A stretch of 64,000 bases of DNA from Phycisphaerae bacterium (GTDB lineage: Bacteria; Planctomycetota; Phycisphaerae; Phycisphaerales; SM1A02): assembly GCA_016873275.1 (NCBI GenBank), contig VGXO01000006.1, positions 1 through 64,000 on the forward strand, written 5' to 3'. A model generated the notes under the pieces. The model was not told the origin of the DNA and ran no database searches. It worked only from the letters and a program-made list of their open reading frames with translations. The position numbers and the translations under genes were made by a program. Shown here piece after piece: positions 1-64,000 of the stretch (its first letter is position 1; every line of letters starts with the position of its first letter).

Positions 1-52
1 CTCTTTTTCGCTGTTCTCGACGTGGCGAACCATCGGGTTCAGCGTCGCGCCG

Positions 53-517
53 TCAGCCCCGCGGCTCGCGCGACCGGATGACGAGCGTCACCGGACCCTC
101 GTTCACGAGCGAGACGAGCATCTCGCGGCGGAACCGACCGGTCTCGACCGGCACGCCGTGCTCGGCGCGGATCGATGCCGCGACCGCCTCGACGAGCGGC
201 TCCGCGACCTCCGGCGCCTCCGCCTCCACGAAGCTCGGTCGATGCCCGCGGCGGCAGTCGCCGCAGAGGGTGAACTGGCTCACGAGGAGGATCGATCCCT
301 CGACGTCGCGGACCGACCGGTTCATGCGCCCCTCCGCGTCGGGAAAGACCCGCAGGTTCGCGAGCTTGTTCGCCATCCATGCTGCGTCGGGAGCACCGTC
401 GCCTCGCTCGACGCCAAGGAGGACGAGCAGACCTCGTTCGATCTCGCCCACCGCGGTCGCCGGATCCTCCGCCAGCGCGACCCGCGCCGACCTCGCCCGC
501 TGCACGACCGCGATCAC
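53..517 (-). CDS. dtd: D-aminoacyl-tRNA deacylase
   Basis: This 154-residue protein matches the full length of the DTD family, which hydrolyses D-amino acids mischarged onto tRNA (D-Tyr-tRNA, Gly-tRNA-Ala) in the cytoplasm. Two family signatures are visible: SQFTL at residues 80-84 and NEGPVT at 139-144, the latter close to the usual N-x-GPVT that carries the cross-subunit Gly-Pro proofreading motif. The start is GTG, followed by the expected MIAVVQR beta strand. It lies 46 bases downstream of the MEMO gene on the same strand and may be co-transcribed with it. The product is certain from family motifs; the start is likely because the first residues already match the family N-terminus. Confidence 0.95.
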   Translation of the reverse strand: MIAVVQRARSARVALAEDPATAVGEIERGLLVLLGVERGDGAPDAAWMANKLANLRVFPDAEGRMNRSVRDVEGSILLVSQFTLCGDCRRGHRPSFVEAEAPEVAEPLVEAVAASIRAEHGVPVETGRFRREMLVSLVNEGPVTLVIRSREPRG

Positions 518-563
518 CGCGACGGCTCCTCGTGGAGGCGGGAGAAGGCGATGGCGCGGCGGC

Positions 564-1766
564 TCACGCGAGCATCGCCGCCGCGGCGCAGGAGACGAGC
601 GAGAGTCCCTGATCGTCGCTCGCCTGGCGATAGTCGAGGAGCTCGATCCGCGACGGGCGGGCGAGCTCCTTCGCCGCCGCCATGGCGCCGATCGAGCACC
701 AGCGGTTGGGATTGCGGTTCCACTCGAACGACTCCAGGAACTCGGAAGGCTCCGCCTCGAGGAACCGCTTCAGCATCTCGCGGTCATGGACCTCGACCTG
801 CTTCCGCCGGTCGTCGTCCACCGGTCGCGGCTCGCCGAACTGCGGTCCAACGTGGCTGAGGTCGGCGGACGCGACGAAGAAGCTCCGCCCGCCGGCGTCG
901 GCGAGCGCCGCGGCGAGCGCCTTCACGAACTCCTCGCCGCCGATCCGCTTGCCGTCGTCCGCGATGAGACCGACGAGCGGATCCGGCATGAGCGCCGACA
1001 CCACCGGCACCGCGCCGAAGAGGTGCTGGATCCACGGAAGATGGAGCTGGATCGAGTGCTCGCCGAGGTGGTCGAGCTGATCCGCGAACGGTCGGTCGCC
1101 GAGCGAGGAACGCAGCGACTCGAGGACCGCGCGATCGCCTTCGACGGTTCCCAGCGGGCTCTCGAAGCCCCAGGAGGTCGCCACGACGCCATCGCCGAGA
1201 CCGAAGTGGTTGGTGCCGAGGATCACCACGCGGTCCGGCGCTTCGATCGACGCGAGCCCTCGATAGGCGGCGGCGTAGACCGGCCAGCCTCGTCCGTAGT
1301 CAAGATGCGGGGCGACCACCCCGACCACGCCATCGCCGACCTCCGGATCCTCGGTCTCCGAGAGCCAGGCGTCGATCTGCTTCCGGCACGCCGCGGCGTC
1401 CTCCCCGAGCGAGAACGCAGCACCCTTCGGAAGGCGTCCCGAGGCATCGAGACGCCCCCGGAGGGACTTCTCGAGCCCCGCCGAGGTCGGTCCCCACAAC
1501 AGACCGACTTGGTCGAGGGCTTGGATCAGCGGCAGGAGCTGCTCCGACTTCGCCCCGACGCTCGTCGCGATCTCCTCGAGCGATCGCTCTCCCTGCAGCC
1601 GCTGCAGCAGGGGCAGCGCCTCGGGGGCGACGTTCAGGCTCCGATCCGAGAGCCCCAAGGGGTCCCGCAGCAGCACGATGGTCCGGTCCTCCTGCCGCAT
1701 CGCGATGGGGATGAAGCGACGGACGTGGGGGCGGTCGAGGTGCTCAGGAAGCGGGGTCGAGTCCAT
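564..1766 (-). CDS. MEMO-family protein (AmmeMemoRadiSam system protein B-like)
   Basis: The 400-residue protein has a C-terminal MEMO domain (about residues 147-400) with the typical VVAPHLDY stretch at 151-157, GTNH at 184-187 and a later EHSIQLHLPW segment. These histidines correspond to the MEMO metal or extradiol-dioxygenase-like pocket. The N-terminal 110 residues look like a small helical, PqqD-like domain. The biochemical role of bacterial MEMO proteins is not settled. Neither the radical SAM nor the AMMECR1 partner that often accompanies it is nearby. I chose the ATG at 1766 because the earlier in-frame region reads through a divergent intergenic space, and because a -10-like TACACT sits 7 bases upstream. 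Family assignment is firm, function unknown. Confidence 0.88.
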   Translation of the reverse strand: MDSTPLPEHLDRPHVRRFIPIAMRQEDRTIVLLRDPLGLSDRSLNVAPEALPLLQRLQGERSLEEIATSVGAKSEQLLPLIQALDQVGLLWGPTSAGLEKSLRGRLDASGRLPKGAAFSLGEDAAACRKQIDAWLSETEDPEVGDGVVGVVAPHLDYGRGWPVYAAAYRGLASIEAPDRVVILGTNHFGLGDGVVATSWGFESPLGTVEGDRAVLESLRSSLGDRPFADQLDHLGEHSIQLHLPWIQHLFGAVPVVSALMPDPLVGLIADDGKRIGGEEFVKALAAALADAGGRSFFVASADLSHVGPQFGEPRPVDDDRRKQVEVHDREMLKRFLEAEPSEFLESFEWNRNPNRWCSIGAMAAAKELARPSRIELLDYRQASDDQGLSLVSCAAAAMLA

Positions 1767-1773
1767 GGGTCGG

Positions 1774-1779
1774 AGTGTA
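1774..1779 (-). promoter_or_regulatory. -10-like element for the MEMO gene (possibly leaderless)
   Basis: TACACT on the minus strand ends 7 bases before the ATG of the MEMO gene, and no Shine-Dalgarno sequence lies between. Transcription would start at or next to the start codon. No convincing -35 is visible. Confidence 0.45.
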
Positions 1780-1948
1780 GGGACAGGGCGGAATGGTCGA
1801 TCCCCTCCGGCAGGAGCGGCGAAGGTGGCAGAGTCTTGGCGGAGTCCCGAAGGGGGACTACGCTCTTCCGTTCGCGTGGTGGTCGTCGGTTGCCTTCGCG
1901 TCCCGAAGCCGGTTCGCTCCGAGCTGCGCCCTCGACAGGAGTTCTTGC

Positions 1949-3811
1949 ATGGTCCGCTCCACGTTCCGCTCTCCGTCTCGCCCCTTGATGCTGGCGATGA
2001 CCGCCGTTGCCTCGCTCGTGGTCGCCTTCGGCTGCGACCGCGGCGAGCAGCCCTCGACCGCGGCGGCGCCCGCGACCTCGACGCCCGCCGCATCGACGCC
2101 CGCCGCATCGACGCCGGTCGAGACGTCGTCGACCGACGCGTCGAGCTCGAAGGGCGCGACCCGCGTGGTGACGGACACCCGGGCAGAGGCCTCGGCGCCG
2201 ACGAAGCCGGGCTCCGAGCCGGTGAAGGGTGATCCCAACGCGGGTCTGCTCTCCTCCTCCCCGAGCGACCTGACGACGAAGGATCCCGCTGCCTCGAACG
2301 AGCTCGCCGAGCGAAAGCCCGGTCCGGCGATCCGGTTCGAGCCGGAGGTCCTCGACATGGGCGAGATGCTCTCCGACACCGCGAAGACCATGTCGGTCCG
2401 CTTGGTGAACGTCACCGGCGAGCCGGTCGTCATCAGCCGCGCCGTTCCGAGCTGCGGCTGCACGACGCTCGGCGCCCCCAAGGATCCCATCGCCCCCGGC
2501 GACGGCGCGGACGTCGAGATCACCCTGAAGCCCGGTCTCGCGACCGGCGTGAAGCTCTCGAAGAAGGTCACCTTCGAGATCGAGGGCTACATGCCGCAGG
2601 TCCTGACCGTCGAGGGCGACGTCGCCCAGTTCGTCAGCGTCGAGCCCCAGCTGCTCACCGCCCCTCCGACCCCCGACGACTCGTCGGCGGCGGAGAGCGG
2701 GTCGCTCAAGTTCACCTCGACCGACGGCACTGCCTTCGCGATCACCGGCGTCAACCCGCTCGTGATGGACGGGCTGCCGACCGCCTCCGCGACCGAGCAT
2801 CAGGTCTCGATCGACTGGGCGAAGTGGGAGGAGGCGAAGCGTCCGATCCGCCTGACCTTCACCACCGACCATCCCAAGGCTCCGACCGTCTCCGTCAGCG
2901 TTCGTCGCTCCGTGCGTGATCCGCGGGCGCCCACGCCGCCGACGCCGGACGCCGACCGCCCGACCGCCGCGGCACCGACCGGAACCGCGGCGCTCATCGC
3001 CGCCGCCCGCGCCGGCGACGCGGCCCGCGTCCGCATGGAGGTCGCCAACGGCACGAACGTGAACGCCGCCGATCCCGCGACGAGCCGGACCGCGCTCCAC
3101 TGGGCGGCGCAGGAAGGGAAGACCGAGGTGATCACGGCGCTCCTCGAGTCGGGCGCCGACGTCGGCGCCGTCGATCGCGCGGGCATGGGTCCGCTCGCGA
3201 TGGCGGCGAAGGCGGGTCAGGTGGGGGCGGTCGAGGTCCTCATCGCCGCGAAGGCACCGGTGAACATCCGCGACGCCGCCGGCGGCAGTCCGCTGCTGTG
3301 GGCGGCGGGTCTCGGCAACTCGCAGACCGTCGCGGTCCTCATCACCACCGGCGCCGAGGTGAACATCACCGACGTCAACGGGCTCAGCCCGCTGCTCTGG
3401 GCGACGAGCATCGGTCGCGACGCCGAGACCGTGCGCATCCTGCTCGACGCCGGCGCCGACGCCAACCAGGCGGACCGCCTGAGCGGCGACACCCCGGCGA
3501 TCCGTGCCGCGAAGAACGTGAACCCCGAGGTGCTGCGGCTCCTCGTCGCGAAGGGCGTCGACCTCTCCAAGGGCAACCTCCGCGGCACCACGGCGGTGAT
3601 GAACGCCGCGGGCGGCGGCGGCGTCGATCAGGTGCGCATCCTGATCGACGCGAAGTCGGACCTCGCCGCCAAGGATGCCCGCGGCTGGACCGCGCTTGAC
3701 TACGCGCTCAACCGCTCCGACGCGAACCGCGACGTGGTGGTCGAGATGATCCGCGCGGCGGGAGGAGCGCCGGCGGCGACGCCGGCGCCGACCGCGCCCG
3801 CAGGCTCCTGA
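1949..3811 (+). CDS. DUF1573 and ankyrin-repeat lipoprotein
   Basis: The 620-residue protein starts at an ATG preceded by AGGAG. A basic N-terminus and hydrophobic stretch end in AFGC with Cys29, a plausible lipobox, so it is probably a lipoprotein. A low-complexity Thr/Ala/Ser linker (about 30-125) includes a duplicated STPAA unit encoded by a perfect 15-base tandem repeat at 2078-2107. Residues about 130-225 form a DUF1573 (ASPM/SPD-2/Hydin-like) domain with the characteristic SCGCTT at 168-173. From about residue 345 to the end there are six or so ankyrin repeats (TALHWAAQEGKTEVITALLESGAD is the clearest). Both modules usually mediate binding, so a scaffold or periplasmic interaction role is inferred. 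No enzyme signature is seen. A stem-loop follows the gene. Confidence 0.85.
   Translation: MVRSTFRSPSRPLMLAMTAVASLVVAFGCDRGEQPSTAAAPATSTPAASTPAASTPVETSSTDASSSKGATRVVTDTRAEASAPTKPGSEPVKGDPNAGLLSSSPSDLTTKDPAASNELAERKPGPAIRFEPEVLDMGEMLSDTAKTMSVRLVNVTGEPVVISRAVPSCGCTTLGAPKDPIAPGDGADVEITLKPGLATGVKLSKKVTFEIEGYMPQVLTVEGDVAQFVSVEPQLLTAPPTPDDSSAAESGSLKFTSTDGTAFAITGVNPLVMDGLPTASATEHQVSIDWAKWEEAKRPIRLTFTTDHPKAPTVSVSVRRSVRDPRAPTPPTPDADRPTAAAPTGTAALIAAARAGDAARVRMEVANGTNVNAADPATSRTALHWAAQEGKTEVITALLESGADVGAVDRAGMGPLAMAAKAGQVGAVEVLIAAKAPVNIRDAAGGSPLLWAAGLGNSQTVAVLITTGAEVNITDVNGLSPLLWATSIGRDAETVRILLDAGADANQADRLSGDTPAIRAAKNVNPEVLRLLVAKGVDLSKGNLRGTTAVMNAAGGGGVDQVRILIDAKSDLAAKDARGWTALDYALNRSDANRDVVVEMIRAAGGAPAATPAPTAPAGS
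2078..2119 (+). repeat. 15-base in-frame tandem repeat in lipoprotein linker
   Basis: TCGACGCCCGCCGCA occurs twice in tandem (2078-2092, 2093-2107), followed by a partial third copy. It encodes STPAA-STPAA-STP in the disordered linker after the lipobox. Confidence 0.8.
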
Positions 3812-3856
3812 CGCGACACGCGGGACGTCCCTCGATCCGTTCGTCGATCCGTTTCT

Positions 3857-3884
3857 CGCCGCCGCTCCCCTCGGAGCGGCGGCG
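3857..3884 (+). terminator. Stem-loop downstream of the ankyrin lipoprotein
   Basis: A perfect 12-bp stem with a CCTC loop lies 45 bases after the stop codon and is followed by TTCGTT. It is the shape of an intrinsic terminator with a poor U tract. It would separate the lipoprotein gene from the carboxypeptidase. Confidence 0.6.
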
Positions 3885-3959
3885 TTCGTTGGCGGCGAGG
3901 TCGCGGCCTGCGCGGGGCGGGTACCTTCCCGGATCGCCCGACTCCCGGAGTTCGTCCGA

Positions 3960-5492
<1,533 letters not shown>

Positions 5493-5599
5493 CGAGTGTT
5501 CATGACGCGGAGGCACGACGACGCGTCGCGAGGCGGTCGCCGCGTCGAGGGCGACGCGGCTAGACTCCCGACCCTTCGGACCCCGCCACGGACGGACGC

Positions 5600-7480
<1,881 letters not shown>

Positions 7481-7514
7481 TCGCGGCGGCGGACCTCACG
7501 GAGGAGGCGGGTCG

Positions 7515-8750
7515 ATGCCGGTTCGAGTCCTGAAGTTCGGTGGCACCTCGGTGGGAACCCCGCGGCGGCTCCAGCGCGCCGCGGAGCAGGTCGCGAGGCT
7601 CGTCGGAAGCGGGGAGTCCGTCGCGGTCGTGATCTCCGCGATGGGGCACTCGACCGATCGCCTGCTCGCCCGAGCCCAGCAGGTTCATCGATCGCCGGGG
7701 GGGCGCGAGCTCGACGCGCTCCTCGCGAGCGGCGAGCAGGTGTCGGCGAGCCTCCTGGCGCTCGCCCTCGACCGGCTCGGGATCGCCGCCCGAAGCCTCG
7801 TCGGCGCCCAGATCGGTCTCCGCACCGACAGCCGCCACGGCGGGGCGACGATCATGCAGTTCGATCCCCGCCCGACGGTCGAGCTCCTCGACCGCGGCGT
7901 CGTGCCGGTGGTCGCGGGCTACCACGGCGTCGATGCGATGGGCGACCTCACCACCCTCGGCCGCGGCGGCTCCGACACCACCGCCGTCGCGCTCGCGGCG
8001 GCGATCGCCGGGACCGGGCGCGAGGTCCGCTGCGAGATCCTCACCGACGTGCCGGGCGTCTTCACCGCCGACCCTCGCCTCGTCCCGGACGCCCGGCGCA
8101 TCGCCCACCTCTCGGGACACGCCATGCTCGCGATGGCGAGGGCAGGCGCGCAGGTGATGCATCCGCCCGCGGTCGCCCATGGGCTCGCGGCAGGGGTCCC
8201 GATCCTCGTCCGGCTCGCCCATCGACCCGGCGTCGCGGGAACCTGGATCGAGCCACGCCTCGACGAGCGATCCGGCGCCACCGCCGTCGCACGCCGCGCC
8301 GACGTCGGCTCGATCATCATTGCCGGGCTCCCGCCGCTCGATCGCGCGATCCTCCTCGCCGGACTCCGCGACCTCAGTCCCTTGACGCTCGCGAGCGACT
8401 CGCCCGACGGACCCTTCGTCGTCCCGACCGCGAGCCTCGAGCGGTCGCTCTCGCTTGCCCACTCGATCGCGTCGTCGCATGGCGCGACCGTCGTCGCCTC
8501 GACCGACGTCTCGGTCATCACGCTCATCGGCGACGCCGTGCCCGACTCGCTGCCCGCTCCGGCTGGCTTCCGCGAGCGATCTCGTGACCCGTGGTGGATC
8601 GTGCCGACCGCCGACGCCGTGCCGTTCCTGCAGCAGGTCCATGCCGCCGCGGGTCTTGATCGCCGCAGGTCAGGGTCGCGACGCCATGCGGTCCCGGCTC
8701 GGGTGCATGCGGACGACGGGGCAACCCCGTCGCCATGCCGGTCGACATAA
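7515..8750 (+). CDS. lysC: Aspartate kinase
   Basis: The 411-residue protein catalyses phosphorylation of aspartate, the first step towards lysine, diaminopimelate, threonine and methionine. The catalytic domain has KFGGTS at 7-12, VISAMG, LASGEQVSA, TTLGRGGSDTTA and TDVPGVFTADPR, all characteristic. The C-terminal ~160 residues should hold two ACT domains. They are divergent here, with only DVSVITLIGDAV clearly ACT-like, so feedback control may differ. The last ~35 residues are Arg/Ala-rich, do not resemble the family and overlap a strong hairpin, so the tail may be recently extended. It is placed directly after typA. The symbol lysC is by family; other aspartokinase paralogues may exist elsewhere. 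Confidence 0.9.
   Translation: MPVRVLKFGGTSVGTPRRLQRAAEQVARLVGSGESVAVVISAMGHSTDRLLARAQQVHRSPGGRELDALLASGEQVSASLLALALDRLGIAARSLVGAQIGLRTDSRHGGATIMQFDPRPTVELLDRGVVPVVAGYHGVDAMGDLTTLGRGGSDTTAVALAAAIAGTGREVRCEILTDVPGVFTADPRLVPDARRIAHLSGHAMLAMARAGAQVMHPPAVAHGLAAGVPILVRLAHRPGVAGTWIEPRLDERSGATAVARRADVGSIIIAGLPPLDRAILLAGLRDLSPLTLASDSPDGPFVVPTASLERSLSLAHSIASSHGATVVASTDVSVITLIGDAVPDSLPAPAGFRERSRDPWWIVPTADAVPFLQQVHAAAGLDRRRSGSRRHAVPARVHADDGATPSPCRST
8705..8738 (+). terminator. Hairpin at the 3' end of the aspartokinase gene
   Basis: CGACGGGG and CCCCGTCG (8 bp, loop CAA) are flanked by a further GCATG/CATGC pairing. The hairpin lies inside the last codons of the aspartokinase reading frame. No U tract follows, so termination is a guess. 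Confidence 0.4.
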
Positions 8751-8876
8751 CGGGGATTATGAGACTCCAGGGTCAGGGACAGGACAGGGGGCTTCGGTCG
8801 CCGAGGCGACGATCGCCGCGCGGTTGCATCAACTGCGTCACCTCGGAATAGGCCGCGGCGACCCTCGTGCCGCCGT

Positions 8877-9536
8877 TCAGTTGAGCGGCTCCTCCTCCGG
8901 CTCGAGCGGGCGCGAGATCAGGTACGCCCCGCGCATCCACCGCGAGAGATCCGCCAGCCGACACCGCTCGGAGCAGAACGGCGTCGTCGCCGGTGCCGAC
9001 GGCCGCGCCCGGCAGATCGGGCACGTGGGTCCGTCCGGCTCGACCGCGGCGCCGAAGAGCGTCCGCAGCGCGTCGGCGAGCCGCGCCGCCTCCCGGGCGT
9101 CGCCTCGGCGATCCCGGATCTCGAGGCGCCTGCGGTCGCCATCCTCGGATCGGATCCGGCACTCGATCGACCTCGCCGGACGACGGTCGCCGAGCCGGGA
9201 TGCCCACTCGATCGCGCCGACCGTCCGAGGCTCGCCGAGCATCTCGTCGAGATCGATCCCCGCGAGGCGATCCGGACCATCCACGCGGTAGGCATCGGCG
9301 TGGACGAGCGATCGAGAGGGTCCGTCGTACCGCTGGGCGATGACGAACGACGGGCTCGACACGGACTCCGCGGGAATGCCGAGTCCGACGGCGAGCCCTC
9401 GCACGAGGCAGGTCTTGCCGGCGCCGAGGTCGCCCTCGAGGAGGATCACGTCGCCATCGCGCACGAGCGAGGCAAGGCTCGCGCCGAGCGACTCCGTCTC
9501 CTCGGCGCTCCGCGTGATGAGCACGACGACGCTCAT
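8877..9536 (-). CDS. tsaE: TsaE-YacG fusion: tRNA threonylcarbamoyladenosine ATPase with C-terminal zinc finger
   Basis: Residues 1-165 are TsaE, the ATPase that works with TsaB and TsaD to make t6A37 in ANN-reading tRNAs. Visible motifs are the Walker A GDLGAGKT at 35-42, SPSF at 61-64, HADAYR at 79-84 and IEW at 109-111. Residues about 171-212 match YacG, a small zinc protein that inhibits DNA gyrase: Cys172 and Cys175, then FCSERC (Cys188, Cys192) and RLADLSRW..AYLI, in YacG order and spacing. No stop or likely start separates the two parts. TsaE alone is usually about 150-160 residues and YacG about 65. The ATG overlaps the thiL stop as ATGA, so it is the last gene of a waaA-thiL-tsaE unit. 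Confidence 0.9.
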   Translation of the reverse strand: MSVVVLITRSAEETESLGASLASLVRDGDVILLEGDLGAGKTCLVRGLAVGLGIPAESVSSPSFVIAQRYDGPSRSLVHADAYRVDGPDRLAGIDLDEMLGEPRTVGAIEWASRLGDRRPARSIECRIRSEDGDRRRLEIRDRRGDAREAARLADALRTLFGAAVEPDGPTCPICRARPSAPATTPFCSERCRLADLSRWMRGAYLISRPLEPEEEPLN

Positions 9537-10456
9537 CGCGGATCCTCCCGACCGTGGTCGTAGCCCATGGCGCTTCCGTCGATTACCCGCCCGCCGTCGA
9601 GCAGGCGCACCGTCGGTCCGTCGCCACGCTCGACGACGCGCCCGATCACCCGCACCGGCGTGCCGGAGACCTCCTTCGGCGGCTCGGCACCGGTCGTGAA
9701 CAGGAGCTCGAAGTCCTCGCCGTCCCCGACGGCTCGCCGCCACCCGAGACCGCGCCGCGCCGGAATCCGCGCGACGTCGATCTCGATCGCAAGGCTCGGC
9801 GACTCCGCGAGGAGGCGCGACGCATCGATCCCGAGACCGTCGCTCAGGTCGAGCATCGCGTGAAGCTCCTCGCCGAGCGCCTCCGCGAGGGCGATCGCCT
9901 CGGGAATCCGCGGCGGGAATTCGAGATGCCGCCCGCCTCCATCCGCCTCGAGCGATCCGCCGAGCTCGCCCGTCACCGCGACGAGGTCGCCGAGGCGGCT
10001 GCCGTGCCGGGTGATCACGCGACCTCCCCGAAGCGCCGGCACCGCGAGGATCGCGACCGACACGACGAGCGGATCGTCCCCCGCGTGCACGGTCGTGTCG
10101 CCGCCGACGAGCGGGCAGGCGAACGCCTGCGCGACCTCGCGGAGCCCGTCGAGAAGCGCCCGCGCATCCGCGTCGCTCGCCCCGCGCGGCAGCGTCACCG
10201 ACGCGACGCACGCGAGCGGTCGCGCCGCCATCGCGGCGACGTCGCTCAGGTTCCGAAGCAGCGCCTTGCGGGCGACGAGCCGGAGGTCGGTGCCGGGGCG
10301 GAAGTGACGCCCCTCGACGACCGCATCGATCGCCGCAAGCACGCGCCCCCCCTCGACCGCGAGCATCGCCATGTCGTCGCCGGTCGGCAGCAGCACCGAG
10401 GCGGTGCCCGGAGGATCGGTCCGCAGGAGATGGCGGATGAAGGTCGACTCGAGCAT
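9533..10456 (-). CDS. thiL: Thiamine-monophosphate kinase
   Basis: The 307-residue protein phosphorylates thiamine monophosphate to thiamine pyrophosphate. It shows the ThiL/PurM-like fold signatures: LLPTGDDMAML with the acidic metal site, ARKALLRNLSDVAAM, LVGGDTT, AVTGELGGS, MLDLSDGLGIDASRL and GDGEDFELLFT, all in family order. Length is normal. Its ATG shares one base with the stop of waaA (TGATG), and its own stop overlaps tsaE as ATGA, so all three genes are likely translated in a coupled way. No thiamine riboswitch is visible, as expected for a gene inside an operon. Confidence 0.94.
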   Translation of the reverse strand: MLESTFIRHLLRTDPPGTASVLLPTGDDMAMLAVEGGRVLAAIDAVVEGRHFRPGTDLRLVARKALLRNLSDVAAMAARPLACVASVTLPRGASDADARALLDGLREVAQAFACPLVGGDTTVHAGDDPLVVSVAILAVPALRGGRVITRHGSRLGDLVAVTGELGGSLEADGGGRHLEFPPRIPEAIALAEALGEELHAMLDLSDGLGIDASRLLAESPSLAIEIDVARIPARRGLGWRRAVGDGEDFELLFTTGAEPPKEVSGTPVRVIGRVVERGDGPTVRLLDGGRVIDGSAMGYDHGREDPR

Positions 10457-11742
10457 CAGGAACCGCCCTGCCTCGCCCCTGCCCTTTCCCCTTGCCTTGC
10501 CCGCTCGACCGCGAGCGCGACGAGCCGCTCCGCCGCCCGATCGGACGCGCCTTGGTGCGCGCGGATCACCGCCCGTCCGCGCGAGGCGATCGCCGCCCGC
10601 TCGGCGGGATCCGCCACGAGCCGCGCGAGCACGGCGGCGAGCTCCGGGGCGCCGCACTGCACGAGCCCGCCGCCCGCGCGGAGCGCCTCGACCGTCGTCT
10701 GGAAGTCCGCGCTCGCGGGTCCGATCACCGTCGCGCGACCAAGCGCGATCGGCTCGACCGGGTCGGAGCCATGGAGCCGTCCGAAGCTCCTCCCGACGAC
10801 CACGACGTCGGCGAGCGCGTACGCCTGCCGCAGCTCGCCGATCGTGTCGAGGAGGAACCTTCCGCGCGGGCTCCCGCGCTCGCGGCGCGACCGCCTCGCG
10901 CATCCGGGCATCGCCGCCGCCGCCTGCGCCGCCCACTCCGGGCGGCGGGGCGCACAGAGGAGCTGCACGCCGGCGGGCACCGCCGACTCGAGGAGCGCCT
11001 CCTCGCCGGGTGCCGTCGATCCGGCGACGACGAGCGGTCGCCCGCGGTCGATCCCCATCGCCTCGCCGAGCGCCGAGGCGCCGGGGACCTCGTCGGCGAT
11101 CTCCGCGGCGTCCCACTTCATGCCGCCGGAGACCTCGACCCGCGCGGGATCGACCCCGAGGTCGATGAACCTCGCCGCGTACGCCTCGTCCTGCGCGAGC
11201 ACCGCCTCGAGGCGGCGGAACATCGGGGCGATAAAGGGACGCGCCCGCCGGTAGCCGCGGAAGCTCCGCGGACTCAGCCGACCGTTCACGACGACGACGG
11301 GAATCCCCCGCCGCCGGCACTCGCTCGTCAGGTTCGGCCAGACCTCGAGCTCGACCGTCGCGACGACGTCGGGCATCACCCGGTCGAGCAGCCGGCGCAC
11401 CGCGACGGTGAGGTCGAAGGGGTACTGCGCCACGGGATGGCGATCCGCGTAGAGCTCGACCGCCCGGCGGAGCCCGGTGTCGGTCGTCGCGGCGACGACC
11501 ACCTCGGGGCGCGCAGGATGCGCCTCGAGCCGCCGCACCAGCGTCCGGCAGGCGTTGATCTCGCCGACCGAGACCGCGTGGACGAGGACCCGCGGGCGCT
11601 CCGATCGGGGGATCGCCTCGCCCTCGCCGAGCCTTGCGCTCCAGTCCGTGTGCAGGGTGCCTCGTCGCGCCATGCGGGCGAGGAGAAACGGCGACGCCAC
11701 CATCGCCGCCGCGAGGTAGCCCGCGTCGAGCAGCCAACCCAT
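10456..11742 (-). CDS. waaA: 3-deoxy-D-manno-octulosonic acid (Kdo) transferase
   Basis: WaaA/KdtA is an inner-membrane glycosyltransferase that adds Kdo to lipid A precursor. The 428-residue protein has the N-terminal membrane anchor (residues 1-22), the HAVSVGEINA segment that includes the family Ser-Val-Gly-Glu catalytic region, ATTDTG, QYPFD, ELEVWPN, NGRLSPRS and the C-terminal GRSFGRLHGSDPVEPIALG nucleotide-sugar motif. The family length is about 420-430. It implies an outer membrane with Kdo-containing LPS. The ATG at 11742 has no Shine-Dalgarno sequence but has TACGAT 6 bases upstream. The stop overlaps thiL. Confidence 0.93.
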   Translation of the reverse strand: MGWLLDAGYLAAAMVASPFLLARMARRGTLHTDWSARLGEGEAIPRSERPRVLVHAVSVGEINACRTLVRRLEAHPARPEVVVAATTDTGLRRAVELYADRHPVAQYPFDLTVAVRRLLDRVMPDVVATVELEVWPNLTSECRRRGIPVVVVNGRLSPRSFRGYRRARPFIAPMFRRLEAVLAQDEAYAARFIDLGVDPARVEVSGGMKWDAAEIADEVPGASALGEAMGIDRGRPLVVAGSTAPGEEALLESAVPAGVQLLCAPRRPEWAAQAAAAMPGCARRSRRERGSPRGRFLLDTIGELRQAYALADVVVVGRSFGRLHGSDPVEPIALGRATVIGPASADFQTTVEALRAGGGLVQCGAPELAAVLARLVADPAERAAIASRGRAVIRAHQGASDRAAERLVALAVERARQGERAGARQGGS

Positions 11743-11748
11743 GGAGGG

Positions 11749-11754
11749 ATCGTA
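11749..11754 (-). promoter_or_regulatory. -10-like element for waaA (possibly leaderless)
   Basis: TACGAT on the minus strand ends 6 bases before the waaA ATG. The intervening CCCTCC is not a ribosome binding site, so the transcript would begin at the start codon. Confidence 0.42.
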
Positions 11755-11789
11755 CGGACGCGACGCCCGGGGACGCGAGGACGCGGCGC

Positions 11790-12074
11790 TCACTTGACGC
11801 CCTTGGGACCCCCGCCCGCGACGTACTTCGTGGCGATCGCCGCCTCGAGGTCGACCTCGCAGATGTTGGCGAGGGTCGTCAGCCACGCGAGCACGTCGGC
11901 AAACTCCTCGGCGAGGTTCGCTCGATCGAGCCTCCCCTGCTCCCGGCGCCCAAGCGCCCGGGCGAGCTCCCCCACCTCCTCGCTGAACCAGAGGTAGGTC
12001 CCGGGGACGCCCCGGGCGCGATCGGTCTCGAGGTAGCGGTCGCGGATCAGCTGCTGGAACTCGCGCACGTGCAT
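11790..12074 (-). CDS. MazG-like nucleotide pyrophosphohydrolase
   Basis: This small protein (94 residues) belongs to the all-alpha NTP pyrophosphohydrolase (MazG-like) superfamily. The metal-binding signature is present: SEEVGEL (EExxE) near residues 32-38 and EEFADVLAW (ExxD) near 56-64. Single-domain members often clean up non-canonical dNTPs or NTPs, but substrate cannot be told from sequence. The start MHVREFQQLI was chosen because it begins the first predicted helix; upstream sequence runs into the tRNA region. It lies between tRNA-Arg and waaA on the same strand. Confidence 0.83.
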   Translation of the reverse strand: MHVREFQQLIRDRYLETDRARGVPGTYLWFSEEVGELARALGRREQGRLDRANLAEEFADVLAWLTTLANICEVDLEAAIATKYVAGGGPKGVK

Positions 12075-12120
12075 GGAGGATCGCCCGAGGGTTCGATGCG
12101 GACTCGTCGACGCAACGAAA

Positions 12121-12142
12121 CGCCCCGCGACGACGCGGGGCG
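12121..12142 (-). terminator. Intrinsic terminator of tRNA-Arg(CCG)
   Basis: A perfect 9-bp GC-only stem with a 4-base loop lies 5 bases after the tRNA 3' end on the minus strand. It is followed by TTTCGTT, a short T-rich run, as expected for an intrinsic terminator. Confidence 0.75.
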
Positions 12143-12146
12143 CCAA

Positions 12147-12220
12147 CGTCCACGGCGGGACTCGAACCTGCAACCTTCGCCTTCGGAGGGCGACGCTCTA
12201 TCCAATTGAGCTACGTGGAC
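12147..12220 (-). tRNA. tRNA-Arg (anticodon CCG)
   Basis: On the minus strand the 74 bases fold as a tRNA: acceptor GTCCACG with CGTGGAC, D-arm GCTC/GAGC with AATTGGATA loop, anticodon stem TCGCC/GGCGA with loop CTCCGAA giving anticodon CCG, and T-loop TTCGAGT. Discriminator is G, and CCA is not encoded. The T-stem GCAGG/CCCGC has one A.C mismatch in the middle pair, which is unusual. It would read CGG codons, frequent in this GC-rich genome. Confidence 0.93.
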
Positions 12221-12292
12221 CCAGGGGTGGGGATGGTACCACCGACCGCGGCGACGCAAGCTCGTCGTCCCGAAGCCGGCGTCGCTCGTCCG

Positions 12293-12298
12293 TACCAT
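12293..12298 (+). promoter_or_regulatory. -10-like element for the MFS gene (possibly leaderless)
   Basis: TACCAT ends 7 bases before the ATG at 12306 with no Shine-Dalgarno sequence between. It is one of eight such arrangements in the window. Confidence 0.42.
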
Positions 12299-12305
12299 CG
12301 CCGTG

Positions 12306-13490
12306 ATGCCCGACGCCCCCGCCGCCCGCGGCACCTCGCCGCTCTGGGCGATCCTCGCGATCACCTTCCTGGCGTCGCTCGGCACCGGGGTCGTCTGGAA
12401 CGGTCTCGCGTTCATCACCCGGGAGACCTACGGCTACGGCGAGGCGGCGAACCTGCTGCTTGCGGTCTTCAACGGCGCCGTCTACGTCCTGGCGGCGTTC
12501 GGGGCAGGACCGCTCATGCGGCGACTGCGGCGGTGGACCTCGCCGCGCGGGCTCCTCGTCGCGGTGCTCGCGGTGCAGGCGGCGTGCTGTCCGCTGCCCG
12601 TCGCCTTCGAGTCGTCGGCGGCGATCTGGGTGGTCGCGGGACTGCTGAGCGCCGCCTCCGCGGTGCAGTGGCCGCTCATCGAGAGCTACCTCACCGCCGG
12701 ACGCCACGGCGGCGAGATGCGACGGACGATCGGCTGGTGGAACATCGCCTGGATGTCCGCGGTCTTCCTCTCGCTCTTCGGGATGGGACCGCTCGTCGGC
12801 GGCGGTCTCGCCGAGTGGTCGCTCGCGGCGCTCGGCGTGCTCTTCGCGGTGGGAGCGGCGATCACGCTGGTGCTGCCGATCGAGCCATCGCCGCACGCGG
12901 ACGAGGCGGTCGAGGCGCACGTGACGGCGGAGTATCCGCGGCTCCTCTTCTCCTGCCGCTTCCTGCTCCCGATGAGCTACGTGCTCGTCGGGGCGATCTC
13001 GCCGCTGATGCCCTACCTCCTCGCCGACCTCGGCGCGCCGCTCGGCGTGCAGACGCCGATCACGAGCCTCTGGCTCCTCGCCCGCGTGGCGTCGGCGGCG
13101 ATCATGTGGCGGACCCACTTCTGGCATGGACGCTGGACGACGCTCGTCGTCGCGACCGTGCTGATGGTCGGCGGCTTCGGGGTGATGGTGCTCGCCGACT
13201 CGCTCCTCGCGATGCGGGTCGGACTCCTCGCCTTCGGCTTCGGGCAGGGGATCGTCTACTACGCGGCGCTCTACTACGCGATGGCGGTCGGTCGCGCCGG
13301 CGTCGATGCGGGCGGCACGCACGAGGGGCTCATCGGTCTCGGCTACGGCGTCGGTCCCGCCGCGGCGCTCGCGGGGAGCCTCGTCGCCGGAGGACCGGGC
13401 ATCGTCGCAGCGGTCTGGATCGTGGTCGGGATCACCGCCCTGCCGGCGGCGCTTCCGCTGATTCGCCGGCGGGCGCCACCGGCGGCGTGA
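12306..13490 (+). CDS. MFS-type membrane transporter
   Basis: The 394-residue protein has about 12 hydrophobic segments with a short cytoplasmic linker in the middle, the layout of a major facilitator superfamily permease. The loop after the second segment (GPLMRRLRRWTS) resembles the basic MFS loop 2-3. The substrate cannot be inferred: no resistance- or sugar-specific motif stands out, and the neighbours do not suggest one. A GTG codon lies directly before the ATG; I prefer the ATG at 12306. The 3' end overlaps the convergent esterase-like gene by 59 bases. Confidence 0.8.
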   Translation: MPDAPAARGTSPLWAILAITFLASLGTGVVWNGLAFITRETYGYGEAANLLLAVFNGAVYVLAAFGAGPLMRRLRRWTSPRGLLVAVLAVQAACCPLPVAFESSAAIWVVAGLLSAASAVQWPLIESYLTAGRHGGEMRRTIGWWNIAWMSAVFLSLFGMGPLVGGGLAEWSLAALGVLFAVGAAITLVLPIEPSPHADEAVEAHVTAEYPRLLFSCRFLLPMSYVLVGAISPLMPYLLADLGAPLGVQTPITSLWLLARVASAAIMWRTHFWHGRWTTLVVATVLMVGGFGVMVLADSLLAMRVGLLAFGFGQGIVYYAALYYAMAVGRAGVDAGGTHEGLIGLGYGVGPAAALAGSLVAGGPGIVAAVWIVVGITALPAALPLIRRRAPPAA

Positions 13491-15000
13491 CCGGCGCGGC
13501 GGGCGACGCGGGAGTCCGCGAGGCGCGATCAAGAAGCCACGGCACCACCTCGCCGAGCCGCTCCCCCACCACGAGGGTGTGCCCGGATCCTCTCGCCTCG
13601 ACCCACTCGACGTCGAGACCAACCTTCCTCGCCCGCTCGACGCCCGGCAGCACCCTCGCGGGCGCGGCGAGGGGATCAAGCTCCGCGACCACCACGAGCG
13701 TGGGTGGCAAGGGTCGCCGAAGGTCGATCGCGCCCGCTCCCGCGAGGAGGGCGACCGCCGCGATGCGGTCCCGCTGGGTCTGCGCGATGCGGAGCGCGGC
13801 CGCCGCGCCCATCGAGTGCCCAAGCAGCATCACCCGCCCGCGGTCGATCGGCGCCATCACCTCGAGCTCCGCAAGCAGCGGCTCGAGCATCCCGCCGAAG
13901 GCGAACATGGTGGTGAGGGGACTCGCGAGGACGAAGCCATGCGCCTCGGCGAGCTCGACGATCGCGCCCGCGCCATAGCCCTCGAGGAACATGTTCTCGT
14001 CGCCGCCGGCGCCGTGGAGCGCGATCACGACCGGCGCGGGCGTCCCGCGGGCGCGGACCGACGCCGGAACGACCACCCGCACCGGCATGCGGGCCGCGCC
14101 GAGCGAGATCGTCCGCCAGTGGTCGCCGACGACGCCGGCGAACGCTCGCTCGCCGCGCTCGAGCCGCGCGATCTCCTCGTCGAGCTCATCGAGCAGCGAC
14201 TCCGCCGGCTCGAGCCATCGGGCGCTCGACTCCGTCGCCTCGCCGCCCAGGAGCCCCAGGCGCGACCGCACCGCGTCGAGATCGGCAGGCGCGGTCGTGG
14301 CGGGAAGTCCGGCGAGGCGGGCTTCCAGGTCGCCGCGGCGCGACTCGAGGTCGCCATCGACGACGTCGATCGACGCGAGGACGAGCGGCGTCGAGCCCTC
14401 GAGCGGCGACCACTCGAGGGTCCAGCGACCCGGGATCAGACCGGCGGACGGATCGCCGAGCACGAGCGCCCCGTCGGCGGTCACGCGGGTCGGGAGCCAG
14501 CGATCATCCGGACCACGGAGCGTGCAGTCGAGGCTCGCGAGGTCGATCGAGCGAGGGAGGTCCTCGCCGCGCCCGAGGATCGGTTGCGCTCGGAGCGAGA
14601 TCGATGCTGGTCGAGCGGTCTCGAACACCGCCGGCACGACCTCGATCCGCCGCGTCGAGAGGTCGAGGAAGCCCGCTCTCGCTTCGCCCGTCAGTCCACG
14701 AAGGTCGACCTCGAGGTCCGCGACCGCCCGCACCGCCGCCCCGAACCGACCCGTGAAGAAGAGCATCGTGAGCGCGTCGAACCGGCGGTTCGCCTCGCGC
14801 CTCGCCTCGGGCGACGGTGGATTCGCGGCGAGCCACGCCTCGAGCCGCAGATACCCACGCGCCAGATCGAGCCGCCCTGCCTCGACGCCCTCCGCCTTGG
14901 TCGGGGACTCCGCCGCCCGAGGGGGCGTCGACGAGGGGACCTCCGCCGCGGGAGGGACGGCGAGAAGGAAGGTCAGGAGGGAACCGGCGAGGATCGTCAT
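13432..15000 (-). CDS. Exported alpha/beta-hydrolase (esterase-like)
   Basis: The 522-residue protein begins with a short hydrophobic signal peptide (residues 1-18, ending near AVPPAAE). The middle ~280 residues have no recognised domain and contain many charged helices. The C-terminal part (about 290-490) is an alpha/beta-hydrolase related to dienelactone hydrolase and PHB-depolymerase-like esterases: VIALHGAGGDENMF oxyanion region, GHSMGAAAA nucleophile elbow, an acidic residue in VVVAELDPLAA and GSGHT for the histidine. The substrate is unknown. Its ATG overlaps the stop of the CPD photolyase as ATGA, so it is the last gene in the photolyase cluster. The C-terminal Pro/Ala tail is low complexity. 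Confidence 0.82.
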   Translation of the reverse strand: MTILAGSLLTFLLAVPPAAEVPSSTPPRAAESPTKAEGVEAGRLDLARGYLRLEAWLAANPPSPEARREANRRFDALTMLFFTGRFGAAVRAVADLEVDLRGLTGEARAGFLDLSTRRIEVVPAVFETARPASISLRAQPILGRGEDLPRSIDLASLDCTLRGPDDRWLPTRVTADGALVLGDPSAGLIPGRWTLEWSPLEGSTPLVLASIDVVDGDLESRRGDLEARLAGLPATTAPADLDAVRSRLGLLGGEATESSARWLEPAESLLDELDEEIARLERGERAFAGVVGDHWRTISLGAARMPVRVVVPASVRARGTPAPVVIALHGAGGDENMFLEGYGAGAIVELAEAHGFVLASPLTTMFAFGGMLEPLLAELEVMAPIDRGRVMLLGHSMGAAAALRIAQTQRDRIAAVALLAGAGAIDLRRPLPPTLVVVAELDPLAAPARVLPGVERARKVGLDVEWVEARGSGHTLVVGERLGEVVPWLLDRASRTPASPAAPVTPPVAPAGESAEAPPAGR

Positions 15001-16427
15001 GCCGAGGTCCTTCGGCTCGTCTCGGCGAGCGCCGCGAGCGCCCGCGCCCTCGCCTCGGCGTGATCGACGATCGGCGAGGGATAGGAGCGACCGAGCACGA
15101 CGCCCGCCTGCCGAAGCACCTCGGGGGGCGTCTCCCAGGGGCGATGCAGGAACTTCTTCGGCATCGTGGCGAGCTCCGGAACCCACCGCCGCACGTAGCC
15201 GCCTTCGGGATCGAACTTCTCCCCCTGCAGCACCGGATTGAAGACGCGGAAGTAGGGCGCCGCGTCCGCGCCGCACCCCGCCGACCACTGCCAGCCCATC
15301 GTGTTGTTCGCGAGATCGGCGTCGACCAGGGTGTCCCAGAACCACGCCGCGCCGGCGGTCCACGGGAGCAGCAGGTGCTTCACGAGGAAGCTCGCGACGA
15401 TCATGCGCACGCGGTTGTGCATCCAGCCGGTGCGCCAGAGCTGCCGCATGCCGGCATCGACCATCGGATATCCGGTCTCACCCCGCTGCCAGGCGCGGAG
15501 CGACTTCGCGTCGCGCCGCCATGGGAACCGCTCGAACTCCGGTCGAAGCGGCCGCTCCGCGGTGCGCGGGAACGCCGCCAGCACGTGGTGCGCGAACTCG
15601 CGCCAGCCGATCTCGGCGAGGAACTTGTCGGCGTCGGCGGGTCGCGTCGCCCGCCCGCCGCCGATCGCGTGCCAGACCCGCCGCGGCGAGACCTCGCCGA
15701 AGTGAAGGTGCGGGCTGAGCATCGACGTGCCGACGATCTCGGGTCGATCCCGCCCGGACCCGTAGCTCTTCACCGCGCCCGCGGCGAACGCCGCGAGGCG
15801 CGAGTGCGCTCCCGCCTCGCCGGGCGTCCAGGTCTCGGCGAGCCCCTGATCCCACGCGATCGTCGGCGCAAGACCGAGCGACCCGATCGAGTCGCCGCGC
15901 GGCGGGGACTTGGGCGAGCGAATCGACTCCGGCGCCTCGCGCGGCAGGTCGATCGCCTCGCCGCGGAGGCAGGATCGCCAGTAGGGCGTGAAGACCTTGT
16001 AGGGCTCGCCGCTTCCGCTGCGGACGTCTTCCGGAGCCCGCAGCAGGGAGGTCTGATGAAGATCGAGGTCGCGTCCCTTCGATCGGAGCGCCTCCGCGAC
16101 CGCCCGCTCCTGGTCGATCGCCGCAGGCTCGAGCCGACGGCTCGCGATGACGCGGTCGGCGCCGATCTCCTCGGCGAGCGCCGAGAGGACCTTCGCGGTG
16201 CCTCCCGTGCGGACGAGGAGCCAGCTTCCCTTCGATCGAAGCGAGTGATCGAGCTGCCGCAGCGACCGATCGAGCCACCAGCGGCTGGCGCCGCCCGGCG
16301 CCCAGCGACCCTCGCCTTCCGGGTCCCAGATGAAGACCGGCTGCACGGGACCTCGGGCGACCGCGGCGAGCAGTCCGGGGTGGTCATCGAGGCGGAGGTC
16401 CTGCCGGAACCAGAGGATCGTGGTCAT
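14997..16427 (-). CDS. phrB: Deoxyribodipyrimidine photolyase (class I CPD type)
   Basis: This 476-residue flavoprotein uses blue light to split cyclobutane pyrimidine dimers. The N-terminal antenna domain starts with ILWFRQDLRLDDHPGL, and the C-terminal FAD domain contains TSMLSPHLHFGEVSPR, WREF, RLRPEFERFPW-type spacing, GYPMVDAGMRQLWRTGWMHNRVRMIVASFL and NTMGWQW, the hallmarks of class I photolyases. Length is normal. The ATG overlaps the stop of the upstream SDR gene and its own stop overlaps the downstream esterase, both as ATGA. Repair activity rather than a cryptochrome role is suggested by the complete set of DNA and FAD motifs. Confidence 0.94.
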   Translation of the reverse strand: MTTILWFRQDLRLDDHPGLLAAVARGPVQPVFIWDPEGEGRWAPGGASRWWLDRSLRQLDHSLRSKGSWLLVRTGGTAKVLSALAEEIGADRVIASRRLEPAAIDQERAVAEALRSKGRDLDLHQTSLLRAPEDVRSGSGEPYKVFTPYWRSCLRGEAIDLPREAPESIRSPKSPPRGDSIGSLGLAPTIAWDQGLAETWTPGEAGAHSRLAAFAAGAVKSYGSGRDRPEIVGTSMLSPHLHFGEVSPRRVWHAIGGGRATRPADADKFLAEIGWREFAHHVLAAFPRTAERPLRPEFERFPWRRDAKSLRAWQRGETGYPMVDAGMRQLWRTGWMHNRVRMIVASFLVKHLLLPWTAGAAWFWDTLVDADLANNTMGWQWSAGCGADAAPYFRVFNPVLQGEKFDPEGGYVRRWVPELATMPKKFLHRPWETPPEVLRQAGVVLGRSYPSPIVDHAEARARALAALAETSRRTSA

Positions 16428-17830
16428 CGAGACGCCTCCTCGAGTCGAGCCGACCGACCGAGCTCGTGGGCGATCGCGCCTCGAAGCGTCGGATGCTCGA
16501 ACCTGAAGCCGGATCCGAGCAGCCGCCGCGGCGCGACCGGAGCCCCCGCGAGCAGCAGTTCCTCTCCCATGCGACCGAAGAGGATCCGCACGAGGAGCGC
16601 GGGCAGCGGCATGAACGCCGGACGCCGAAGCACCGCGGCGAGGTCCTTCGCGAACTCCCGGTTGGTGCGCGGCTCCGGCGCGACGGCATTGACCGCCCCG
16701 CGAAGGGACTCGCGTCGGATCGACCACAGGATCGCGCCGAGCAGGTCGTCGAGCGAGATCCACGGCATCGCCTGCCGACCGTGCCCCGCGGGACCACCGA
16801 GACCCAGGCTGAAGGGCGGGCGAAGCTTCGCGAGCACGCCGCCCTGCGCGGAGACGACCGCCCCGATCCGCAGGTGCACCACCCGCACGCCCGCCTCCTC
16901 GGCGGGACGCGTCGCCTGCTCCCACGCCGCCGCGACGTCGGCGAGGAAGCCGGCGCCGCGGGCGCCCGTCTCGTCGAGCGCCTGCCCGCCATCGAGATCC
17001 GGACGATCGCCGTAGAACCCGACCGCCGAGGCGGAGACGAGCACCCGGGGAGGCGACTTCAGGCGGGCGATCGTCTCCGCGATGAGGCGCGTTCCCTCGA
17101 CGCGGCTTGCGCGGATCGACTCCATGCGCGCCGTGGTCCAGCGCCCGGCGGCGATGTTCTCGCCGGCGAGATGCACGACGGCGTCGAGACCCTCGAGATG
17201 CGCCGCGTCGATGGTGCCTCGCCTCGGATCCCACGCGACGTCGCCCTCGGCGGGATCCGCCGCGCCACGCACGATGCGGCGAGCCTGATGCCCGCCCGAG
17301 GCGAGGAACGCCGCGAGGTTCCGACCGACGAGTCCGGTCGCCCCCGAGACCGCGACGCGGAGGGACTCGCCCGCGCACTCGGCGTGACGGCGCAGGTCGC
17401 TCCGCAGCCGGTCGTGACGGAAGCGGAACGTGCGGGCGAGCTCTCGCTCGACCCAGCCCCCGGCGACGATCGCCCCGAGTCCGCCGAGCGGCACCGCGTA
17501 GTCGATGCGATCCTCGAGCAGGCTGTGCTCGCCATCGGGGAGGAAGCGGTGGTCGTGCGTCCAGGCGCGGAAGGGTCCGGCGACCTGGCGATCGCGGAAG
17601 CCGCGACCGGGATGCACCTCCTCATGCACCGCCCGCCAGCGGCGACGAAGACCAAGGATCCGCATCTCGAGCTCCGCGATGGAGCCCTCCGTCACGCCGC
17701 CGAAGGCATGGACCGAACGCACCGTCACCCAAGGAGGCAGCATGCGCTCCAGCGCCCCGCGACGGAAGTGCCATGCGGCGAGCGCCTCGACGGGCACCGG
17801 CATCCGGCTCGAGTGGACGAAGATCGGCAT
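16424..17830 (-). CDS. SRPBCC - TIGR01777 NAD(P)-dependent epimerase/dehydratase fusion
   Basis: Residues about 1-150 resemble an SRPBCC (START/polyketide-cyclase-like) domain. Residues 158-468 form an extended short-chain dehydrogenase of the TIGR01777 (YfcH) family, with the Rossmann motif SGATGLVGRN at about 162-171, HLAGENIA, the SASAVGFYGDR active-site stretch and a C-terminal DUF1731-like PVAPRRLL..GFRFEHPTL segment. The reaction is unknown. It sits between two photolyases with ATGA coupling to phrB, an arrangement that suggests a link with light response or photodamage. ATG at 17830 gives the family-like MPIFVHSSRM start. Confidence 0.85.
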   Translation of the reverse strand: MPIFVHSSRMPVPVEALAAWHFRRGALERMLPPWVTVRSVHAFGGVTEGSIAELEMRILGLRRRWRAVHEEVHPGRGFRDRQVAGPFRAWTHDHRFLPDGEHSLLEDRIDYAVPLGGLGAIVAGGWVERELARTFRFRHDRLRSDLRRHAECAGESLRVAVSGATGLVGRNLAAFLASGGHQARRIVRGAADPAEGDVAWDPRRGTIDAAHLEGLDAVVHLAGENIAAGRWTTARMESIRASRVEGTRLIAETIARLKSPPRVLVSASAVGFYGDRPDLDGGQALDETGARGAGFLADVAAAWEQATRPAEEAGVRVVHLRIGAVVSAQGGVLAKLRPPFSLGLGGPAGHGRQAMPWISLDDLLGAILWSIRRESLRGAVNAVAPEPRTNREFAKDLAAVLRRPAFMPLPALLVRILFGRMGEELLLAGAPVAPRRLLGSGFRFEHPTLRGAIAHELGRSARLEEASR

Positions 17831-17858
17831 GGGACTCCTCGGCTCGAACCGCCGGCGT

Positions 17859-19523
17859 TCACGGCTTCCCCGCGACGTCCGCGGGCAGCGGGCGTCCCTC
17901 GAGGAGAAGCTCCGTGACCCGGGCGAAGGTCGCGCGATCGCGGACCTTCTCGGCGTCCGGGCGCTTCCGCATCGCCTGCAGCACGACGCCGAGACGGTGA
18001 TTGTCGCGAAGCCGGGGCTCGTGTCGATCAAGGAACGCCCAGTAGAGCCGGGTGAGCGGGCAGGTCGAGCGCGGGTCGAAGCGGCAGCCCCCGCAGTAGT
18101 CGCTCATGCGGTGGACGTAGGCGGCACCGGCGATGTAGGGCTTCGTGGTCATGACGCCGCCGAGTCCCCAGGTCGCCATGCCCATCACGTTCGGCTCGAC
18201 GACCCACTCCCAGGCGTCGTCGTAGGCGATCCAGAACCAGTCGGCGAGGTCGCGCGGAGAGACGTCGAGGAGCGACGCGATGTTCCCGAGGATCATCAGG
18301 CGGGTGATGTGGTGCGACCATCCCTCCGCCCAGACGTCCGCGACGACCGCATCGAGGCAGGCGAGACCGCTCTCCTTGCCCCAGAACGCCTGCGGCACCG
18401 GATTCCTTGCCTCGAGCGCGTTGGCATCGCTGCCGCCATCGACGCCCGGCGGAGGCGTCGGCGCGGACCATGCCCGGCCCGTCCAGCGGGCGAAGCCGCC
18501 GTCGCCGGGTCGATCGCGCACCGGCTGGGATCGATCGCGCAGTCGTCGATGACCATCGGTCTCCTCGTGCACGTGCCGCACGAACTCCCGCCAGCCGATC
18601 ACCTGGCGGATGAACCCCTCCCGGCTCTCGAGGGGAAGATCCTCCATCGCCACGACCTCGTCGATGATCCGCCGGGCGGAGATCCGGTTCAGGTTCAATG
18701 CCGGCGAGATCCGCGAGTGGAAGAGCCCGCGGCTGCGGCGGCTCATCGCGTCCTCGTAGGGACCGAAGTGCTCGAGGCACTCCGACTTCGCCCACGACCA
18801 GAGCGAGTCCGCGTCCTCCGTGGTCGCGGGGAGCGCCTCGACGTCGAGGGTGCCCGGATGGTCGCGGAACCGCGTCTCGACTTCCTCGCGGACCTGCTCG
18901 CGGAGCGCCGTCATCGGGAATCGCGGCGGAGTCGGCGCCGGTGGCTCGCCGCGCCAGGGGCGGCGGTTCTCCGCGTCGAAGGAGTAGCGACCGCCGATCG
19001 GTCGATCGCCGTCGTCCATGAGGATTCCCGACTTCTGCCGGACCCGCCGGTAGAAGGAGTCCATGCGGAAGCCCTCCTTCCCGACCGAGTCGCGGAAGGT
19101 CCCGGCGTCGGTGAGGAAGAACGGGTTCTCCTCCCAGGCGAGGTCGCCTCGCTCGACGAGCGGCGTGAGCTCCTGCCGCATCTCCCGCTCCGCGGGACGC
19201 CACCCGCGGAGCCGCGGCGCGGAAGAGTCGGCACGCGCGGCGATCCACGAGCCAAGCAGGTCGACCATCGGCGCGTCGCCCCGCAGCAGCTCGACCGCGC
19301 GTCCAAGGCGGCGTGCCTCCTCGACGAAGGAGCGACTGTTCAGGAGGATCAGTCCGACCCGTTGCCGGTGGTAGGGACGACGGGACAGCCACTCGCGCGA
19401 CTCGACGAGGAGGATGCCCTCGGCTTCCTCGTCTCGGATCGACGCCTCCAACGAGAGTTGATCGGGCAGCACCAGGCGCCATGCGCGGCTGGTCGGTCGG
19501 GGTCGAGCTCCTCGGGACGGCAC
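17859..19523 (-). CDS. Iron-sulfur bacterial cryptochrome/photolyase (PhrB, FeS-BCP type)
   Basis: The 554-residue protein belongs to the FeS-BCP or (6-4)-photolyase-like clade (Agrobacterium PhrB). It opens with WRLVLPDQLS, has the family FAD region LNLNRISARRI and FIRQVIGWREFVRHVH, then LGNIASLLDVSP and the C-terminal cysteine cluster YCGGCRFDP..TCPLTRLYW. With the upstream Cys in SGLACLD these give the four ligands of the [4Fe-4S] cluster. Known members repair (6-4) photoproducts and bind FAD and a lumazine. The length is slightly above the usual ~510 residues, with an insertion after HVHEETDG. It heads the four-gene minus-strand photorepair cluster. Confidence 0.9.
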   Translation of the reverse strand: MPSRGARPRPTSRAWRLVLPDQLSLEASIRDEEAEGILLVESREWLSRRPYHRQRVGLILLNSRSFVEEARRLGRAVELLRGDAPMVDLLGSWIAARADSSAPRLRGWRPAEREMRQELTPLVERGDLAWEENPFFLTDAGTFRDSVGKEGFRMDSFYRRVRQKSGILMDDGDRPIGGRYSFDAENRRPWRGEPPAPTPPRFPMTALREQVREEVETRFRDHPGTLDVEALPATTEDADSLWSWAKSECLEHFGPYEDAMSRRSRGLFHSRISPALNLNRISARRIIDEVVAMEDLPLESREGFIRQVIGWREFVRHVHEETDGHRRLRDRSQPVRDRPGDGGFARWTGRAWSAPTPPPGVDGGSDANALEARNPVPQAFWGKESGLACLDAVVADVWAEGWSHHITRLMILGNIASLLDVSPRDLADWFWIAYDDAWEWVVEPNVMGMATWGLGGVMTTKPYIAGAAYVHRMSDYCGGCRFDPRSTCPLTRLYWAFLDRHEPRLRDNHRLGVVLQAMRKRPDAEKVRDRATFARVTELLLEGRPLPADVAGKP

Positions 19524-19620
19524 GCCGTCCGATTCGCCGCGGTCTCTCCGTCGATGCAGCCGCCAAGGTGATTCGACCGAGGGATATCATCCGCCCCCCC
19601 ATCGCCCTCGGGAGCCTCCC

Positions 19621-20718
19621 TTGACCGCGGTCGACTCCATCCCCGGCGTCCACATTGGTCCCCCTCACTGGTCGAAGGTCGTCGGCAGCGTGCTCTGCCG
19701 TGCGGTCGTGCCCGCGTGGGTGTTCGCGGGCGCCGTCTTCAAGCTGATGGAGCGCGATCCGCAGCTCCTCCCGCCGCCGGTCCTCGACGCCATCAAGGAG
19801 ATCGGGAGCTCGCTCGGCGCCGATCTCCCCTTCTTCCTGATGTTCTCGATGCGGGCGATCATCGCCGTCGAGCTCATGGCGGTCGCGGTGATGGTCCTCT
19901 TCCCGCGGCTCTCCCGGCTCGTCGCGGCGGCGATGCTCTCGCTCTTCCTCCTGATCCTCGCGGTGGTGCTCTGGAGGGGATTCGAGAAGGGCGGCTTCAG
20001 CGGCATGATGTCCGACTGCGGGTGCTTCGGCAGCAAGGGTCCGCCCGCGCCGGTGATGTTCCTCGTCGACGCGGCGCTCCTCGTCGGGGTCCTGCGGTTC
20101 CGGGTACCCCTCTCCGCGCACTGGCCGAAGATCGAGAAGCGGATGGCGGCGATCACCGCGGCGGTCGCGATCGCCGGCGCCGTCGTCGCCTTCGCGGTGC
20201 CCGCCAAGTCCTTCGACTTCGTCGCCGCGGACGACCCGGCGACCGCCGACGGGGACGACTCCGCCGCGCCGACCGCCAGCTCGACCTCGGGCTTCGGTCC
20301 ACGAGCCCCGACTCCAGAGCCGTACTACTTCGACAAGTTCGAGGACTGGGTGGGCAAGCCGATCGCCGCCCAACTGCTGGCGCAGCAGATCTCGCGTCCG
20401 CTCCCCGAGGGCTTCCCGCAGGGTCGTTGGTTCATCGTCCTCTACCGCGCCGACTGCGAGCACTGCCACGTGCTCCTCGAGGAGCACTTCAGCGGTCCCC
20501 TCGAGACGCCCACCTTGGCGGTCGCCATCCCGGACACCGATCCCGCTGCCGACCTCGGCATGCCCTGCGGGGCGTGCTCGCTGCACGCCTTCACGAAGGG
20601 ACCGCAGTACGTCCTCACGACCCCGGTGCTGCTGACGGTGGTGGATGGCATGGTGCTCTGCGCGTGCGAGGACGCCGACGATGCCGCGAAGCTCGCGGAG
20701 TGCCTCGATGCCCGCTGA
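19621..20718 (+). CDS. MauE/DoxX-like membrane protein with C-terminal thioredoxin-like domain (copy 1)
   Basis: The 365-residue protein starts at TTG with GGGAG six bases upstream. Residues about 15-190 hold five or so membrane segments and a DCGCFG motif near 130-136, typical of the MauE/DoxX-type membrane family. After a Thr/Ser/Pro linker, residues about 235-365 form a thioredoxin-like domain with CEHC near 280, then CGAC and CAC motifs. MauE-type proteins support disulfide formation in periplasmic proteins, so thiol-disulfide exchange at the membrane is inferred. The next gene overlaps by 11 bases and is a divergent paralogue. Confidence 0.78.
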   Translation: MTAVDSIPGVHIGPPHWSKVVGSVLCRAVVPAWVFAGAVFKLMERDPQLLPPPVLDAIKEIGSSLGADLPFFLMFSMRAIIAVELMAVAVMVLFPRLSRLVAAAMLSLFLLILAVVLWRGFEKGGFSGMMSDCGCFGSKGPPAPVMFLVDAALLVGVLRFRVPLSAHWPKIEKRMAAITAAVAIAGAVVAFAVPAKSFDFVAADDPATADGDDSAAPTASSTSGFGPRAPTPEPYYFDKFEDWVGKPIAAQLLAQQISRPLPEGFPQGRWFIVLYRADCEHCHVLLEEHFSGPLETPTLAVAIPDTDPAADLGMPCGACSLHAFTKGPQYVLTTPVLLTVVDGMVLCACEDADDAAKLAECLDAR

Positions 20719-21703
20719 GGCGAGCGCCTCCTGGAGAGCGAGCCTCGCCGCGAGGCTCTTCGTGCCTCTGCTTCTGGTCGTGCTGGCGGTCCTCGAGGTC
20801 CGCGGGGGCGTCGAGACCCTGCCGCGCTGGATTGCGACGGTCGGAGCGAGGATCGACGTTCGCGACGAGACGCTCCTCCGCGGCATGATCGCGCTCCAGC
20901 TCGGTCTCGCGGCGATCGCCTTGCTGATCCCTCGCTGGTCGCGCGCGACGTCGGCGACGGCGCTGGTGCTTCTCGTCTTCGCCGCGGTCGCGGAGGTCTC
21001 GGCGCTCGTCGGCGTCGGCGGCGACGCCCTCGCCTTCGTGCCGCCCTTGGTGGTGCTCGCGGCGTCGGGACTGCTGCTTCCGATCACGCTTCGCGCGGTC
21101 CCGACCGCGGGCTCCCCGGGTTCTCCGGTCTGGCGGGCGATCGGCGCGATGGCGATCGCGGTCGCGGCTCTTGCAGCGTCCGCTCGATTGACCCTTGGTC
21201 CCGTGAAGCCTGGTCCCGCCACCGTGGCTCCCTCCGTCGCGACCTCCCCATCCGTGGAGGTGGTCGAGCTCGCCCTCGAGGATTGGACCGGCCGCTCGCT
21301 GCCCGAGACGGGACTGCCCCGCCGGCTTCCGGAACTCACCGCCCTGACCCTCGAGGGACGATCCGTGCTCGTGCTGCACGACCCTCGCTGCGGGCAGTGC
21401 CACGACCTCTTCGCGACCTGGTTCGCCGCCCCGGTCGATGCCCGCGTCATCGCGGTCCGAGTGCCGCCAGCACCCGGCGCGTCGCTCCTCGAGAGCGATC
21501 AGCCGGAGGAGGTCGCGTGCGCGGACTGCGTGCGGCTCTCGCTGCCGACCGGACCGACGTGGCTCGTGCAGACTCCGGCGGTCGTCGTGATCGAGGACGG
21601 CGTGGTCCGCTGCGCGGCGAAGGGACTCGATCAGGCGTCCGAGTGCCTCGGGTCGTGGATCTCTCCGGCGGCTGATCCCTCGATCGACGCCGCCTCGCCC
21701 TGA
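20708..21703 (+). CDS. Membrane protein with C-terminal thioredoxin-like domain (copy 2)
   Basis: This 331-residue protein has the same plan as its upstream neighbour: about five membrane segments (residues 10-165), a short linker, then a thioredoxin-like domain with the pair CGQC near 228-231 and a second CADC pair. The membrane part lacks the DCGCFG motif. The ATG at 20708 lies inside the last codons of copy 1, so the two are likely translated together, and they probably arose by tandem duplication and diverged. Role in membrane thiol redox chemistry is inferred. Its 3' end overlaps the convergent tilS gene by 73 bases. Confidence 0.76.
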   Translation: MPAEASASWRASLAARLFVPLLLVVLAVLEVRGGVETLPRWIATVGARIDVRDETLLRGMIALQLGLAAIALLIPRWSRATSATALVLLVFAAVAEVSALVGVGGDALAFVPPLVVLAASGLLLPITLRAVPTAGSPGSPVWRAIGAMAIAVAALAASARLTLGPVKPGPATVAPSVATSPSVEVVELALEDWTGRSLPETGLPRRLPELTALTLEGRSVLVLHDPRCGQCHDLFATWFAAPVDARVIAVRVPPAPGASLLESDQPEEVACADCVRLSLPTGPTWLVQTPAVVVIEDGVVRCAAKGLDQASECLGSWISPAADPSIDAASP

Positions 21704-22743
21704 CCATGGCGTGACCCGTCGTGCTCGAGCGAGACCTCGCGCACGTCGATGGTCGCCCGGAGCCCGCCCGGCCAGCTCCATCGCCGCGGACGCTCGTCCC
21801 CGTCGCCGATCGCCTCCGCGACCTCGCGGAGCATGCGCGAGGTCAGCTGCCCCGCAAGCTCGGGCGCCTGATGCAGCGCGGCGCGGCGAAGTCCCGCGGC
21901 GCGAAGCTCATGCGGCAGCCGGGCGAGTTCCCCGCGGCGCCATCGGCGCAGACTGGCGTCGCCGAAGCACTCGAGCAGCCATCGCTCGATCGCCTCCCGG
22001 GCAAGCCCGCACTGCTCCGCGGTCGACGCCGCCCGCGCGGCGGCGTGCGGGAAGATCGCTTCGAGCTCCGGCATCACCGTCGCCCGCAGGCGTCCGCGGA
22101 GGCGTCGCGGATCCGAGTTCGAGGGATCGCGGATGGGATCGAGGCGAAGCCGCGCGACGAACGCCTCGATCGAGGCACGCGAGATGGTGAGCATCGGTCG
22201 AACGAGGTCGATGCCCGGCGCGAGGTTCCTCCGTGGCGGCATGCCGGAAAGTCCTTCGAGTCCGGTCCCCCGCGAGATCGCCGCGAGCAGGGTCTCGAAC
22301 TGATCGTCCGCGTGGTGCGCCGTGGCGACCACGGGGCAGGCGTGCTCCGCGGCGATGCAGGCAAGCGCCTCGGCTCGGCGGGTCCGCGCGACCGCCAGGA
22401 GGTTCCCCTCGCCGCTGCAGTCGATCCTCCGCACGACCGCCGGAACGCCAGCCGCGGCCGCCTGCCCCCGGACGATCTCCGCCTCCTGACCTGACTCGAC
22501 GCGAATCCCATGGTCGACATGGGCGACGATCGGGGTCCAGTGCCGAGGGTGGCGGTCTCGCAGCGCCGCCAAGATCCACAGGAGCGTCAAGGAGTCTGGT
22601 CCGCCGCTGACCGCGACTAGCACCCGCCCCCCGGAGACCCCGCACCGCTGCCGGAGCGACCCCTCCACCTCGGCGGCCAAGGGGCTCCGTCCCGCGGTCA
22701 AGAGGGAAGTGGAGGAAATCTGCGTCAAATGCCGACCAGCCAT
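21631..22743 (-). CDS. tilS: tRNA(Ile)-lysidine synthase
   Basis: TilS converts C34 of tRNA-Ile(CAU) to lysidine so that it reads AUA. The PP-loop ATP-binding motif SGGPDS is at residues 46-51, followed by HVDHGIR, AVARTRRAEAL and the ATAHHADDQFETLL segment, all family signatures. At 370 residues it has the N-terminal domain and a reduced C-terminal region; the full E. coli-type C-terminal domain is lacking, as in many bacteria. The gene is divergent from the small membrane protein gene. The first ~20 residues are not conserved, so the start may lie further in. Confidence 0.92.
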   Translation of the reverse strand: MAGRHLTQISSTSLLTAGRSPLAAEVEGSLRQRCGVSGGRVLVAVSGGPDSLTLLWILAALRDRHPRHWTPIVAHVDHGIRVESGQEAEIVRGQAAAAGVPAVVRRIDCSGEGNLLAVARTRRAEALACIAAEHACPVVATAHHADDQFETLLAAISRGTGLEGLSGMPPRRNLAPGIDLVRPMLTISRASIEAFVARLRLDPIRDPSNSDPRRLRGRLRATVMPELEAIFPHAAARAASTAEQCGLAREAIERWLLECFGDASLRRWRRGELARLPHELRAAGLRRAALHQAPELAGQLTSRMLREVAEAIGDGDERPRRWSWPGGLRATIDVREVSLEHDGSRHGQGEAASIEGSAAGEIHDPRHSDA

Positions 22744-22771
22744 TTGTTCTCGGGCGTCGGAGGAGCATACT
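22744..22771 (+). promoter_or_regulatory. Candidate sigma-70-type promoter for the 22810 gene
   Basis: TTGTTC at 22744-22749 and CATACT at 22766-22771 are separated by 16 bases. Transcription would start near 22778, which argues against any start codon further upstream for the following gene. Confidence 0.4.
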
Positions 22772-22809
22772 GCGGGATCTTCCTCACCCTCGGGGAAGCG
22801 GAACGGGAG

Positions 22810-23298
22810 ATGTCAGGCATGGTCGCGGGCATGGACTTGGACATGGTCTTGGGCATGGTCTTGGGCATGGTCGTGATCGGGCAGGTCGACTCGTGGTGGT
22901 CGCAGCACTGGTCTGAGGTCGCGGCGGTCTTGCTCAGCCTTGGTTTCCTCGTGTTGGTTGGGACCGCGGTCCGCTCCTCCCTCTTCCTCGGACAGACCGC
23001 CGTCAGCAAGAGGGCGAAGCGGCGATCAAGCGCCGCCGCTCCTTCGGAGGAGCAGTGGGTCGTCACGGTGATGAACCTCGAGCGACGCATCGCAGATCTC
23101 GAGGGACGAGCGGCGCCCTCGCTCCCCCAGTCGTCCGGCGTGATCGCCACCATCTCCTCCGCCGAGGAGACCCTGCAGGACCGCATCGAGCGGCTCGCCC
23201 GCGAGGGCGTCTCGAGCGCGGAGATCGCCCGCGTCGTCGGCGAGCCGGTGGGCCGGGTCGAGTTGATCCTCAACCTGCGTCGCGCGGCCCGCGGCTGA
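22810..23298 (+). CDS. Small membrane protein with C-terminal coiled/HTH-like segment
   Basis: I do not recognise this 162-residue protein. It has a Met-rich N-terminus with an in-frame 12-base tandem repeat, one membrane helix (about residues 36-55), a basic linker, a short coiled coil (VMNLERRIADLEGR) and a C-terminal DRIERLAREGVSSAEIARVVGEPVGRVELIL segment that resembles a resolvase- or DUF6115-like helix-turn-helix. Such proteins occur next to flagellar or envelope genes, but nothing nearby supports that here. Several in-frame ATGs make the start uncertain; the promoter-like elements upstream favour 22810 or later. Confidence 0.65.
   Translation: MSGMVAGMDLDMVLGMVLGMVVIGQVDSWWSQHWSEVAAVLLSLGFLVLVGTAVRSSLFLGQTAVSKRAKRRSSAAAPSEEQWVVTVMNLERRIADLEGRAAPSLPQSSGVIATISSAEETLQDRIERLAREGVSSAEIARVVGEPVGRVELILNLRRAARG
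22840..22875 (+). repeat. 12-base tandem repeat, three copies
   Basis: The unit GGCATGGTCTTG and two near-identical neighbours run at 22840-22851, 22852-22863 and 22864-22875, encoding DMVL, GMVL and GMVV. Each copy holds an in-frame ATG. Confidence 0.75.
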
Positions 23299-23386
23299 CG
23301 GTCGCGACGATCGCGGTTCGCGTGGAGGGTTGTCCTTGCGATTGGGGGTCACCACGACCGCCCGACCCGCGGCGTGCGCGTGATGA

Positions 23387-25006
23387 TCATCGCCCCTGAT
23401 CGTCCGCGCCTGCCGCCGAGTCCGCCGTCTCGATCCGGATCGAGGTGCGGTGCCAGCCGGAGGGCGTGCGGCGCACCTCCCAGCGGACCTCGTCGATCGT
23501 CCGGAGCACGCTCGCCGCGCGGGTCCATCGCGCCTCGAACGGTCCCCTCGCCTCCGGATCGGCGAACGCCTCGCCATGCCGCACCCAGCCCTCGAGGTGG
23601 CGTGCGACGCGATCGGGGCGGACCCAGCCGGACTGCACCAGATCGTCCGCCGGCTCGACGACCTGCGCCGCCCCGCTCGTTCCCCCCGCGTCGCTGGAGA
23701 GGTCGACCAAGGTCCGTGGGTCCTCGAGCGATCCAAGGATGCTCCGGAGCCATGGACCGCCCGAGGCGATGACGACCCACTCGCCGGTCCGTCCGGCGAC
23801 GGTGCCCCAGTCGATCGACAGCCTCGCCGCCAACGGGTGATCGCCGAGGAGCGACTCCAGCCAGTCCCGCAGGGTCACGACGCCGCCCTCGGGAGTGACG
23901 AGCGACGCCGCCCCTCCGTCGGGCGCGAGCCGCCGCAGGATCGCCTCGGCGAGGAACGTCGACCAACGCCGCATCCGCGGCAGCGCCTCGGAGGCGTCGC
24001 CGACCTCGATGGCATGCGCGATCGCGGGCGTCTCGAGCGTCGGCCACGGATCACCCGCCCCGCCCCGCGTCTCGCCGAGGACCCAGAGCCTCCGCCCGCG
24101 CGCCTCGTCGCCGAGCGCCGGGGTCGGAGATGCCTCCGGCAGGAGGGCGAGCCACTCGTCGCCCCAAGGAAGTCCGACGCCATGCACCGTGAGCACCACC
24201 GCGAGGTGCTCCGACCGGAGGCGATCGAGGAGCGCCGTCATCTCCGCCTCGACGACGAGCCGGGCGCCCGCATCGAAGGCACGCGGCGAGGACTCGATCG
24301 GGCGGAGCTCCGCCGAGAGTCCTCGGGCATCGAGCTCGCCGACCGCGATGAACGCCTCGCCCTGCGCGATCGCCTCGGACGCGAACGCCTCGATGATCGT
24401 CGCGCCCTCCACGACCGGCATCCATCGAGGACGCTCGAGTCGCGCCATCGAGAGCCTCGGCGCATCCGCGGGCGGGTCGTCGAGGCGGGTCAGGACCTCC
24501 TGCCACAGGCGGTCGCCCCGCACGCCGCCGAGCAGGATCGCCTCGCCGCGCTCCGCGATCCGCAGGTCCTGGTCCACCAACTCGAAGACCCCGCCCCCGA
24601 GCGCCCGCGAAGCCCGCGAGGCGAACGCCTTCCTCGTCTCGGGGGTGGTCACCGCGAGCAGCACCCACTCGGTCCGTTCATCGTCGCGGCGGATCACGCA
24701 GGTCGCGTCGGCGCCGAGCAGCTCGAGCGCGAGCTCCGCCGAGTCCCGCCCCAGCGAGTCCGCCAGGCGCGACCATGCCGCGCCGAGCTCCGAGCCCCGA
24801 AGCTCCGAACGAAGCACCACCGCGAAGGGGCGCCGGGCGAGCGCCGGCCAGACGTCCGCGAGGTTCCTCGCCCGCACCACGAGGTCCGCGTCGGGCGGCG
24901 CCCATGGAACCAGCGATGGCGGGGTCGCCGCGGCCGAGACGACCACCGCCGCCACGAGCGCCGACCCGAGGAGGCACGAGGCGGGTGAGACGCGGGACCC
25001 GGTCAT
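23387..25006 (-). CDS. Exported hypothetical protein, ECF-sigma cluster
   Basis: I do not recognise a family for this 539-residue protein. It begins with a signal-peptide-like stretch (residues 8-30, ending near VSAAATPPS). The mature part is soluble with alternating strands and helices, and mentions no catalytic motif I can name; its style (repeated evaluations of a score-like domain, LVVRARNLADVWPAL at the start) resembles the large secreted DUF3352-type proteins. Its ATG overlaps the stop of the 144-residue membrane protein as ATGA, which itself overlaps the ECF sigma gene, so the three are one unit. It may be a target or sensor of the sigma factor. Confidence 0.7.
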   Translation of the reverse strand: MTGSRVSPASCLLGSALVAAVVVSAAATPPSLVPWAPPDADLVVRARNLADVWPALARRPFAVVLRSELRGSELGAAWSRLADSLGRDSAELALELLGADATCVIRRDDERTEWVLLAVTTPETRKAFASRASRALGGGVFELVDQDLRIAERGEAILLGGVRGDRLWQEVLTRLDDPPADAPRLSMARLERPRWMPVVEGATIIEAFASEAIAQGEAFIAVGELDARGLSAELRPIESSPRAFDAGARLVVEAEMTALLDRLRSEHLAVVLTVHGVGLPWGDEWLALLPEASPTPALGDEARGRRLWVLGETRGGAGDPWPTLETPAIAHAIEVGDASEALPRMRRWSTFLAEAILRRLAPDGGAASLVTPEGGVVTLRDWLESLLGDHPLAARLSIDWGTVAGRTGEWVVIASGGPWLRSILGSLEDPRTLVDLSSDAGGTSGAAQVVEPADDLVQSGWVRPDRVARHLEGWVRHGEAFADPEARGPFEARWTRAASVLRTIDEVRWEVRRTPSGWHRTSIRIETADSAAGADDQGR

Positions 25007-25437
25007 GTGGAGGACCACGGCGCCGAGGCGAGGATCGTCGCGGGACCGCGCGAGGGCTCCGACCGGGGCGGGTCCATGCGCGGGCGGCGACCGAGCCAGT
25101 CGATCGCATCGACGGTGCCCTCCGACCAGGAGTCCGGAGCGGCGATGGCGCCGAGGAACCGGTCGAGGGAGGGCGACGGCGCCTCGGAGAGACCGAGCGA
25201 CCGCGGAAGCACGAGGATCGCCGCGGTCATCGCGAGCACCGCGACGGCGGCGGCACGAATGCTCCGTCGCCATCGCGCGGAGACGCGGCGGTAGCCCAGC
25301 CGCGACAGCACGCCGCTCACCACCCCGTCGGTCGGCGCATCGACCGGGCGGCGGGCGCGGCGGAGCGCGCGGGACGACCGCGGACGGACTCCTCGTCGGG
25401 ACGCCGGGCGGTTCGCGGGACGGCGGCGATTACCCAT
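25003..25437 (-). CDS. Small single-pass membrane protein downstream of ECF sigma factor (possible anti-sigma)
   Basis: The 144-residue protein has an Arg-rich cytoplasmic N-terminus (about residues 1-60), one membrane helix near AAAVAVLAMTAAILVLP and a short outer segment. It overlaps the sigma factor gene by 8 bases and the next gene by 4. The position directly after an ECF sigma gene and the one-helix topology fit an anti-sigma factor, but the usual zinc-binding HxxxCxxC motif is absent and no anti-sigma domain is recognised. The function is inference from position alone. Confidence 0.68.
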   Translation of the reverse strand: MGNRRRPANRPASRRGVRPRSSRALRRARRPVDAPTDGVVSGVLSRLGYRRVSARWRRSIRAAAVAVLAMTAAILVLPRSLGLSEAPSPSLDRFLGAIAAPDSWSEGTVDAIDWLGRRPRMDPPRSEPSRGPATILASAPWSST

Positions 25438-26035
25438 GGGTCTCACCGCCTCCCTCGATCGCCTCGAGCGCCGCCTTGTGCCGTGGGCCGTCCGCCTCGA
25501 TCGCCTCCTGCATCCGCCGTCGGGCACGATGAAGGTGGCTCTTCACGGTGCCGGTCGGGATGCCCAGCTCGGTGGCGATCTCCGGGATCGCCCGCCCCTC
25601 CTCATGGAAGAGCCTCACGATGCGACGCTGGCGGGGATTCAGCACCGCGAGCGCATGATCGAGCACGGAGAGCACCGCATGCCGTCGCTCTCGCCGCATG
25701 AGCGGCGCGGCGGGATCGTCGCGCGGACCGCCCCGCTGCTCGACGAGCTCGCTGTCCGCGGTGGGATGCATCTTCTCGAGGCTGTTCACCAACAGGCGAC
25801 GCCCGATGGTGAAGAGCCAGGTGCTGAAGCGGAAGCGCGGATCGAAGCGATCGAGGCTGCGCAGCACCCTCACGAAGGACTCCTGCACGAGGTCCTCGGC
25901 AAGCTCGGGGCGGCGGCAGCGTCGGAGCAGGAAGGCGTAGAGCGATGCCTGATGGCGGCGCACCAGCGCCTCGATGGCGCGGGCGTCACCTCGACGCGCG
26001 TGGTGGATCAGCCGCAGTTCCTCCTCGCGTTCCAC
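25430..26035 (-). CDS. RNA polymerase ECF-type sigma factor
   Basis: The 201-residue protein has region 2 (LVRRHQASLYAFLLRRC..LAEDLVQESFVRVLRSLDRFDPRFRFSTWLFTIGRRL) and region 4 (LNPRQRRIVRLFHEEGRAIPEIATELGIPTGTVKSHLHRARRRM), which bind the -10 and -35 elements. Region 3 is absent, as in ECF (sigma-70 group 4) factors. The start is GTG at 26035. TACACT lies 6 bases upstream with no Shine-Dalgarno sequence. The stop overlaps the start of a small membrane protein, a likely regulator. The group and signal are not assignable from sequence. Confidence 0.92.
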   Translation of the reverse strand: MEREEELRLIHHARRGDARAIEALVRRHQASLYAFLLRRCRRPELAEDLVQESFVRVLRSLDRFDPRFRFSTWLFTIGRRLLVNSLEKMHPTADSELVEQRGGPRDDPAAPLMRRERRHAVLSVLDHALAVLNPRQRRIVRLFHEEGRAIPEIATELGIPTGTVKSHLHRARRRMQEAIEADGPRHKAALEAIEGGGETHG

Positions 26036-26041
26036 GGACGA

Positions 26042-26047
26042 AGTGTA
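26042..26047 (-). promoter_or_regulatory. -10-like element for the ECF sigma gene (possibly leaderless)
   Basis: TACACT on the minus strand ends 6 bases before the GTG start, with no ribosome binding site. It could also be a target of another sigma factor; no matching -35 is apparent. Confidence 0.4.
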
Positions 26048-26051
26048 GAGC

Positions 26052-26927
26052 TCACCCCGTCGGCGGTTGCGTTCGGTGCGCCGGATCGGCGACCCCGACG
26101 TAGAGGGTGCAGACGCCGAAGGTCAGCGGTCGACGGCGGAGGTCGCGGAACCCCGCCTCGGTGATCCACGACCCCAGCACCTCGGGCTCCGGGAAGGTCC
26201 GGACCGACCTCGGCAGGTAGCGGTACGCCCCGGAGCGATCACCCGCGATCAGGGTCGCGGTCCGTGGCATCACCCACTCCGTGTAGAAGCGGTTTCCCCA
26301 GCGGAGCAGTCGGTTCCGAGGCTGGCTGAACTCGAGGATCACCAGCCGACCGAGCGGTCGGAGCACCCGCCGGAACTCCCGGATCGCCCGCTCGGGCGTG
26401 GCGACGTTCCGGAGCCCGAAGGAGATGGTCACCACGTCGAAGGAGGCGTCGGGGAAGTCGAGCGACATCGCGTCGCCGAGGCGGTACTCGACGCGACTTG
26501 GGTCGCGCAGCCGGACCGCCTTCGACTTGGCGATCTCCAGCATCGGCGCGCTGAAGTCCACGCCGACGACCTTGGCGACCCCCGCCTCGGCGAGCTCGCC
26601 GGAGAGGTCACCCGTGCCGCAGGCGACGTCGAGGACCTCGCTGCGCGGGGTGAGCGCTGCTGCCCGCACCGCGGCACGCCGCCACGCGACGTCACGCCCG
26701 AACGAGTGCAGCCGATTGTTGAGGTCGTAGCGACGCGCGATCGCACCGAACATCGCCCGCACCCGCTCCGCCTTCTCCGCATCCTGGTGGGGGTTCCCTG
26801 CAAGCCGCTCAGAAGACCAAGCAGGCTCGACAGTTGAGGATTGGGGGGAGGGGTTGACCACGGGCGCTGCCAGGCACGTCGACGTCGATCGTACGGTCGC
26901 GGCGGCTTCGAGACGGAGGGGGGACAC
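26052..26927 (-). CDS. ubiE: Menaquinone/ubiquinone methyltransferase (UbiE/MenG family)
   Basis: This SAM-dependent methyltransferase carries out the C-methylation step of demethylmenaquinone (or the ubiquinone precursor). The UbiE signatures are clear: FGAIARRYDLNNRLHSFGRDVAWRR, the SAM motif LDVACGTGDLSGEL, DFSAPMLEIAKSK, FDVVTISFGLRNV and the C-terminal RYLPRSVRTFPEPEVLGSWITEAGF. The frame gives 291 residues from a GTG at 26927, about 35-50 longer than usual. The N-terminal extension is not conserved, and a GTG at 26861 would give 269 residues and lies after a TACGAT at 26888-26893, so the shorter form is plausible. It supports the quinone pool used by complex I. Menaquinone is likelier, but this cannot be proven here. 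Confidence 0.9.
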   Translation of the reverse strand: MSPLRLEAAATVRSTSTCLAAPVVNPSPQSSTVEPAWSSERLAGNPHQDAEKAERVRAMFGAIARRYDLNNRLHSFGRDVAWRRAAVRAAALTPRSEVLDVACGTGDLSGELAEAGVAKVVGVDFSAPMLEIAKSKAVRLRDPSRVEYRLGDAMSLDFPDASFDVVTISFGLRNVATPERAIREFRRVLRPLGRLVILEFSQPRNRLLRWGNRFYTEWVMPRTATLIAGDRSGAYRYLPRSVRTFPEPEVLGSWITEAGFRDLRRRPLTFGVCTLYVGVADPAHRTQPPTG

Positions 26928-26963
26928 CGTTTCGAATGCCTCGCGGGAATCAGGACCGATGGT

Positions 26964-26991
26964 TTGGGATCCCCGGGCATCCCGCTAGGAT
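26964..26991 (+). promoter_or_regulatory. Candidate promoter of the amidohydrolase-like gene
   Basis: TTGGGA (26964-26969) and TAGGAT (26986-26991) are 16 bases apart. The implied 5' leader is about 65 bases. Confidence 0.4.
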
Positions 26992-27064
26992 GTCGCCCCG
27001 CGGTGGCGAGTTCTCGTCGAATCCGAGTTCTCGTGCTCTCTCAGGCGACGTGGAGCCTTCCCGA

Positions 27065-27982
27065 ATGATCGTGGACATGCAGTGTCGGGTCTGGGCGTCT
27101 CCGGAACAGCTCGGCTCGACGCTTGCCGCCCGCCTCCGTCGCTTCGATGCCACCCGCACGGTGCCGCTCGATGCCACGCCCACCCGCCTCGCGTCCGAAC
27201 TCGAGTGCGTGTCCGCGGCGTGCGTGCTCGGCTTCCGTTCCGACCGCCGTCGGTCGGCGATCCCCGCCGAGGCGATCGCCGACCTGGTCCGCAAGCACCC
27301 CGGTCGCGTCGTGGGCGTCGCCGGCATCGACCCCCTCTCGGGTGATCCCAAGGAGCAGGTCGCCCACGCCCGTCAGCTCGGGCTGTTTGGCGTGACCGTC
27401 AGTCCCTCCGCGCAGGCGTTCCACCCGACCCACTCCTCCGCGATGAGGGCGTACGAGGCGGCGGAGTCGCTCGGGCTCCCCCTCTGGGTCGCCCGCCCCG
27501 CCCTCGCGACCTCCGAGTGCCGGCTCGAGTTCGATCAGCCGCTCGGATGGGACGAGGTCGCCCGCAGCTTCCCCAAGCTCTCGATCATCCTTGGTGGGCT
27601 CGGAGATCCGTGGATCTCCGAGGCGCTCGCCCTCGTCTCGAAGCACGACCGGGTCTTCGCCGACCTCTCGGGCGTCATCCAGCACCCGTGGTCGCTCTAC
27701 GGCGCCCTGCAGCAGGCGGTCGCGTGGGGCGTGGCGGATCGACTCCTGCTCGCGTCGGGATTCCCGTTCGCGACGCCCGCCAAGGCGATCGAGGCGCTCT
27801 ACTCGGTGAACGCGCTCACGCACGGCACGCAGTGGCCTGCGATCCCGCGGTCGGTCCTCAAGTCGATCGTCGAGCGGGACGCGCTCGCGGCGGTCGGCAT
27901 CGACTTCGAGGTCGGGCTCGAGTCCGGCCAGCGGACGTCCGGACCCGCCGCGGCGCCCGCGACCGCACGGAACTCCGGTTGA
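27065..27982 (+). CDS. Amidohydrolase-2 (ACMSD-type) homologue lacking metal ligands
   Basis: The 305-residue TIM-barrel-like protein aligns end to end with amidohydrolase-2 proteins: MIVDMQCRVW at the N-terminus, VVGVAGIDP, GVTVSPSAQAFHPTHS, KLSIILGGLGDPW, VFADLSG and DRLLLASGFPFATP. The catalytic metal site is absent. The first-strand H-x-H is Q6-x-R8, the strand-6 His (usually GHLGG) is Gly in ILGGLGD, and the final Asp (usually GSDYPF) is Gly in ASGFPF. It is therefore probably a non-catalytic or repurposed member. The ATG at 27065 follows a plausible promoter, and the next gene, a lipoprotein, begins at or just after its stop. Confidence 0.8.
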   Translation: MIVDMQCRVWASPEQLGSTLAARLRRFDATRTVPLDATPTRLASELECVSAACVLGFRSDRRRSAIPAEAIADLVRKHPGRVVGVAGIDPLSGDPKEQVAHARQLGLFGVTVSPSAQAFHPTHSSAMRAYEAAESLGLPLWVARPALATSECRLEFDQPLGWDEVARSFPKLSIILGGLGDPWISEALALVSKHDRVFADLSGVIQHPWSLYGALQQAVAWGVADRLLLASGFPFATPAKAIEALYSVNALTHGTQWPAIPRSVLKSIVERDALAAVGIDFEVGLESGQRTSGPAAAPATARNSG

Positions 27983-27987
27983 TCCGG

Positions 27988-28707
27988 GTGGGCGGCACTC
28001 CGCCAACCTCGAGCTCGGTCGCCGCACGACTGATCCTCGCGACCATCGCCCTGCTGCTGGCGGGCTGCGGCGGCGGCACGTCGATGCGGCTCGAGTCGCT
28101 CGATCAGAAGCCGGTGCTGCTGCAGCTCGCCCTGCGCGACGGCGCCTACGTGGTCCATCCCTCGGAGACGAGCGTGGTGCTCTCCGACCTGCCATGGGAG
28201 GAGCTCGCCAAGGGTCGTCCCGAGGTCGGTCAGGTCCTGCATGCGCAGTTGCTCTGGGTCCCGAAGCCCGGCTACACCCCGGTCGACTCGACCGCGACCA
28301 ACGTGACCCTGCGATGGATCGTCTTCAGCGGCGGCGAGGTCGGGGTCTATGGTGGCGCCGGCTTCTGCTGGCCGAGCGGGCGCATCGGGAAGGATGCCCT
28401 GTCGGTCCGGGTCGCGGCGTCGACGCTGTCGCTCATCGCCTCGACGAAGGGCTTCGTCGACCTCGCGAGTCCGGCGGCGATCTCCGGTCGCTTCGTCGCC
28501 GCCTACGACCCCGAGCAGGCGCTGCGGGCGCGACAGCAGGTGAGCCAGCTCGTCACCGACGCCCTCGGACGAACCTACTGGGTCGATGAGGCTGGCGGCT
28601 CCTCGTGGCGTGCCATGCTCGCAAGCCGACCGAGCGCGTCGATCAGCGAGGGATCCGCAGGCTCTCCGAGCAACCCCGCCGGGGTCGAGAGGACGACGCG
28701 GCGCTGA
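27988..28707 (+). CDS. Lipoprotein of unknown function
   Basis: The 239-residue protein has a signal peptide ending in LLLAGC, a strong lipobox, followed by GGG and then a soluble domain rich in beta strands with no motif I recognise. The start may be GTG at 27988 or TTG at 27979, the latter overlapping the stop of the amidohydrolase homologue; both give the same mature protein. A link to that neighbour is suggested by position only. The last 130 bases overlap the 3' end of the convergent pseudouridine synthase gene, and codons there are constrained in both frames; the Ser/Pro/Arg-rich tail may be a by-product. Confidence 0.72.
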   Translation: MGGTPPTSSSVAARLILATIALLLAGCGGGTSMRLESLDQKPVLLQLALRDGAYVVHPSETSVVLSDLPWEELAKGRPEVGQVLHAQLLWVPKPGYTPVDSTATNVTLRWIVFSGGEVGVYGGAGFCWPSGRIGKDALSVRVAASTLSLIASTKGFVDLASPAAISGRFVAAYDPEQALRARQQVSQLVTDALGRTYWVDEAGGSSWRAMLASRPSASISEGSAGSPSNPAGVERTTRR

Positions 28708-29285
28708 AGCCCCACCGAGTCGAACCCGAGCAGCACCGACTCGAGCCAGAAGGGTCCAGCGTCGCCGCCATAGTCCGCGTCCCCGACGAGTGGCGCCCCG
28801 AGGTGCGCGAGCATCGCCCGGATCTGATGGCGCCGTCCGGTCTCGAGGCGGATCAGCAGGTGATGCTCGCCGCGGCGCGAGGGCGAGGGCGCCGCCGCCA
28901 CCACCTCGAGCGAGGAGGGATCGCCGCCGCTTCGGACGATCGTGGTGATCCGTCCGGACGGACGCAGGTAGGCACGATGCCTTCCCACGAGCGCCGTGGG
29001 ATCCTTCCCGCGGACGCGGGCGAGGTACGCCTTCGCCACCCGCTGCCCGCGGAACTGCGCCGCGTGCGACGCGGACGCCTCCCGATCGAGCGCGACGAGC
29101 AGGAGCCCGCTCGCCGGACGGTCGAGGCGGTGGCTCAGCCGAAGCGGCGCGACGCCGAGCGCCTGCTCGACCTCGGCGATCCACGAGTCCCCGCGGGCGT
29201 CGCCGGGCAGCTCGCACGATCGCCCGGGGGGCTTCGCGAGCACCATCTCGCGGTCGGAGCGGAAGCGGACGTCGGGGGCAGTCAT
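28575..29285 (-). CDS. RluA-family pseudouridine synthase
   Basis: The 236-residue protein isomerises uridine to pseudouridine in rRNA or tRNA. The RluA active-site motif HRLDRPASGLLL is near residues 52-63, with the catalytic Asp in RLD, followed by RVAKAYLARVRG and LETGRRHQIRAMLAHLGAPLVGD. It lacks an N-terminal S4 domain and is shorter than RluC or RluD, like the single-domain RluA/TruC-type enzymes. The target site cannot be told. The start is 4 bases downstream of the Nudix gene stop. It overlaps the convergent lipoprotein gene by 133 bases. Confidence 0.88.
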   Translation of the reverse strand: MTAPDVRFRSDREMVLAKPPGRSCELPGDARGDSWIAEVEQALGVAPLRLSHRLDRPASGLLLVALDREASASHAAQFRGQRVAKAYLARVRGKDPTALVGRHRAYLRPSGRITTIVRSGGDPSSLEVVAAAPSPSRRGEHHLLIRLETGRRHQIRAMLAHLGAPLVGDADYGGDAGPFWLESVLLGFDSVGLQRRVVLSTPAGLLGEPADPSLIDALGRLASMARHEEPPASSTQ

Positions 29286-29289
29286 CGCC

Positions 29290-29955
29290 TCACGCCTCCC
29301 GCGCCAGTCCCGAGCGCAGCGACTTCATGACCTCCGCCACCGGCGAGAGCGGTCGCGGCTCCTCGCCCTCGACGACGAAGCGGAGCTCCTGGTACTCCCA
29401 GCCCGGCGGGTCGATGCCCTCGCGGGGTCGGACCTCGACCCGATGGACGATCTCCCAGGTGAAGGCGCTCGGATCGTAGAGAAGCGCGACCGCGATCGGC
29501 GGCGACGCCACCTCGAAGCCGGACTCCTCGCCGAGCTCGCGCTCGAGCATCGTCGAGGGCAGGATGCCGGGCTCGAGGCTGCCGCCCGGCACGAACTCCC
29601 AGGCGTCGGGGTAGTACGCGACGGTCGCGGCGCGACGCCCCATGAGCCATCGCCCTCGCTGCGAGGAGAGTCCCTTCACGCCGAGCGGTCGCACGCCGGT
29701 GTCGAGTCCCTCGCGGATCACCGCATAGAAGCGGTAGGCGCTCTCCATCGCGTGGATCGTCACGCCGCCATCGCCACGCCGCGAGACGCCGAGGACGTGC
29801 ACGACCCGCCCGTCGAAGAACCGCTTGTTGCGGCGCCGCATCGCCTCCCAGCAGCGATCGACCTTCTCGAGCGCCGGCTCGGTCGGCACGAACGAGCCCG
29901 CGACGAGGTTGATCGTCGGCGGTCGCCGCAGCGGGATCACGCGCGAGCCGTGCAT
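29290..29955 (-). CDS. Nudix hydrolase family protein
   Basis: The 221-residue protein carries a Nudix box at about residues 120-145: GGSLEPG...LERELGEESGFE keeps the metal-binding REx2EE core but has a divergent first part, with no Glu at the usual G-x5-E position. The N-terminal ~85 residues resemble the extra domain found in NrtR-like or larger Nudix proteins. The substrate is unknown, and activity may be altered given the imperfect motif. It is 4 bases upstream of the RluA-type gene on the same strand. Confidence 0.78.
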   Translation of the reverse strand: MHGSRVIPLRRPPTINLVAGSFVPTEPALEKVDRCWEAMRRRNKRFFDGRVVHVLGVSRRGDGGVTIHAMESAYRFYAVIREGLDTGVRPLGVKGLSSQRGRWLMGRRAATVAYYPDAWEFVPGGSLEPGILPSTMLERELGEESGFEVASPPIAVALLYDPSAFTWEIVHRVEVRPREGIDPPGWEYQELRFVVEGEEPRPLSPVAEVMKSLRSGLAREA

Positions 29956-29988
29956 CGGGCGAGCTCGATGGGTCCGGAGACCGGGAGA

Positions 29989-32007
29989 TCAGCGGTCATC
30001 GAGGCGACCGATCATCGCCTCGCGGTCGGCGAGCGACGGCTCGGGCTGGTGGTCGTCGCCCTGGATGAAGTCCCGGGGTCGATAGACCATCGCCACGAAG
30101 ACGAAGAGGATCGCCGCCACCGCCATCACCGCGGTGAAGAACCAGTAGTAGTCGGCGCCCTCCAGCATCTCGCCGCCCCCCACCGCCGTGGATGCCGCGA
30201 AGGTCGCCACGGTGATCCCGACCGGGGCGGCGTCCGCGGCGCAGGGGACGTGCGTCGCCCGCCAGTCGGGCGGACCCTTGGTCTGCGGCTCGCCCGCGGG
30301 CAACGAGAGGCTCACCATCGAGCGAAGGTCGTCCGCGGTGAGCCGGGTCCGGTCGGGACCATCGCTCGCGACGAGGTACGCGTCGCCCGAGACGAGGCGG
30401 TAGCGGATCGGACCTCCCCACGGATCGGCGATCCCCTCGAGGATCGCCTCGCCCTTCGGCGTCGTCGGAAGCACGCGGACGGCGTCCGACCCACCGGACG
30501 CCCGCCAGTCGTCCTCGACTCGACCTCGGGCGTCGGCGAGCGCCGCGTCGGCGCTCGTCGAGACCTCGCCCATCTCGCCGCGCCGACCGACCTCGAGGGC
30601 AAGGGCGTCCTCCGCTCGCTCGCCCGGCACGACCACCTTCCACGACTGGTCCTGCGCCTCGAACGCCAGTGACCGACCTCGAAGCGCGGACTCGAAGCCG
30701 GAGCCGTCGAGCACGCCGTCCGGTCGCCGCGCCTCGGAGATTGCCGCCACCACCGGATCCATCCGCGAGGGCACCTGGATCGCGTTGTTCACGATCGCGG
30801 TGAAGACGTTGCCGACCGAGACCGTCAGGAGGAACAGGCTCATCACGAACGACTTCATCTGCGGCGGCGCCTGCGTGTAGCTGAACTCGAGCCCGGTGAT
30901 CGAGACCATCACCTCCGCGGCGGTGATCACCACGTAGGCGAGAAGCTGCCACTTGATGTTGGGGGTGAGTCCCTGGTCGATCCAGCTCTCGATGAGCCCC
31001 GAGAGCCCGAACGCCGCGACGGTGATGAAGAGCCCGAGCGAGATCCTGCGGACCGGCGTGAGCGGGAAGACCCGCGAGATCGCCGGATAGATGAGGTAGG
31101 AGAAGAGCGGGATGAAGGCAAGGATGAGGAGCGGGTTGATCGCCTGCACCTGGCTCTCGAGCCACTCGATCCCCAGGAAGGTGCGGTCCATCTTCGCCGC
31201 CTGCAGCACCCAGGCGCCGCCGGTCTGGTCGTAGAGCGACCAGAACACCGAGATGAAGAGGTAGACGGGAACGAGCTTCAGGATGGTGCGGAGCCCCGGA
31301 CCGGTGAAGGTCTCGCGGATGAACGCGAGCCCCCGCGGCCGCACGTGCACGAAGGAGTGGCGACCCATCCAGAAGACGACGGTGGCAAGCAGCATCAGCA
31401 CGCCCGGCACGCCGAATGCCCACGCGGGTCCGTGCCACTTGAGGAGCCACGGCGTGAGGAGCGTCGAGAAGAACGAGCCGAAGTTGATCGAGAAGTAGAA
31501 CCAGCCGAACACCTTCGAGAGCAGGTGCTTGTTCCCTCGCCCGAATTGGTCGCCGACGTGAGCGGAGACGCAGGGCTTGATGCCACCCGAGCCGATCGCG
31601 ATGAGGAGGAGCCCGATGAGGAGCCAGGTCTGCGGCTCGAAGGTCGCCTGCAGCGCCGCGGGCGGAAGGTCCATGAGGGCGAGCGCGAGGTGCCCGAGGC
31701 AATAGACCCACGACAGGATCATGATCGTCAGGTACTTCCCGAGGAAGGCGTCGGCGATGATCGCCCCGATCACCGGGAAGAAGTACGCGCTCGCGGTGAA
31801 CCACGCGAGGTTCTCCCGCGCCTGCGCCTCGCTGAAGAACGAGCACTGCCCCGCGGCGTTCATCAGGTACTGGGTCATGAAGACGACGAGGATCGTCTTC
31901 ATCCCGTAGAAGCTGAACCGCTCCGCCGCCTCGTTCCCCACGATGTAGGGGACGCCCCGCGGCATGGTGACGAGGTCCTGCGGGGGAAGCGACGGGTAGG
32001 TGCTCAT
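29989..32007 (-). CDS. POT-family proton-dependent peptide transporter with large extracytoplasmic insertion
   Basis: The 672-residue protein is a POT/PTR (MFS) di- and tripeptide symporter. The family features are the N-terminal [20 protein letters not shown] (ExxERFxYY region), the [15 protein letters not shown] segment, [11 protein letters not shown] and the [16 protein letters not shown] motif in TM7. POT proteins are usually 450-550 residues. Here about 200 residues (roughly 410-614) are inserted before the last membrane helix. This insertion contains near residue 526 [25 protein letters not shown], which resembles the calcium-binding C-terminus of type II secretion major pseudopilins (GspG). 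A GGAG sits before the ATG and TACACT lies about 35 bases upstream. Confidence 0.9.
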
Positions 32008-32159
32008 CGGGCGCTCCGGGGGTCGCGGCGAGGACCTCCCGCAGTGTACGAGACCGCGACGGCGACCTCGCGTGGTCCTCGGGTCGGCCCGCGCCTCGGG
32101 AGCTTCCGCGAACTCGTCGCGCCAGGATCACGAGGCGGCGGACTCCGCGCCCGCGAGGC

Positions 32160-33755
32160 TCAGCCGCCGGTCGCGCCGAGCGGCGCCAGGAACAAGCGCG
32201 GCTCGCCAGGTCCGAGCGGCCATCCCATCCACGCCCAGACGAGCAGGAACGCCGTCCACGCCACCAGCAGCGCCATCGTGTACGGAAGCATCAGCGAGAC
32301 GAGCGTGCCCAAGCCGCCCTGCGGCTGATACTGCCGCAGGTAGACGATGATCACGACGAGGTAGGCGTTCAGCGGGGCGATCGCGTTGGTGGTGGAGTCG
32401 CCGACTCGGTACGCCGCCTGCGTGAGCTCCGGCGCGATTCCGAGCCCCATCATGAGCGGCACGAACACCGGCGCGAGCAATGCCCACTTCGCGCTTGCCG
32501 AGCCGAGGAAGAGGTTCAGGAACGCGGTGAAGAGGATCAGCCCCATGAGGAGCGGCAAGGGCCCGAGCCCCGTCGCCCGCAGCCAGTCGACCCCCGCGAC
32601 CGCAAGCAGCGTGCCGAGGTTCGACTCGCGGAACCACGCCACGAACTGACCGGCGAAGAAGGCGAGCACGATGTAGGTGCCCATCGACGCCATGGTCTGC
32701 CCGAGCATCCGCGCGACGTCGCGATCGGAGCGGATGGTGCGGGCGCCGAGCCCGTAGGCGACGCCCGGGATGAGGAACACCAGGAAGAGGATCGGGACGA
32801 TGACGTCCGCCCACACCGGCACCGGCGGCTTGCCGGGCGTCTTCTCGTAGGCGCCGTGCAGCGGACCGCCCGGGACGAGGATCAGGAGCCCGAGCCCCAC
32901 CGCGGCGAGCAGGAACGCGACGCCGGCGAACGCGAGACCACGCCGCTCCCCCTGCCCGACCTCGTCGGTCGGTGCGCCGTCGCCGAGCGCCTCGCGACCC
33001 GCGGCGATCTGCGCCGCGACGTCCTCGGGCGTGAACCGCGGCTCGACGATCCACGCGGTGACCGCCCAGCCGACGAGCGTCACGAGGAACGTCGAGGCGG
33101 CCATGAACCACCAGTTGCAGTCGACGCGGACGTAGGCGTCCGCGTCGAGCAGCCGCGCCGACTCCTGGGTCAGTCCCTGCAGCAGCGGATCAAGGCTCGT
33201 GATGAGGAGGTTCGCGCTGAAGCCGCCCGCGACGCCGATGAAGACGCTCGCAAGCCCCGCGAGCGGCGCTCGATGGAGCCTCGCGAAGATCGCCGCCGCG
33301 AGCGGCGGCAGCACGACGTAGCCCGCGTCCGCCGCGAGGCTCGACATCACCCCGACGAAGACGAGCGAGGGCGTCACGAGCGACCGCGGCGTGATCGCCA
33401 CGAGACCCCGCAGGAGCACCGCGATCAATCCCGTGCGCTCGGCGATCCCGATCCCGAGCATGGCGACGAGGACCACGCCGAGCGGATGGAAGTCGGTGAA
33501 GTTCTTGACGAGGTTGGTGAAGACCCACTGAAGCCCCTCCGAGGTGAGGAGGCTTCGCGCCTCGATCATCGTGCCGGTCTTGGTGGGATGCGGCTCCTGC
33601 CAGTCGAGTCCCGCCGCGATCGCCGACGCCGCGAGCACCGCGAGCGATCCGACGGCGAACAGCGTCACCGGATCCGGCAGCCGATTGCCCACCCGCTCGA
33701 CCCAGTCGAGCCACCGGGTCGTCCACGAGCGCGAGCCAGGAGGAGGAACGCTCAT
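32160..33755 (-). CDS. AbgT-family transporter
   Basis: The 531-residue membrane protein belongs to the AbgT family (p-aminobenzoyl-glutamate importer; other members export sulfonamides). Visible family features: N-terminal WLDWVERVGNRLPDPVTLF, PLGVVLVAMLGIGIAERTGLI, GVMSSLAADAGYVVLPPLAA, the ANLLITSLDP segment and the C-terminal DSTTNAIAPLNAYLVVIIVYLRQYQP. About 12 hydrophobic segments are present. The ATG overlaps the stop of the half-asparaginase gene as ATGA, so it is the last gene of a yyaL-asparaginase-abgT unit. Import of aminobenzoyl-glutamate or a peptide-like compound is inferred from family and neighbours. Confidence 0.9.
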   Translation of the reverse strand: MSVPPPGSRSWTTRWLDWVERVGNRLPDPVTLFAVGSLAVLAASAIAAGLDWQEPHPTKTGTMIEARSLLTSEGLQWVFTNLVKNFTDFHPLGVVLVAMLGIGIAERTGLIAVLLRGLVAITPRSLVTPSLVFVGVMSSLAADAGYVVLPPLAAAIFARLHRAPLAGLASVFIGVAGGFSANLLITSLDPLLQGLTQESARLLDADAYVRVDCNWWFMAASTFLVTLVGWAVTAWIVEPRFTPEDVAAQIAAGREALGDGAPTDEVGQGERRGLAFAGVAFLLAAVGLGLLILVPGGPLHGAYEKTPGKPPVPVWADVIVPILFLVFLIPGVAYGLGARTIRSDRDVARMLGQTMASMGTYIVLAFFAGQFVAWFRESNLGTLLAVAGVDWLRATGLGPLPLLMGLILFTAFLNLFLGSASAKWALLAPVFVPLMMGLGIAPELTQAAYRVGDSTTNAIAPLNAYLVVIIVYLRQYQPQGGLGTLVSLMLPYTMALLVAWTAFLLVWAWMGWPLGPGEPRLFLAPLGATGG

Positions 33756-34339
33756 CGACGCACCTCCGCGGAGCTTGGCGTCCTCCGGACGAAGCGTCCG
33801 AGGGCGCGGTCCTTGGTGACCCCCGGGAACGGCAGCACCTCGTTGTGCATCACGCAGTAGACCCCCGGCGGGAGGATCCTCGATGCGAGCAGCGCCTCGA
33901 CGAGGTTCTGGAGCGCATCGGTGCGGCGAAGCTCGTAGGGACGCATCGCGCCGGTGAGTATCACCGGACCGCGGAGCGTGCCGTGTGCGAGGAGTCGCTC
34001 GCGGATCCGCTCGCCGCTGACCGCGAGCCGATCGGTGCCGTGGACCACCACGACCGCGTCGTGCGCGGAGAGCTCCCGCTCGACCGTCTCCGCGATGCGC
34101 TGGTGATCCGCCTCGTCCATCTCGAGGCTGTCCTTGTTCATGAGGCGCACGCGGTCGATCACGAGGGAGCGCGTCTCGAGCGAGGCGAGCATCACGTCGA
34201 GCACGCTCACCCGCTCCGCCACGGCGTTCGCGAGCACGCCGCCGAGCTCGTCGTAGGTCTTCTCGATCGTGCCGCCGGTCGAGACGATCGAGAGGCGGGT
34301 CAAGGCGGTGGTGCCGTGGGCGGCGTCGCGCGGAGTCAT
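33752..34339 (-). CDS. Asparaginase N-terminal-domain protein (half-length)
   Basis: The 195-residue protein contains only the N-terminal domain of L-asparaginase. The nucleophile-loop motif TGGTIEKT is at about 21-28 and HGTD at 100-103, with the LTGAMRP stretch at 128-134. Full asparaginases are ~330 residues and the second domain is absent; no downstream coding remnant is seen because the stop overlaps the abgT ATG. The catalytic Lys that normally precedes PVV (D-K-P) is replaced, since the sequence reads LRGPVIL. It may be a single-domain family member with another substrate or a scavenged half enzyme. Both ends are ATGA-coupled, arguing it is maintained. Confidence 0.83.
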   Translation of the reverse strand: MTPRDAAHGTTALTRLSIVSTGGTIEKTYDELGGVLANAVAERVSVLDVMLASLETRSLVIDRVRLMNKDSLEMDEADHQRIAETVERELSAHDAVVVVHGTDRLAVSGERIRERLLAHGTLRGPVILTGAMRPYELRRTDALQNLVEALLASRILPPGVYCVMHNEVLPFPGVTKDRALGRFVRRTPSSAEVRR

Positions 34340-36618
34340 GGGACGAGGACCTCGAGTCGCAGGGGCGGAAGGCAGAATCGGTCGGTGCATGGCTGGACGA
34401 TCACCTCGAGCCGCGCCGGCGACGCGTCGCGTCGCCTCAGGCGGACCGGCACGCGGACCTCGCGGGCATGCACGCGGAGCCGCTCGCGGTAGAGATCGCC
34501 GGGGGGATAGGACGCCTCGACCTCGAGCGCAGGCGATCCCGGACGCACCTCGAGACCGAGGAGACCATCCTCCCCGGGCACGTGGGCGTTCACATGATGG
34601 GGCGGGTCGATCTCGACGACGATCGTCGCTTCCGCATCGCCCGCCCGACCCGAGAGTGGCGCCGCCGGCTCGAGCCGAGCCCGGACCGGTGGCGCATCCT
34701 CCGCCGACGGCTGGCGGCGCAGCGACCTCGCGGGGGCGAGGCGACGCAGGCGGTCCGCGGCGATCACCGAGAGGCACGCCCCAAGCGGATTCGCCGCGAT
34801 CGCGCCGGAGGTCCACGCGAGCGCCCGCTCGACGCGGTCGAGGAGCCCGCGGTCCCCTTGCAGCGCCGCGAGATCGAGCAGCACCAGCATCAAGGTGCCA
34901 GCGCCCGAAGGCACCGCGCCATCATCGATCCGCCTCGCCCGCACGAAGAGGTCCCCCTGCCCCGCCTCGGCGTCGAACCACCCGCCTCCCCGGGCATCGC
35001 CGAAGCGGACCTCCGCGGCGTCGGCGATCGCGCGGGCGTTCGCGAGGAATCCGTCGGCACGAGGATCGCGTCGGCGCCTCAGCTCTCGACCGAGCGCGAC
35101 GAGACCCTCGGCGAGGAGCGCATGATCCTCGAGGAAGCCGCGCGGACCATTCGGCAGCCGCCACAGCACGCCATCGCGCCAGTGCGAGCGAAGGAGGCTC
35201 TCGGCGACCTCGACCGCGGCGTCGAGGAACCGCCCTCCGCGCCCGCCAAGCGTCGCGGCGCCGGAGGCGAGTCCGGTGATCGCGAGCCCGTTCCAGCCCG
35301 CGATCACCTTGTCGTCGCGACCCGGCTGCGGACGTCGTCGGCGTGCCGCAAGAAGGATCGCGGCGGTCTCGTCGAGCGCCTCGTGGACCTCGTCGAGCGA
35401 TCTCCCCTGCCGCGCCGCGAGCCGGTCCGGTCGCTCCGAGAGCCGGAGCACCCACGCGGGCGGATCGTCGGGATGGTGCGGATCCCGGAAGTTCGCCGGA
35501 CGATCGAGACCAAGCGCGGCGGGCATCGAGGCGAGGAGGTCCCCGCGTCCCGCCTCGCGAAGCCGCGACGCGACCTCCTCCGGCGTCCAGAGGTAGCTCG
35601 CCCCCTCGCGGGCATCGACCTCGGCGTCGAGGGCGCTCGCGAAGGCGCCGCCGGGAACGCGCATCTCCTCGAGCATCCACGCGAGCATCCGCTCCAGCGT
35701 CCGCGCGCGATCAGGGTCGCCCGTCCGTGCGAGGCTCGCGGCGAGCGCGACCGCGAGCTGCCCCTGGTCGTAGAGCATCTTCTCGAAGTGAGGCACCGTC
35801 CACGTGGCGTCCACCGCGTAGCGGTGCATGCCGCCGCCGACGTGGTCATGCAGCCCGCCGAGCGACATCCCATCGAGCGCCCGCTCGATCGCCCCCGCGA
35901 CGGCGGGGCGATCGACGGCACCCGCCTCGAGGAGGCGCAGGAAGACCGGCTGCGGGAACTTCGGCGCCCCGCCAAAGCCGCCGTGCTCGCGGTCCTCGAT
36001 GGAAAGCAGGGAGTCGACGGCGCGAGCGAGCAGGTCGTCGGCGAGGTCGGCGGAGCGTGGGAGATCCGCGAGCTCCGACTCGACGAGGTCGCCGAGGTGG
36101 GTGCTCTGACCGATCACCTCGCCGCGGCGAGACTCCCACGCGTCGGCGAGCGCCGAGAGCACCTGCAGGAAGCTCGCCCGACCATGCGCCGGCGTCGGCG
36201 GAAAGTAGGTGCCGACGAAGAAGGGACGCAGGGTCCTCGGCTCGAGGAACGCCGAGAGCGGCCAGCCCCCGCTCGGTCGACCTTCCGTGAGCCGCGTGAA
36301 GACCTGGCAGGCGGTCATGAAGACCTCGTCCACGTCCGGTCGCTCCTCGCGGTCGACCTTGATGCTGACGAAGTGGCGGTTCATGACCGCGGCGATCTCG
36401 GGCGAGTCGAAGCTCTCCCGCGCCATCACGTGGCACCAATAGCAGGTGCTGTAGCCGATCGAGAGGAAGATCGGGACGTCGCGCCGGCGGGCGTCCTCGA
36501 TCGCCGCCGGACACCACGACCACCAGTCGACCGGCTGCGCGGCGTGCTGCAGCAGGTAGGGACTCGTCGACTCCCGCAACCGGTTTCGGAGGACGGTGGT
36601 GCCGTGCCCGTGGCTCAT
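34336..36618 (-). CDS. YyaL/SSP411-type thioredoxin-domain protein with C-terminal DsbD-alpha-like domain
   Basis: The 760-residue protein has an N-terminal DUF255 thioredoxin-like domain (residues 1-175; LRESTSPYLLQHAAQPVDW and STCYWCHVM with Cys59 and Cys62), followed by an (alpha/alpha)6 toroid like N-acylglucosamine epimerases (to about 640). The human homologue is spermatogenesis-associated protein 20. The last ~90 residues add a domain with CTDRFCLPP (Cys744, Cys749), the signature of the DsbD N-terminal alpha domain. No signal peptide is visible. The upstream TACCCT, 9 bases before the ATG, replaces a Shine-Dalgarno sequence. It is the first gene of the unit with the half-asparaginase and AbgT. 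Confidence 0.86.
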   Translation of the reverse strand: MSHGHGTTVLRNRLRESTSPYLLQHAAQPVDWWSWCPAAIEDARRRDVPIFLSIGYSTCYWCHVMARESFDSPEIAAVMNRHFVSIKVDREERPDVDEVFMTACQVFTRLTEGRPSGGWPLSAFLEPRTLRPFFVGTYFPPTPAHGRASFLQVLSALADAWESRRGEVIGQSTHLGDLVESELADLPRSADLADDLLARAVDSLLSIEDREHGGFGGAPKFPQPVFLRLLEAGAVDRPAVAGAIERALDGMSLGGLHDHVGGGMHRYAVDATWTVPHFEKMLYDQGQLAVALAASLARTGDPDRARTLERMLAWMLEEMRVPGGAFASALDAEVDAREGASYLWTPEEVASRLREAGRGDLLASMPAALGLDRPANFRDPHHPDDPPAWVLRLSERPDRLAARQGRSLDEVHEALDETAAILLAARRRRPQPGRDDKVIAGWNGLAITGLASGAATLGGRGGRFLDAAVEVAESLLRSHWRDGVLWRLPNGPRGFLEDHALLAEGLVALGRELRRRRDPRADGFLANARAIADAAEVRFGDARGGGWFDAEAGQGDLFVRARRIDDGAVPSGAGTLMLVLLDLAALQGDRGLLDRVERALAWTSGAIAANPLGACLSVIAADRLRRLAPARSLRRQPSAEDAPPVRARLEPAAPLSGRAGDAEATIVVEIDPPHHVNAHVPGEDGLLGLEVRPGSPALEVEASYPPGDLYRERLRVHAREVRVPVRLRRRDASPARLEVIVQPCTDRFCLPPLRLEVLVP

Positions 36619-36627
36619 GCGGCGGCA

Positions 36628-36633
36628 AGGGTA
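36628..36633 (-). promoter_or_regulatory. -10-like element for the yyaL-type gene (possibly leaderless)
   Basis: TACCCT on the minus strand ends 9 bases before the ATG at 36618. No ribosome binding site lies between. Confidence 0.42.
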
Positions 36634-36747
36634 CCCGCTGCTTCAGCCGTTCTTGCACGCCGTTCGGATCCCGTGCCGATCCTCGCCAAGTCCGGGGGTG
36701 ACGAGCGTCCTTCCGCGTGAACGACCGACTCGTCGGAGGCTCCACGC

Positions 36748-37638
36748 ATGCCGATCAACTCTCCCACGCTCGCCGCCACGCCGGCGCCCCTGCCCTCCTT
36801 CGACGCCTCGGCGCTCGCGGAGGCGCTCCGCAGCCTGCCGACCGCCGGGCTCGTCCCCGCGGGCGCGGCGCTCGTGGTGGGGATCCTCCTCTGGTGGTTC
36901 GGAGAGCGGTTCCTTCGGCTTGCGCTCATGGTGCTCGGGGTGATCGTCGGCGTGCCCCTCGGTCTCGCGCTCGGGAGCGCCTGGGCGCCGACGCTGCCGC
37001 CGCTCGCGGCGGCGATCGTCGGGTCCGTGCTCCTGATGATCCTCGCCGCCGTGGGGCTTCGCTTCGCGATCGCGGGCGGTCTCGCGGTGGTCGTGGGCGT
37101 CGCGGCGCTCCTCGCGACCTCGGTCGCGATCGAGCGTGGACTGGTGCCGCTGGATCCCGCCGGCGACGCGCCGCCCCTCGCCGTCACCGGCGACTTGGGC
37201 GTCCGGCTCGTCGGACTTCCGCGCCCGGCGCCGATGGAGGAGGGCGAGGACGCCACGCCGTCGGACGCTCCGGACGCCGGATCGGTGCTCGATCGCCTCC
37301 GTCATGCGCTCCTCGAGGGTCGCACCTACATGGAGGATCGCTGGCAGGCGCTCCCGCCGCAGGGGCAGACCCTCTGCCTCGCGAGCGGTCTCGGTGGCGC
37401 CGTCGTCGGCTTCGGCATCGGCATGATCTTCCGCCGCGGCGCCCTGCGGCTCGTGACGGCGCTCCTCGGCTCGCTGCTGATCGTCGCGGGCGGGACCGCC
37501 CTTCTTGGTCACTTCTCGCCCGATTGGGCGGCGGCGAACCTCCCCGGCGGACCTTGGCTCGCGTTATGGGGCGTGCTCGCCGCGGTCGGCGGATGGCTGC
37601 AGTGGAAGCGGGCGGATCCTTCCGCCGATAACGGGTGA
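36748..37638 (+). CDS. Multi-pass membrane protein of unknown function
   Basis: The 296-residue protein has four membrane segments near residues 35-125, a soluble loop of ~75 residues (Asp/Glu/Pro-rich, about 130-205) and three more membrane segments to the C-terminus. Glycine-rich helices such as VIVGVPLGLALGS recur. I recognise no family. The ATG at 36748 has GGAGG about 8 bases upstream. The next gene, 34 bases after the stop, is a related small membrane protein, so the two form a pair, perhaps with similar architecture. Confidence 0.75.
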   Translation: MPINSPTLAATPAPLPSFDASALAEALRSLPTAGLVPAGAALVVGILLWWFGERFLRLALMVLGVIVGVPLGLALGSAWAPTLPPLAAAIVGSVLLMILAAVGLRFAIAGGLAVVVGVAALLATSVAIERGLVPLDPAGDAPPLAVTGDLGVRLVGLPRPAPMEEGEDATPSDAPDAGSVLDRLRHALLEGRTYMEDRWQALPPQGQTLCLASGLGGAVVGFGIGMIFRRGALRLVTALLGSLLIVAGGTALLGHFSPDWAAANLPGGPWLALWGVLAAVGGWLQWKRADPSADNG

Positions 37639-37672
37639 CCGACGTGATGCCGCGTCGACGGAGCCCGCGACC

Positions 37673-38368
37673 ATGCCGACCTCGCTGCTGATCCTCGCCC
37701 AGAACGACGCCGCCAACGACACCGAGGACGTGATCCGTCAGGTCGACCTGCTGAGTCGACCTGACGAGCTCCTCAACCAACTGGTCGAGCTTCCCGCGAT
37801 CGCCGGCGTCCTCGTGATGATCGTCGGGCTGATCTGCGTGCTGCGTGGCTACCAGTGGCACCGCTGGATCGTGATCGTGCTGGCGCTGATGCTTGGTCTC
37901 GCGGTCGGTCGGATCATGAGCCACGAGATGGGTCGCTCGACGGTGGTGGCGGTGGCGATGGGACTCCTCTTCGCGGCGATCGCGTCGCCCTTGCTTCGGT
38001 TCACCGTGGCGGTCTTCGCGGGGCTCTCCGGCGCCTTCCTCGGCGCGAACGTCTGGGCGATCGTGCAGGGTCCCGACTCCGCCAACGGCTGGGCGGGCGC
38101 CGCGATGGGATTCATCCTGCTCGCCCTCTCGAGCTTCCTCCTCTTCCGCCTCTCGATCATCCTCTTCACCGCCCTCGGCGGCGGTGCCATGCTCGTCCTC
38201 GGCGGCATCGCGTGCCTGCTGCACGTCGACTCGATCCAGCAGTCCGTCAGCGATCACCTGGCGCAGCATCAGCTGATCGTGCCGCTCCTCGTCGGCGTGA
38301 CCACGGTCGCCGGGTTCGTCCTGCAGGAGAACCGGACCCGCGGCGGATCGACCGAGGACGCCGGCTGA
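37673..38368 (+). CDS. Multi-pass membrane protein, TM7SF3/TMEM198-like (tentative)
   Basis: The 231-residue protein has about seven membrane segments with repeated small-residue pattern (LALMLGLAVGRIM, FAGLSGAFLGANVW, ALGGGAMLVLGGIA), resembling the DUF4203/TMEM198 type of gly-rich membrane domain. The start ATG at 37673 follows GGAG 11 bases upstream. Its acidic N-terminus (residues 10-30) is cytoplasmic or periplasmic. Function is unknown and the family name is a suggestion. It probably shares a transcript with the preceding membrane protein. Confidence 0.7.
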   Translation: MPTSLLILAQNDAANDTEDVIRQVDLLSRPDELLNQLVELPAIAGVLVMIVGLICVLRGYQWHRWIVIVLALMLGLAVGRIMSHEMGRSTVVAVAMGLLFAAIASPLLRFTVAVFAGLSGAFLGANVWAIVQGPDSANGWAGAAMGFILLALSSFLLFRLSIILFTALGGGAMLVLGGIACLLHVDSIQQSVSDHLAQHQLIVPLLVGVTTVAGFVLQENRTRGGSTEDAG

Positions 38369-38392
38369 TCCGGCGGCGTCCCGGCGGGTCCG

Positions 38393-38398
38393 TACCAT
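38393..38398 (+). promoter_or_regulatory. -10-like element for lysA (possibly leaderless)
   Basis: TACCAT ends 8 bases before the lysA ATG, identical to the hexamer before the MFS gene. No Shine-Dalgarno sequence is present. Confidence 0.42.
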
Positions 38399-38406
38399 CC
38401 GCGGGC

Positions 38407-39735
38407 ATGGACCGCTTCGAGCACCGCGACGGATCGCTGCGCGCGGAGGAGGTGCCGCTCTCCGCGGTCGCGGAGGCGCACGGCACCCCGACCTTCGTCT
38501 ACTCCGCCGCCACCTTCCGCGCCCACCTCCGACGCCTCCGCGAGGCGTTCGCGCCGCTTCGGCCGCAGCTCTGCTACTCGGTGAAGAGCTGCTCGAACCT
38601 CGCGATCCTCCGCCTCGCGGTCGAGGAGGGCGCGGGACTCGACCTCGTGAGCGGCGGCGAGCTGCACCGGGCGATCCTCGCCGGCGCGGATCCGTCGAGG
38701 TGCGTGCTCGCCGGCGTCGGGAAGACCGACCGCGAGATCGCCGGGGCGCTCGAGGCGGGCGTCGGCGTCTTCAACATCGAGAGCGCCGAGGAGCTCGCGA
38801 ACGTCGCGCGGATCGCCGACGACCTCGGTCGCCCGGCGCGGGCGGCGCTTCGGATCAATCCCGAGGTCGAGCCGGGCACCCACCGCCACACCGCGACCGG
38901 ACGACGCGCGACCAAGTTCGGCGTGGACCTCGCGACCGCGGTCGAGGTCTTTCGAGGGCATGACCGCCGCAGCCGCCTGCGGCTCTGCGGGCTGCACCTC
39001 CACATCGGCTCGCCGATCGCGACGACCGCGCCCTACGTGGACGCGATCGACCGGGTGCTCGAGCTCCGCGACTCGCTGCGCCGCCACGGTCTCGGCGTCG
39101 AGGTGCTCGACCTCGGGGGCGGCTTCGCCGCGGACTACGTGACCGGTCAGGCGCCGCCCGCCTCGACCTACGCCGCGGCGATCGTCCCGCGGCTTCGCGC
39201 GGCGGTCGAGGAGGGGCTGGAGCTGATCCTCGAGCCGGGGCGGTCGATCGTGGCGAACTCGGGCGTCCTGCTCGTCCGGGTGACCTACACGAAGGAGTCC
39301 GGCGGTCGTCGCTTCGTGATCTGCGACGCGGGCATGAACGCCCTGCTGCGCCCGAGCCACTACGACGCCTTCCACTTCATCTGGCCCTGCGAGGTCCCGC
39401 CCGCGCTCGTGCCCTCCCGACGGGAGGAGCGTCCGGCGCTCCCCGGGCTCGAGGAGGTCGACGTGGTGGGACCGCTCTGCGAGACCGGCGACTACCTCGC
39501 GATCGCCCGGTCGCTGCCGCCCGTCGAGCGCGGCGACCTGCTCGCGGTCTACGCCGCGGGCGCCTACGGGATGAGCATGGCGAGCCGCTACAACTCCTCG
39601 CCCCTGCCGGCGGAGGTCCTCGTCGATGGCTCCTCCGCCCGGCTCGTGCGGCGCCGCGAGACCTACGACGACCTCGTCGCGCACGAGCTCGCCGTCCCGA
39701 GCCAGGCGACTCCCCTGCTCGGAGCCTTGCGATGA
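38407..39735 (+). CDS. lysA: Diaminopimelate decarboxylase
   Basis: The 442-residue PLP enzyme makes L-lysine from meso-diaminopimelate in the cytoplasm. The PLP-binding lysine is in CYSVKSCSN (near 58-66), the phosphate loop in LDLGGGFAADY, and ICDAGMNALLRPSHYDAFH and CETGDYLA are the substrate-binding motifs that mark LysA rather than arginine or ornithine decarboxylase. GLHLHIGS is typical of fold-III decarboxylases. Together with aspartokinase it supports lysine synthesis, although the genes are 30 kb apart. A small response-regulator-like gene is coupled to it by an ATGA overlap. Confidence 0.95.
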   Translation: MDRFEHRDGSLRAEEVPLSAVAEAHGTPTFVYSAATFRAHLRRLREAFAPLRPQLCYSVKSCSNLAILRLAVEEGAGLDLVSGGELHRAILAGADPSRCVLAGVGKTDREIAGALEAGVGVFNIESAEELANVARIADDLGRPARAALRINPEVEPGTHRHTATGRRATKFGVDLATAVEVFRGHDRRSRLRLCGLHLHIGSPIATTAPYVDAIDRVLELRDSLRRHGLGVEVLDLGGGFAADYVTGQAPPASTYAAAIVPRLRAAVEEGLELILEPGRSIVANSGVLLVRVTYTKESGGRRFVICDAGMNALLRPSHYDAFHFIWPCEVPPALVPSRREERPALPGLEEVDVVGPLCETGDYLAIARSLPPVERGDLLAVYAAGAYGMSMASRYNSSPLPAEVLVDGSSARLVRRRETYDDLVAHELAVPSQATPLLGALR

Positions 39736-40115
39736 GCGTGCTCTCCCTCGTCTCCGACCTGATGTTCGGCTCGAAGGTCGCCGCGACCGCCCGCGCGCAC
39801 GGGCTCGAGGTCCGCGGCGCGCGATCGGTCGCCGGGATGCGCGACGCGGCAGGATCGCCCCGGCTCGTCGTGGTCGACCTCGAGGCGGAGGTTCCAGACG
39901 GCGATCCGATCGACGTGGTCCGCGACGCCCTCGCCCGCACGCCGCGACCTCGGGTCGTCGCCTTCGCGGGTCATCTCCTCGTCGACCGCCTCGAGGCGGC
40001 GCGGCAGGCGGGCGCCGACCTCGTGATGACGCGGGGCGGATTCGCCTCGCGGCTCGAGTCGCTGATGCAGTCGATCGCCGCCGAGGCGCGGACGGGCTCA
40101 GCCGAAGAGGCGTGA
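39732..40115 (+). CDS. Small receiver-like hypothetical protein
   Basis: This 127-residue protein has alternating hydrophobic strands (LVVVDLEAEV, RVVAFAGHLL, ADLVMTRGGF) that resemble a CheY-like alpha/beta fold without an obvious phospho-acceptor quartet. The DLE and the final LVMTRG strand fit a degenerate receiver domain. The ATG overlaps the lysA stop by 4 bases, so it is translated with LysA. Its 3' end overlaps pgpA by 18 bases. No function can be assigned. Confidence 0.72.
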   Translation: MSVLSLVSDLMFGSKVAATARAHGLEVRGARSVAGMRDAAGSPRLVVVDLEAEVPDGDPIDVVRDALARTPRPRVVAFAGHLLVDRLEAARQAGADLVMTRGGFASRLESLMQSIAAEARTGSAEEA

Positions 40116-40607
40116 GCCAATCACCAGCAGCGACCACGCCACGACTCCGGCGGCGAGGTCGTCGGCAAGGATCCCCCACCCGCGCGGCAGGCGCTGCAGC
40201 GATCCGATCGGCGGCGGCTTGATCACGTCGAGCATGCGGAAGAGGAGGAAGGCGGCACCCGCGAGGAGCAGGTTGAAGGAGAGGGCTTGAGGCTCGGTCA
40301 TCGACCGCCACGGGAGGAAGAGGAGCGCGATCGCCTGACCCGCGACCTCGTCGGCGACCACGCGACCAGGATCCTTGCCCCACGCCCGCTCGGCGTCGCG
40401 ACCGAGCGCCACGCAGGCGATCGACGCGAGCAGGGCGAGCACGATCATCACCAGATCGACGACTCCTCGACCGGCGCCGAGCAGGACGAGTCCGAGCGCG
40501 ACGGCGACCGGCGCGATCGAGCCCGCCGTTCCGGGCGCGACGGGTGATCGACCGAGTCCGCCGGCCGTCAGGAGGGTCGCCCGCCAGCGATCGATCGAAC
40601 CGCTCAC
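40098..40607 (-). CDS. pgpA: Phosphatidylglycerophosphatase A
   Basis: PgpA dephosphorylates phosphatidylglycerol phosphate to phosphatidylglycerol in the membrane. The 169-residue protein has APGTAGS at about 24-30, the KDPGRVVADEVAGQ active-site stretch, FRMLDVIKPPPIGSLQRLPRGWGILADDLAAG with its conserved acidic residues, and four hydrophobic segments. Its ATG overlaps the pgsA stop, so the two successive enzymes of phosphatidylglycerol synthesis are coupled. Confidence 0.94.
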   Translation of the reverse strand: MSGSIDRWRATLLTAGGLGRSPVAPGTAGSIAPVAVALGLVLLGAGRGVVDLVMIVLALLASIACVALGRDAERAWGKDPGRVVADEVAGQAIALLFLPWRSMTEPQALSFNLLLAGAAFLLFRMLDVIKPPPIGSLQRLPRGWGILADDLAAGVVAWSLLVIGSRLFG

Positions 40608-41254
40608 GACGCCCCCGGCGGCGCGACGCGGACCGCCCGCACGACGTAGGGGATCGCCGAGATCACCGTCGCGACCACCGTCGCCCAGGCGATCCCATCA
40701 CGCGCGAGGATCCATCCCTCGCTCTCCGCAGGTCCGGCGTGCACCGCGACGAAGAGGCAGACCGGCGCCGCGACCGACTGCAGCAGCATCTTCACCTTGC
40801 CCACCGGATCCGCGGGGAACGGGACCCCGAGTCCCTCGAGCCAGCCCCGCAGGCTCGTGACGAGAAGCTCGCGGGCGAGCAGCACGACGGTCATCCACGC
40901 CGTCCACCCGGTGTCCATGGGACCCCCGAGCGGACCGGCGGCGAAGGATGGCAGCGCGGCGAGGTAGGTGAACGCCCCGAGGACCATCACCTTGTCGACG
41001 CAGGCATCCATGACCCGCCCGAAGGCGGTCACGGCGTTCCACCGCCGCGCGAGCCATCCGTCGAGGATGTCCGTGAGCGCCGCGACGATGAAGAGCGCCA
41101 CCGCGGCGTTGCCCCACCGGGCAAGCGAGTCCGCGTCGTGGGCGGCAGGCAATCCCCAGCCGAGCACCACGAAGAAGACCGCCGTGATGGCGAGCCGGAG
41201 CAGCGTGAGGATGTTGGGCAGCTGCCGCCACCAGCCGGTCGGACTGCCGGGCAT
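40604..41254 (-). CDS. pgsA: CDP-diacylglycerol-glycerol-3-phosphate 3-phosphatidyltransferase
   Basis: The 216-residue membrane enzyme joins CDP-diacylglycerol with glycerol-3-phosphate. The CDP-alcohol phosphotransferase motif D-x2-DG-x2-AR-x8-G-x3-D-x3-D is complete in LTDILDGWLARRW..FGRVMDACVDK (about residues 61-86). PNILTLLRLAIT is the usual first helix. Coupling with pgpA supports the PgsA assignment over other family members. TAGCAT lies 6 bases before the ATG at 41254. It is divergent from the nuoJ unit, and its promoter abuts the nuo promoter. Confidence 0.94.
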   Translation of the reverse strand: MPGSPTGWWRQLPNILTLLRLAITAVFFVVLGWGLPAAHDADSLARWGNAAVALFIVAALTDILDGWLARRWNAVTAFGRVMDACVDKVMVLGAFTYLAALPSFAAGPLGGPMDTGWTAWMTVVLLARELLVTSLRGWLEGLGVPFPADPVGKVKMLLQSVAAPVCLFVAVHAGPAESEGWILARDGIAWATVVATVISAIPYVVRAVRVAPPGAS

Positions 41255-41260
41255 CGCCGG

Positions 41261-41266
41261 ATGCTA
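41261..41266 (-). promoter_or_regulatory. -10-like element for pgsA (possibly leaderless)
   Basis: TAGCAT on the minus strand ends 6 bases before the pgsA ATG, so the transcript should start at the ATG itself. It lies back to back with the nuoJ promoter. Confidence 0.42.
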
Positions 41267-41272
41267 ACGCGG

Positions 41273-41301
41273 TTGCGGGCGCGGACGGCGGGCAATATCC
41301 T
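41273..41301 (+). promoter_or_regulatory. Sigma-70-type promoter of nuoJKLMN
   Basis: TTGCGG (41273-41278) and TATCCT (41296-41301) with a 17-base spacer. The implied leader to nuoJ is about 145 bases, and it holds an inverted CCTCCCCGCCG/GGGCGAGGCG-like patch but no structure I can name. Confidence 0.55.
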
Positions 41302-41454
41302 CCCCGCCGTTCTTCGGGCGAGGCGACGGATCGCCGCGGCCGAGGCTCGACGCACGGAGCGAGTGCCCTCCGCGCGTGCCCCGCGCCTGCGAGGTCCCTT
41401 CGTGATCGCCCGCACTCGCGCCCGTCGCTGCGTCGCTCGGAACCGCCTGGCCGC

Positions 41455-42453
41455 ATGATTCCCGTCAACACCCTCTACTTGGCGGCCGTGGCGGGCGCGG
41501 TGGCGCTGGTCTTCCTGCTCCGACCCGGGCGACGGACGATCCGGCTCGCGGCGGCAGTCGTCGCCATCGCCGCGGTCGGCGCGATGCTCGCGGCGGGACT
41601 CGAGAAGCTCACGCCGAAGGAGCCCGGTCGCGCCGTGCCGCTCGTCTTCGGGGCGATCGCCATCATCGCGGCGGTCCGGATGATCACCCTCTCGCGCCCG
41701 GTGCTCGCGGCGCTCCACTTCGTCCTGGTGGTGGTCGCGTCCGCCGGCATGTTCCTGCTGCTGCAGGCCGAGTTCATGGCGTTCGCCCTGGTGATCGTCT
41801 ACGCCGGCGCGATCCTGATCACCTACCTCTTCGTGCTGATGCTCGCCCGGCAGTCGCCGGACGACGCCTCGGAAGGTCCCTACGACTACGACGCCCTCCC
41901 GAGGGAGCCGCTCGCGGCGTGCCTCGTCGGGCTCCTCATGGTCGCCTCGACCTCCGGCGCGATCGTCGCGGACGCGGAGTCGATCCGCGCCGCGGCGACC
42001 TCCCCGCAGGTCGCCGCGGAGTCGGTGCGGCGCGGCTTGCTCGATCTGCAGGCGATGCCTCGGCTCCTCGACGAGATGGCGGAGGAGCGATTTCCCGGCT
42101 CGACCGGCGTCGCCCGCGACGACCGGGGGCGACCGAAGATGCTCTTCGGCCCGACGGAAGAGCTCGTGCAGACCGCGACCGTGACGGTCGAGTTCCCCGA
42201 CGGAGAAACGCCGGTCGAGTGGGTCCTCGGCGCCGCGGAGGTGCCCGGCAACACCCGCCTCGTCGGCATGCGCCTCGTCGCGGGCTTCCCGGTGAGCCTC
42301 GAGCTCGCCGGCGTGATCCTCCTCATGGCGATGTACGGCGCGGTGGTGCTCGCCCGGCGACAGGTCGAGCTCGGCGAGGACGAGCGCCGCGAGGCGGCCG
42401 GTCTTCGCCGGCTCAGCGTCGACGAGCCCGAGACGAGCGGAGGCGCCCGATGA
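41455..42453 (+). CDS. nuoJ: NADH-quinone oxidoreductase subunit J, with ~100-residue insertion
   Basis: NuoJ is a proton-channel membrane subunit of complex I. The 332-residue protein has the family's TM3 signature AEFMAFALVIVYAGAILITYLFVLMLA (with the conserved Glu/Tyr and pi-bulge region) and a last membrane helix near residues 276-298. Usual NuoJ is 160-200 residues; about 100 extra residues (about 170-270) lie between TM4 and TM5 and are predicted soluble. nuoA-I are not in the window, so this is the first gene of a J-K-L-M-N unit. The stop overlaps nuoK as ATGA. Confidence 0.92.
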   Translation: MIPVNTLYLAAVAGAVALVFLLRPGRRTIRLAAAVVAIAAVGAMLAAGLEKLTPKEPGRAVPLVFGAIAIIAAVRMITLSRPVLAALHFVLVVVASAGMFLLLQAEFMAFALVIVYAGAILITYLFVLMLARQSPDDASEGPYDYDALPREPLAACLVGLLMVASTSGAIVADAESIRAAATSPQVAAESVRRGLLDLQAMPRLLDEMAEERFPGSTGVARDDRGRPKMLFGPTEELVQTATVTVEFPDGETPVEWVLGAAEVPGNTRLVGMRLVAGFPVSLELAGVILLMAMYGAVVLARRQVELGEDERREAAGLRRLSVDEPETSGGAR

Positions 42454-42809
42454 CGGCGCCCGCCCTCGCCTCCGCCCCCGAGCTCGCGGCGTCGCTGCCC
42501 GCGCTTCCCAGCGCGGTCGGCGTCGTGCTGCTCGTGAGCGCGATCCTGATGGCGATCGGTCTGATCGGATTCCTCGTCCGCCGGAACATGATCCTGATGT
42601 TCCTCTCGACGGAGCTCATGTTCCAGGCGGCGGCGCTCGCGTTCGTGGCGTTCGGACGGATGCACCTCGACCTGTCCGGTCAGGTCTTCGTCATCTTCAT
42701 CCTGACGGTCGCCGCGGCGGAGGCAGCCCTCGCGCTGGCGCTGGTTGTGCTCCTCTACCGCCGTCGGGAGACCCTGTCCGCGGACGCCTGGGCGGAGCTG
42801 CACGAATGA
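42450..42809 (+). CDS. nuoK: NADH-quinone oxidoreductase subunit K
   Basis: The 119-residue membrane subunit has three helices with GLIGFLVRRNMILMFLSTELMFQAAAL, including the conserved Glu of TM2, and DLSGQVFVIFILTVAAAEAALALALVVLLYRR with the TM3 Glu. These residues form the E-channel proton path. It is slightly longer than E. coli NuoK because of a ~20-residue N-terminal extension. It overlaps both neighbours by 4 bases. Confidence 0.95.
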   Translation: MTAPALASAPELAASLPALPSAVGVVLLVSAILMAIGLIGFLVRRNMILMFLSTELMFQAAALAFVAFGRMHLDLSGQVFVIFILTVAAAEAALALALVVLLYRRRETLSADAWAELHE

Positions 42810-45058
42810 CCCTCCCCGCCTTGCTTGCCTCCGCGGAGATCCCGCCCTTCCAGGGCGTGCACGCCGCGACGAGCGCGCCGGAGCTCTCCTGGTCGGGGCT
42901 CCTGCTCCTCCTCCCGCTCGCCTCGATGGTGCTCTGCGCCCTCATGGCGATGTCGCGGACCCGCACCAAGCTCCCGGCGATCGTCACGTCCGTCTCCTTC
43001 CTCGGGATGTTCGTGACGGTGCTCGGGCTCGCCTTCCGCGTGGGCGACACCCCCGTGGTCGTCCACCTCTTCGAGTGGATCAACTTCGGATGGACCGCCG
43101 CCACGCCCGGACCGGAGCGGGCGGGCGAGGAGCTCTGGCGGAGCATCACCGCGAACGTCGGCTTCTACGTCGACTCGCTGACGATCTTCTGGATGCTCTT
43201 CGTGACCGGGCTCGGCACGCTCATCGCGGTCTACGCGAGCGAGTACATGGAGCAGGATCGGGGGGTCAGCTACTCCCGGTTCTTCTTCGGGATGAGCCTG
43301 TTCCTCCTCTCGATGAGCGCCCTGGTGATGGCGGACAACCTCGTCCTGCTCTACCTCGGCTGGGAGGGCGTCGGCCTCGCGAGCTATCTGCTCATCGGCT
43401 ACTACTACAAGAAGCCGGCCGCCGTCGCCGCCGCGAAGAAGGCGTTCATCATGAACCGGATCGGGGATGCCGGGCTCGCCCTCGGCATCTTCCTGACGTG
43501 GGTGAACTACGGCACCGTCGAGTACGCCCCGCTCTTCGCGGCGCTGAGCGATCCGCCGAGCGGCAGCGGCTCGTGGATCCCCGCCGCGATTCCCTTCTGC
43601 CTCATGCTCGGCGCGTTCGGCAAGAGCGCCCAGGGCCCGCTCTTCACCTGGCTTCCCGACGCCATGGAGGGTCCGACGCCGGTCTCCGCGCTCATCCATG
43701 CCGCGACCATGGTGACGGCGGGCGTCTACCTGATCGCCCGCACCTTCCCGCTCTTCGCGGCGCACCCCGACTCGCTCGAGGTGGTCGCGTGGATCGGCGG
43801 CGGCACCGCGTTCCTCGCGGCGACGATCGCCCTCGCCCAACACGACATCAAGCGGGTGTTCGCGTACTCGACGCTCTCGCAGCTTGGCTACATGTTCCTC
43901 GGGCTCGGCGCGGTCTCGACCTTCGGCGCCGCCTACCACGTCTTCACGCATGCGTTCTTCAAGGCGGCGCTCTTCCTCACCGCCGGCGCCGTGATGCACG
44001 GGTTCGCGGGGCAGCTCGACCTCCGCAAGCTCTCGGGTCTGCGTCACCTGCCCGGCTGGAAGATCGTGTCGTGGGCGATGTTCGTGGGATGCCTGTGGCT
44101 GAGCGCGTTCCCCTTCACCTCGGCGAACTTCTCGAAGGACGCGATCCTCGAGGCGGCGTTCATCATGGATACCCCGAGCTACCGCTTCCTCGGGTGGCTT
44201 GGTCTCTTCACCGCGGCGCTCACCGCGTACTACAGCTTCCGCGTCTGGTTCCGCGTCTGCTGCGGTCCGGTCTCCTACTCGCCGGGCGAGGAGGATCACG
44301 GCAGCGACGACCATCACGGTCACGACCATGGCTCGCCGGGAGGCGCCGTCCGCGACCACGCCCATGAGCCGGCGACCTCCGCCCACCACGGCGACGGGCA
44401 CGGCGGCGGCTTCCACCCGCACGCGCCGCGGCTGGCGATGAACCTGCCGATCATCCTCATCGCCTTGGGCGCGGTGCTCTCCGGCATCCCCGCGTACCAG
44501 AAGCTCGCCGGCGGCGAGAACTGGGCGCAGCAGATGGTGCTCCACTCGAGCGCCTACCAGGGCTCGGCGATGCCGCTCGCCCACGGCGACGCGGCGGTCG
44601 AGCACGTGGCGCATCCGACGGTGCTCGGCATGAACCCTCACCTCGCGATGATGGTGATCGGCGGCGTCGCGGGAGTCCTCGGCATCGCGATCGCCTGGTG
44701 GTTCCACCTCGCCAACCGCCAGGCGGCGGCGAACCTCCGGTCGAGCCTGCTTGCCTCGCCCGCCACGCGGTGGCTTCCGATCCTGCTCGAGCGGAAGTGG
44801 TTCGTCGACGAGATCTATCACGCGATCTTCGGCGTGCCCGCGTGGATCGCCTCGCACCTGCTCCACTGGTTCGACCGCCACGTCATCGACGGGCTGCTGG
44901 TGAACGGCGTGGGCCGCATCCCGCCCTTCCTCGGTCGCGTCTTCCAGCCGCTCTACTCCGGTCGCCTGCAGGGCTACGCGGTGACCATGTCGATCAGCGT
45001 CGGAGTGATCCTGCTCTGGGCACTCTGGGCGTGGATCGTCGGGGAGGCGCCGCGATGA
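42806..45058 (+). CDS. nuoL: NADH-quinone oxidoreductase subunit L, with histidine-rich loop
   Basis: NuoL is an antiporter-like proton pump subunit. The 750-residue protein shows LLYLGWEGVGLASYLLIGYYYKK, FGKSAQGPLFTWLPDAMEGPTPVSALIHAATMVTAGVYL, HDIKRVFAYSTLSQLGYMFLGLG and HAFFKAALFLTAGAVMHG, all standard and carrying the conserved Lys, His and Glu residues. About 50 residues near 490-541 are unusual: 12 histidines with Asp, Gly and Ser between the later helices. It is also longer than the usual 610-650. The C-terminal WKWF-like FDRHVIDGLLVNGVG matches the long lateral helix and last TM of NuoL. Confidence 0.95.
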   Translation: MTLPALLASAEIPPFQGVHAATSAPELSWSGLLLLLPLASMVLCALMAMSRTRTKLPAIVTSVSFLGMFVTVLGLAFRVGDTPVVVHLFEWINFGWTAATPGPERAGEELWRSITANVGFYVDSLTIFWMLFVTGLGTLIAVYASEYMEQDRGVSYSRFFFGMSLFLLSMSALVMADNLVLLYLGWEGVGLASYLLIGYYYKKPAAVAAAKKAFIMNRIGDAGLALGIFLTWVNYGTVEYAPLFAALSDPPSGSGSWIPAAIPFCLMLGAFGKSAQGPLFTWLPDAMEGPTPVSALIHAATMVTAGVYLIARTFPLFAAHPDSLEVVAWIGGGTAFLAATIALAQHDIKRVFAYSTLSQLGYMFLGLGAVSTFGAAYHVFTHAFFKAALFLTAGAVMHGFAGQLDLRKLSGLRHLPGWKIVSWAMFVGCLWLSAFPFTSANFSKDAILEAAFIMDTPSYRFLGWLGLFTAALTAYYSFRVWFRVCCGPVSYSPGEEDHGSDDHHGHDHGSPGGAVRDHAHEPATSAHHGDGHGGGFHPHAPRLAMNLPIILIALGAVLSGIPAYQKLAGGENWAQQMVLHSSAYQGSAMPLAHGDAAVEHVAHPTVLGMNPHLAMMVIGGVAGVLGIAIAWWFHLANRQAAANLRSSLLASPATRWLPILLERKWFVDEIYHAIFGVPAWIASHLLHWFDRHVIDGLLVNGVGRIPPFLGRVFQPLYSGRLQGYAVTMSISVGVILLWALWAWIVGEAPR

Positions 45059-46671
45059 CCCTCTGGGCGCTCCTGCTCGCTCCGCTCGCGACCGCCGCGG
45101 CGATCTGCCTCGCTCCCGCCCGGACCGCCAAGTGGATCGCCACCGTCGGCGCCTGCACGGCGACCGCGATCGCCGTGCTCGCGGCGCTCCAGTTCCCCCA
45201 CTGGACGAGCGAGACCTTCTGGCCGGACGAGCGGGGTCCGGAGATCTTCGAGTCGCTCGGCGTCACCTTCGAGCTCGGGCTCGACGGCGTGAGCATGCTG
45301 ATGGTGCTCATGACGGTGCTGCTCGTGGTGGTCTCGGTGATCGGGTCCTTCACCGCGGTCACCACCCGGGAGCGCGAGTACTACGCGTGGTTCATGGTCC
45401 TCGAGAGCTGCGTGCTGCTGGCGTTCATGGCGCGGGACGCGGTGCTCTTCTACCTCGGGTACGAGTTCACCCTGATCCCGATGTACTTCCTGATCGCCAT
45501 CTGGGGCGGTCCGGACCGCCGACCCGCGGCGATCAAGTTCTTCATCTTCACCTTCCTCGCCTCGGTGGTGATGCTCGTCGGGATCGTCTACGTCGCGAGC
45601 CGCCGCGCCGAGCACGTCGGGAGCTGGAGCTTCCTGATTCCCGACCTGATCTCCTATGCCTCGACCCAGCTGACGGCGCAGGAGCAGTTCTGGACCTTCC
45701 TCGCGCTCATGATCGCCTTCGCGGTCAAGACGCCGTTCTTCCCGGTGCACAGCTGGCTCCCCCTCGCCCACGACCAGGCGCCGACCGCGGGCAGCGTGAT
45801 CCTCGCGGGCGCGCTCCTCAAGCTCGGCACCTACGGCGCGTTCCGCATCGGTCTGCCGATGGCGCCGCTCGGAGGCGCGGAGCTGAGCCAGTTCTTCGCG
45901 GTGATCGCGATCCTCGGCATCATCGCCGCGGCGATGATCTGCTGGGTCCAGAAGGACGTGAAGAAGCTCGTCGCCTACAGCTCGGTGAGCCACATGGGCA
46001 TGCTGATGCTGGGCATGTTCGCCTTGAACCCCATCGGCGTGCAGGGCTCCCTCATCTACTTCGTGAACCACGGTCTCTCGACCGGCGGGCTCTTCCTGCT
46101 GATCGGGATGATCTACGAGCGTCATCACACCAAGGACATGGACCAGCTCGGCGGGCTCGCCCGGACCATGCCGGTCTGGTCGTCGTTCATGATCTTCTTC
46201 ACGCTCTCGAGCGTCGGTCTGCCCGGTCTGAACGGCTTCATCGGCGAGGTGCTCTGCCTCTGGGGCTGCTTCACGTCGGAGCACGACGCGGTCTCCGGCT
46301 ACCCCGGCATGCTTGGTCCCTGGTTCGGCATCATCGCGATCGTGGGATTGATCCTCGGTGCCCTCTACATGCTCCGCATGGTCGGAGCGATCGTGTGGGG
46401 CACGCCGAAGGAGCCGCATCACCCGCATGACGGAGGCGACCACGGGACGAGGCTCCCGCGCGACATGTCCCCGCGGGAGATCGGGATCATGCTGCCGCTC
46501 GCGGCGTGCTGCCTGCTGATCGGTCTCTATCCGAAGCCGATCCTCGAGTCGATGGATCCGGCGGTGCGGGCGGCGCTCGTCCGCTATCCCGACGCCGTCG
46601 AGAAGGTCCTCGCGGAGCGCTCCGAGGCCGAGGCGGCAGAAGCCTCCGCGCAGGGAACCGTGACGCCATGA
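45055..46671 (+). CDS. nuoM: NADH-quinone oxidoreductase subunit M
   Basis: The 538-residue subunit is a second antiporter-like pump. Signatures: FELGLDGVSMLMVLMTVLL, FMARDAVLFYLGYEFTLIPMYFLIAIWGG with the conserved Glu, VKTPFFPVHSWLPLAHDQAPTAGSVILAGALLKLGTYG, WVQKDVKKLVAYSSVSHMGMLMLG and FVNHGLSTGGLFLLIGMIYERHHTKDM. A short His-rich stretch (KEPHHPHDGGDHGT) lies near residue 450. The ATG overlaps nuoL and the stop overlaps nuoN. Confidence 0.95.
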   Translation: MTLWALLLAPLATAAAICLAPARTAKWIATVGACTATAIAVLAALQFPHWTSETFWPDERGPEIFESLGVTFELGLDGVSMLMVLMTVLLVVVSVIGSFTAVTTREREYYAWFMVLESCVLLAFMARDAVLFYLGYEFTLIPMYFLIAIWGGPDRRPAAIKFFIFTFLASVVMLVGIVYVASRRAEHVGSWSFLIPDLISYASTQLTAQEQFWTFLALMIAFAVKTPFFPVHSWLPLAHDQAPTAGSVILAGALLKLGTYGAFRIGLPMAPLGGAELSQFFAVIAILGIIAAAMICWVQKDVKKLVAYSSVSHMGMLMLGMFALNPIGVQGSLIYFVNHGLSTGGLFLLIGMIYERHHTKDMDQLGGLARTMPVWSSFMIFFTLSSVGLPGLNGFIGEVLCLWGCFTSEHDAVSGYPGMLGPWFGIIAIVGLILGALYMLRMVGAIVWGTPKEPHHPHDGGDHGTRLPRDMSPREIGIMLPLAACCLLIGLYPKPILESMDPAVRAALVRYPDAVEKVLAERSEAEAAEASAQGTVTP

Positions 46672-48224
46672 GCATGCCCTTCGCCGAGCGTCTGGTCCTG
46701 CTGGTGCCGGAGATGGTCCTGCTCGCCGGGGCGATCGTGGTGAGCGTCATGGGACTCTCGTCGCGCGGCATCGTGCGGGCGATCGTCCCGTGGGCGACGA
46801 TCGCCGCCCTCGCGGGCTCGCTGGTCGCCGTGGTCATGGTCCACCGCCCCGAGCTCGCCGCCTCCGCGGACCTCCCCATCCCGATGCTCGGGCTCTTCGC
46901 GCGGGGACTCCTCGCGGCGATCGGGATCGGCCTCGTGCTGATCACGATGGGCTCGGTCGACCGCCCGCTCGAGCGAGCCTTCGCCAAGGGACTTGCGCCG
47001 TTCGATCCGATGCGGGTCCTCGGCGGCGAGTTCCATGCCTTCATGCTCTTCAGCATCGCCGGGGCGATGCTCGTCACCGTCGCGTCCGACCTGGTCTGGC
47101 TCTTCCTCGCGATCGAGCTCAGCTCGCTCCCGACCTACATCATGGTCGCGACGAGCCGCGGCTCGCGTCTCGCGCAGGAGGCGGCGGTCAAGTACTTCTT
47201 CCTCGGGGCGATGTCCACGGCGATCCTGCTCTACGGCTTCGCGATGCTCTACGGCGCGACCGGCTCGATGGAGCTCCTCGCGATCGAGGAGGCGATGACC
47301 TCCGGCGCCGCGGAGTCCTCGATCGCGGTGCTTGGGATCATCCTGGTGATCCTGGCGCTCGGCTTCAAGATCACCGCCGTGCCGATGCACTTCTACGCGC
47401 CGGACGTCTACGAGGGCGCCGCGATCTCGACGACCTCGTTCCTCTCGTTCGTCCCGAAGGCGACCGGGCTCTTCGTGCTGATGACGGTGCTCGCGGCAGT
47501 GGGCTGGTCCGCGGACGCCGCACCGGCGTCGCTGCCGCCGGAGGCGGGCAAGGTCCTCTGGATGGTCGCCGCGCTGACCATGACCCTCGGCAACCTCGGC
47601 GGGCTGCTGCAGCGGTCGATCAAGCGGATGCTCGCCTACAGCTCGATCTCGCACTCGGGCTACATGCTCGTGGGCATCGTCGCGGGTCCGCAGTTCGGCG
47701 GCTTCGACGCGACGCTCTTCTACCTGCTGACCTACGGCGTCACCAACCTCGCGGTCTTCGGGGCGATCGCGTCGATCGAGCGGCAAGGCTCCGAGATCGA
47801 CTCCTTCGACGACCTCGCGGGTCTCCGCGTGCGCCATCCGTGGGCAAGCGCCATGCTCGCGATCGGCGCGGCGTCGCTCATCGGCATGCCGCCGTTGCTC
47901 GGCTTCTGGGGCAAGCTCGACCTCTTCGCGGCGGGACTCGACGCCGGCCACGTGGTGCTGGTGGTCATCCTCGCGGTGAATAGCGCGATCAGCGTGTGGT
48001 ACTACCTGCGGCTGATCGGTCTGCCGATCATCGCGCCGGCCGGACCTCGGACCGAGGGTCTCGAGTCCTCGCCGAGCCGCTTTCCCCTGCTCGCGGCGGT
48101 GGTCGCGGGACTCGGAACCGTGCTGCTTCCGATCATGCTGGGATCGCTCGTCGATGCAGCGTCGGTCGCCGGACCGACGGCGATCGAGGACGCCAGTCCC
48201 CAAGCGGCCGTGACCGCGCCCTGA
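46668..48224 (+). CDS. nuoN: NADH-quinone oxidoreductase subunit N
   Basis: The 518-residue subunit is the third antiporter-like pump. Family features: LVWLFLAIELSSLPTYIMVATSRGS, EAAVKYFFLGAMSTAILLYGFAMLYGATGS, ITAVPMHFYAPDVYEGAAISTTSFLSFVPKATGLFVL, LQRSIKRMLAYSSISHSGYMLVGI and GMPPLLGFWGKLDLF, with the conserved Glu and Lys residues. It ends the nuoJKLMN unit. About 90 bases separate it from tRNA-Arg. Confidence 0.95.
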   Translation: MSMPFAERLVLLVPEMVLLAGAIVVSVMGLSSRGIVRAIVPWATIAALAGSLVAVVMVHRPELAASADLPIPMLGLFARGLLAAIGIGLVLITMGSVDRPLERAFAKGLAPFDPMRVLGGEFHAFMLFSIAGAMLVTVASDLVWLFLAIELSSLPTYIMVATSRGSRLAQEAAVKYFFLGAMSTAILLYGFAMLYGATGSMELLAIEEAMTSGAAESSIAVLGIILVILALGFKITAVPMHFYAPDVYEGAAISTTSFLSFVPKATGLFVLMTVLAAVGWSADAAPASLPPEAGKVLWMVAALTMTLGNLGGLLQRSIKRMLAYSSISHSGYMLVGIVAGPQFGGFDATLFYLLTYGVTNLAVFGAIASIERQGSEIDSFDDLAGLRVRHPWASAMLAIGAASLIGMPPLLGFWGKLDLFAAGLDAGHVVLVVILAVNSAISVWYYLRLIGLPIIAPAGPRTEGLESSPSRFPLLAAVVAGLGTVLLPIMLGSLVDAASVAGPTAIEDASPQAAVTAP

Positions 48225-48298
48225 AGACAAGGCATCGCCAAGGCGGAGAGGACGACCCCTGCGTCGCCCCTCGCCCATCGCCCCCCGGTTGCGGTCGG

Positions 48299-48304
48299 TA
48301 TACT
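48299..48304 (+). promoter_or_regulatory. -10 element of tRNA-Arg(ACG)
   Basis: TATACT (preceded by TCGG) is 11 bases before the tRNA 5' end, so transcription would start about five bases ahead of it. No clear -35 is seen at 16-18 bases. Confidence 0.5.
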
Positions 48305-48315
48305 TCCGCCCCTTC

Positions 48316-48389
48316 GCGAGTGTAGCTCAATTGGATAGAGCATCGGTCTACGAAGCCGAGGGTTGAAGGTTCGAGTCCTTCCACTCGCG
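48316..48389 (+). tRNA. tRNA-Arg (anticodon ACG)
   Basis: The 74 bases fold as a canonical tRNA: acceptor GCGAGTG/CACTCGC, D-arm GCTC/GAGC, anticodon stem TCGGT/GCCGA with loop CTACGAA (anticodon ACG, usually inosine-modified to read CGU, CGC and CGA), T-arm GAAGG/CCTTC with TTCGAGT. Discriminator is G, and CCA is not encoded. All stems pair correctly apart from one G.T closing the anticodon stem. Confidence 0.96.
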
Positions 48390-48397
48390 TTCTCCGG

Positions 48398-48421
48398 TCG
48401 GGCGACCCTCGGGTCGCCCGA
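48398..48421 (+). terminator. Stem-loop after tRNA-Arg(ACG)
   Basis: A perfect 11-bp stem TCGGGCGACCC/GGGTCGCCCGA with a 2-base TC spacer (in practice a 4-6 base loop) lies 8 bases after the tRNA. It ends 6 bases before the ATG of the phosphodiesterase gene, so it may terminate the tRNA transcript and also cover that start. Confidence 0.65.
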
Positions 48422-48427
48422 TCGTCC

Positions 48428-48922
48428 ATGGGGATCATCGTGCTCGGTCTTCTGTCGGATAGCCACGGTCGTCGGGCGCGAACCGCCCGCGCGGTCGAGT
48501 TGCTGCACGTTGCCGGCGCGACGACGCTCGTGCATCTCGGCGACCTCGAGGATGCCTCGCTCCTCGAGGAGCTGCTGCTGCCTGGCGTCGAGGTGCACGT
48601 CGTCCCGGGGAACATGGACGATCCCCGCGAGCTCGCGGCAGTGGCGCGGTCGCTCGGCGTCTCCTTCCACGATCCGGGCGGCACGATCCGCCTCGGCGAG
48701 CGGACGATCTCCTTCACGCATGGGCACGACCGCGAGCTCGCCCGGCTCCTCGCGGCGCGCCCCGACTACCTCCTCCACGGGCACACGCACGTCGCGGCGG
48801 ATCGCGAGGTCGACGGCGTGCGGGTGATCAACCCCGGCGCGCTGCACCGGGCGACCCGCTTCGAGGTCGCGGTCCTCGAGCCCCGTTCCGGTCGGCTCGA
48901 CCGCCTCGTGGTGCCCGCGTGA
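48428..48922 (+). CDS. YfcE/MJ0936-type metallophosphodiesterase
   Basis: The 164-residue protein is a calcineurin-like phosphodiesterase. Metal ligands are visible in LLSDSHGR (residues 8-15), LGDLED, PGNMDD, FTHGHD and LLHGHTH, followed by INPGALH, in the order of the YfcE family, which hydrolyses phosphodiesters in vitro with an unknown physiological substrate. The start ATG at 48428 is 6 bases after a strong stem-loop and lacks a Shine-Dalgarno sequence; a GTG four codons in is an alternative. Confidence 0.9.
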
Positions 48923-49002
48923 ACGTCGCGCCCCCACGGACGGTCACGGACCTCGCGAACGGCTGAATCGTCCCGAGGCGGCCTCGGCGAAGTGGCGATC
49001 CG

Positions 49003-49446
49003 ATGGCGATCGTCCTCAACCTGCTGCTCGCGTCCTTCATGACGGGCTTGATCTGGTTCGTCCAGGTCGTGCACTACCCGCTCTTCGCGATGGTCGAGGG
49101 TCCGGGGTCCTCGGCGTATGCCGCGCGGCATCAGGCGGCGACGACCTGGGTGGTCGGCCCCGTCATGCTGGCGGAGCTCGTCATCGCGATCTGGATCGCC
49201 GTCGCGCCGCCGAGCGGCGTCCCGGCGTGGATCCCTCGGGTGGCGCTCGCGCTCCTGGTGGTCGCCTGGCTCTCGACCGCGCTCTGGCAGGTCCCGCTTC
49301 ATCAGCGGCTGCTCGGGGGGCACGATGCCTCGACCATCGCGTCGCTCGTCGCCGGCAACTGGGTCCGCACCGGGGCATGGACCGCGCGGGCAGTCCTCGG
49401 CGCGTGGATGGCGTGGATCCTCCTGCGGACTCCGATCGGACCCTGA
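49003..49446 (+). CDS. Small multi-pass membrane protein of unknown function
   Basis: The 147-residue protein has four membrane helices. [24 protein letters not shown] at the N-terminus and a later [15 protein letters not shown] resemble a widespread family of small membrane proteins related to DUF1772, where a conserved His/Tyr pair occurs after the first helix. Function is unknown. It is followed 42 bases later by corA on the same strand, but corA seems to have its own -10 element. Confidence 0.72.
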
Positions 49447-49474
49447 CGCATCCCGCGGGGCGCATGCGGGTCGG

Positions 49475-49480
49475 TATCCT
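49475..49480 (+). promoter_or_regulatory. -10-like element for corA (possibly leaderless)
   Basis: TATCCT ends 8 bases before the corA ATG at 49489. There is no ribosome binding site in the gap. Confidence 0.45.
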
Positions 49481-49488
49481 CGCGGCGC

Positions 49489-50655
49489 ATGGCGCGGCGA
49501 CGCTCGAAGCATCTTCCTCCCCGCCGACGACGAGAGCGGCTGCCGCTCCTCCACACCTCGCCCGGGACGATTCCCGTCGCGCCGAGCACGCCGCCTCCGC
49601 TGCTTCGGGTCATCGCGTACGGACCCGATCGCGTGTTGGAGCAGTCGCTCTCCGACCCCGCGGAGCTCGAGCCGCTGATCGGGACGCTGCCGGTCACCTG
49701 GATCTCCGTCGCCGGTCCGCCCGACCATCGGCTGCTCGAGGCGTTCGCACGGCGGTTCGGCGTCCATCCCATGACCATGGAGGACATCGCCGACCTCGCG
49801 CAGTCGCCGAAGATCGAGTACTCCGGCGACCTCCTCTTCATGGTGCTGCGGGCGGCGCACCTCCGACCCGAGACGAGCGAGGAGCCCGCGGACCTCGACG
49901 AGGAGCAGCTCTCGGTCCTCGTGCGGGGCGGCGTGGTGGTGACCTTCGAGGAGCGGGGCGCCAACGCCTCGCTCGAGACGGTGCGGCGCCGCATCCGCGA
50001 GGGCCGCGGGTCGGTCCGCATCTCCGACTCCTCCTACCTCGCCTACGCGATCCTCGACAGCGTGCTCGACGACTACTTCCCGGTGGTCGCGGCGATCGGC
50101 GAGCAGCTCGACGACCTCGAGACCGAGATCCTCGACGCGCCGCGACGGGAGCAGATCGCCCGCATCCGGCACCTCCGCCGGCTCCTGCAGCGCCTGCGTC
50201 GGGTGATCTGGCCGCTGCGGGACGTCGTCGCCGTCACCCTCACCTTCGACCTCCCCGCGAAGTCCGACCTGCGGCCCTACCTCCGCGACGCGCTCGACCA
50301 CGCGACCCGGCTGATGGACCTCGTGGACGGCGACCGCCTGCTCGCCTCCGAGCTGATGGAACTCCACCTCTCCGCGGTCAACAACCGCATCGGCGAGGTC
50401 AACAAGTTCCTCACCATCATCGCGACGATCTTCATTCCGCTCGGCACGATCGCGAGCATCTACGGGATGAACTTCGACCGCTCGCATCCGTGGAACATGC
50501 CCGAGCTCGGCTGGCGCTTCGGCTACCTCTGGGCGCTCGGTCTGATGGCGCTGACCGCGGCGGCGTTCCTCCTCTACTTCTGGTGCCGCGGGTGGCTCGG
50601 CTCGAACGCGGCGTCGAATCCGCCGGACGACCGCTCCCGAAGCGGGCGCGGATGA
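49489..50655 (+). CDS. corA: CorA-family magnesium/cobalt transporter
   Basis: The 388-residue protein has the CorA N-terminal alpha/beta domain, long helical stalk and two C-terminal membrane helices. The diagnostic GMN motif is in YGMNF near residue 326, at the end of TM1, and [27 protein letters not shown] precedes it. HPMTMEDI and [15 protein letters not shown] are family stretches. It is a pentameric channel in the inner membrane for divalent cations. The stop overlaps the AAA gene as ATGA, coupling it to a MoxR-type ATPase and a VWA protein. Confidence 0.93.
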
Positions 50656-52070
50656 GCCACCCCGCCCCACGACCCGCGACGCTCGCCGCGCTCAAGACCT
50701 CCGGCTGGCGCTCCCGCGGCGTGAAGCAGGAGGTCCGCGAGAACCTCGTCGCCGCGCTCGAGCGCGGCGAGCCGCTCTTTCCCGGCATTCTTGGCTACGA
50801 CGACACGGTGATTCCCGCGATCACCCACGCGGTGCTCGCGGGGCACGACATGCTGTTCCTCGGCGAGAAGGGCCAAGGGAAGACCAGGCTGATGCGGGCG
50901 ATCTCGCGGTTCCTCGACCCGGAGGTTCCCTACCTCGACCTGCCGGGCTGCCCGGTCCACGAGGACCCGCTGCGACCGATCACCGCGATGGGCAAGCGTC
51001 ATCTTGCGGCGACGCCGGAGGACGCGGTCCGCATCGGATGGTGGCGCCGCGAGGACCGATTCGCCGAGCGGCTCGCCCCGGGGACCCGCTTCGCCGATCT
51101 CATCGGCGAGATCGATCCGGCCAAGATGGCGTCCGGCACGAGCCTCTCCGCCGAGGAGGTCCTCCACTTCGGGCTGGTGCCGCGGATGCACCGGGGGATC
51201 TTCGCCCTCAACGAGCTCCCTGACCTCGACGAGAGCGTGCAGGTCGGGCTCTTCAACGTGCTCGAGGAGCGGGACGTCCAGATCCGTGGACATCCGATCC
51301 GCTTCGACCTCGACGTGATGCTCCTCTTCTCGGCGAACCCCGGCACGTACAACCGCTCGGGCAAGGTGATCCCGCAGCTCAAGGACCGCATCGGCTCCAC
51401 GATCTCGACGCACTATCCGCGCGAGCGGGCGCTCGGCATCGCGATCACCCGCCAGGAGGCGGGGCTCGACCTCGGCGGCGCCCATCCGGTCGTCGTGCCG
51501 CCCTTCATGGACGAGATCCTCGAGCAGCTCGCGGTCGAGGCGCGGGGAAGCCGGCTCGTCGATCAATCCTCCGGGGTCTCCGCGCGGTTCTCGCTCGCCA
51601 ACTGGCGGACGATGATCGCAAGCGCCCGCGCCCGCGGGATCCGCCTCGGCGAGCGTCCGTCGGTGCCGCGGATCAGCGACCTTGCCCACCTCGGCTCCTC
51701 CGCCACCGGGAAGCTCGAGCTCGACGCCCTCGGCAATCACGCCATGGACGAGAAGCAGCTGCTCGAGGCGCTGCTTGCGGCGGCGATCCGCGTGGTGTTC
51801 ACCGAGTACGTCGACGAGCACGGACTCGACGCCATCGCCGGCGACTTCGCGAAGGGACTGCGGCTCGAGGTGGGCGACATGCTTCCCTCCTCCCACTACG
51901 AGGCTCGCCTCAAGGACCTGCCGGCCGCCTGGAGCAAGGCGTTCGAGGTGAACGCCGCCGGCGATCCGGCGGTGCGGGCGAGCTGCGTCGAGTTCGTGCT
52001 CGCCGGACTCTGGGCGACCGACCGCATCAGCCGAAGCGAGCGGCACGGCAACATCCGCTACGAGTCGTAG
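50652..52070 (+). CDS. MoxR/magnesium-chelatase-type AAA ATPase
   Basis: The 472-residue protein has a Walker A GEKGQGKT at residues 71-78, an extended Walker B in [25 protein letters not shown] and [25 protein letters not shown], the sensor and arginine-finger region of ChlI/MoxR-type AAA proteins. It lacks a sigma-54-interaction GAFTGA motif. Such ATPases act with a VWA partner to remodel or insert metal into target proteins; the VWA gene follows immediately. An [17 protein letters not shown] region defines the C-terminal lid. Its coupling to corA suggests a link to divalent cations, which is inference. Confidence 0.85.
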
Positions 52071-52079
52071 GCTTCATCG

Positions 52080-53825
52080 ATGCCCTCGCCCCCCGACGAG
52101 TCGCGCGATCTCCCCTCGCCGAGGCTCGGTCCGGGCGGCGTGATCCACGCCTACCACGCCTACGACCCGCGGCACGCGCCGCCGCCGCTTGAGCCCCCCG
52201 ACCTCGTCTCCGGGGTGTTCGACCGGATGCTCGCCGAGGGACGGCAGCGACCGCTCACGCCGGCAGAGCTCGCCGACGCCGTGAAGATCGACCCCCGCTC
52301 GATCGCCGGGCTCGGTCCGAGCCTCGACGACCTCATCGCCCGCCTCGAGGCGCGGAGGGAGAAGATCCTCGCGTCCTACCGGCTCGACGCGGCGCGGCGG
52401 GAGGCACCGAAGGAGATCGCCGCGCGGCGAGGGAGCCTCTCGCTTCCGCCGGAGGTCCTCGCCGCGATCGACCGCGAGCTCGAGCGCGAGCACCTCCGAG
52501 GGCTCGAGCGGCTCTGGTCGCGTCTTCCGGATGGCTCCGAGGCGTCCCGGCAGGTCATGCGGCTCCTCAAGGCGCTCGGCGACCGCTTCGAGGTCGAGCG
52601 GATCGCGTCGCGCTGGCGCTTTCGAGGTCGGGAGGACGCCTCGATCCCCCGCGCGATCGAGCTCGGCGAGGAGCTCGATCGGATCGAGAAGCTCCTCGCA
52701 CAGCTGCGGGAGGCGCGGCGCCACGCGCGGGTCGGCATCATCGACCTCGACGAGCTGCGGGAGCTCCTCTCCGAGCAGGACGCCGAGTCGGTCGCGGGCA
52801 TGCAGCGTCAGGTGAACGAGATCCTGCGGGCACTCGCGGAGCAGCAAGGGCTCGAGGAGGGACCGGAGGGCTACCAACTGACGCCCAAGGCGTGGCGCAC
52901 CTACCAGAGCCGCCTGCTCGCGGCGATCTTCGCCGACCTTCGTCGAGGTCGCTCGGGTCGGCACCAGCCGGTCACGGACGCCGAGGGCGCCATCGAGTCG
53001 TCCACGACTCGACCGTGGGAGTTCGGCGATCCCCTCGCCCACCTCGATCCGGTCGAGAGCATGACCGAGGCGCTGGTCCGCCGGGCGTCCCGACCGACCG
53101 CTCCCGCCGGCGGGAACGACCCGCTGCTCCGCGGCGAGGACCTCCGCGTCTTCCGCACCCGACACTCGCCCAAGGCGGCGACGGTGGTGATCCTCGACAT
53201 GTCCGGCTCGATGCGGCAGGCGGGTCAGTACGTCCACTGCAAGCGGATGGCGCTCGCGCTCGACGGTCTCATCCGACGGGAGTACCCCGGGGACTTCCTC
53301 CGCTTCGTGTCGATGGACACCCTCGCGAGGGTCCGGACGGTCGCCGAGGTCGCGGAGCTGCTCCCCCGTCCCGTCACGATCCGGAAGCCGATCGTGCGGC
53401 TCCGCGCGGATCTCTCGGATCCCTCCCTCGACGAGCTTGACCTCCCGCTCCACTTCACCAACATCCAGCGGGCGCTGGAGTTGTCGCGTCGGCTGCTCGG
53501 AGCCCAGGACGCCGCCAACCGTCAGGTGATCCTGATCACCGATGGTCTCCCGACCGCCCACTGCGAGGGCTCCGACCTCTACATGCTCTATCCACCGGAT
53601 CCCCGGACCGAGGAGGCGACCCTCCGGGAGGGTCGTCGCGCCGCCGCTGAGGGGATCTGCGTCAACGTGATGCTGCTCCCCTCCTGGAACCAGACGGAGG
53701 ACGATCTCCGATTCGCCGATCGCCTCGCGACCTCGACCGGCGGTCGGCTCTTCCACGTCTCGGGCGAGGACCTCGACCGCTTCGTGGTCTGGGACTACCG
53801 AGCCCGCCGGCGGCTGGCGTTCTGA
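52080..53825 (+). CDS. VWA-domain protein (CoxE/MoxR-partner type)
   Basis: The 581-residue protein has an N-terminal and central helical region (charged coiled coils) of unknown role and a C-terminal von Willebrand A domain from about residue 365 with the MIDAS motif DMSGSM starting at Asp373 and the later metal-site stretch LITDGLPT. It follows the AAA ATPase by 10 bases, the standard arrangement for a MoxR AAA-VWA pair. There is no signal peptide, so it probably acts in the cytoplasm as substrate adaptor for the ATPase. Confidence 0.85.
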
Positions 53826-53829
53826 GCCG

Positions 53830-53892
53830 ATGCCTCGCCGGGGATGCCTCGCCGGGGATGCCTCGCCGTGGATGCCTCGCCGGGGATGCCCC
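53830..53892 (+). repeat. 14-base tandem repeat between VWA gene and glnN
   Basis: ATGCCTCGCCGGGG is repeated four times head to tail at 53830, 53844, 53858 (one G-to-T change) and 53872, with a partial fifth copy. The array begins 4 bases after the VWA stop and lies upstream of the glnN promoter. It is non-coding, since the only frame through it is not conserved. Confidence 0.9.
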
Positions 53893-53947
53893 CCGTGCTG
53901 GGTCGGAGCTCGACGCGTCCCATTCCGCCCGACCGCGCTTGAGTCGG

Positions 53948-53976
53948 TTGCCCGCTTCTCCGAAGGTCCGGATACT
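53948..53976 (+). promoter_or_regulatory. Candidate promoter of glnN
   Basis: TTGCCC (53948-53953) and GATACT (53971-53976) with 17 bases between; the leader to the ATG at 54007 would be about 23 bases. Confidence 0.5.
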
Positions 53977-54006
53977 GCCTCTCTCCGCCCCTCCCGGATT
54001 CCTCCC

Positions 54007-56187
54007 ATGCCCCGCGAACGGCTCGACTCGATGGACAACGGCTCGATGAACTCCAACTCCTCCTCCTCGGGCGCCCCGCGCGCGTCGGACCTCTACGGCA
54101 CCTTGACCTTCAGCGGCGACGTGATGCTGAAGCGTCTGCCCTCCGACGTCTTCGCGAACCTCCAGCGCACCATGCGCCTCGGGCTCGCGCTCGATCCCGC
54201 GATCGCGAACACCGTCGCGAGCGCCATGAAGGACTGGGCGATCGAGCACGGCGCGACCCACTACTGCCACTGGTTCCAGCCGCTCACCGGCTCGACCGCG
54301 GAGAAGCACGACGCCTTCCTCTCGCTCACCTCCGAGGGCGGCGCGATCGAGCGGTTCTCCGGAAGCCAGCTGATCCAGGGAGAGCCGGACGCGAGCAGCT
54401 TCCCCTCGGGCGGCATCCGCGACACCTACGAGGCGCGCGGCTACACCGCCTGGGACGCGACGAGCCCGGCGTTCCTCATCCGCACCGAGTCCGGCGTGAC
54501 GACGCTCTGCGTCCCCACGGTCTTCGTCTCCTACACGGGCGAGGCGCTCGACAAGAAGCTGCCGCTCCTCCGCTCGATCGACGCGGTCAGCCTGCAGGCG
54601 ATGCGGATCCTCCGGATCTTCGGCACCGACGCCGGGGTGAACCGGGTGATCTCGACCCTCGGCGCCGAGCAGGAGTACTTCCTCGTCGATGCCGACCTCG
54701 CGTCCGAGCGCCTCGACCTTCGGATCTGCGGTCGCACCCTCCTTGGCGCCCCGCCGCCGAAGGGGCAGCAGCAGCACGACCACTACTTCGGGGCGATCCC
54801 GGACCGCGTGGTGAGCTTCATGAGCGAGGTCGAGCGGCGGCTCTTCGAGCTCGGCGTCCCGGTGAAGACCCGGCACAACGAGGTCGCGCCCTCGCAGTAC
54901 GAGATCGCGCCGATCTTCGAGAACGCGAACGTCGCCGTCGACCACCAGATGCTCACCATGCACGTGCTCCGCTCGGTGGCGTCCCGCTTCGGCTTCGAAT
55001 GCATCCTGCACGAGAAGCCCTTCGCCGGCGTGAACGGCTCCGGCAAGCACTGCAACTGGTCGATCGCGACCGACACGGGCGTCAACCTCCTCGACCCGCG
55101 CGACGAGACCCACACCAACATGCAGTTCCTCACGTTCCTCTGCGCGGTGATCCGCGCGGTGGACCTGCGGGCGGACCTGCTGCGGGCGGCGATCGCCTCC
55201 GCCGGCAACGACCACCGCCTCGGCGCGAACGAGGCGCCGCCGGCGATCATGTCGATCTTCCTCGGCGAGATGCTCACCGACATCCTCGACCAGCTCGAGT
55301 CGGGCAAGGCGACCAAGACCCGCAAGGGCGGGTCGCTCGAGCTCGGCGCGAGCTCGATGCCGCAGCTCCCGCGGCACGCGAGCGACCGCAACCGCACCAG
55401 CCCCTTCGCCTTCACCGGCAACAAGTTCGAGTTCCGCGCGGTCGGCTCCACCGCGGCGGTGGCGTGGCCCGTCACCGTCCTCAACACCATCATCGCGGAG
55501 AGCCTCGACTTCATCGCCACCGAGCTCGAGCGCCGCGCCGGCAAGGGCGCGACGAAGGCGAAGCTCGAGTCGGCGGTGCGGGCGCTCCTCAAGGACATCG
55601 TCTCCAAGCACCGCCGCGTCTGCTTCGACGGCGATGGCTACAGCGCCGAGTGGCACGCCGAGGCTGCCCGCCGCGGGCTCCTGAACCTCCGCAGCAGCGC
55701 CGAGGCGATCCCGGTCCTCAAGGCGAAGGCAGCGAAGGACCTCTTCGCGAAGTACGGCGTCCTCTCCTCCCGCGAGCTCGACGCCCGCTATGACGTCCTC
55801 TGCGAGCAGTACCTCACCGTCCTCGGCATCGAGGCGCGGACGCTGCTCGCGATCGTCCGGACCCAGGTGCTGCCGGCGGCGATGCGGCATCAGGGCGAGC
55901 TCGCGGACATCCTCGCCGCGACCGAGGCGGTGGGCGTCGAGTCCGCGGACGGCACCGCCGAGCTGCGTCACGTCGCCGCGTCGATCTCGAGCCTCCGCGA
56001 CGCGTGCCGACGCCTCGAGGAGGCGGAGGCGGAGCATCCGAAGACCTCGGAGAAGCAGCTCCGCCATGGTCGCGACGCGATCGTGCCGCTGCTCCTCGAG
56101 ATCCGCCAGATCTGCGACGCGCTCGAGCGGAGGGTGCCGGCCGACCTTTGGCCGATCCCGACCTACGCGGACCTGATCCTTCGCTGA
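54007..56187 (+). CDS. glnN: Glutamine synthetase type III
   Basis: GSIII makes glutamine from glutamate, ammonia and ATP. At 726 residues it has the length typical of this type rather than the 450 of GSI. Motifs include [48 protein letters not shown] (the ATP and metal region), [24 protein letters not shown] and [27 protein letters not shown]. The ATG at 54007 follows a promoter-like pair by ~30 bases; a second ATG at 54031 is possible. It is transcribed alone, with a long inverted repeat after it. No PII or other nitrogen gene is near. Confidence 0.94.
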
Positions 56188-56207
56188 GCCCTCGCCTCGC
56201 TCGCCCC

Positions 56208-56257
56208 AGGACCCTCGGCACGCCCCGGTCCGCCCGTGGTGCCGCGCCGAGGGTCCT
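56208..56257 (+). terminator. Inverted repeat between glnN and tig
   Basis: AGGACCCTCGGC (56208-56219) and its exact complement (56246-56257) are separated by 26 bases that contain a further GGCAC/GTGCC pair. It may terminate glnN. It abuts a -10-like TATTCT at 56260-56265 that could serve tig, so a regulatory role is also possible. Confidence 0.55.
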
Positions 56258-56316
56258 GCTATTCTCCGGGGCTCGCCCGAGGTCGGTCGCGGACCGTCCT
56301 CGTCCGGACCCCGACC

Positions 56317-57714
56317 ATGACCGACGCCGCCGTCGCCTCCCCCAACGAGCTCTCCGTCGACGTGCAGGTCGACTCGACCTCGCCGACCTCCCGCCGCCTC
56401 AAGGTGACGGTGCAGTCCGCCGAGGTGGACCGCCGCCTCGAGGAGGCGTTCGCCTCCATCGCCCGCGACGCGGCGCTGCCGGGATTTCGGCGCGGCAAGG
56501 TTCCCCGGGCGATGCTCGAGAGGAGGTTCGGTCCTGACGTTGCCCGCGACACCCGCGACCGCCTCATCGGGCTTGCGCTCTCGGAGGCGATCCGCAAGGC
56601 GCAGGTGCGTCCGCTCGGCGAGCCCGAGCTTCCCAAGGGCGCGGTGCCGCCCGAACTCGAGCGCGGTCGCGACTACGTCTTCGAGGTGGACCTCGAGGTG
56701 ATGCCCGACTTCGAGCTCCCGAAGATCGAGGGGCTCAAGATCCGCAAGCCCGTCGGCTCCGTGCCCGACGCCGCGATCGACGCGGAGATCGAGCGGCAGC
56801 GCCGGTGGTTCGGCAATCCCGAGCGGATCAGCGGTCCCTTCGAGGCGATGGATCGGATGATCGGTCCCGTCAAGGTGTTCCGCGAGGGCGTCGCTGAGCC
56901 GTTCTTCACCGCCGACGATGCCCTCGCGACGGTCCCCACCGACGCGGAGGGCGGCCGCGGGCAGTTCCTCGGCGTTCTCGTCGACGGGCTCGCGGCGAAG
57001 CTCAAGGGACGCAAGATCGGCGACGCGGTGGTGATCGAGACGATCGGTCCGGAGGGACACGAGCTTCCGGAGGTCCGCGGGGCGAAGCTCCGGATGGAGT
57101 ACGAGATCCGCGACGCCGAGCGGATCCATCCTGCCTCGAACGAGGAGGTCGCGGCGGCGCTGGGTCTCCCCTCCGCCGACGACGTCCGTCCGCAGGTGAA
57201 GCTCGCCCTCGAGGACCGCATGTCGAGCGAGCAGCGTGGCGCCATGCGCGAGCAGGTCGCCGAGCAGCTCGTCGGCGCCACGAACATGGCGCTGCCCGAG
57301 AAGCTCTCGACCCAGCAGGCGACCTCGATGGTCGAGCGGCGCCGCGCCGAGCTCCTCTCGCGCGGACTCGATCCCGAGCGCCTCGAGACCGAGCTTGCCC
57401 GCTTCCGACAGGAGTCGGAGCCGCGGCTCCGCGACCAGCTGAAGCTCTCGCTGATCCTCATCCGCGTCGCGGAGCAGCTCGGGGTGACCGTCAGCGAGAA
57501 CGAGGTCAACGCCCGCATCGCGCGGCTCGCCCGGCAGCGCGGGGAGCGACCGGACCAGCTGCGGAACGAGCTCGCCAAGGCGAACCGGATCGGGGCGCTC
57601 GCGAGCGACCTTCGCGAGCAGAAGACGCTCGATCGGATCATCGACAAGGCGGAGGTCACCGAGACCTCGATCGACGAGTGGAACGCCGACGCCGCCCGCC
57701 GCGCGACGCGATGA
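56317..57714 (+). CDS. tig: Trigger factor
   Basis: Trigger factor is a ribosome-bound chaperone. The 465-residue protein has the N-terminal ribosome-binding domain with LPGFRRGKVPRAMLERRFG (residues ~56-74), a middle domain where the PPIase region is recognisable only by position, and a C-terminal helical region typical of the family. The FKBP-like PPIase domain is divergent, so prolyl isomerase activity may be absent. The ATG at 57711 of the next gene overlaps its stop. clpP, the usual downstream gene, is replaced by a small membrane protein. Confidence 0.9.
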   Translation: MTDAAVASPNELSVDVQVDSTSPTSRRLKVTVQSAEVDRRLEEAFASIARDAALPGFRRGKVPRAMLERRFGPDVARDTRDRLIGLALSEAIRKAQVRPLGEPELPKGAVPPELERGRDYVFEVDLEVMPDFELPKIEGLKIRKPVGSVPDAAIDAEIERQRRWFGNPERISGPFEAMDRMIGPVKVFREGVAEPFFTADDALATVPTDAEGGRGQFLGVLVDGLAAKLKGRKIGDAVVIETIGPEGHELPEVRGAKLRMEYEIRDAERIHPASNEEVAAALGLPSADDVRPQVKLALEDRMSSEQRGAMREQVAEQLVGATNMALPEKLSTQQATSMVERRRAELLSRGLDPERLETELARFRQESEPRLRDQLKLSLILIRVAEQLGVTVSENEVNARIARLARQRGERPDQLRNELAKANRIGALASDLREQKTLDRIIDKAEVTETSIDEWNADAARRATR

Positions 57715-58034
57715 TGTCGCTCGCGGCGGTGCCCGCAGGTTCGCCCCCGCCCGACGTCGAGTCCCTCGCGGCGGAGACCCTCCCGTGGCTCGGCGTCTTC
57801 GCGGTGGCGGCGGTGGTCCTGTGGATCCTCGCGACCATGCTGAAGCGTCGCCTCGCGAGGGGCGTGGATCGCTCCCCCGCCGGATTCTCGGTCGAGGAGA
57901 TCGACCGCCTTCGCTCGCAAGGCGAGCTCTCCGAGGAGCAGGCGCGAGCGATCCGCCGGGCGCTGATCGATGACTCGACACGATCCGCGGTCTCACCTCG
58001 GCAGGGACCGGGAACGCCTCCCTCGGGCGCGTGA
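57711..58034 (+). CDS. Small single-pass membrane protein with SHOCT-like C-terminus
   Basis: The 107-residue protein has one membrane helix ([20 protein letters not shown], about residues 24-43), a basic segment and a C-terminal [27 protein letters not shown] stretch resembling the SHOCT (short C-terminal) domain. A disordered Pro/Ser tail follows. It overlaps the tig stop by 4 bases and is followed by a GC-rich hairpin at 58047-58066. Function is unknown; its coupling to trigger factor is consistent and notable. Confidence 0.75.
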
Positions 58035-58046
58035 CCACGGGAAAAG

Positions 58047-58066
58047 CGGCGGAAACCTCACCGCCG
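58047..58066 (+). terminator. Short hairpin between the SHOCT gene and clpX
   Basis: CGGCGG and CCGCCG (6 bp, 8-base loop) lie 13 bases after the stop. Weak terminator candidate with no U tract. Confidence 0.35.
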
Positions 58067-58212
58067 ACTTGTCCAGCACCGGGCAGGTGCCATCGTCTTG
58101 GTCGTTCGAGCAGCGTGCGTGCCGGGGATGCGCCGGGCATGCTAAGGATCGACCAGTACACTTGCCCTCGCTCCATCGGACGAGGCGCGATCTCGTGAGG
58201 AGCCGAGAGCCC

Positions 58213-59619
<1,407 letters not shown>

Positions 59620-59705
59620 CGCCGCGGCGACCACGCCCCTACGGCGCGATCGCGGAGGCGATCGCCGCGCGGGGCGGCGGAGCGCCGCTTGGGCATCGCG
59701 AGTTC

Positions 59706-60107
59706 GTGGATCTCCTCTGGGAGGGTCTCCGCGGGACCGGCGTGTCCTGGCTCGGGATCTACCTCGTCGATCCCGCCGCGCCATCCGACTCGCGGCTCGT
59801 GCTGGGAGCCTGCCGCGACCGCCCGGCGTGCTCTCCGATCGGGCTCCACGGGGTCTGCGGGCGCGGCCTGACGACGCGGCAGACGGTGATCGTCGAGGAC
59901 GTCCGGACCTTGGGCTCGAGCTACGTCGCCTGCGATCCGCGGGACCTCTCCGAGATCGTGCTCCCTCTCGGGAATCCCGAGCCTTGGGGGGTCCTTGACC
60001 TCGACAGCCACGAGGTGGGTGCGTTCGGGGCGGAGGATGCCCGCGGTCTCACCTCGCTGATCGAGGCGGCTCGACTTCGACCCGAGCACTCCGGCGCGGA
60101 CCGCTGA
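59706..60107 (+). CDS. GAF-domain free-methionine-(R)-sulfoxide reductase
   Basis: The 133-residue GAF protein matches fRMsr (YebR/MsrC), which reduces free Met-R-sulfoxide. The three functional cysteines are conserved: DRPACSPIGLHGVCGRG carries the first two and YVACDPRDLSEIVLPL the third (catalytic). GVLDLDSHEVGAFGAEDARGL is also typical. I used the GTG at 59706, but the usual N-terminus is longer: in-frame sequence continues upstream to a CTG at 59616 overlapping the clpX stop, so the start is uncertain. It sits just after clpX. No N-terminal signal is present. Confidence 0.85.
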   Translation: MDLLWEGLRGTGVSWLGIYLVDPAAPSDSRLVLGACRDRPACSPIGLHGVCGRGLTTRQTVIVEDVRTLGSSYVACDPRDLSEIVLPLGNPEPWGVLDLDSHEVGAFGAEDARGLTSLIEAARLRPEHSGADR

Positions 60108-60268
60108 CGCCAAGCCTGGGTCGGAGCAGGTCGGGGCGCCTCATCCCCGCCGCCTCGCCTGCACGGAACTCCGAGGCTCCCGAGTCGGGCGAGGAAGCCT
60201 GCCGAGCCTGCGGAGAAGTGCTCCCGGATCAACACCTGCCGAGATCGACCCTCGACGTGGGTGGACCG

Positions 60269-60297
60269 TTGCCCCGGTCGAGGCTGCTCGCTATCCT
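60269..60297 (+). promoter_or_regulatory. Promoter of rpmB
   Basis: TTGCCC (60269-60274) and TATCCT (60292-60297) with a 17-base spacer; the leader to the rpmB ATG is about 27 bases. Confidence 0.6.
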
Positions 60298-60330
60298 CCG
60301 CGATTCTTCAAAGTCGCCCCGGACACCGCC

Positions 60331-60585
60331 ATGCCCCGTCAATGCCACTTCACCGGCGCCCGAACCTCCTTCGGCAACTCGATCCGTACCCGCGGTCGTG
60401 CCAAGTACTTGGGCGGCGTCGGCACGAAGATCACCGCCTGCACCCGCCGCAAGTTCAAGCCGAACCTGCAGACGGTGACGGCGCTCGTGGATGGCGTGCC
60501 GAAGCGGATCAAGGTCTCGACCAAGGCGATCCGTCAGGGTCTCGTCGTCAAGCCGATGCGCCGCGCGGCGACGCGGGCGAAGTGA
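60331..60585 (+). CDS. rpmB: 50S ribosomal protein L28 (bL28)
   Basis: The 84-residue basic protein has the L28 pattern: CHFTGARTSFGNSIRTRGRAKY..GGVGTKITACTRRKFKPNLQTV and the C-terminal IKVSTKAIRQGLVVKP. It forms part of the 50S subunit near the exit tunnel region. It lacks the two Cys-x2-Cys pairs of the zinc-binding form. A clear promoter is upstream. It is followed by 454 bases without a protein gene. Confidence 0.95.
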   Translation: MPRQCHFTGARTSFGNSIRTRGRAKYLGGVGTKITACTRRKFKPNLQTVTALVDGVPKRIKVSTKAIRQGLVVKPMRRAATRAK

Positions 60586-60655
60586 TCGTCGCGCACGTAG
60601 GTCAACTCGCCCGACCGAAGTCAAGCGGTTCTGGTGAGATTTTCCCTTGTCTTGG

Positions 60656-60683
60656 TTGACCCCCCGCCACATGGGTCTACCCT
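60656..60683 (+). promoter_or_regulatory. Promoter upstream of the structured region before dnaG
   Basis: TTGACC (60656-60661) and TACCCT (60678-60683) with a 16-base spacer. The transcript would begin near 60690, at the 5' edge of the structured segment. Confidence 0.55.
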
Positions 60684-60689
60684 CCCTCC

Positions 60690-60895
60690 CGGAGTGACTC
60701 GGACGGTCCATTGGGTGGATCCGGAAACCCTTCCGACCCCTCGGACCTGAGTGCCAGCCACGCCTCCCGCGCCTTGGAGCGGGCACAACCTGAGGTGTCG
60801 CGACCGGCGGGGAACGCACCCCGATGAAGCCGGCGCGGGAGATGAGAGGCACGCGGCACGGACGCTCGCGGCTCACAGAGGCTGGAGTCCACTGA
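60690..60895 (+). ncRNA. Candidate structured RNA upstream of dnaG (unassigned)
   Basis: Three nested pairings are visible: P1 AGTGACTC (60693-60700) with GAGTCCACT (60885-60893, one bulged C); P2 GTG..AGCC (60751-60759, two bulged bases) with GGCTCAC (60870-60876); P3 CTCCCGCGCC (60764-60773) with GGCGCGGGAG (60832-60841), a perfect 10-bp helix. Side hairpins CGGAA/TTCCG (60722-60735) and GGGG/CCCC (60809-60822) also fit. The promoter start near 60690 coincides with P1. The closed ~200-nt rod resembles 6S RNA in size and shape, but I find no diagnostic 6S, SRP, tmRNA or RNase P sequence. It may instead be a long dnaG leader element. Confidence 0.4.
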
Positions 60896-61039
60896 ATCGC
60901 AGGTCAGAACGCCAAGGCGCCCCCCGGCGACCGTGGCGGTGTTCTTCGCTCGCTCCCGCGCTGCCATGCACTCGCTCCATTCCATCCTTCTGCGTGCGCC
61001 CGTCGAGGACTCGGCGGAGATCTCCGGAGGAATGGCAGC

Positions 61040-62908
61040 ATGAGCTTCGACCGCTCCGACCGCGACCGCGTCCTCGAGGCGACCGATCTGGTCGCCCTCG
61101 TCGGCGAGCACGTCAGGCTCGCTCCCAAGGGTCGCGAGCACCTCGGGCTGTGCCCCTTCCATGACGACCACCGCCCGTCGATGGCGGTGGTGACGCACAA
61201 GGGAATCCCCTTCTTCAAGTGCTTCTCCTGCGGCGCCGCGGGCAACGCGATCGACTTCGTGATGCGGTATCACCGCGTGGAGTTCCCCGAGGCGCTGCGG
61301 CTGCTCGCCGAGCGGAGCGGCATCACGCTCACGCCCCGCCGCTCGGAGTCGGGCGCCGATCGCGACGCGCGGACCGGGCTCCTCAAGGCAAACGAGTTCG
61401 CGTCGCGCACCTTCCGCCGGTTCCTCGCCGACGGGTCGCTCGGCACCTCCTCGCGCGAGATGATCGCCCGCCGAGGCGTCCCCGCGGCGGCGCAGGAGTC
61501 CTTCGCCCTCGGCGCGGCGCCCGCCGGCTGGGATCACCTCTCGAAGGTCGTCTCGGCGTGGCTTGCCCGTGGTCGCGGCGCCGAGGATGCCGCCGTGCGG
61601 ATCGAGGACTTCGTGGACGCCGGGCTGCTCCGCCGCAGCTCGCGCGGCGAGTGGATCGACGGGTTCCGCCACCGCCTGATGTTCCCGATCCGCAGCGAGA
61701 TGGGTCGCGTCGTCGCGTTCGGGGCGAGGCAGATCGATCCCGAGGACCAGCCCAAGTACCTGAACAGCCCCGAGTCCGCGGTCTTCAAGAAGTCCGCGAC
61801 GCTCTTCGGGCTCGACCTCGCCAAGCAGTCGATCATCCGCCGCCGGCTCGCGGTCGTCGTCGAGGGCTACCTCGACGTCATCGCCTGCCATGCCGCGGGC
61901 TTCGATCACGTGGTGGCGACGCTCGGCACCGCCCTCACCGCCGAGCACGCGAGGCTCCTGCGGAACAAGGCGGAGGCGGTGGTCCTCCTCTTCGACGGCG
62001 ACGAGGCGGGGCAGCGTGCCGCCGACCGCGCGGTCGAGGTGTTCTTCGGCGGCACGCTCGACGTGCGGATCGGCGTCCTGCCCGGCGGGCTGGATCCGGA
62101 CGATCTCCTCAAGAAGCCGGAGGGTCGCGAGGTGCTCGAGGCGACGGTCGCGGGGGCGATCGACTCGCTCGAGTTCCTCCTGCAGCGGTTCCGCGGAACG
62201 TGGCGGGACGCGACCGGACTCTCGGGGCGACAGCAGGCGCTGGAGGCGTTCCTGCGCCGGCTCGCCGACCTCGGATTCGCGCGGATGAACCCCCTGCGTC
62301 GGAGCCTCGTCCTCGAGCGGCTCGCCGCCTGGACGGGGGTCACCACGGGCGCCCTTCTCGGGGCGATGCCCGCGGCGGTCTCGCGCCAGGTCGCCGCGCC
62401 GAGCTCGATGACGGCCGAATCCCCGCCGCCCTCGGTCGCCTCCCCCTTCGACGCCGCGATCGAGGTGCCGCCGTCGCGGCGGGTCGCGGAGCACACGCTC
62501 GTCTCGGTGCTCATCGCCTTTCCCCAGCACGCCGCCGACGCACCGGCTCGCCCCTTGCTCGATCCCCTCGCGAACGTCGCGCGGACGTGGCTGCTCGCGG
62601 CGCTCGCCGCCGGTCGCGAGCCGGTCTATTCCGACCTCTTCGCCGAGGTGCCCGCCCCGCGGCACCGCGACCTCGACGAGCTCCTTGCGCTCGCCGACCG
62701 CCGCCCCTCGCTCGAGGGCGATGCGCCGACGCAGCTCGCCGCCGCGCTCGACGACCTCGACCGCCTCGACCGCCTCGCGGAGATCGACCGCGAGCGACTC
62801 GACTCGGCGAGCCCCTCGGATCCCCTGGAAGTTGCCCGCCGCCTCGAGCGGCTTCGACATGGAGGCGGTCGCGCGACCGCCATCGGAAGGATCGCCCGCC
62901 CCGCGTGA
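61040..62908 (+). CDS. dnaG: DNA primase
   Basis: DnaG makes RNA primers at the replication fork. The 622-residue protein has the CHC2 zinc finger (CPFHDDHRPSM..FKCFSCGAAGNAIDFV, about residues 38-70), the Toprim domain with VVVEGYLDVIACHAAGFDHVVATLGTALTAEHARLL and LFDGDEAGQRAADRA acidic residues, and a C-terminal helicase-binding region. Length is normal. A GGAGGA Shine-Dalgarno sequence is 8 bases before the ATG. It precedes rpoD, the classical macromolecular synthesis arrangement, here with rpmB upstream instead of rpsU. Confidence 0.95.
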   Translation: MSFDRSDRDRVLEATDLVALVGEHVRLAPKGREHLGLCPFHDDHRPSMAVVTHKGIPFFKCFSCGAAGNAIDFVMRYHRVEFPEALRLLAERSGITLTPRRSESGADRDARTGLLKANEFASRTFRRFLADGSLGTSSREMIARRGVPAAAQESFALGAAPAGWDHLSKVVSAWLARGRGAEDAAVRIEDFVDAGLLRRSSRGEWIDGFRHRLMFPIRSEMGRVVAFGARQIDPEDQPKYLNSPESAVFKKSATLFGLDLAKQSIIRRRLAVVVEGYLDVIACHAAGFDHVVATLGTALTAEHARLLRNKAEAVVLLFDGDEAGQRAADRAVEVFFGGTLDVRIGVLPGGLDPDDLLKKPEGREVLEATVAGAIDSLEFLLQRFRGTWRDATGLSGRQQALEAFLRRLADLGFARMNPLRRSLVLERLAAWTGVTTGALLGAMPAAVSRQVAAPSSMTAESPPPSVASPFDAAIEVPPSRRVAEHTLVSVLIAFPQHAADAPARPLLDPLANVARTWLLAALAAGREPVYSDLFAEVPAPRHRDLDELLALADRRPSLEGDAPTQLAAALDDLDRLDRLAEIDRERLDSASPSDPLEVARRLERLRHGGGRATAIGRIARPA

Positions 62909-62944
62909 ACGCCGCCTACCCTCGGCGATTGGAGCCTCGTCCCC

Positions 62945-64000
62945 GTGAGCCTGGTCATCCACGAACTGCAACCGGTCCTTCGCGAGCTCGTCACCGTCGG
63001 CATCCAGCGCCGCTGGATCAGCTACGAGGAGCTCAACACCTGCCTCCCCGATGACTTCGTGGATCCGGTGCGGCTCGACGAGCTCCTCGTCCTGCTGCGC
63101 CATCACGCGGTCACCCTGATCGACGAGCCGGAGGTGCGCCGCTCGGGTCACGCCTGCTTCGTCGCGCCGCTGCAGACCGAGCTCAAGTTCATCCGCGACG
63201 ATCCCAAGAAGTCCTCGAAGGCGCCGAAGGTCGAGATGATCGACGACGAGGCGCCCCCCGATCCCGAGGAGGCGGAGGTCCCCGACGCCGCCGCCGAGCG
63301 GCTCGCCGAGGACGTCGCCGAGACGACCGAGACCGGCGAGGCGCCCGAGACCGCGGAGACCGACGAGGAGATCCTCGACGACGCGGAGGCGCAGGCGGTG
63401 GTGGAGCAGGCGATCGCCGAGCAGGGCTCGCGGCGGATCGACGACCCCATCCGCATGTACCTCACGCAGATGGGCACGATTCCCCTCCTCACCCGCGAGG
63501 AGGAGATCCGCCTGGCGAAGAAGATCGAGACGACCCGGATGATCTTCCGCCGCAAGGTCCTCGAGAGCGACTACGCCGGCACCTGCGCGATCGAGATCCT
63601 CAGGCAGGTCCACGAGGGCAGCCTGCCCTTCGACCGGACGATGCGCATCTCGACCGCGGAGCCGAACGCGAAGGAGAAGATCGCGGCGCGGATCCCGGTG
63701 AACCGCGTGACCGTCGACAAGCTGCTCCAGCTCAACCGCGAGGCGTGGGATGCGCTGCAGGGCGCGACCAACGAGACCACCCTCGCCCGGCTGAAGGACG
63801 AGATGCTGCGCCGGCGGCGGCGCATCGCCACGCTCCTCGAGGAGTGCTGCCTCCGCACCGGCCGCATCCAGCCGCTGCTGCGGAAGCTGCAGGCGATCAA
63901 CCGCAAGGTCCAGCACCTCGAGGCGACGCTCGCCAAGGCGGCGAAGCAGCCGGACAAGCACGATCCCGAGGACCTCATGGTCATGCGGGAGGAGCGGGAC
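62945..64000 (+). CDS. rpoD: RNA polymerase primary sigma factor RpoD, N-terminal part (runs off the window)
   Basis: The gene starts with GTG at 62945 and continues past the window end; 352 codons are visible. Residues about 1-75 match sigma region 1.1, followed by an acidic Glu/Ala/Asp linker (about 80-155) and region 1.2 with DDPIRMYLTQMGTIPLLTREEEIRLAKKIE (about 165-195). A long non-conserved region then follows. Region 2 onward lies beyond 64000. GGAG (62930-62934 region) is 10 bases before the start, and TACCCT at 62917-62922 may be a local -10. It follows dnaG by 36 bases, as in the classical dnaG-rpoD pair. Confidence 0.9.
   Translation, partial: MSLVIHELQPVLRELVTVGIQRRWISYEELNTCLPDDFVDPVRLDELLVLLRHHAVTLIDEPEVRRSGHACFVAPLQTELKFIRDDPKKSSKAPKVEMIDDEAPPDPEEAEVPDAAAERLAEDVAETTETGEAPETAETDEEILDDAEAQAVVEQAIAEQGSRRIDDPIRMYLTQMGTIPLLTREEEIRLAKKIETTRMIFRRKVLESDYAGTCAIEILRQVHEGSLPFDRTMRISTAEPNAKEKIAARIPVNRVTVDKLLQLNREAWDALQGATNETTLARLKDEMLRRRRRIATLLEECCLRTGRIQPLLRKLQAINRKVQHLEATLAKAAKQPDKHDPEDLMVMREERD

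Follow-up and report, generated by a model that had tools for sequence, protein, structure and literature searches.

A tsaE-yacG gene fusion in a Phycisphaerae bacterium and its relatives joins a t6A-synthesis ATPase to a YacG domain

We analysed the first 64,000 nucleotides of contig VGXO01000006.1 from a Phycisphaerae bacterium (hereafter the window), and found one open frame of 219 amino acids on the reverse strand at positions 8877-9536. The frame starts with ATG at 9536, preceded by a Shine-Dalgarno-like GGAGG, ends with the stop at 8877 and has no internal stop. It encodes a TsaE domain (9129-9512, reverse strand), a linker (residues 137-170; 9027-9128, reverse strand) modelled in part as a helix (residues 147-161), and a YacG domain (8892-9026, reverse strand). 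The linker holds no in-frame start codon. No ATG, GTG or TTG occurs in frame between residue 99 and residue 201, so an internal start is unlikely to yield a YacG protein of its own. The upstream gene thiL, for thiamine-monophosphate kinase (9533-10456, reverse strand; TIGR01379, 181.5 bits with a cut-off of 184.15), probably shares an operon with the fusion gene, because its stop codon overlaps the fusion ATG as ATGA. The convergent neighbours on the opposite strand encode an aspartate kinase and TypA.

The TsaE domain (residues 9-136) matched Pfam PF02367 with 113.7 bits (cut-off 26.6, E 7e-33) and NCBIfam TIGR00150 with 77 bits (cut-off 60.1). TsaE, also known as YjeE or YdiB, is the ATPase of the bacterial TsaB-TsaD-TsaE complex and drives t6A synthesis together with TsaD-TsaB (PMC11648230). 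Its characteristic motifs (Walker A, SPSF/SPTF, HxDxYR and EW) are also found in the fusion as the P-loop GDLGAGKT, SPSF, HADAYR and E110-W111. Residues K41, T42, H79, D81, R84, E110 and W111 are all present, and are invariant in our alignment A1. In the AlphaFold2 model of the whole protein (P0001; mean pLDDT 92.3), the TsaE part agrees with 5np9 (TM by target 0.88) as well as with the TsaBDE structures 6n9a (chain E) and 6s84. Solved TsaE chains are single-domain proteins of about 141-184 residues, whereas the fusion adds a C-terminal YacG domain. Among the matches listed from plasmid records, only the TsaE part was found, and no match spanned most of the query.

The C-terminal part (residues 171-215) matched Pfam PF03884 with 40.2 bits (cut-off 25.5, E 2.8e-10). 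Its best NCBIfam match was YacG PRK01343 (53.9 bits, below the equivalog cut-off of 79), and it scored under both YacG equivalog cut-offs (79 and 83 bits). The preliminary description, made from the letters of the window, had read a complete TsaE running without a stop into YacG. The single frame bears this out, and the Pfam matches show that both domains were named correctly. The Walker A, SPSF and HADAYR motifs and C172, C175, C188 and C192 lie at the positions it gave. It had named a stop or frameshift between the domains, or a failing YacG profile, as grounds for rejection; we saw no such stop or frameshift, and the C-terminus passes the PF03884 cut-off.

YacG is an endogenous inhibitor of E. 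coli DNA gyrase (4TMA, 1LV3), and the fusion has in common with it the C4 zinc motif, the core PFCS-x-RC-(x)3-DL-x-x-W and an acidic C-terminal tail. The four cysteines listed above correspond to the zinc ligands, D196-L197 to the DL pair, and W200 aligns with W40 of E. coli YacG, the residue that is inserted into GyrB (PMC10886550). E. coli YacG binds GyrB by this insertion and by its tail, which is essential, and holds gyrase off DNA (PMC10886550). E. coli YacG is a free protein of 65 amino acids, whereas here the domain forms the C-terminal part of TsaE with a different tail sequence: the 19 residues after W200 form an acidic tail that is shorter than the E. coli tail, which contacts GyrB and GyrA, and dissimilar to it in sequence. 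A phmmer comparison of the YacG part with 4tma_I and 1lv3_A gave a weak match (E 0.03). No YacG structure was among the top 50 Foldseek matches of the P0001 model, and the VIA-align matches listed were to the TsaE domain and have no bearing on the C-terminal part.

Among 127 aligned YacG domains of the order, 100% have the GyrB-contacting tryptophan, and the DL pair is nearly invariant. The invariance of the tryptophan speaks mildly for retained gyrase binding, and could instead be structural. In close pairs, dN/dS was 0.04-0.34 for the YacG part and 0.07-0.37 for TsaE, so both halves are under purifying selection. Since the YacG values are comparable to those of TsaE and mostly below those of the linker, the YacG half is being preserved and is not a decaying tail.

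The host genome comprises 3.23 Mb in 136 contigs and is rated 100% complete. It encodes the expected partners elsewhere: TsaD (276 bits), TsaC (195 bits), a TsaB-like frame (a partial 58-bit match of the TsaD/TsaB family, together with our reading of the frame) and GyrB. The preliminary description had proposed looking for a separate yacG, and none was found in the genome; there was also no second TsaE above threshold. The GyrB pocket for YacG includes F513 (PMC5507300), and its equivalent is conserved in the host GyrB. For inhibition by YacG, a GyrB with this residue is a prerequisite at most. The residue proved uninformative as a marker of YacG use; it is also kept in relatives that have no YacG.

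To place the fusion among its relatives, we compared 148 loci, namely 147 fetched from the order and the window, which were classed by profiles built in this analysis. Of the order's 151 genomes, 122 gave a YacG match and 147 a TsaE match. We identified 83 fused loci, 43 with adjacent tsaE and yacG on the same strand, 21 with TsaE only and one YacG with no tsaE nearby; the TsaE-only loci were picked where YacG had not been found, and the proportions are those of this sample. The fusion spans six families. Family f1 has 24 fused and 20 TsaE-only loci, f2 has 36 fused, 8 separate and one TsaE only, and f4 has 8 fused, 35 separate and one YacG only; all loci of f3, f5 and f26 (8, 6 and 1) are fused.

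An assembly or frameshift error that joined two adjoining genes was considered, given that the genome is a 136-contig assembly. The search for the same architecture in relatives, which had also been suggested beforehand, found it to be common in the order, at another 82 loci, some of them in single-contig assemblies (for example G167, G252 and G268). With the frame being single and the relatives carrying the same fusion, such an artefact is refuted and has practically no probability left. The fusion of the two genes is genuine and has been inherited.

Several loci and genomes differ in detail. In L101 (G258), the TsaE match is divided into two segments of one frame, as would be seen if the domain were interrupted by an insertion. 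L181 (G332) and L182 (G284), both of the window's family, have a TsaE that is divergent or cut by the contig end, and G161, of the window's own genus, and G341 gave no TsaE match at all. G264 (280 contigs) has two tsaE-yacG pairs (L047 and L066), reflecting duplication or contamination.

Outside the order, in its class and phylum, tsaE lay within 1.5 kb of YacG at none of 70 loci, and no yacG was found within 6 kb of tsaE at two loci from other groups. In E. coli, yacG is far from tsaE. A general bacterial tsaE-yacG neighbourhood was rejected, having been seen neither at the 70 outside YacG loci nor in E. coli. Adjacency of the two genes and their fusion both seem characteristic of this order. 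YacG itself is more widely found (157 of 246 genomes of the phylum). A review describes YacG as a proteobacterial protein (PMC10886550); our data place it outside the proteobacteria that this literature stresses.

The separate pairs indicate how the fusion may have arisen. In 34 of the 43 pairs, the YacG domain starts at most 100 nt from the tsaE stop, and 19 of the 43 have a possible in-frame yacG start at -4 that overlaps this stop (ATGA/GTGA-type). This distribution suggests that yacG came to adjoin the 3' end of tsaE in this order, often with overlapping starts and stops. With yacG directly downstream and the start and stop overlapping, the two genes would already have been co-transcribed and translationally coupled. 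They would then have come into one frame when the tsaE stop was lost or a small indel occurred, and fusion or its reversal would have occurred more than once. The joining of a translationally coupled gene pair is thus the most likely origin of the fusion, and it probably happened several times. The preliminary description had suggested that the fusion could couple translation status with DNA topology; the neighbour and overlap pattern accounts for the origin without any such coupling.

A tree of the TsaE domain (131 columns, 143 rows) was poorly resolved, and required a minimum of 10 switches from fused to separate or back (6 among the f4 rows alone and 3 among the f2 rows), as well as 7 changes between presence and absence of YacG within f1; tree errors of this weak kind tend to inflate such counts. 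These repeated changes, the overlapping starts and stops common among unfused pairs, and a linker that ranges from 11 to 118 residues in the fused proteins would also be consistent with a neutral fusion, in which two overlapping genes are read together, the halves are independent and their joining has no consequence. Against this stands the occurrence of the fusion in six families and at 83 loci. Neutrality differs from our preferred explanation, a bifunctional chain, mainly by denying a benefit of equal dosage, and we regard it as unlikely.

Family f2 provided a further observation on the YacG half. E. coli YacG has four zinc cysteines, whereas 34 of the 36 fused f2 proteins (L123, L127, L129-L141, L143-L158 and L160-L162) retain the first and have the other three replaced, in most cases C12 by T, C28 by A or S and C32 by A (E. 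coli numbering). They keep the motifs CPxTG, PF, ERA and ADLxxW, with P26, F27, D36, L37 and W40 conserved in 100%. All 8 separate f2 YacG proteins have the four cysteines. Two separate f4 loci flagged by the motif search (L086 and L112) were left out of this count, as their matches begin past the first cysteine. The zinc-less domains score around or below the Pfam cut-off. The AlphaFold2 model of one zinc-less protein (L158, genome G032) has a mean pLDDT of 93.1, and its C-terminal part matched gyrase-bound YacG (4TMA chain J) with probability 1.00, target TM 0.68 and 38% identity over 48 columns, although with an E-value of 0.13. As modelled, the zinc-less form still resembles gyrase-bound YacG. 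Since zinc loss takes at least 4 steps on the weak TsaE tree, the 34 proteins go back to one or a few events and are not independent cases.

The loss of three zinc cysteines in these 34 proteins while purifying selection persists could be expected if YacG had changed its role. The preliminary description had likewise considered a different role here, such as nucleic-acid binding. Under this alternative, the domain was recruited to t6A biology and lost its gyrase target; it would stabilise or regulate TsaE or TsaBD, or bind tRNA, and the fusion and its neighbourhood would reflect the new partnership. The confinement of tsaE adjacency and fusion, within our sample, to this order also fits. However, D36-L37 and W40 show little or no variation, the zinc-less forms included. 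Furthermore, the family to which the window belongs includes 20 relatives with TsaE and no YacG, so t6A synthesis there can do without YacG. We consider such a change of role rather unlikely.

We favour, as the probable explanation, that each half keeps its ancestral job on one chain of equal dosage. From conserved motifs and models, the TsaE half would serve t6A synthesis as the TsaB-TsaD-TsaE ATPase. The YacG half, tied to it by the variable linker, would bind GyrB through W200 and the acidic tail and could hold gyrase off DNA. The outcome would be an equimolar output of t6A and GyrB activities, with regulatory cross-talk optional. Points for this bifunctional chain are the sole YacG and sole over-threshold TsaE of the genome, the separately encoded partners, the fused and adjacent pairs seen inside the order and not at the loci sampled outside it, the TsaE motifs retained in fused forms and the other motifs kept, the dN/dS values and the match of the TsaE-part model. 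The shorter, divergent tail, a W200 that could be conserved for structure, the non-discriminating F513 and the lack of YacG in the Foldseek top 50 count against it. If produced in the amounts of a housekeeping t6A factor, a gyrase inhibitor would also have to be weak or controlled. We rank equal-dosage bifunctionality first, a changed YacG role second and pure neutrality third.

In a stronger version, the YacG module of this order would have become a permanent regulatory component of the t6A ATPase, in one family no longer dependent on zinc. GyrB binding would be tied to ATP- or TsaBD-bound TsaE, and tRNA modification status would tune gyrase activity, or the other way round. The data do not call for such a link of tRNA modification with DNA topology, and we hold this version to be improbable.

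Fusions of t6A-related domains have precedents in Kae1-Bud32 (MJ1130) and in proteins with YrdC and Kae1-like domains such as TobZ and HypF (PMC9654439). These unite partners of one pathway or reaction, whereas YacG is no t6A component. In the literature searched, which leaves most subscription papers and domain-architecture databases outside its coverage, we found no description of the TsaE-YacG architecture and no paper on YjeE together with YacG; a genome comparison was the one paper found under the names TsaE and YacG together. Both domains belong to known families; their combination and the zinc-less fused form are new relative to the sources covered.

The fusion represents a widespread natural pairing of a tRNA-modification factor with a gyrase-inhibitor domain. 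A set of conserved YacG domains that lack three of the four zinc ligands makes it testable whether gyrase binding needs the zinc or only the tryptophan and helix surface. Close relatives may be fused, split or devoid of YacG, which likewise makes coupling testable by comparison, and one genus holds two of these states: L125 (G102) is fused, and L163 (G335) has TsaE without YacG.
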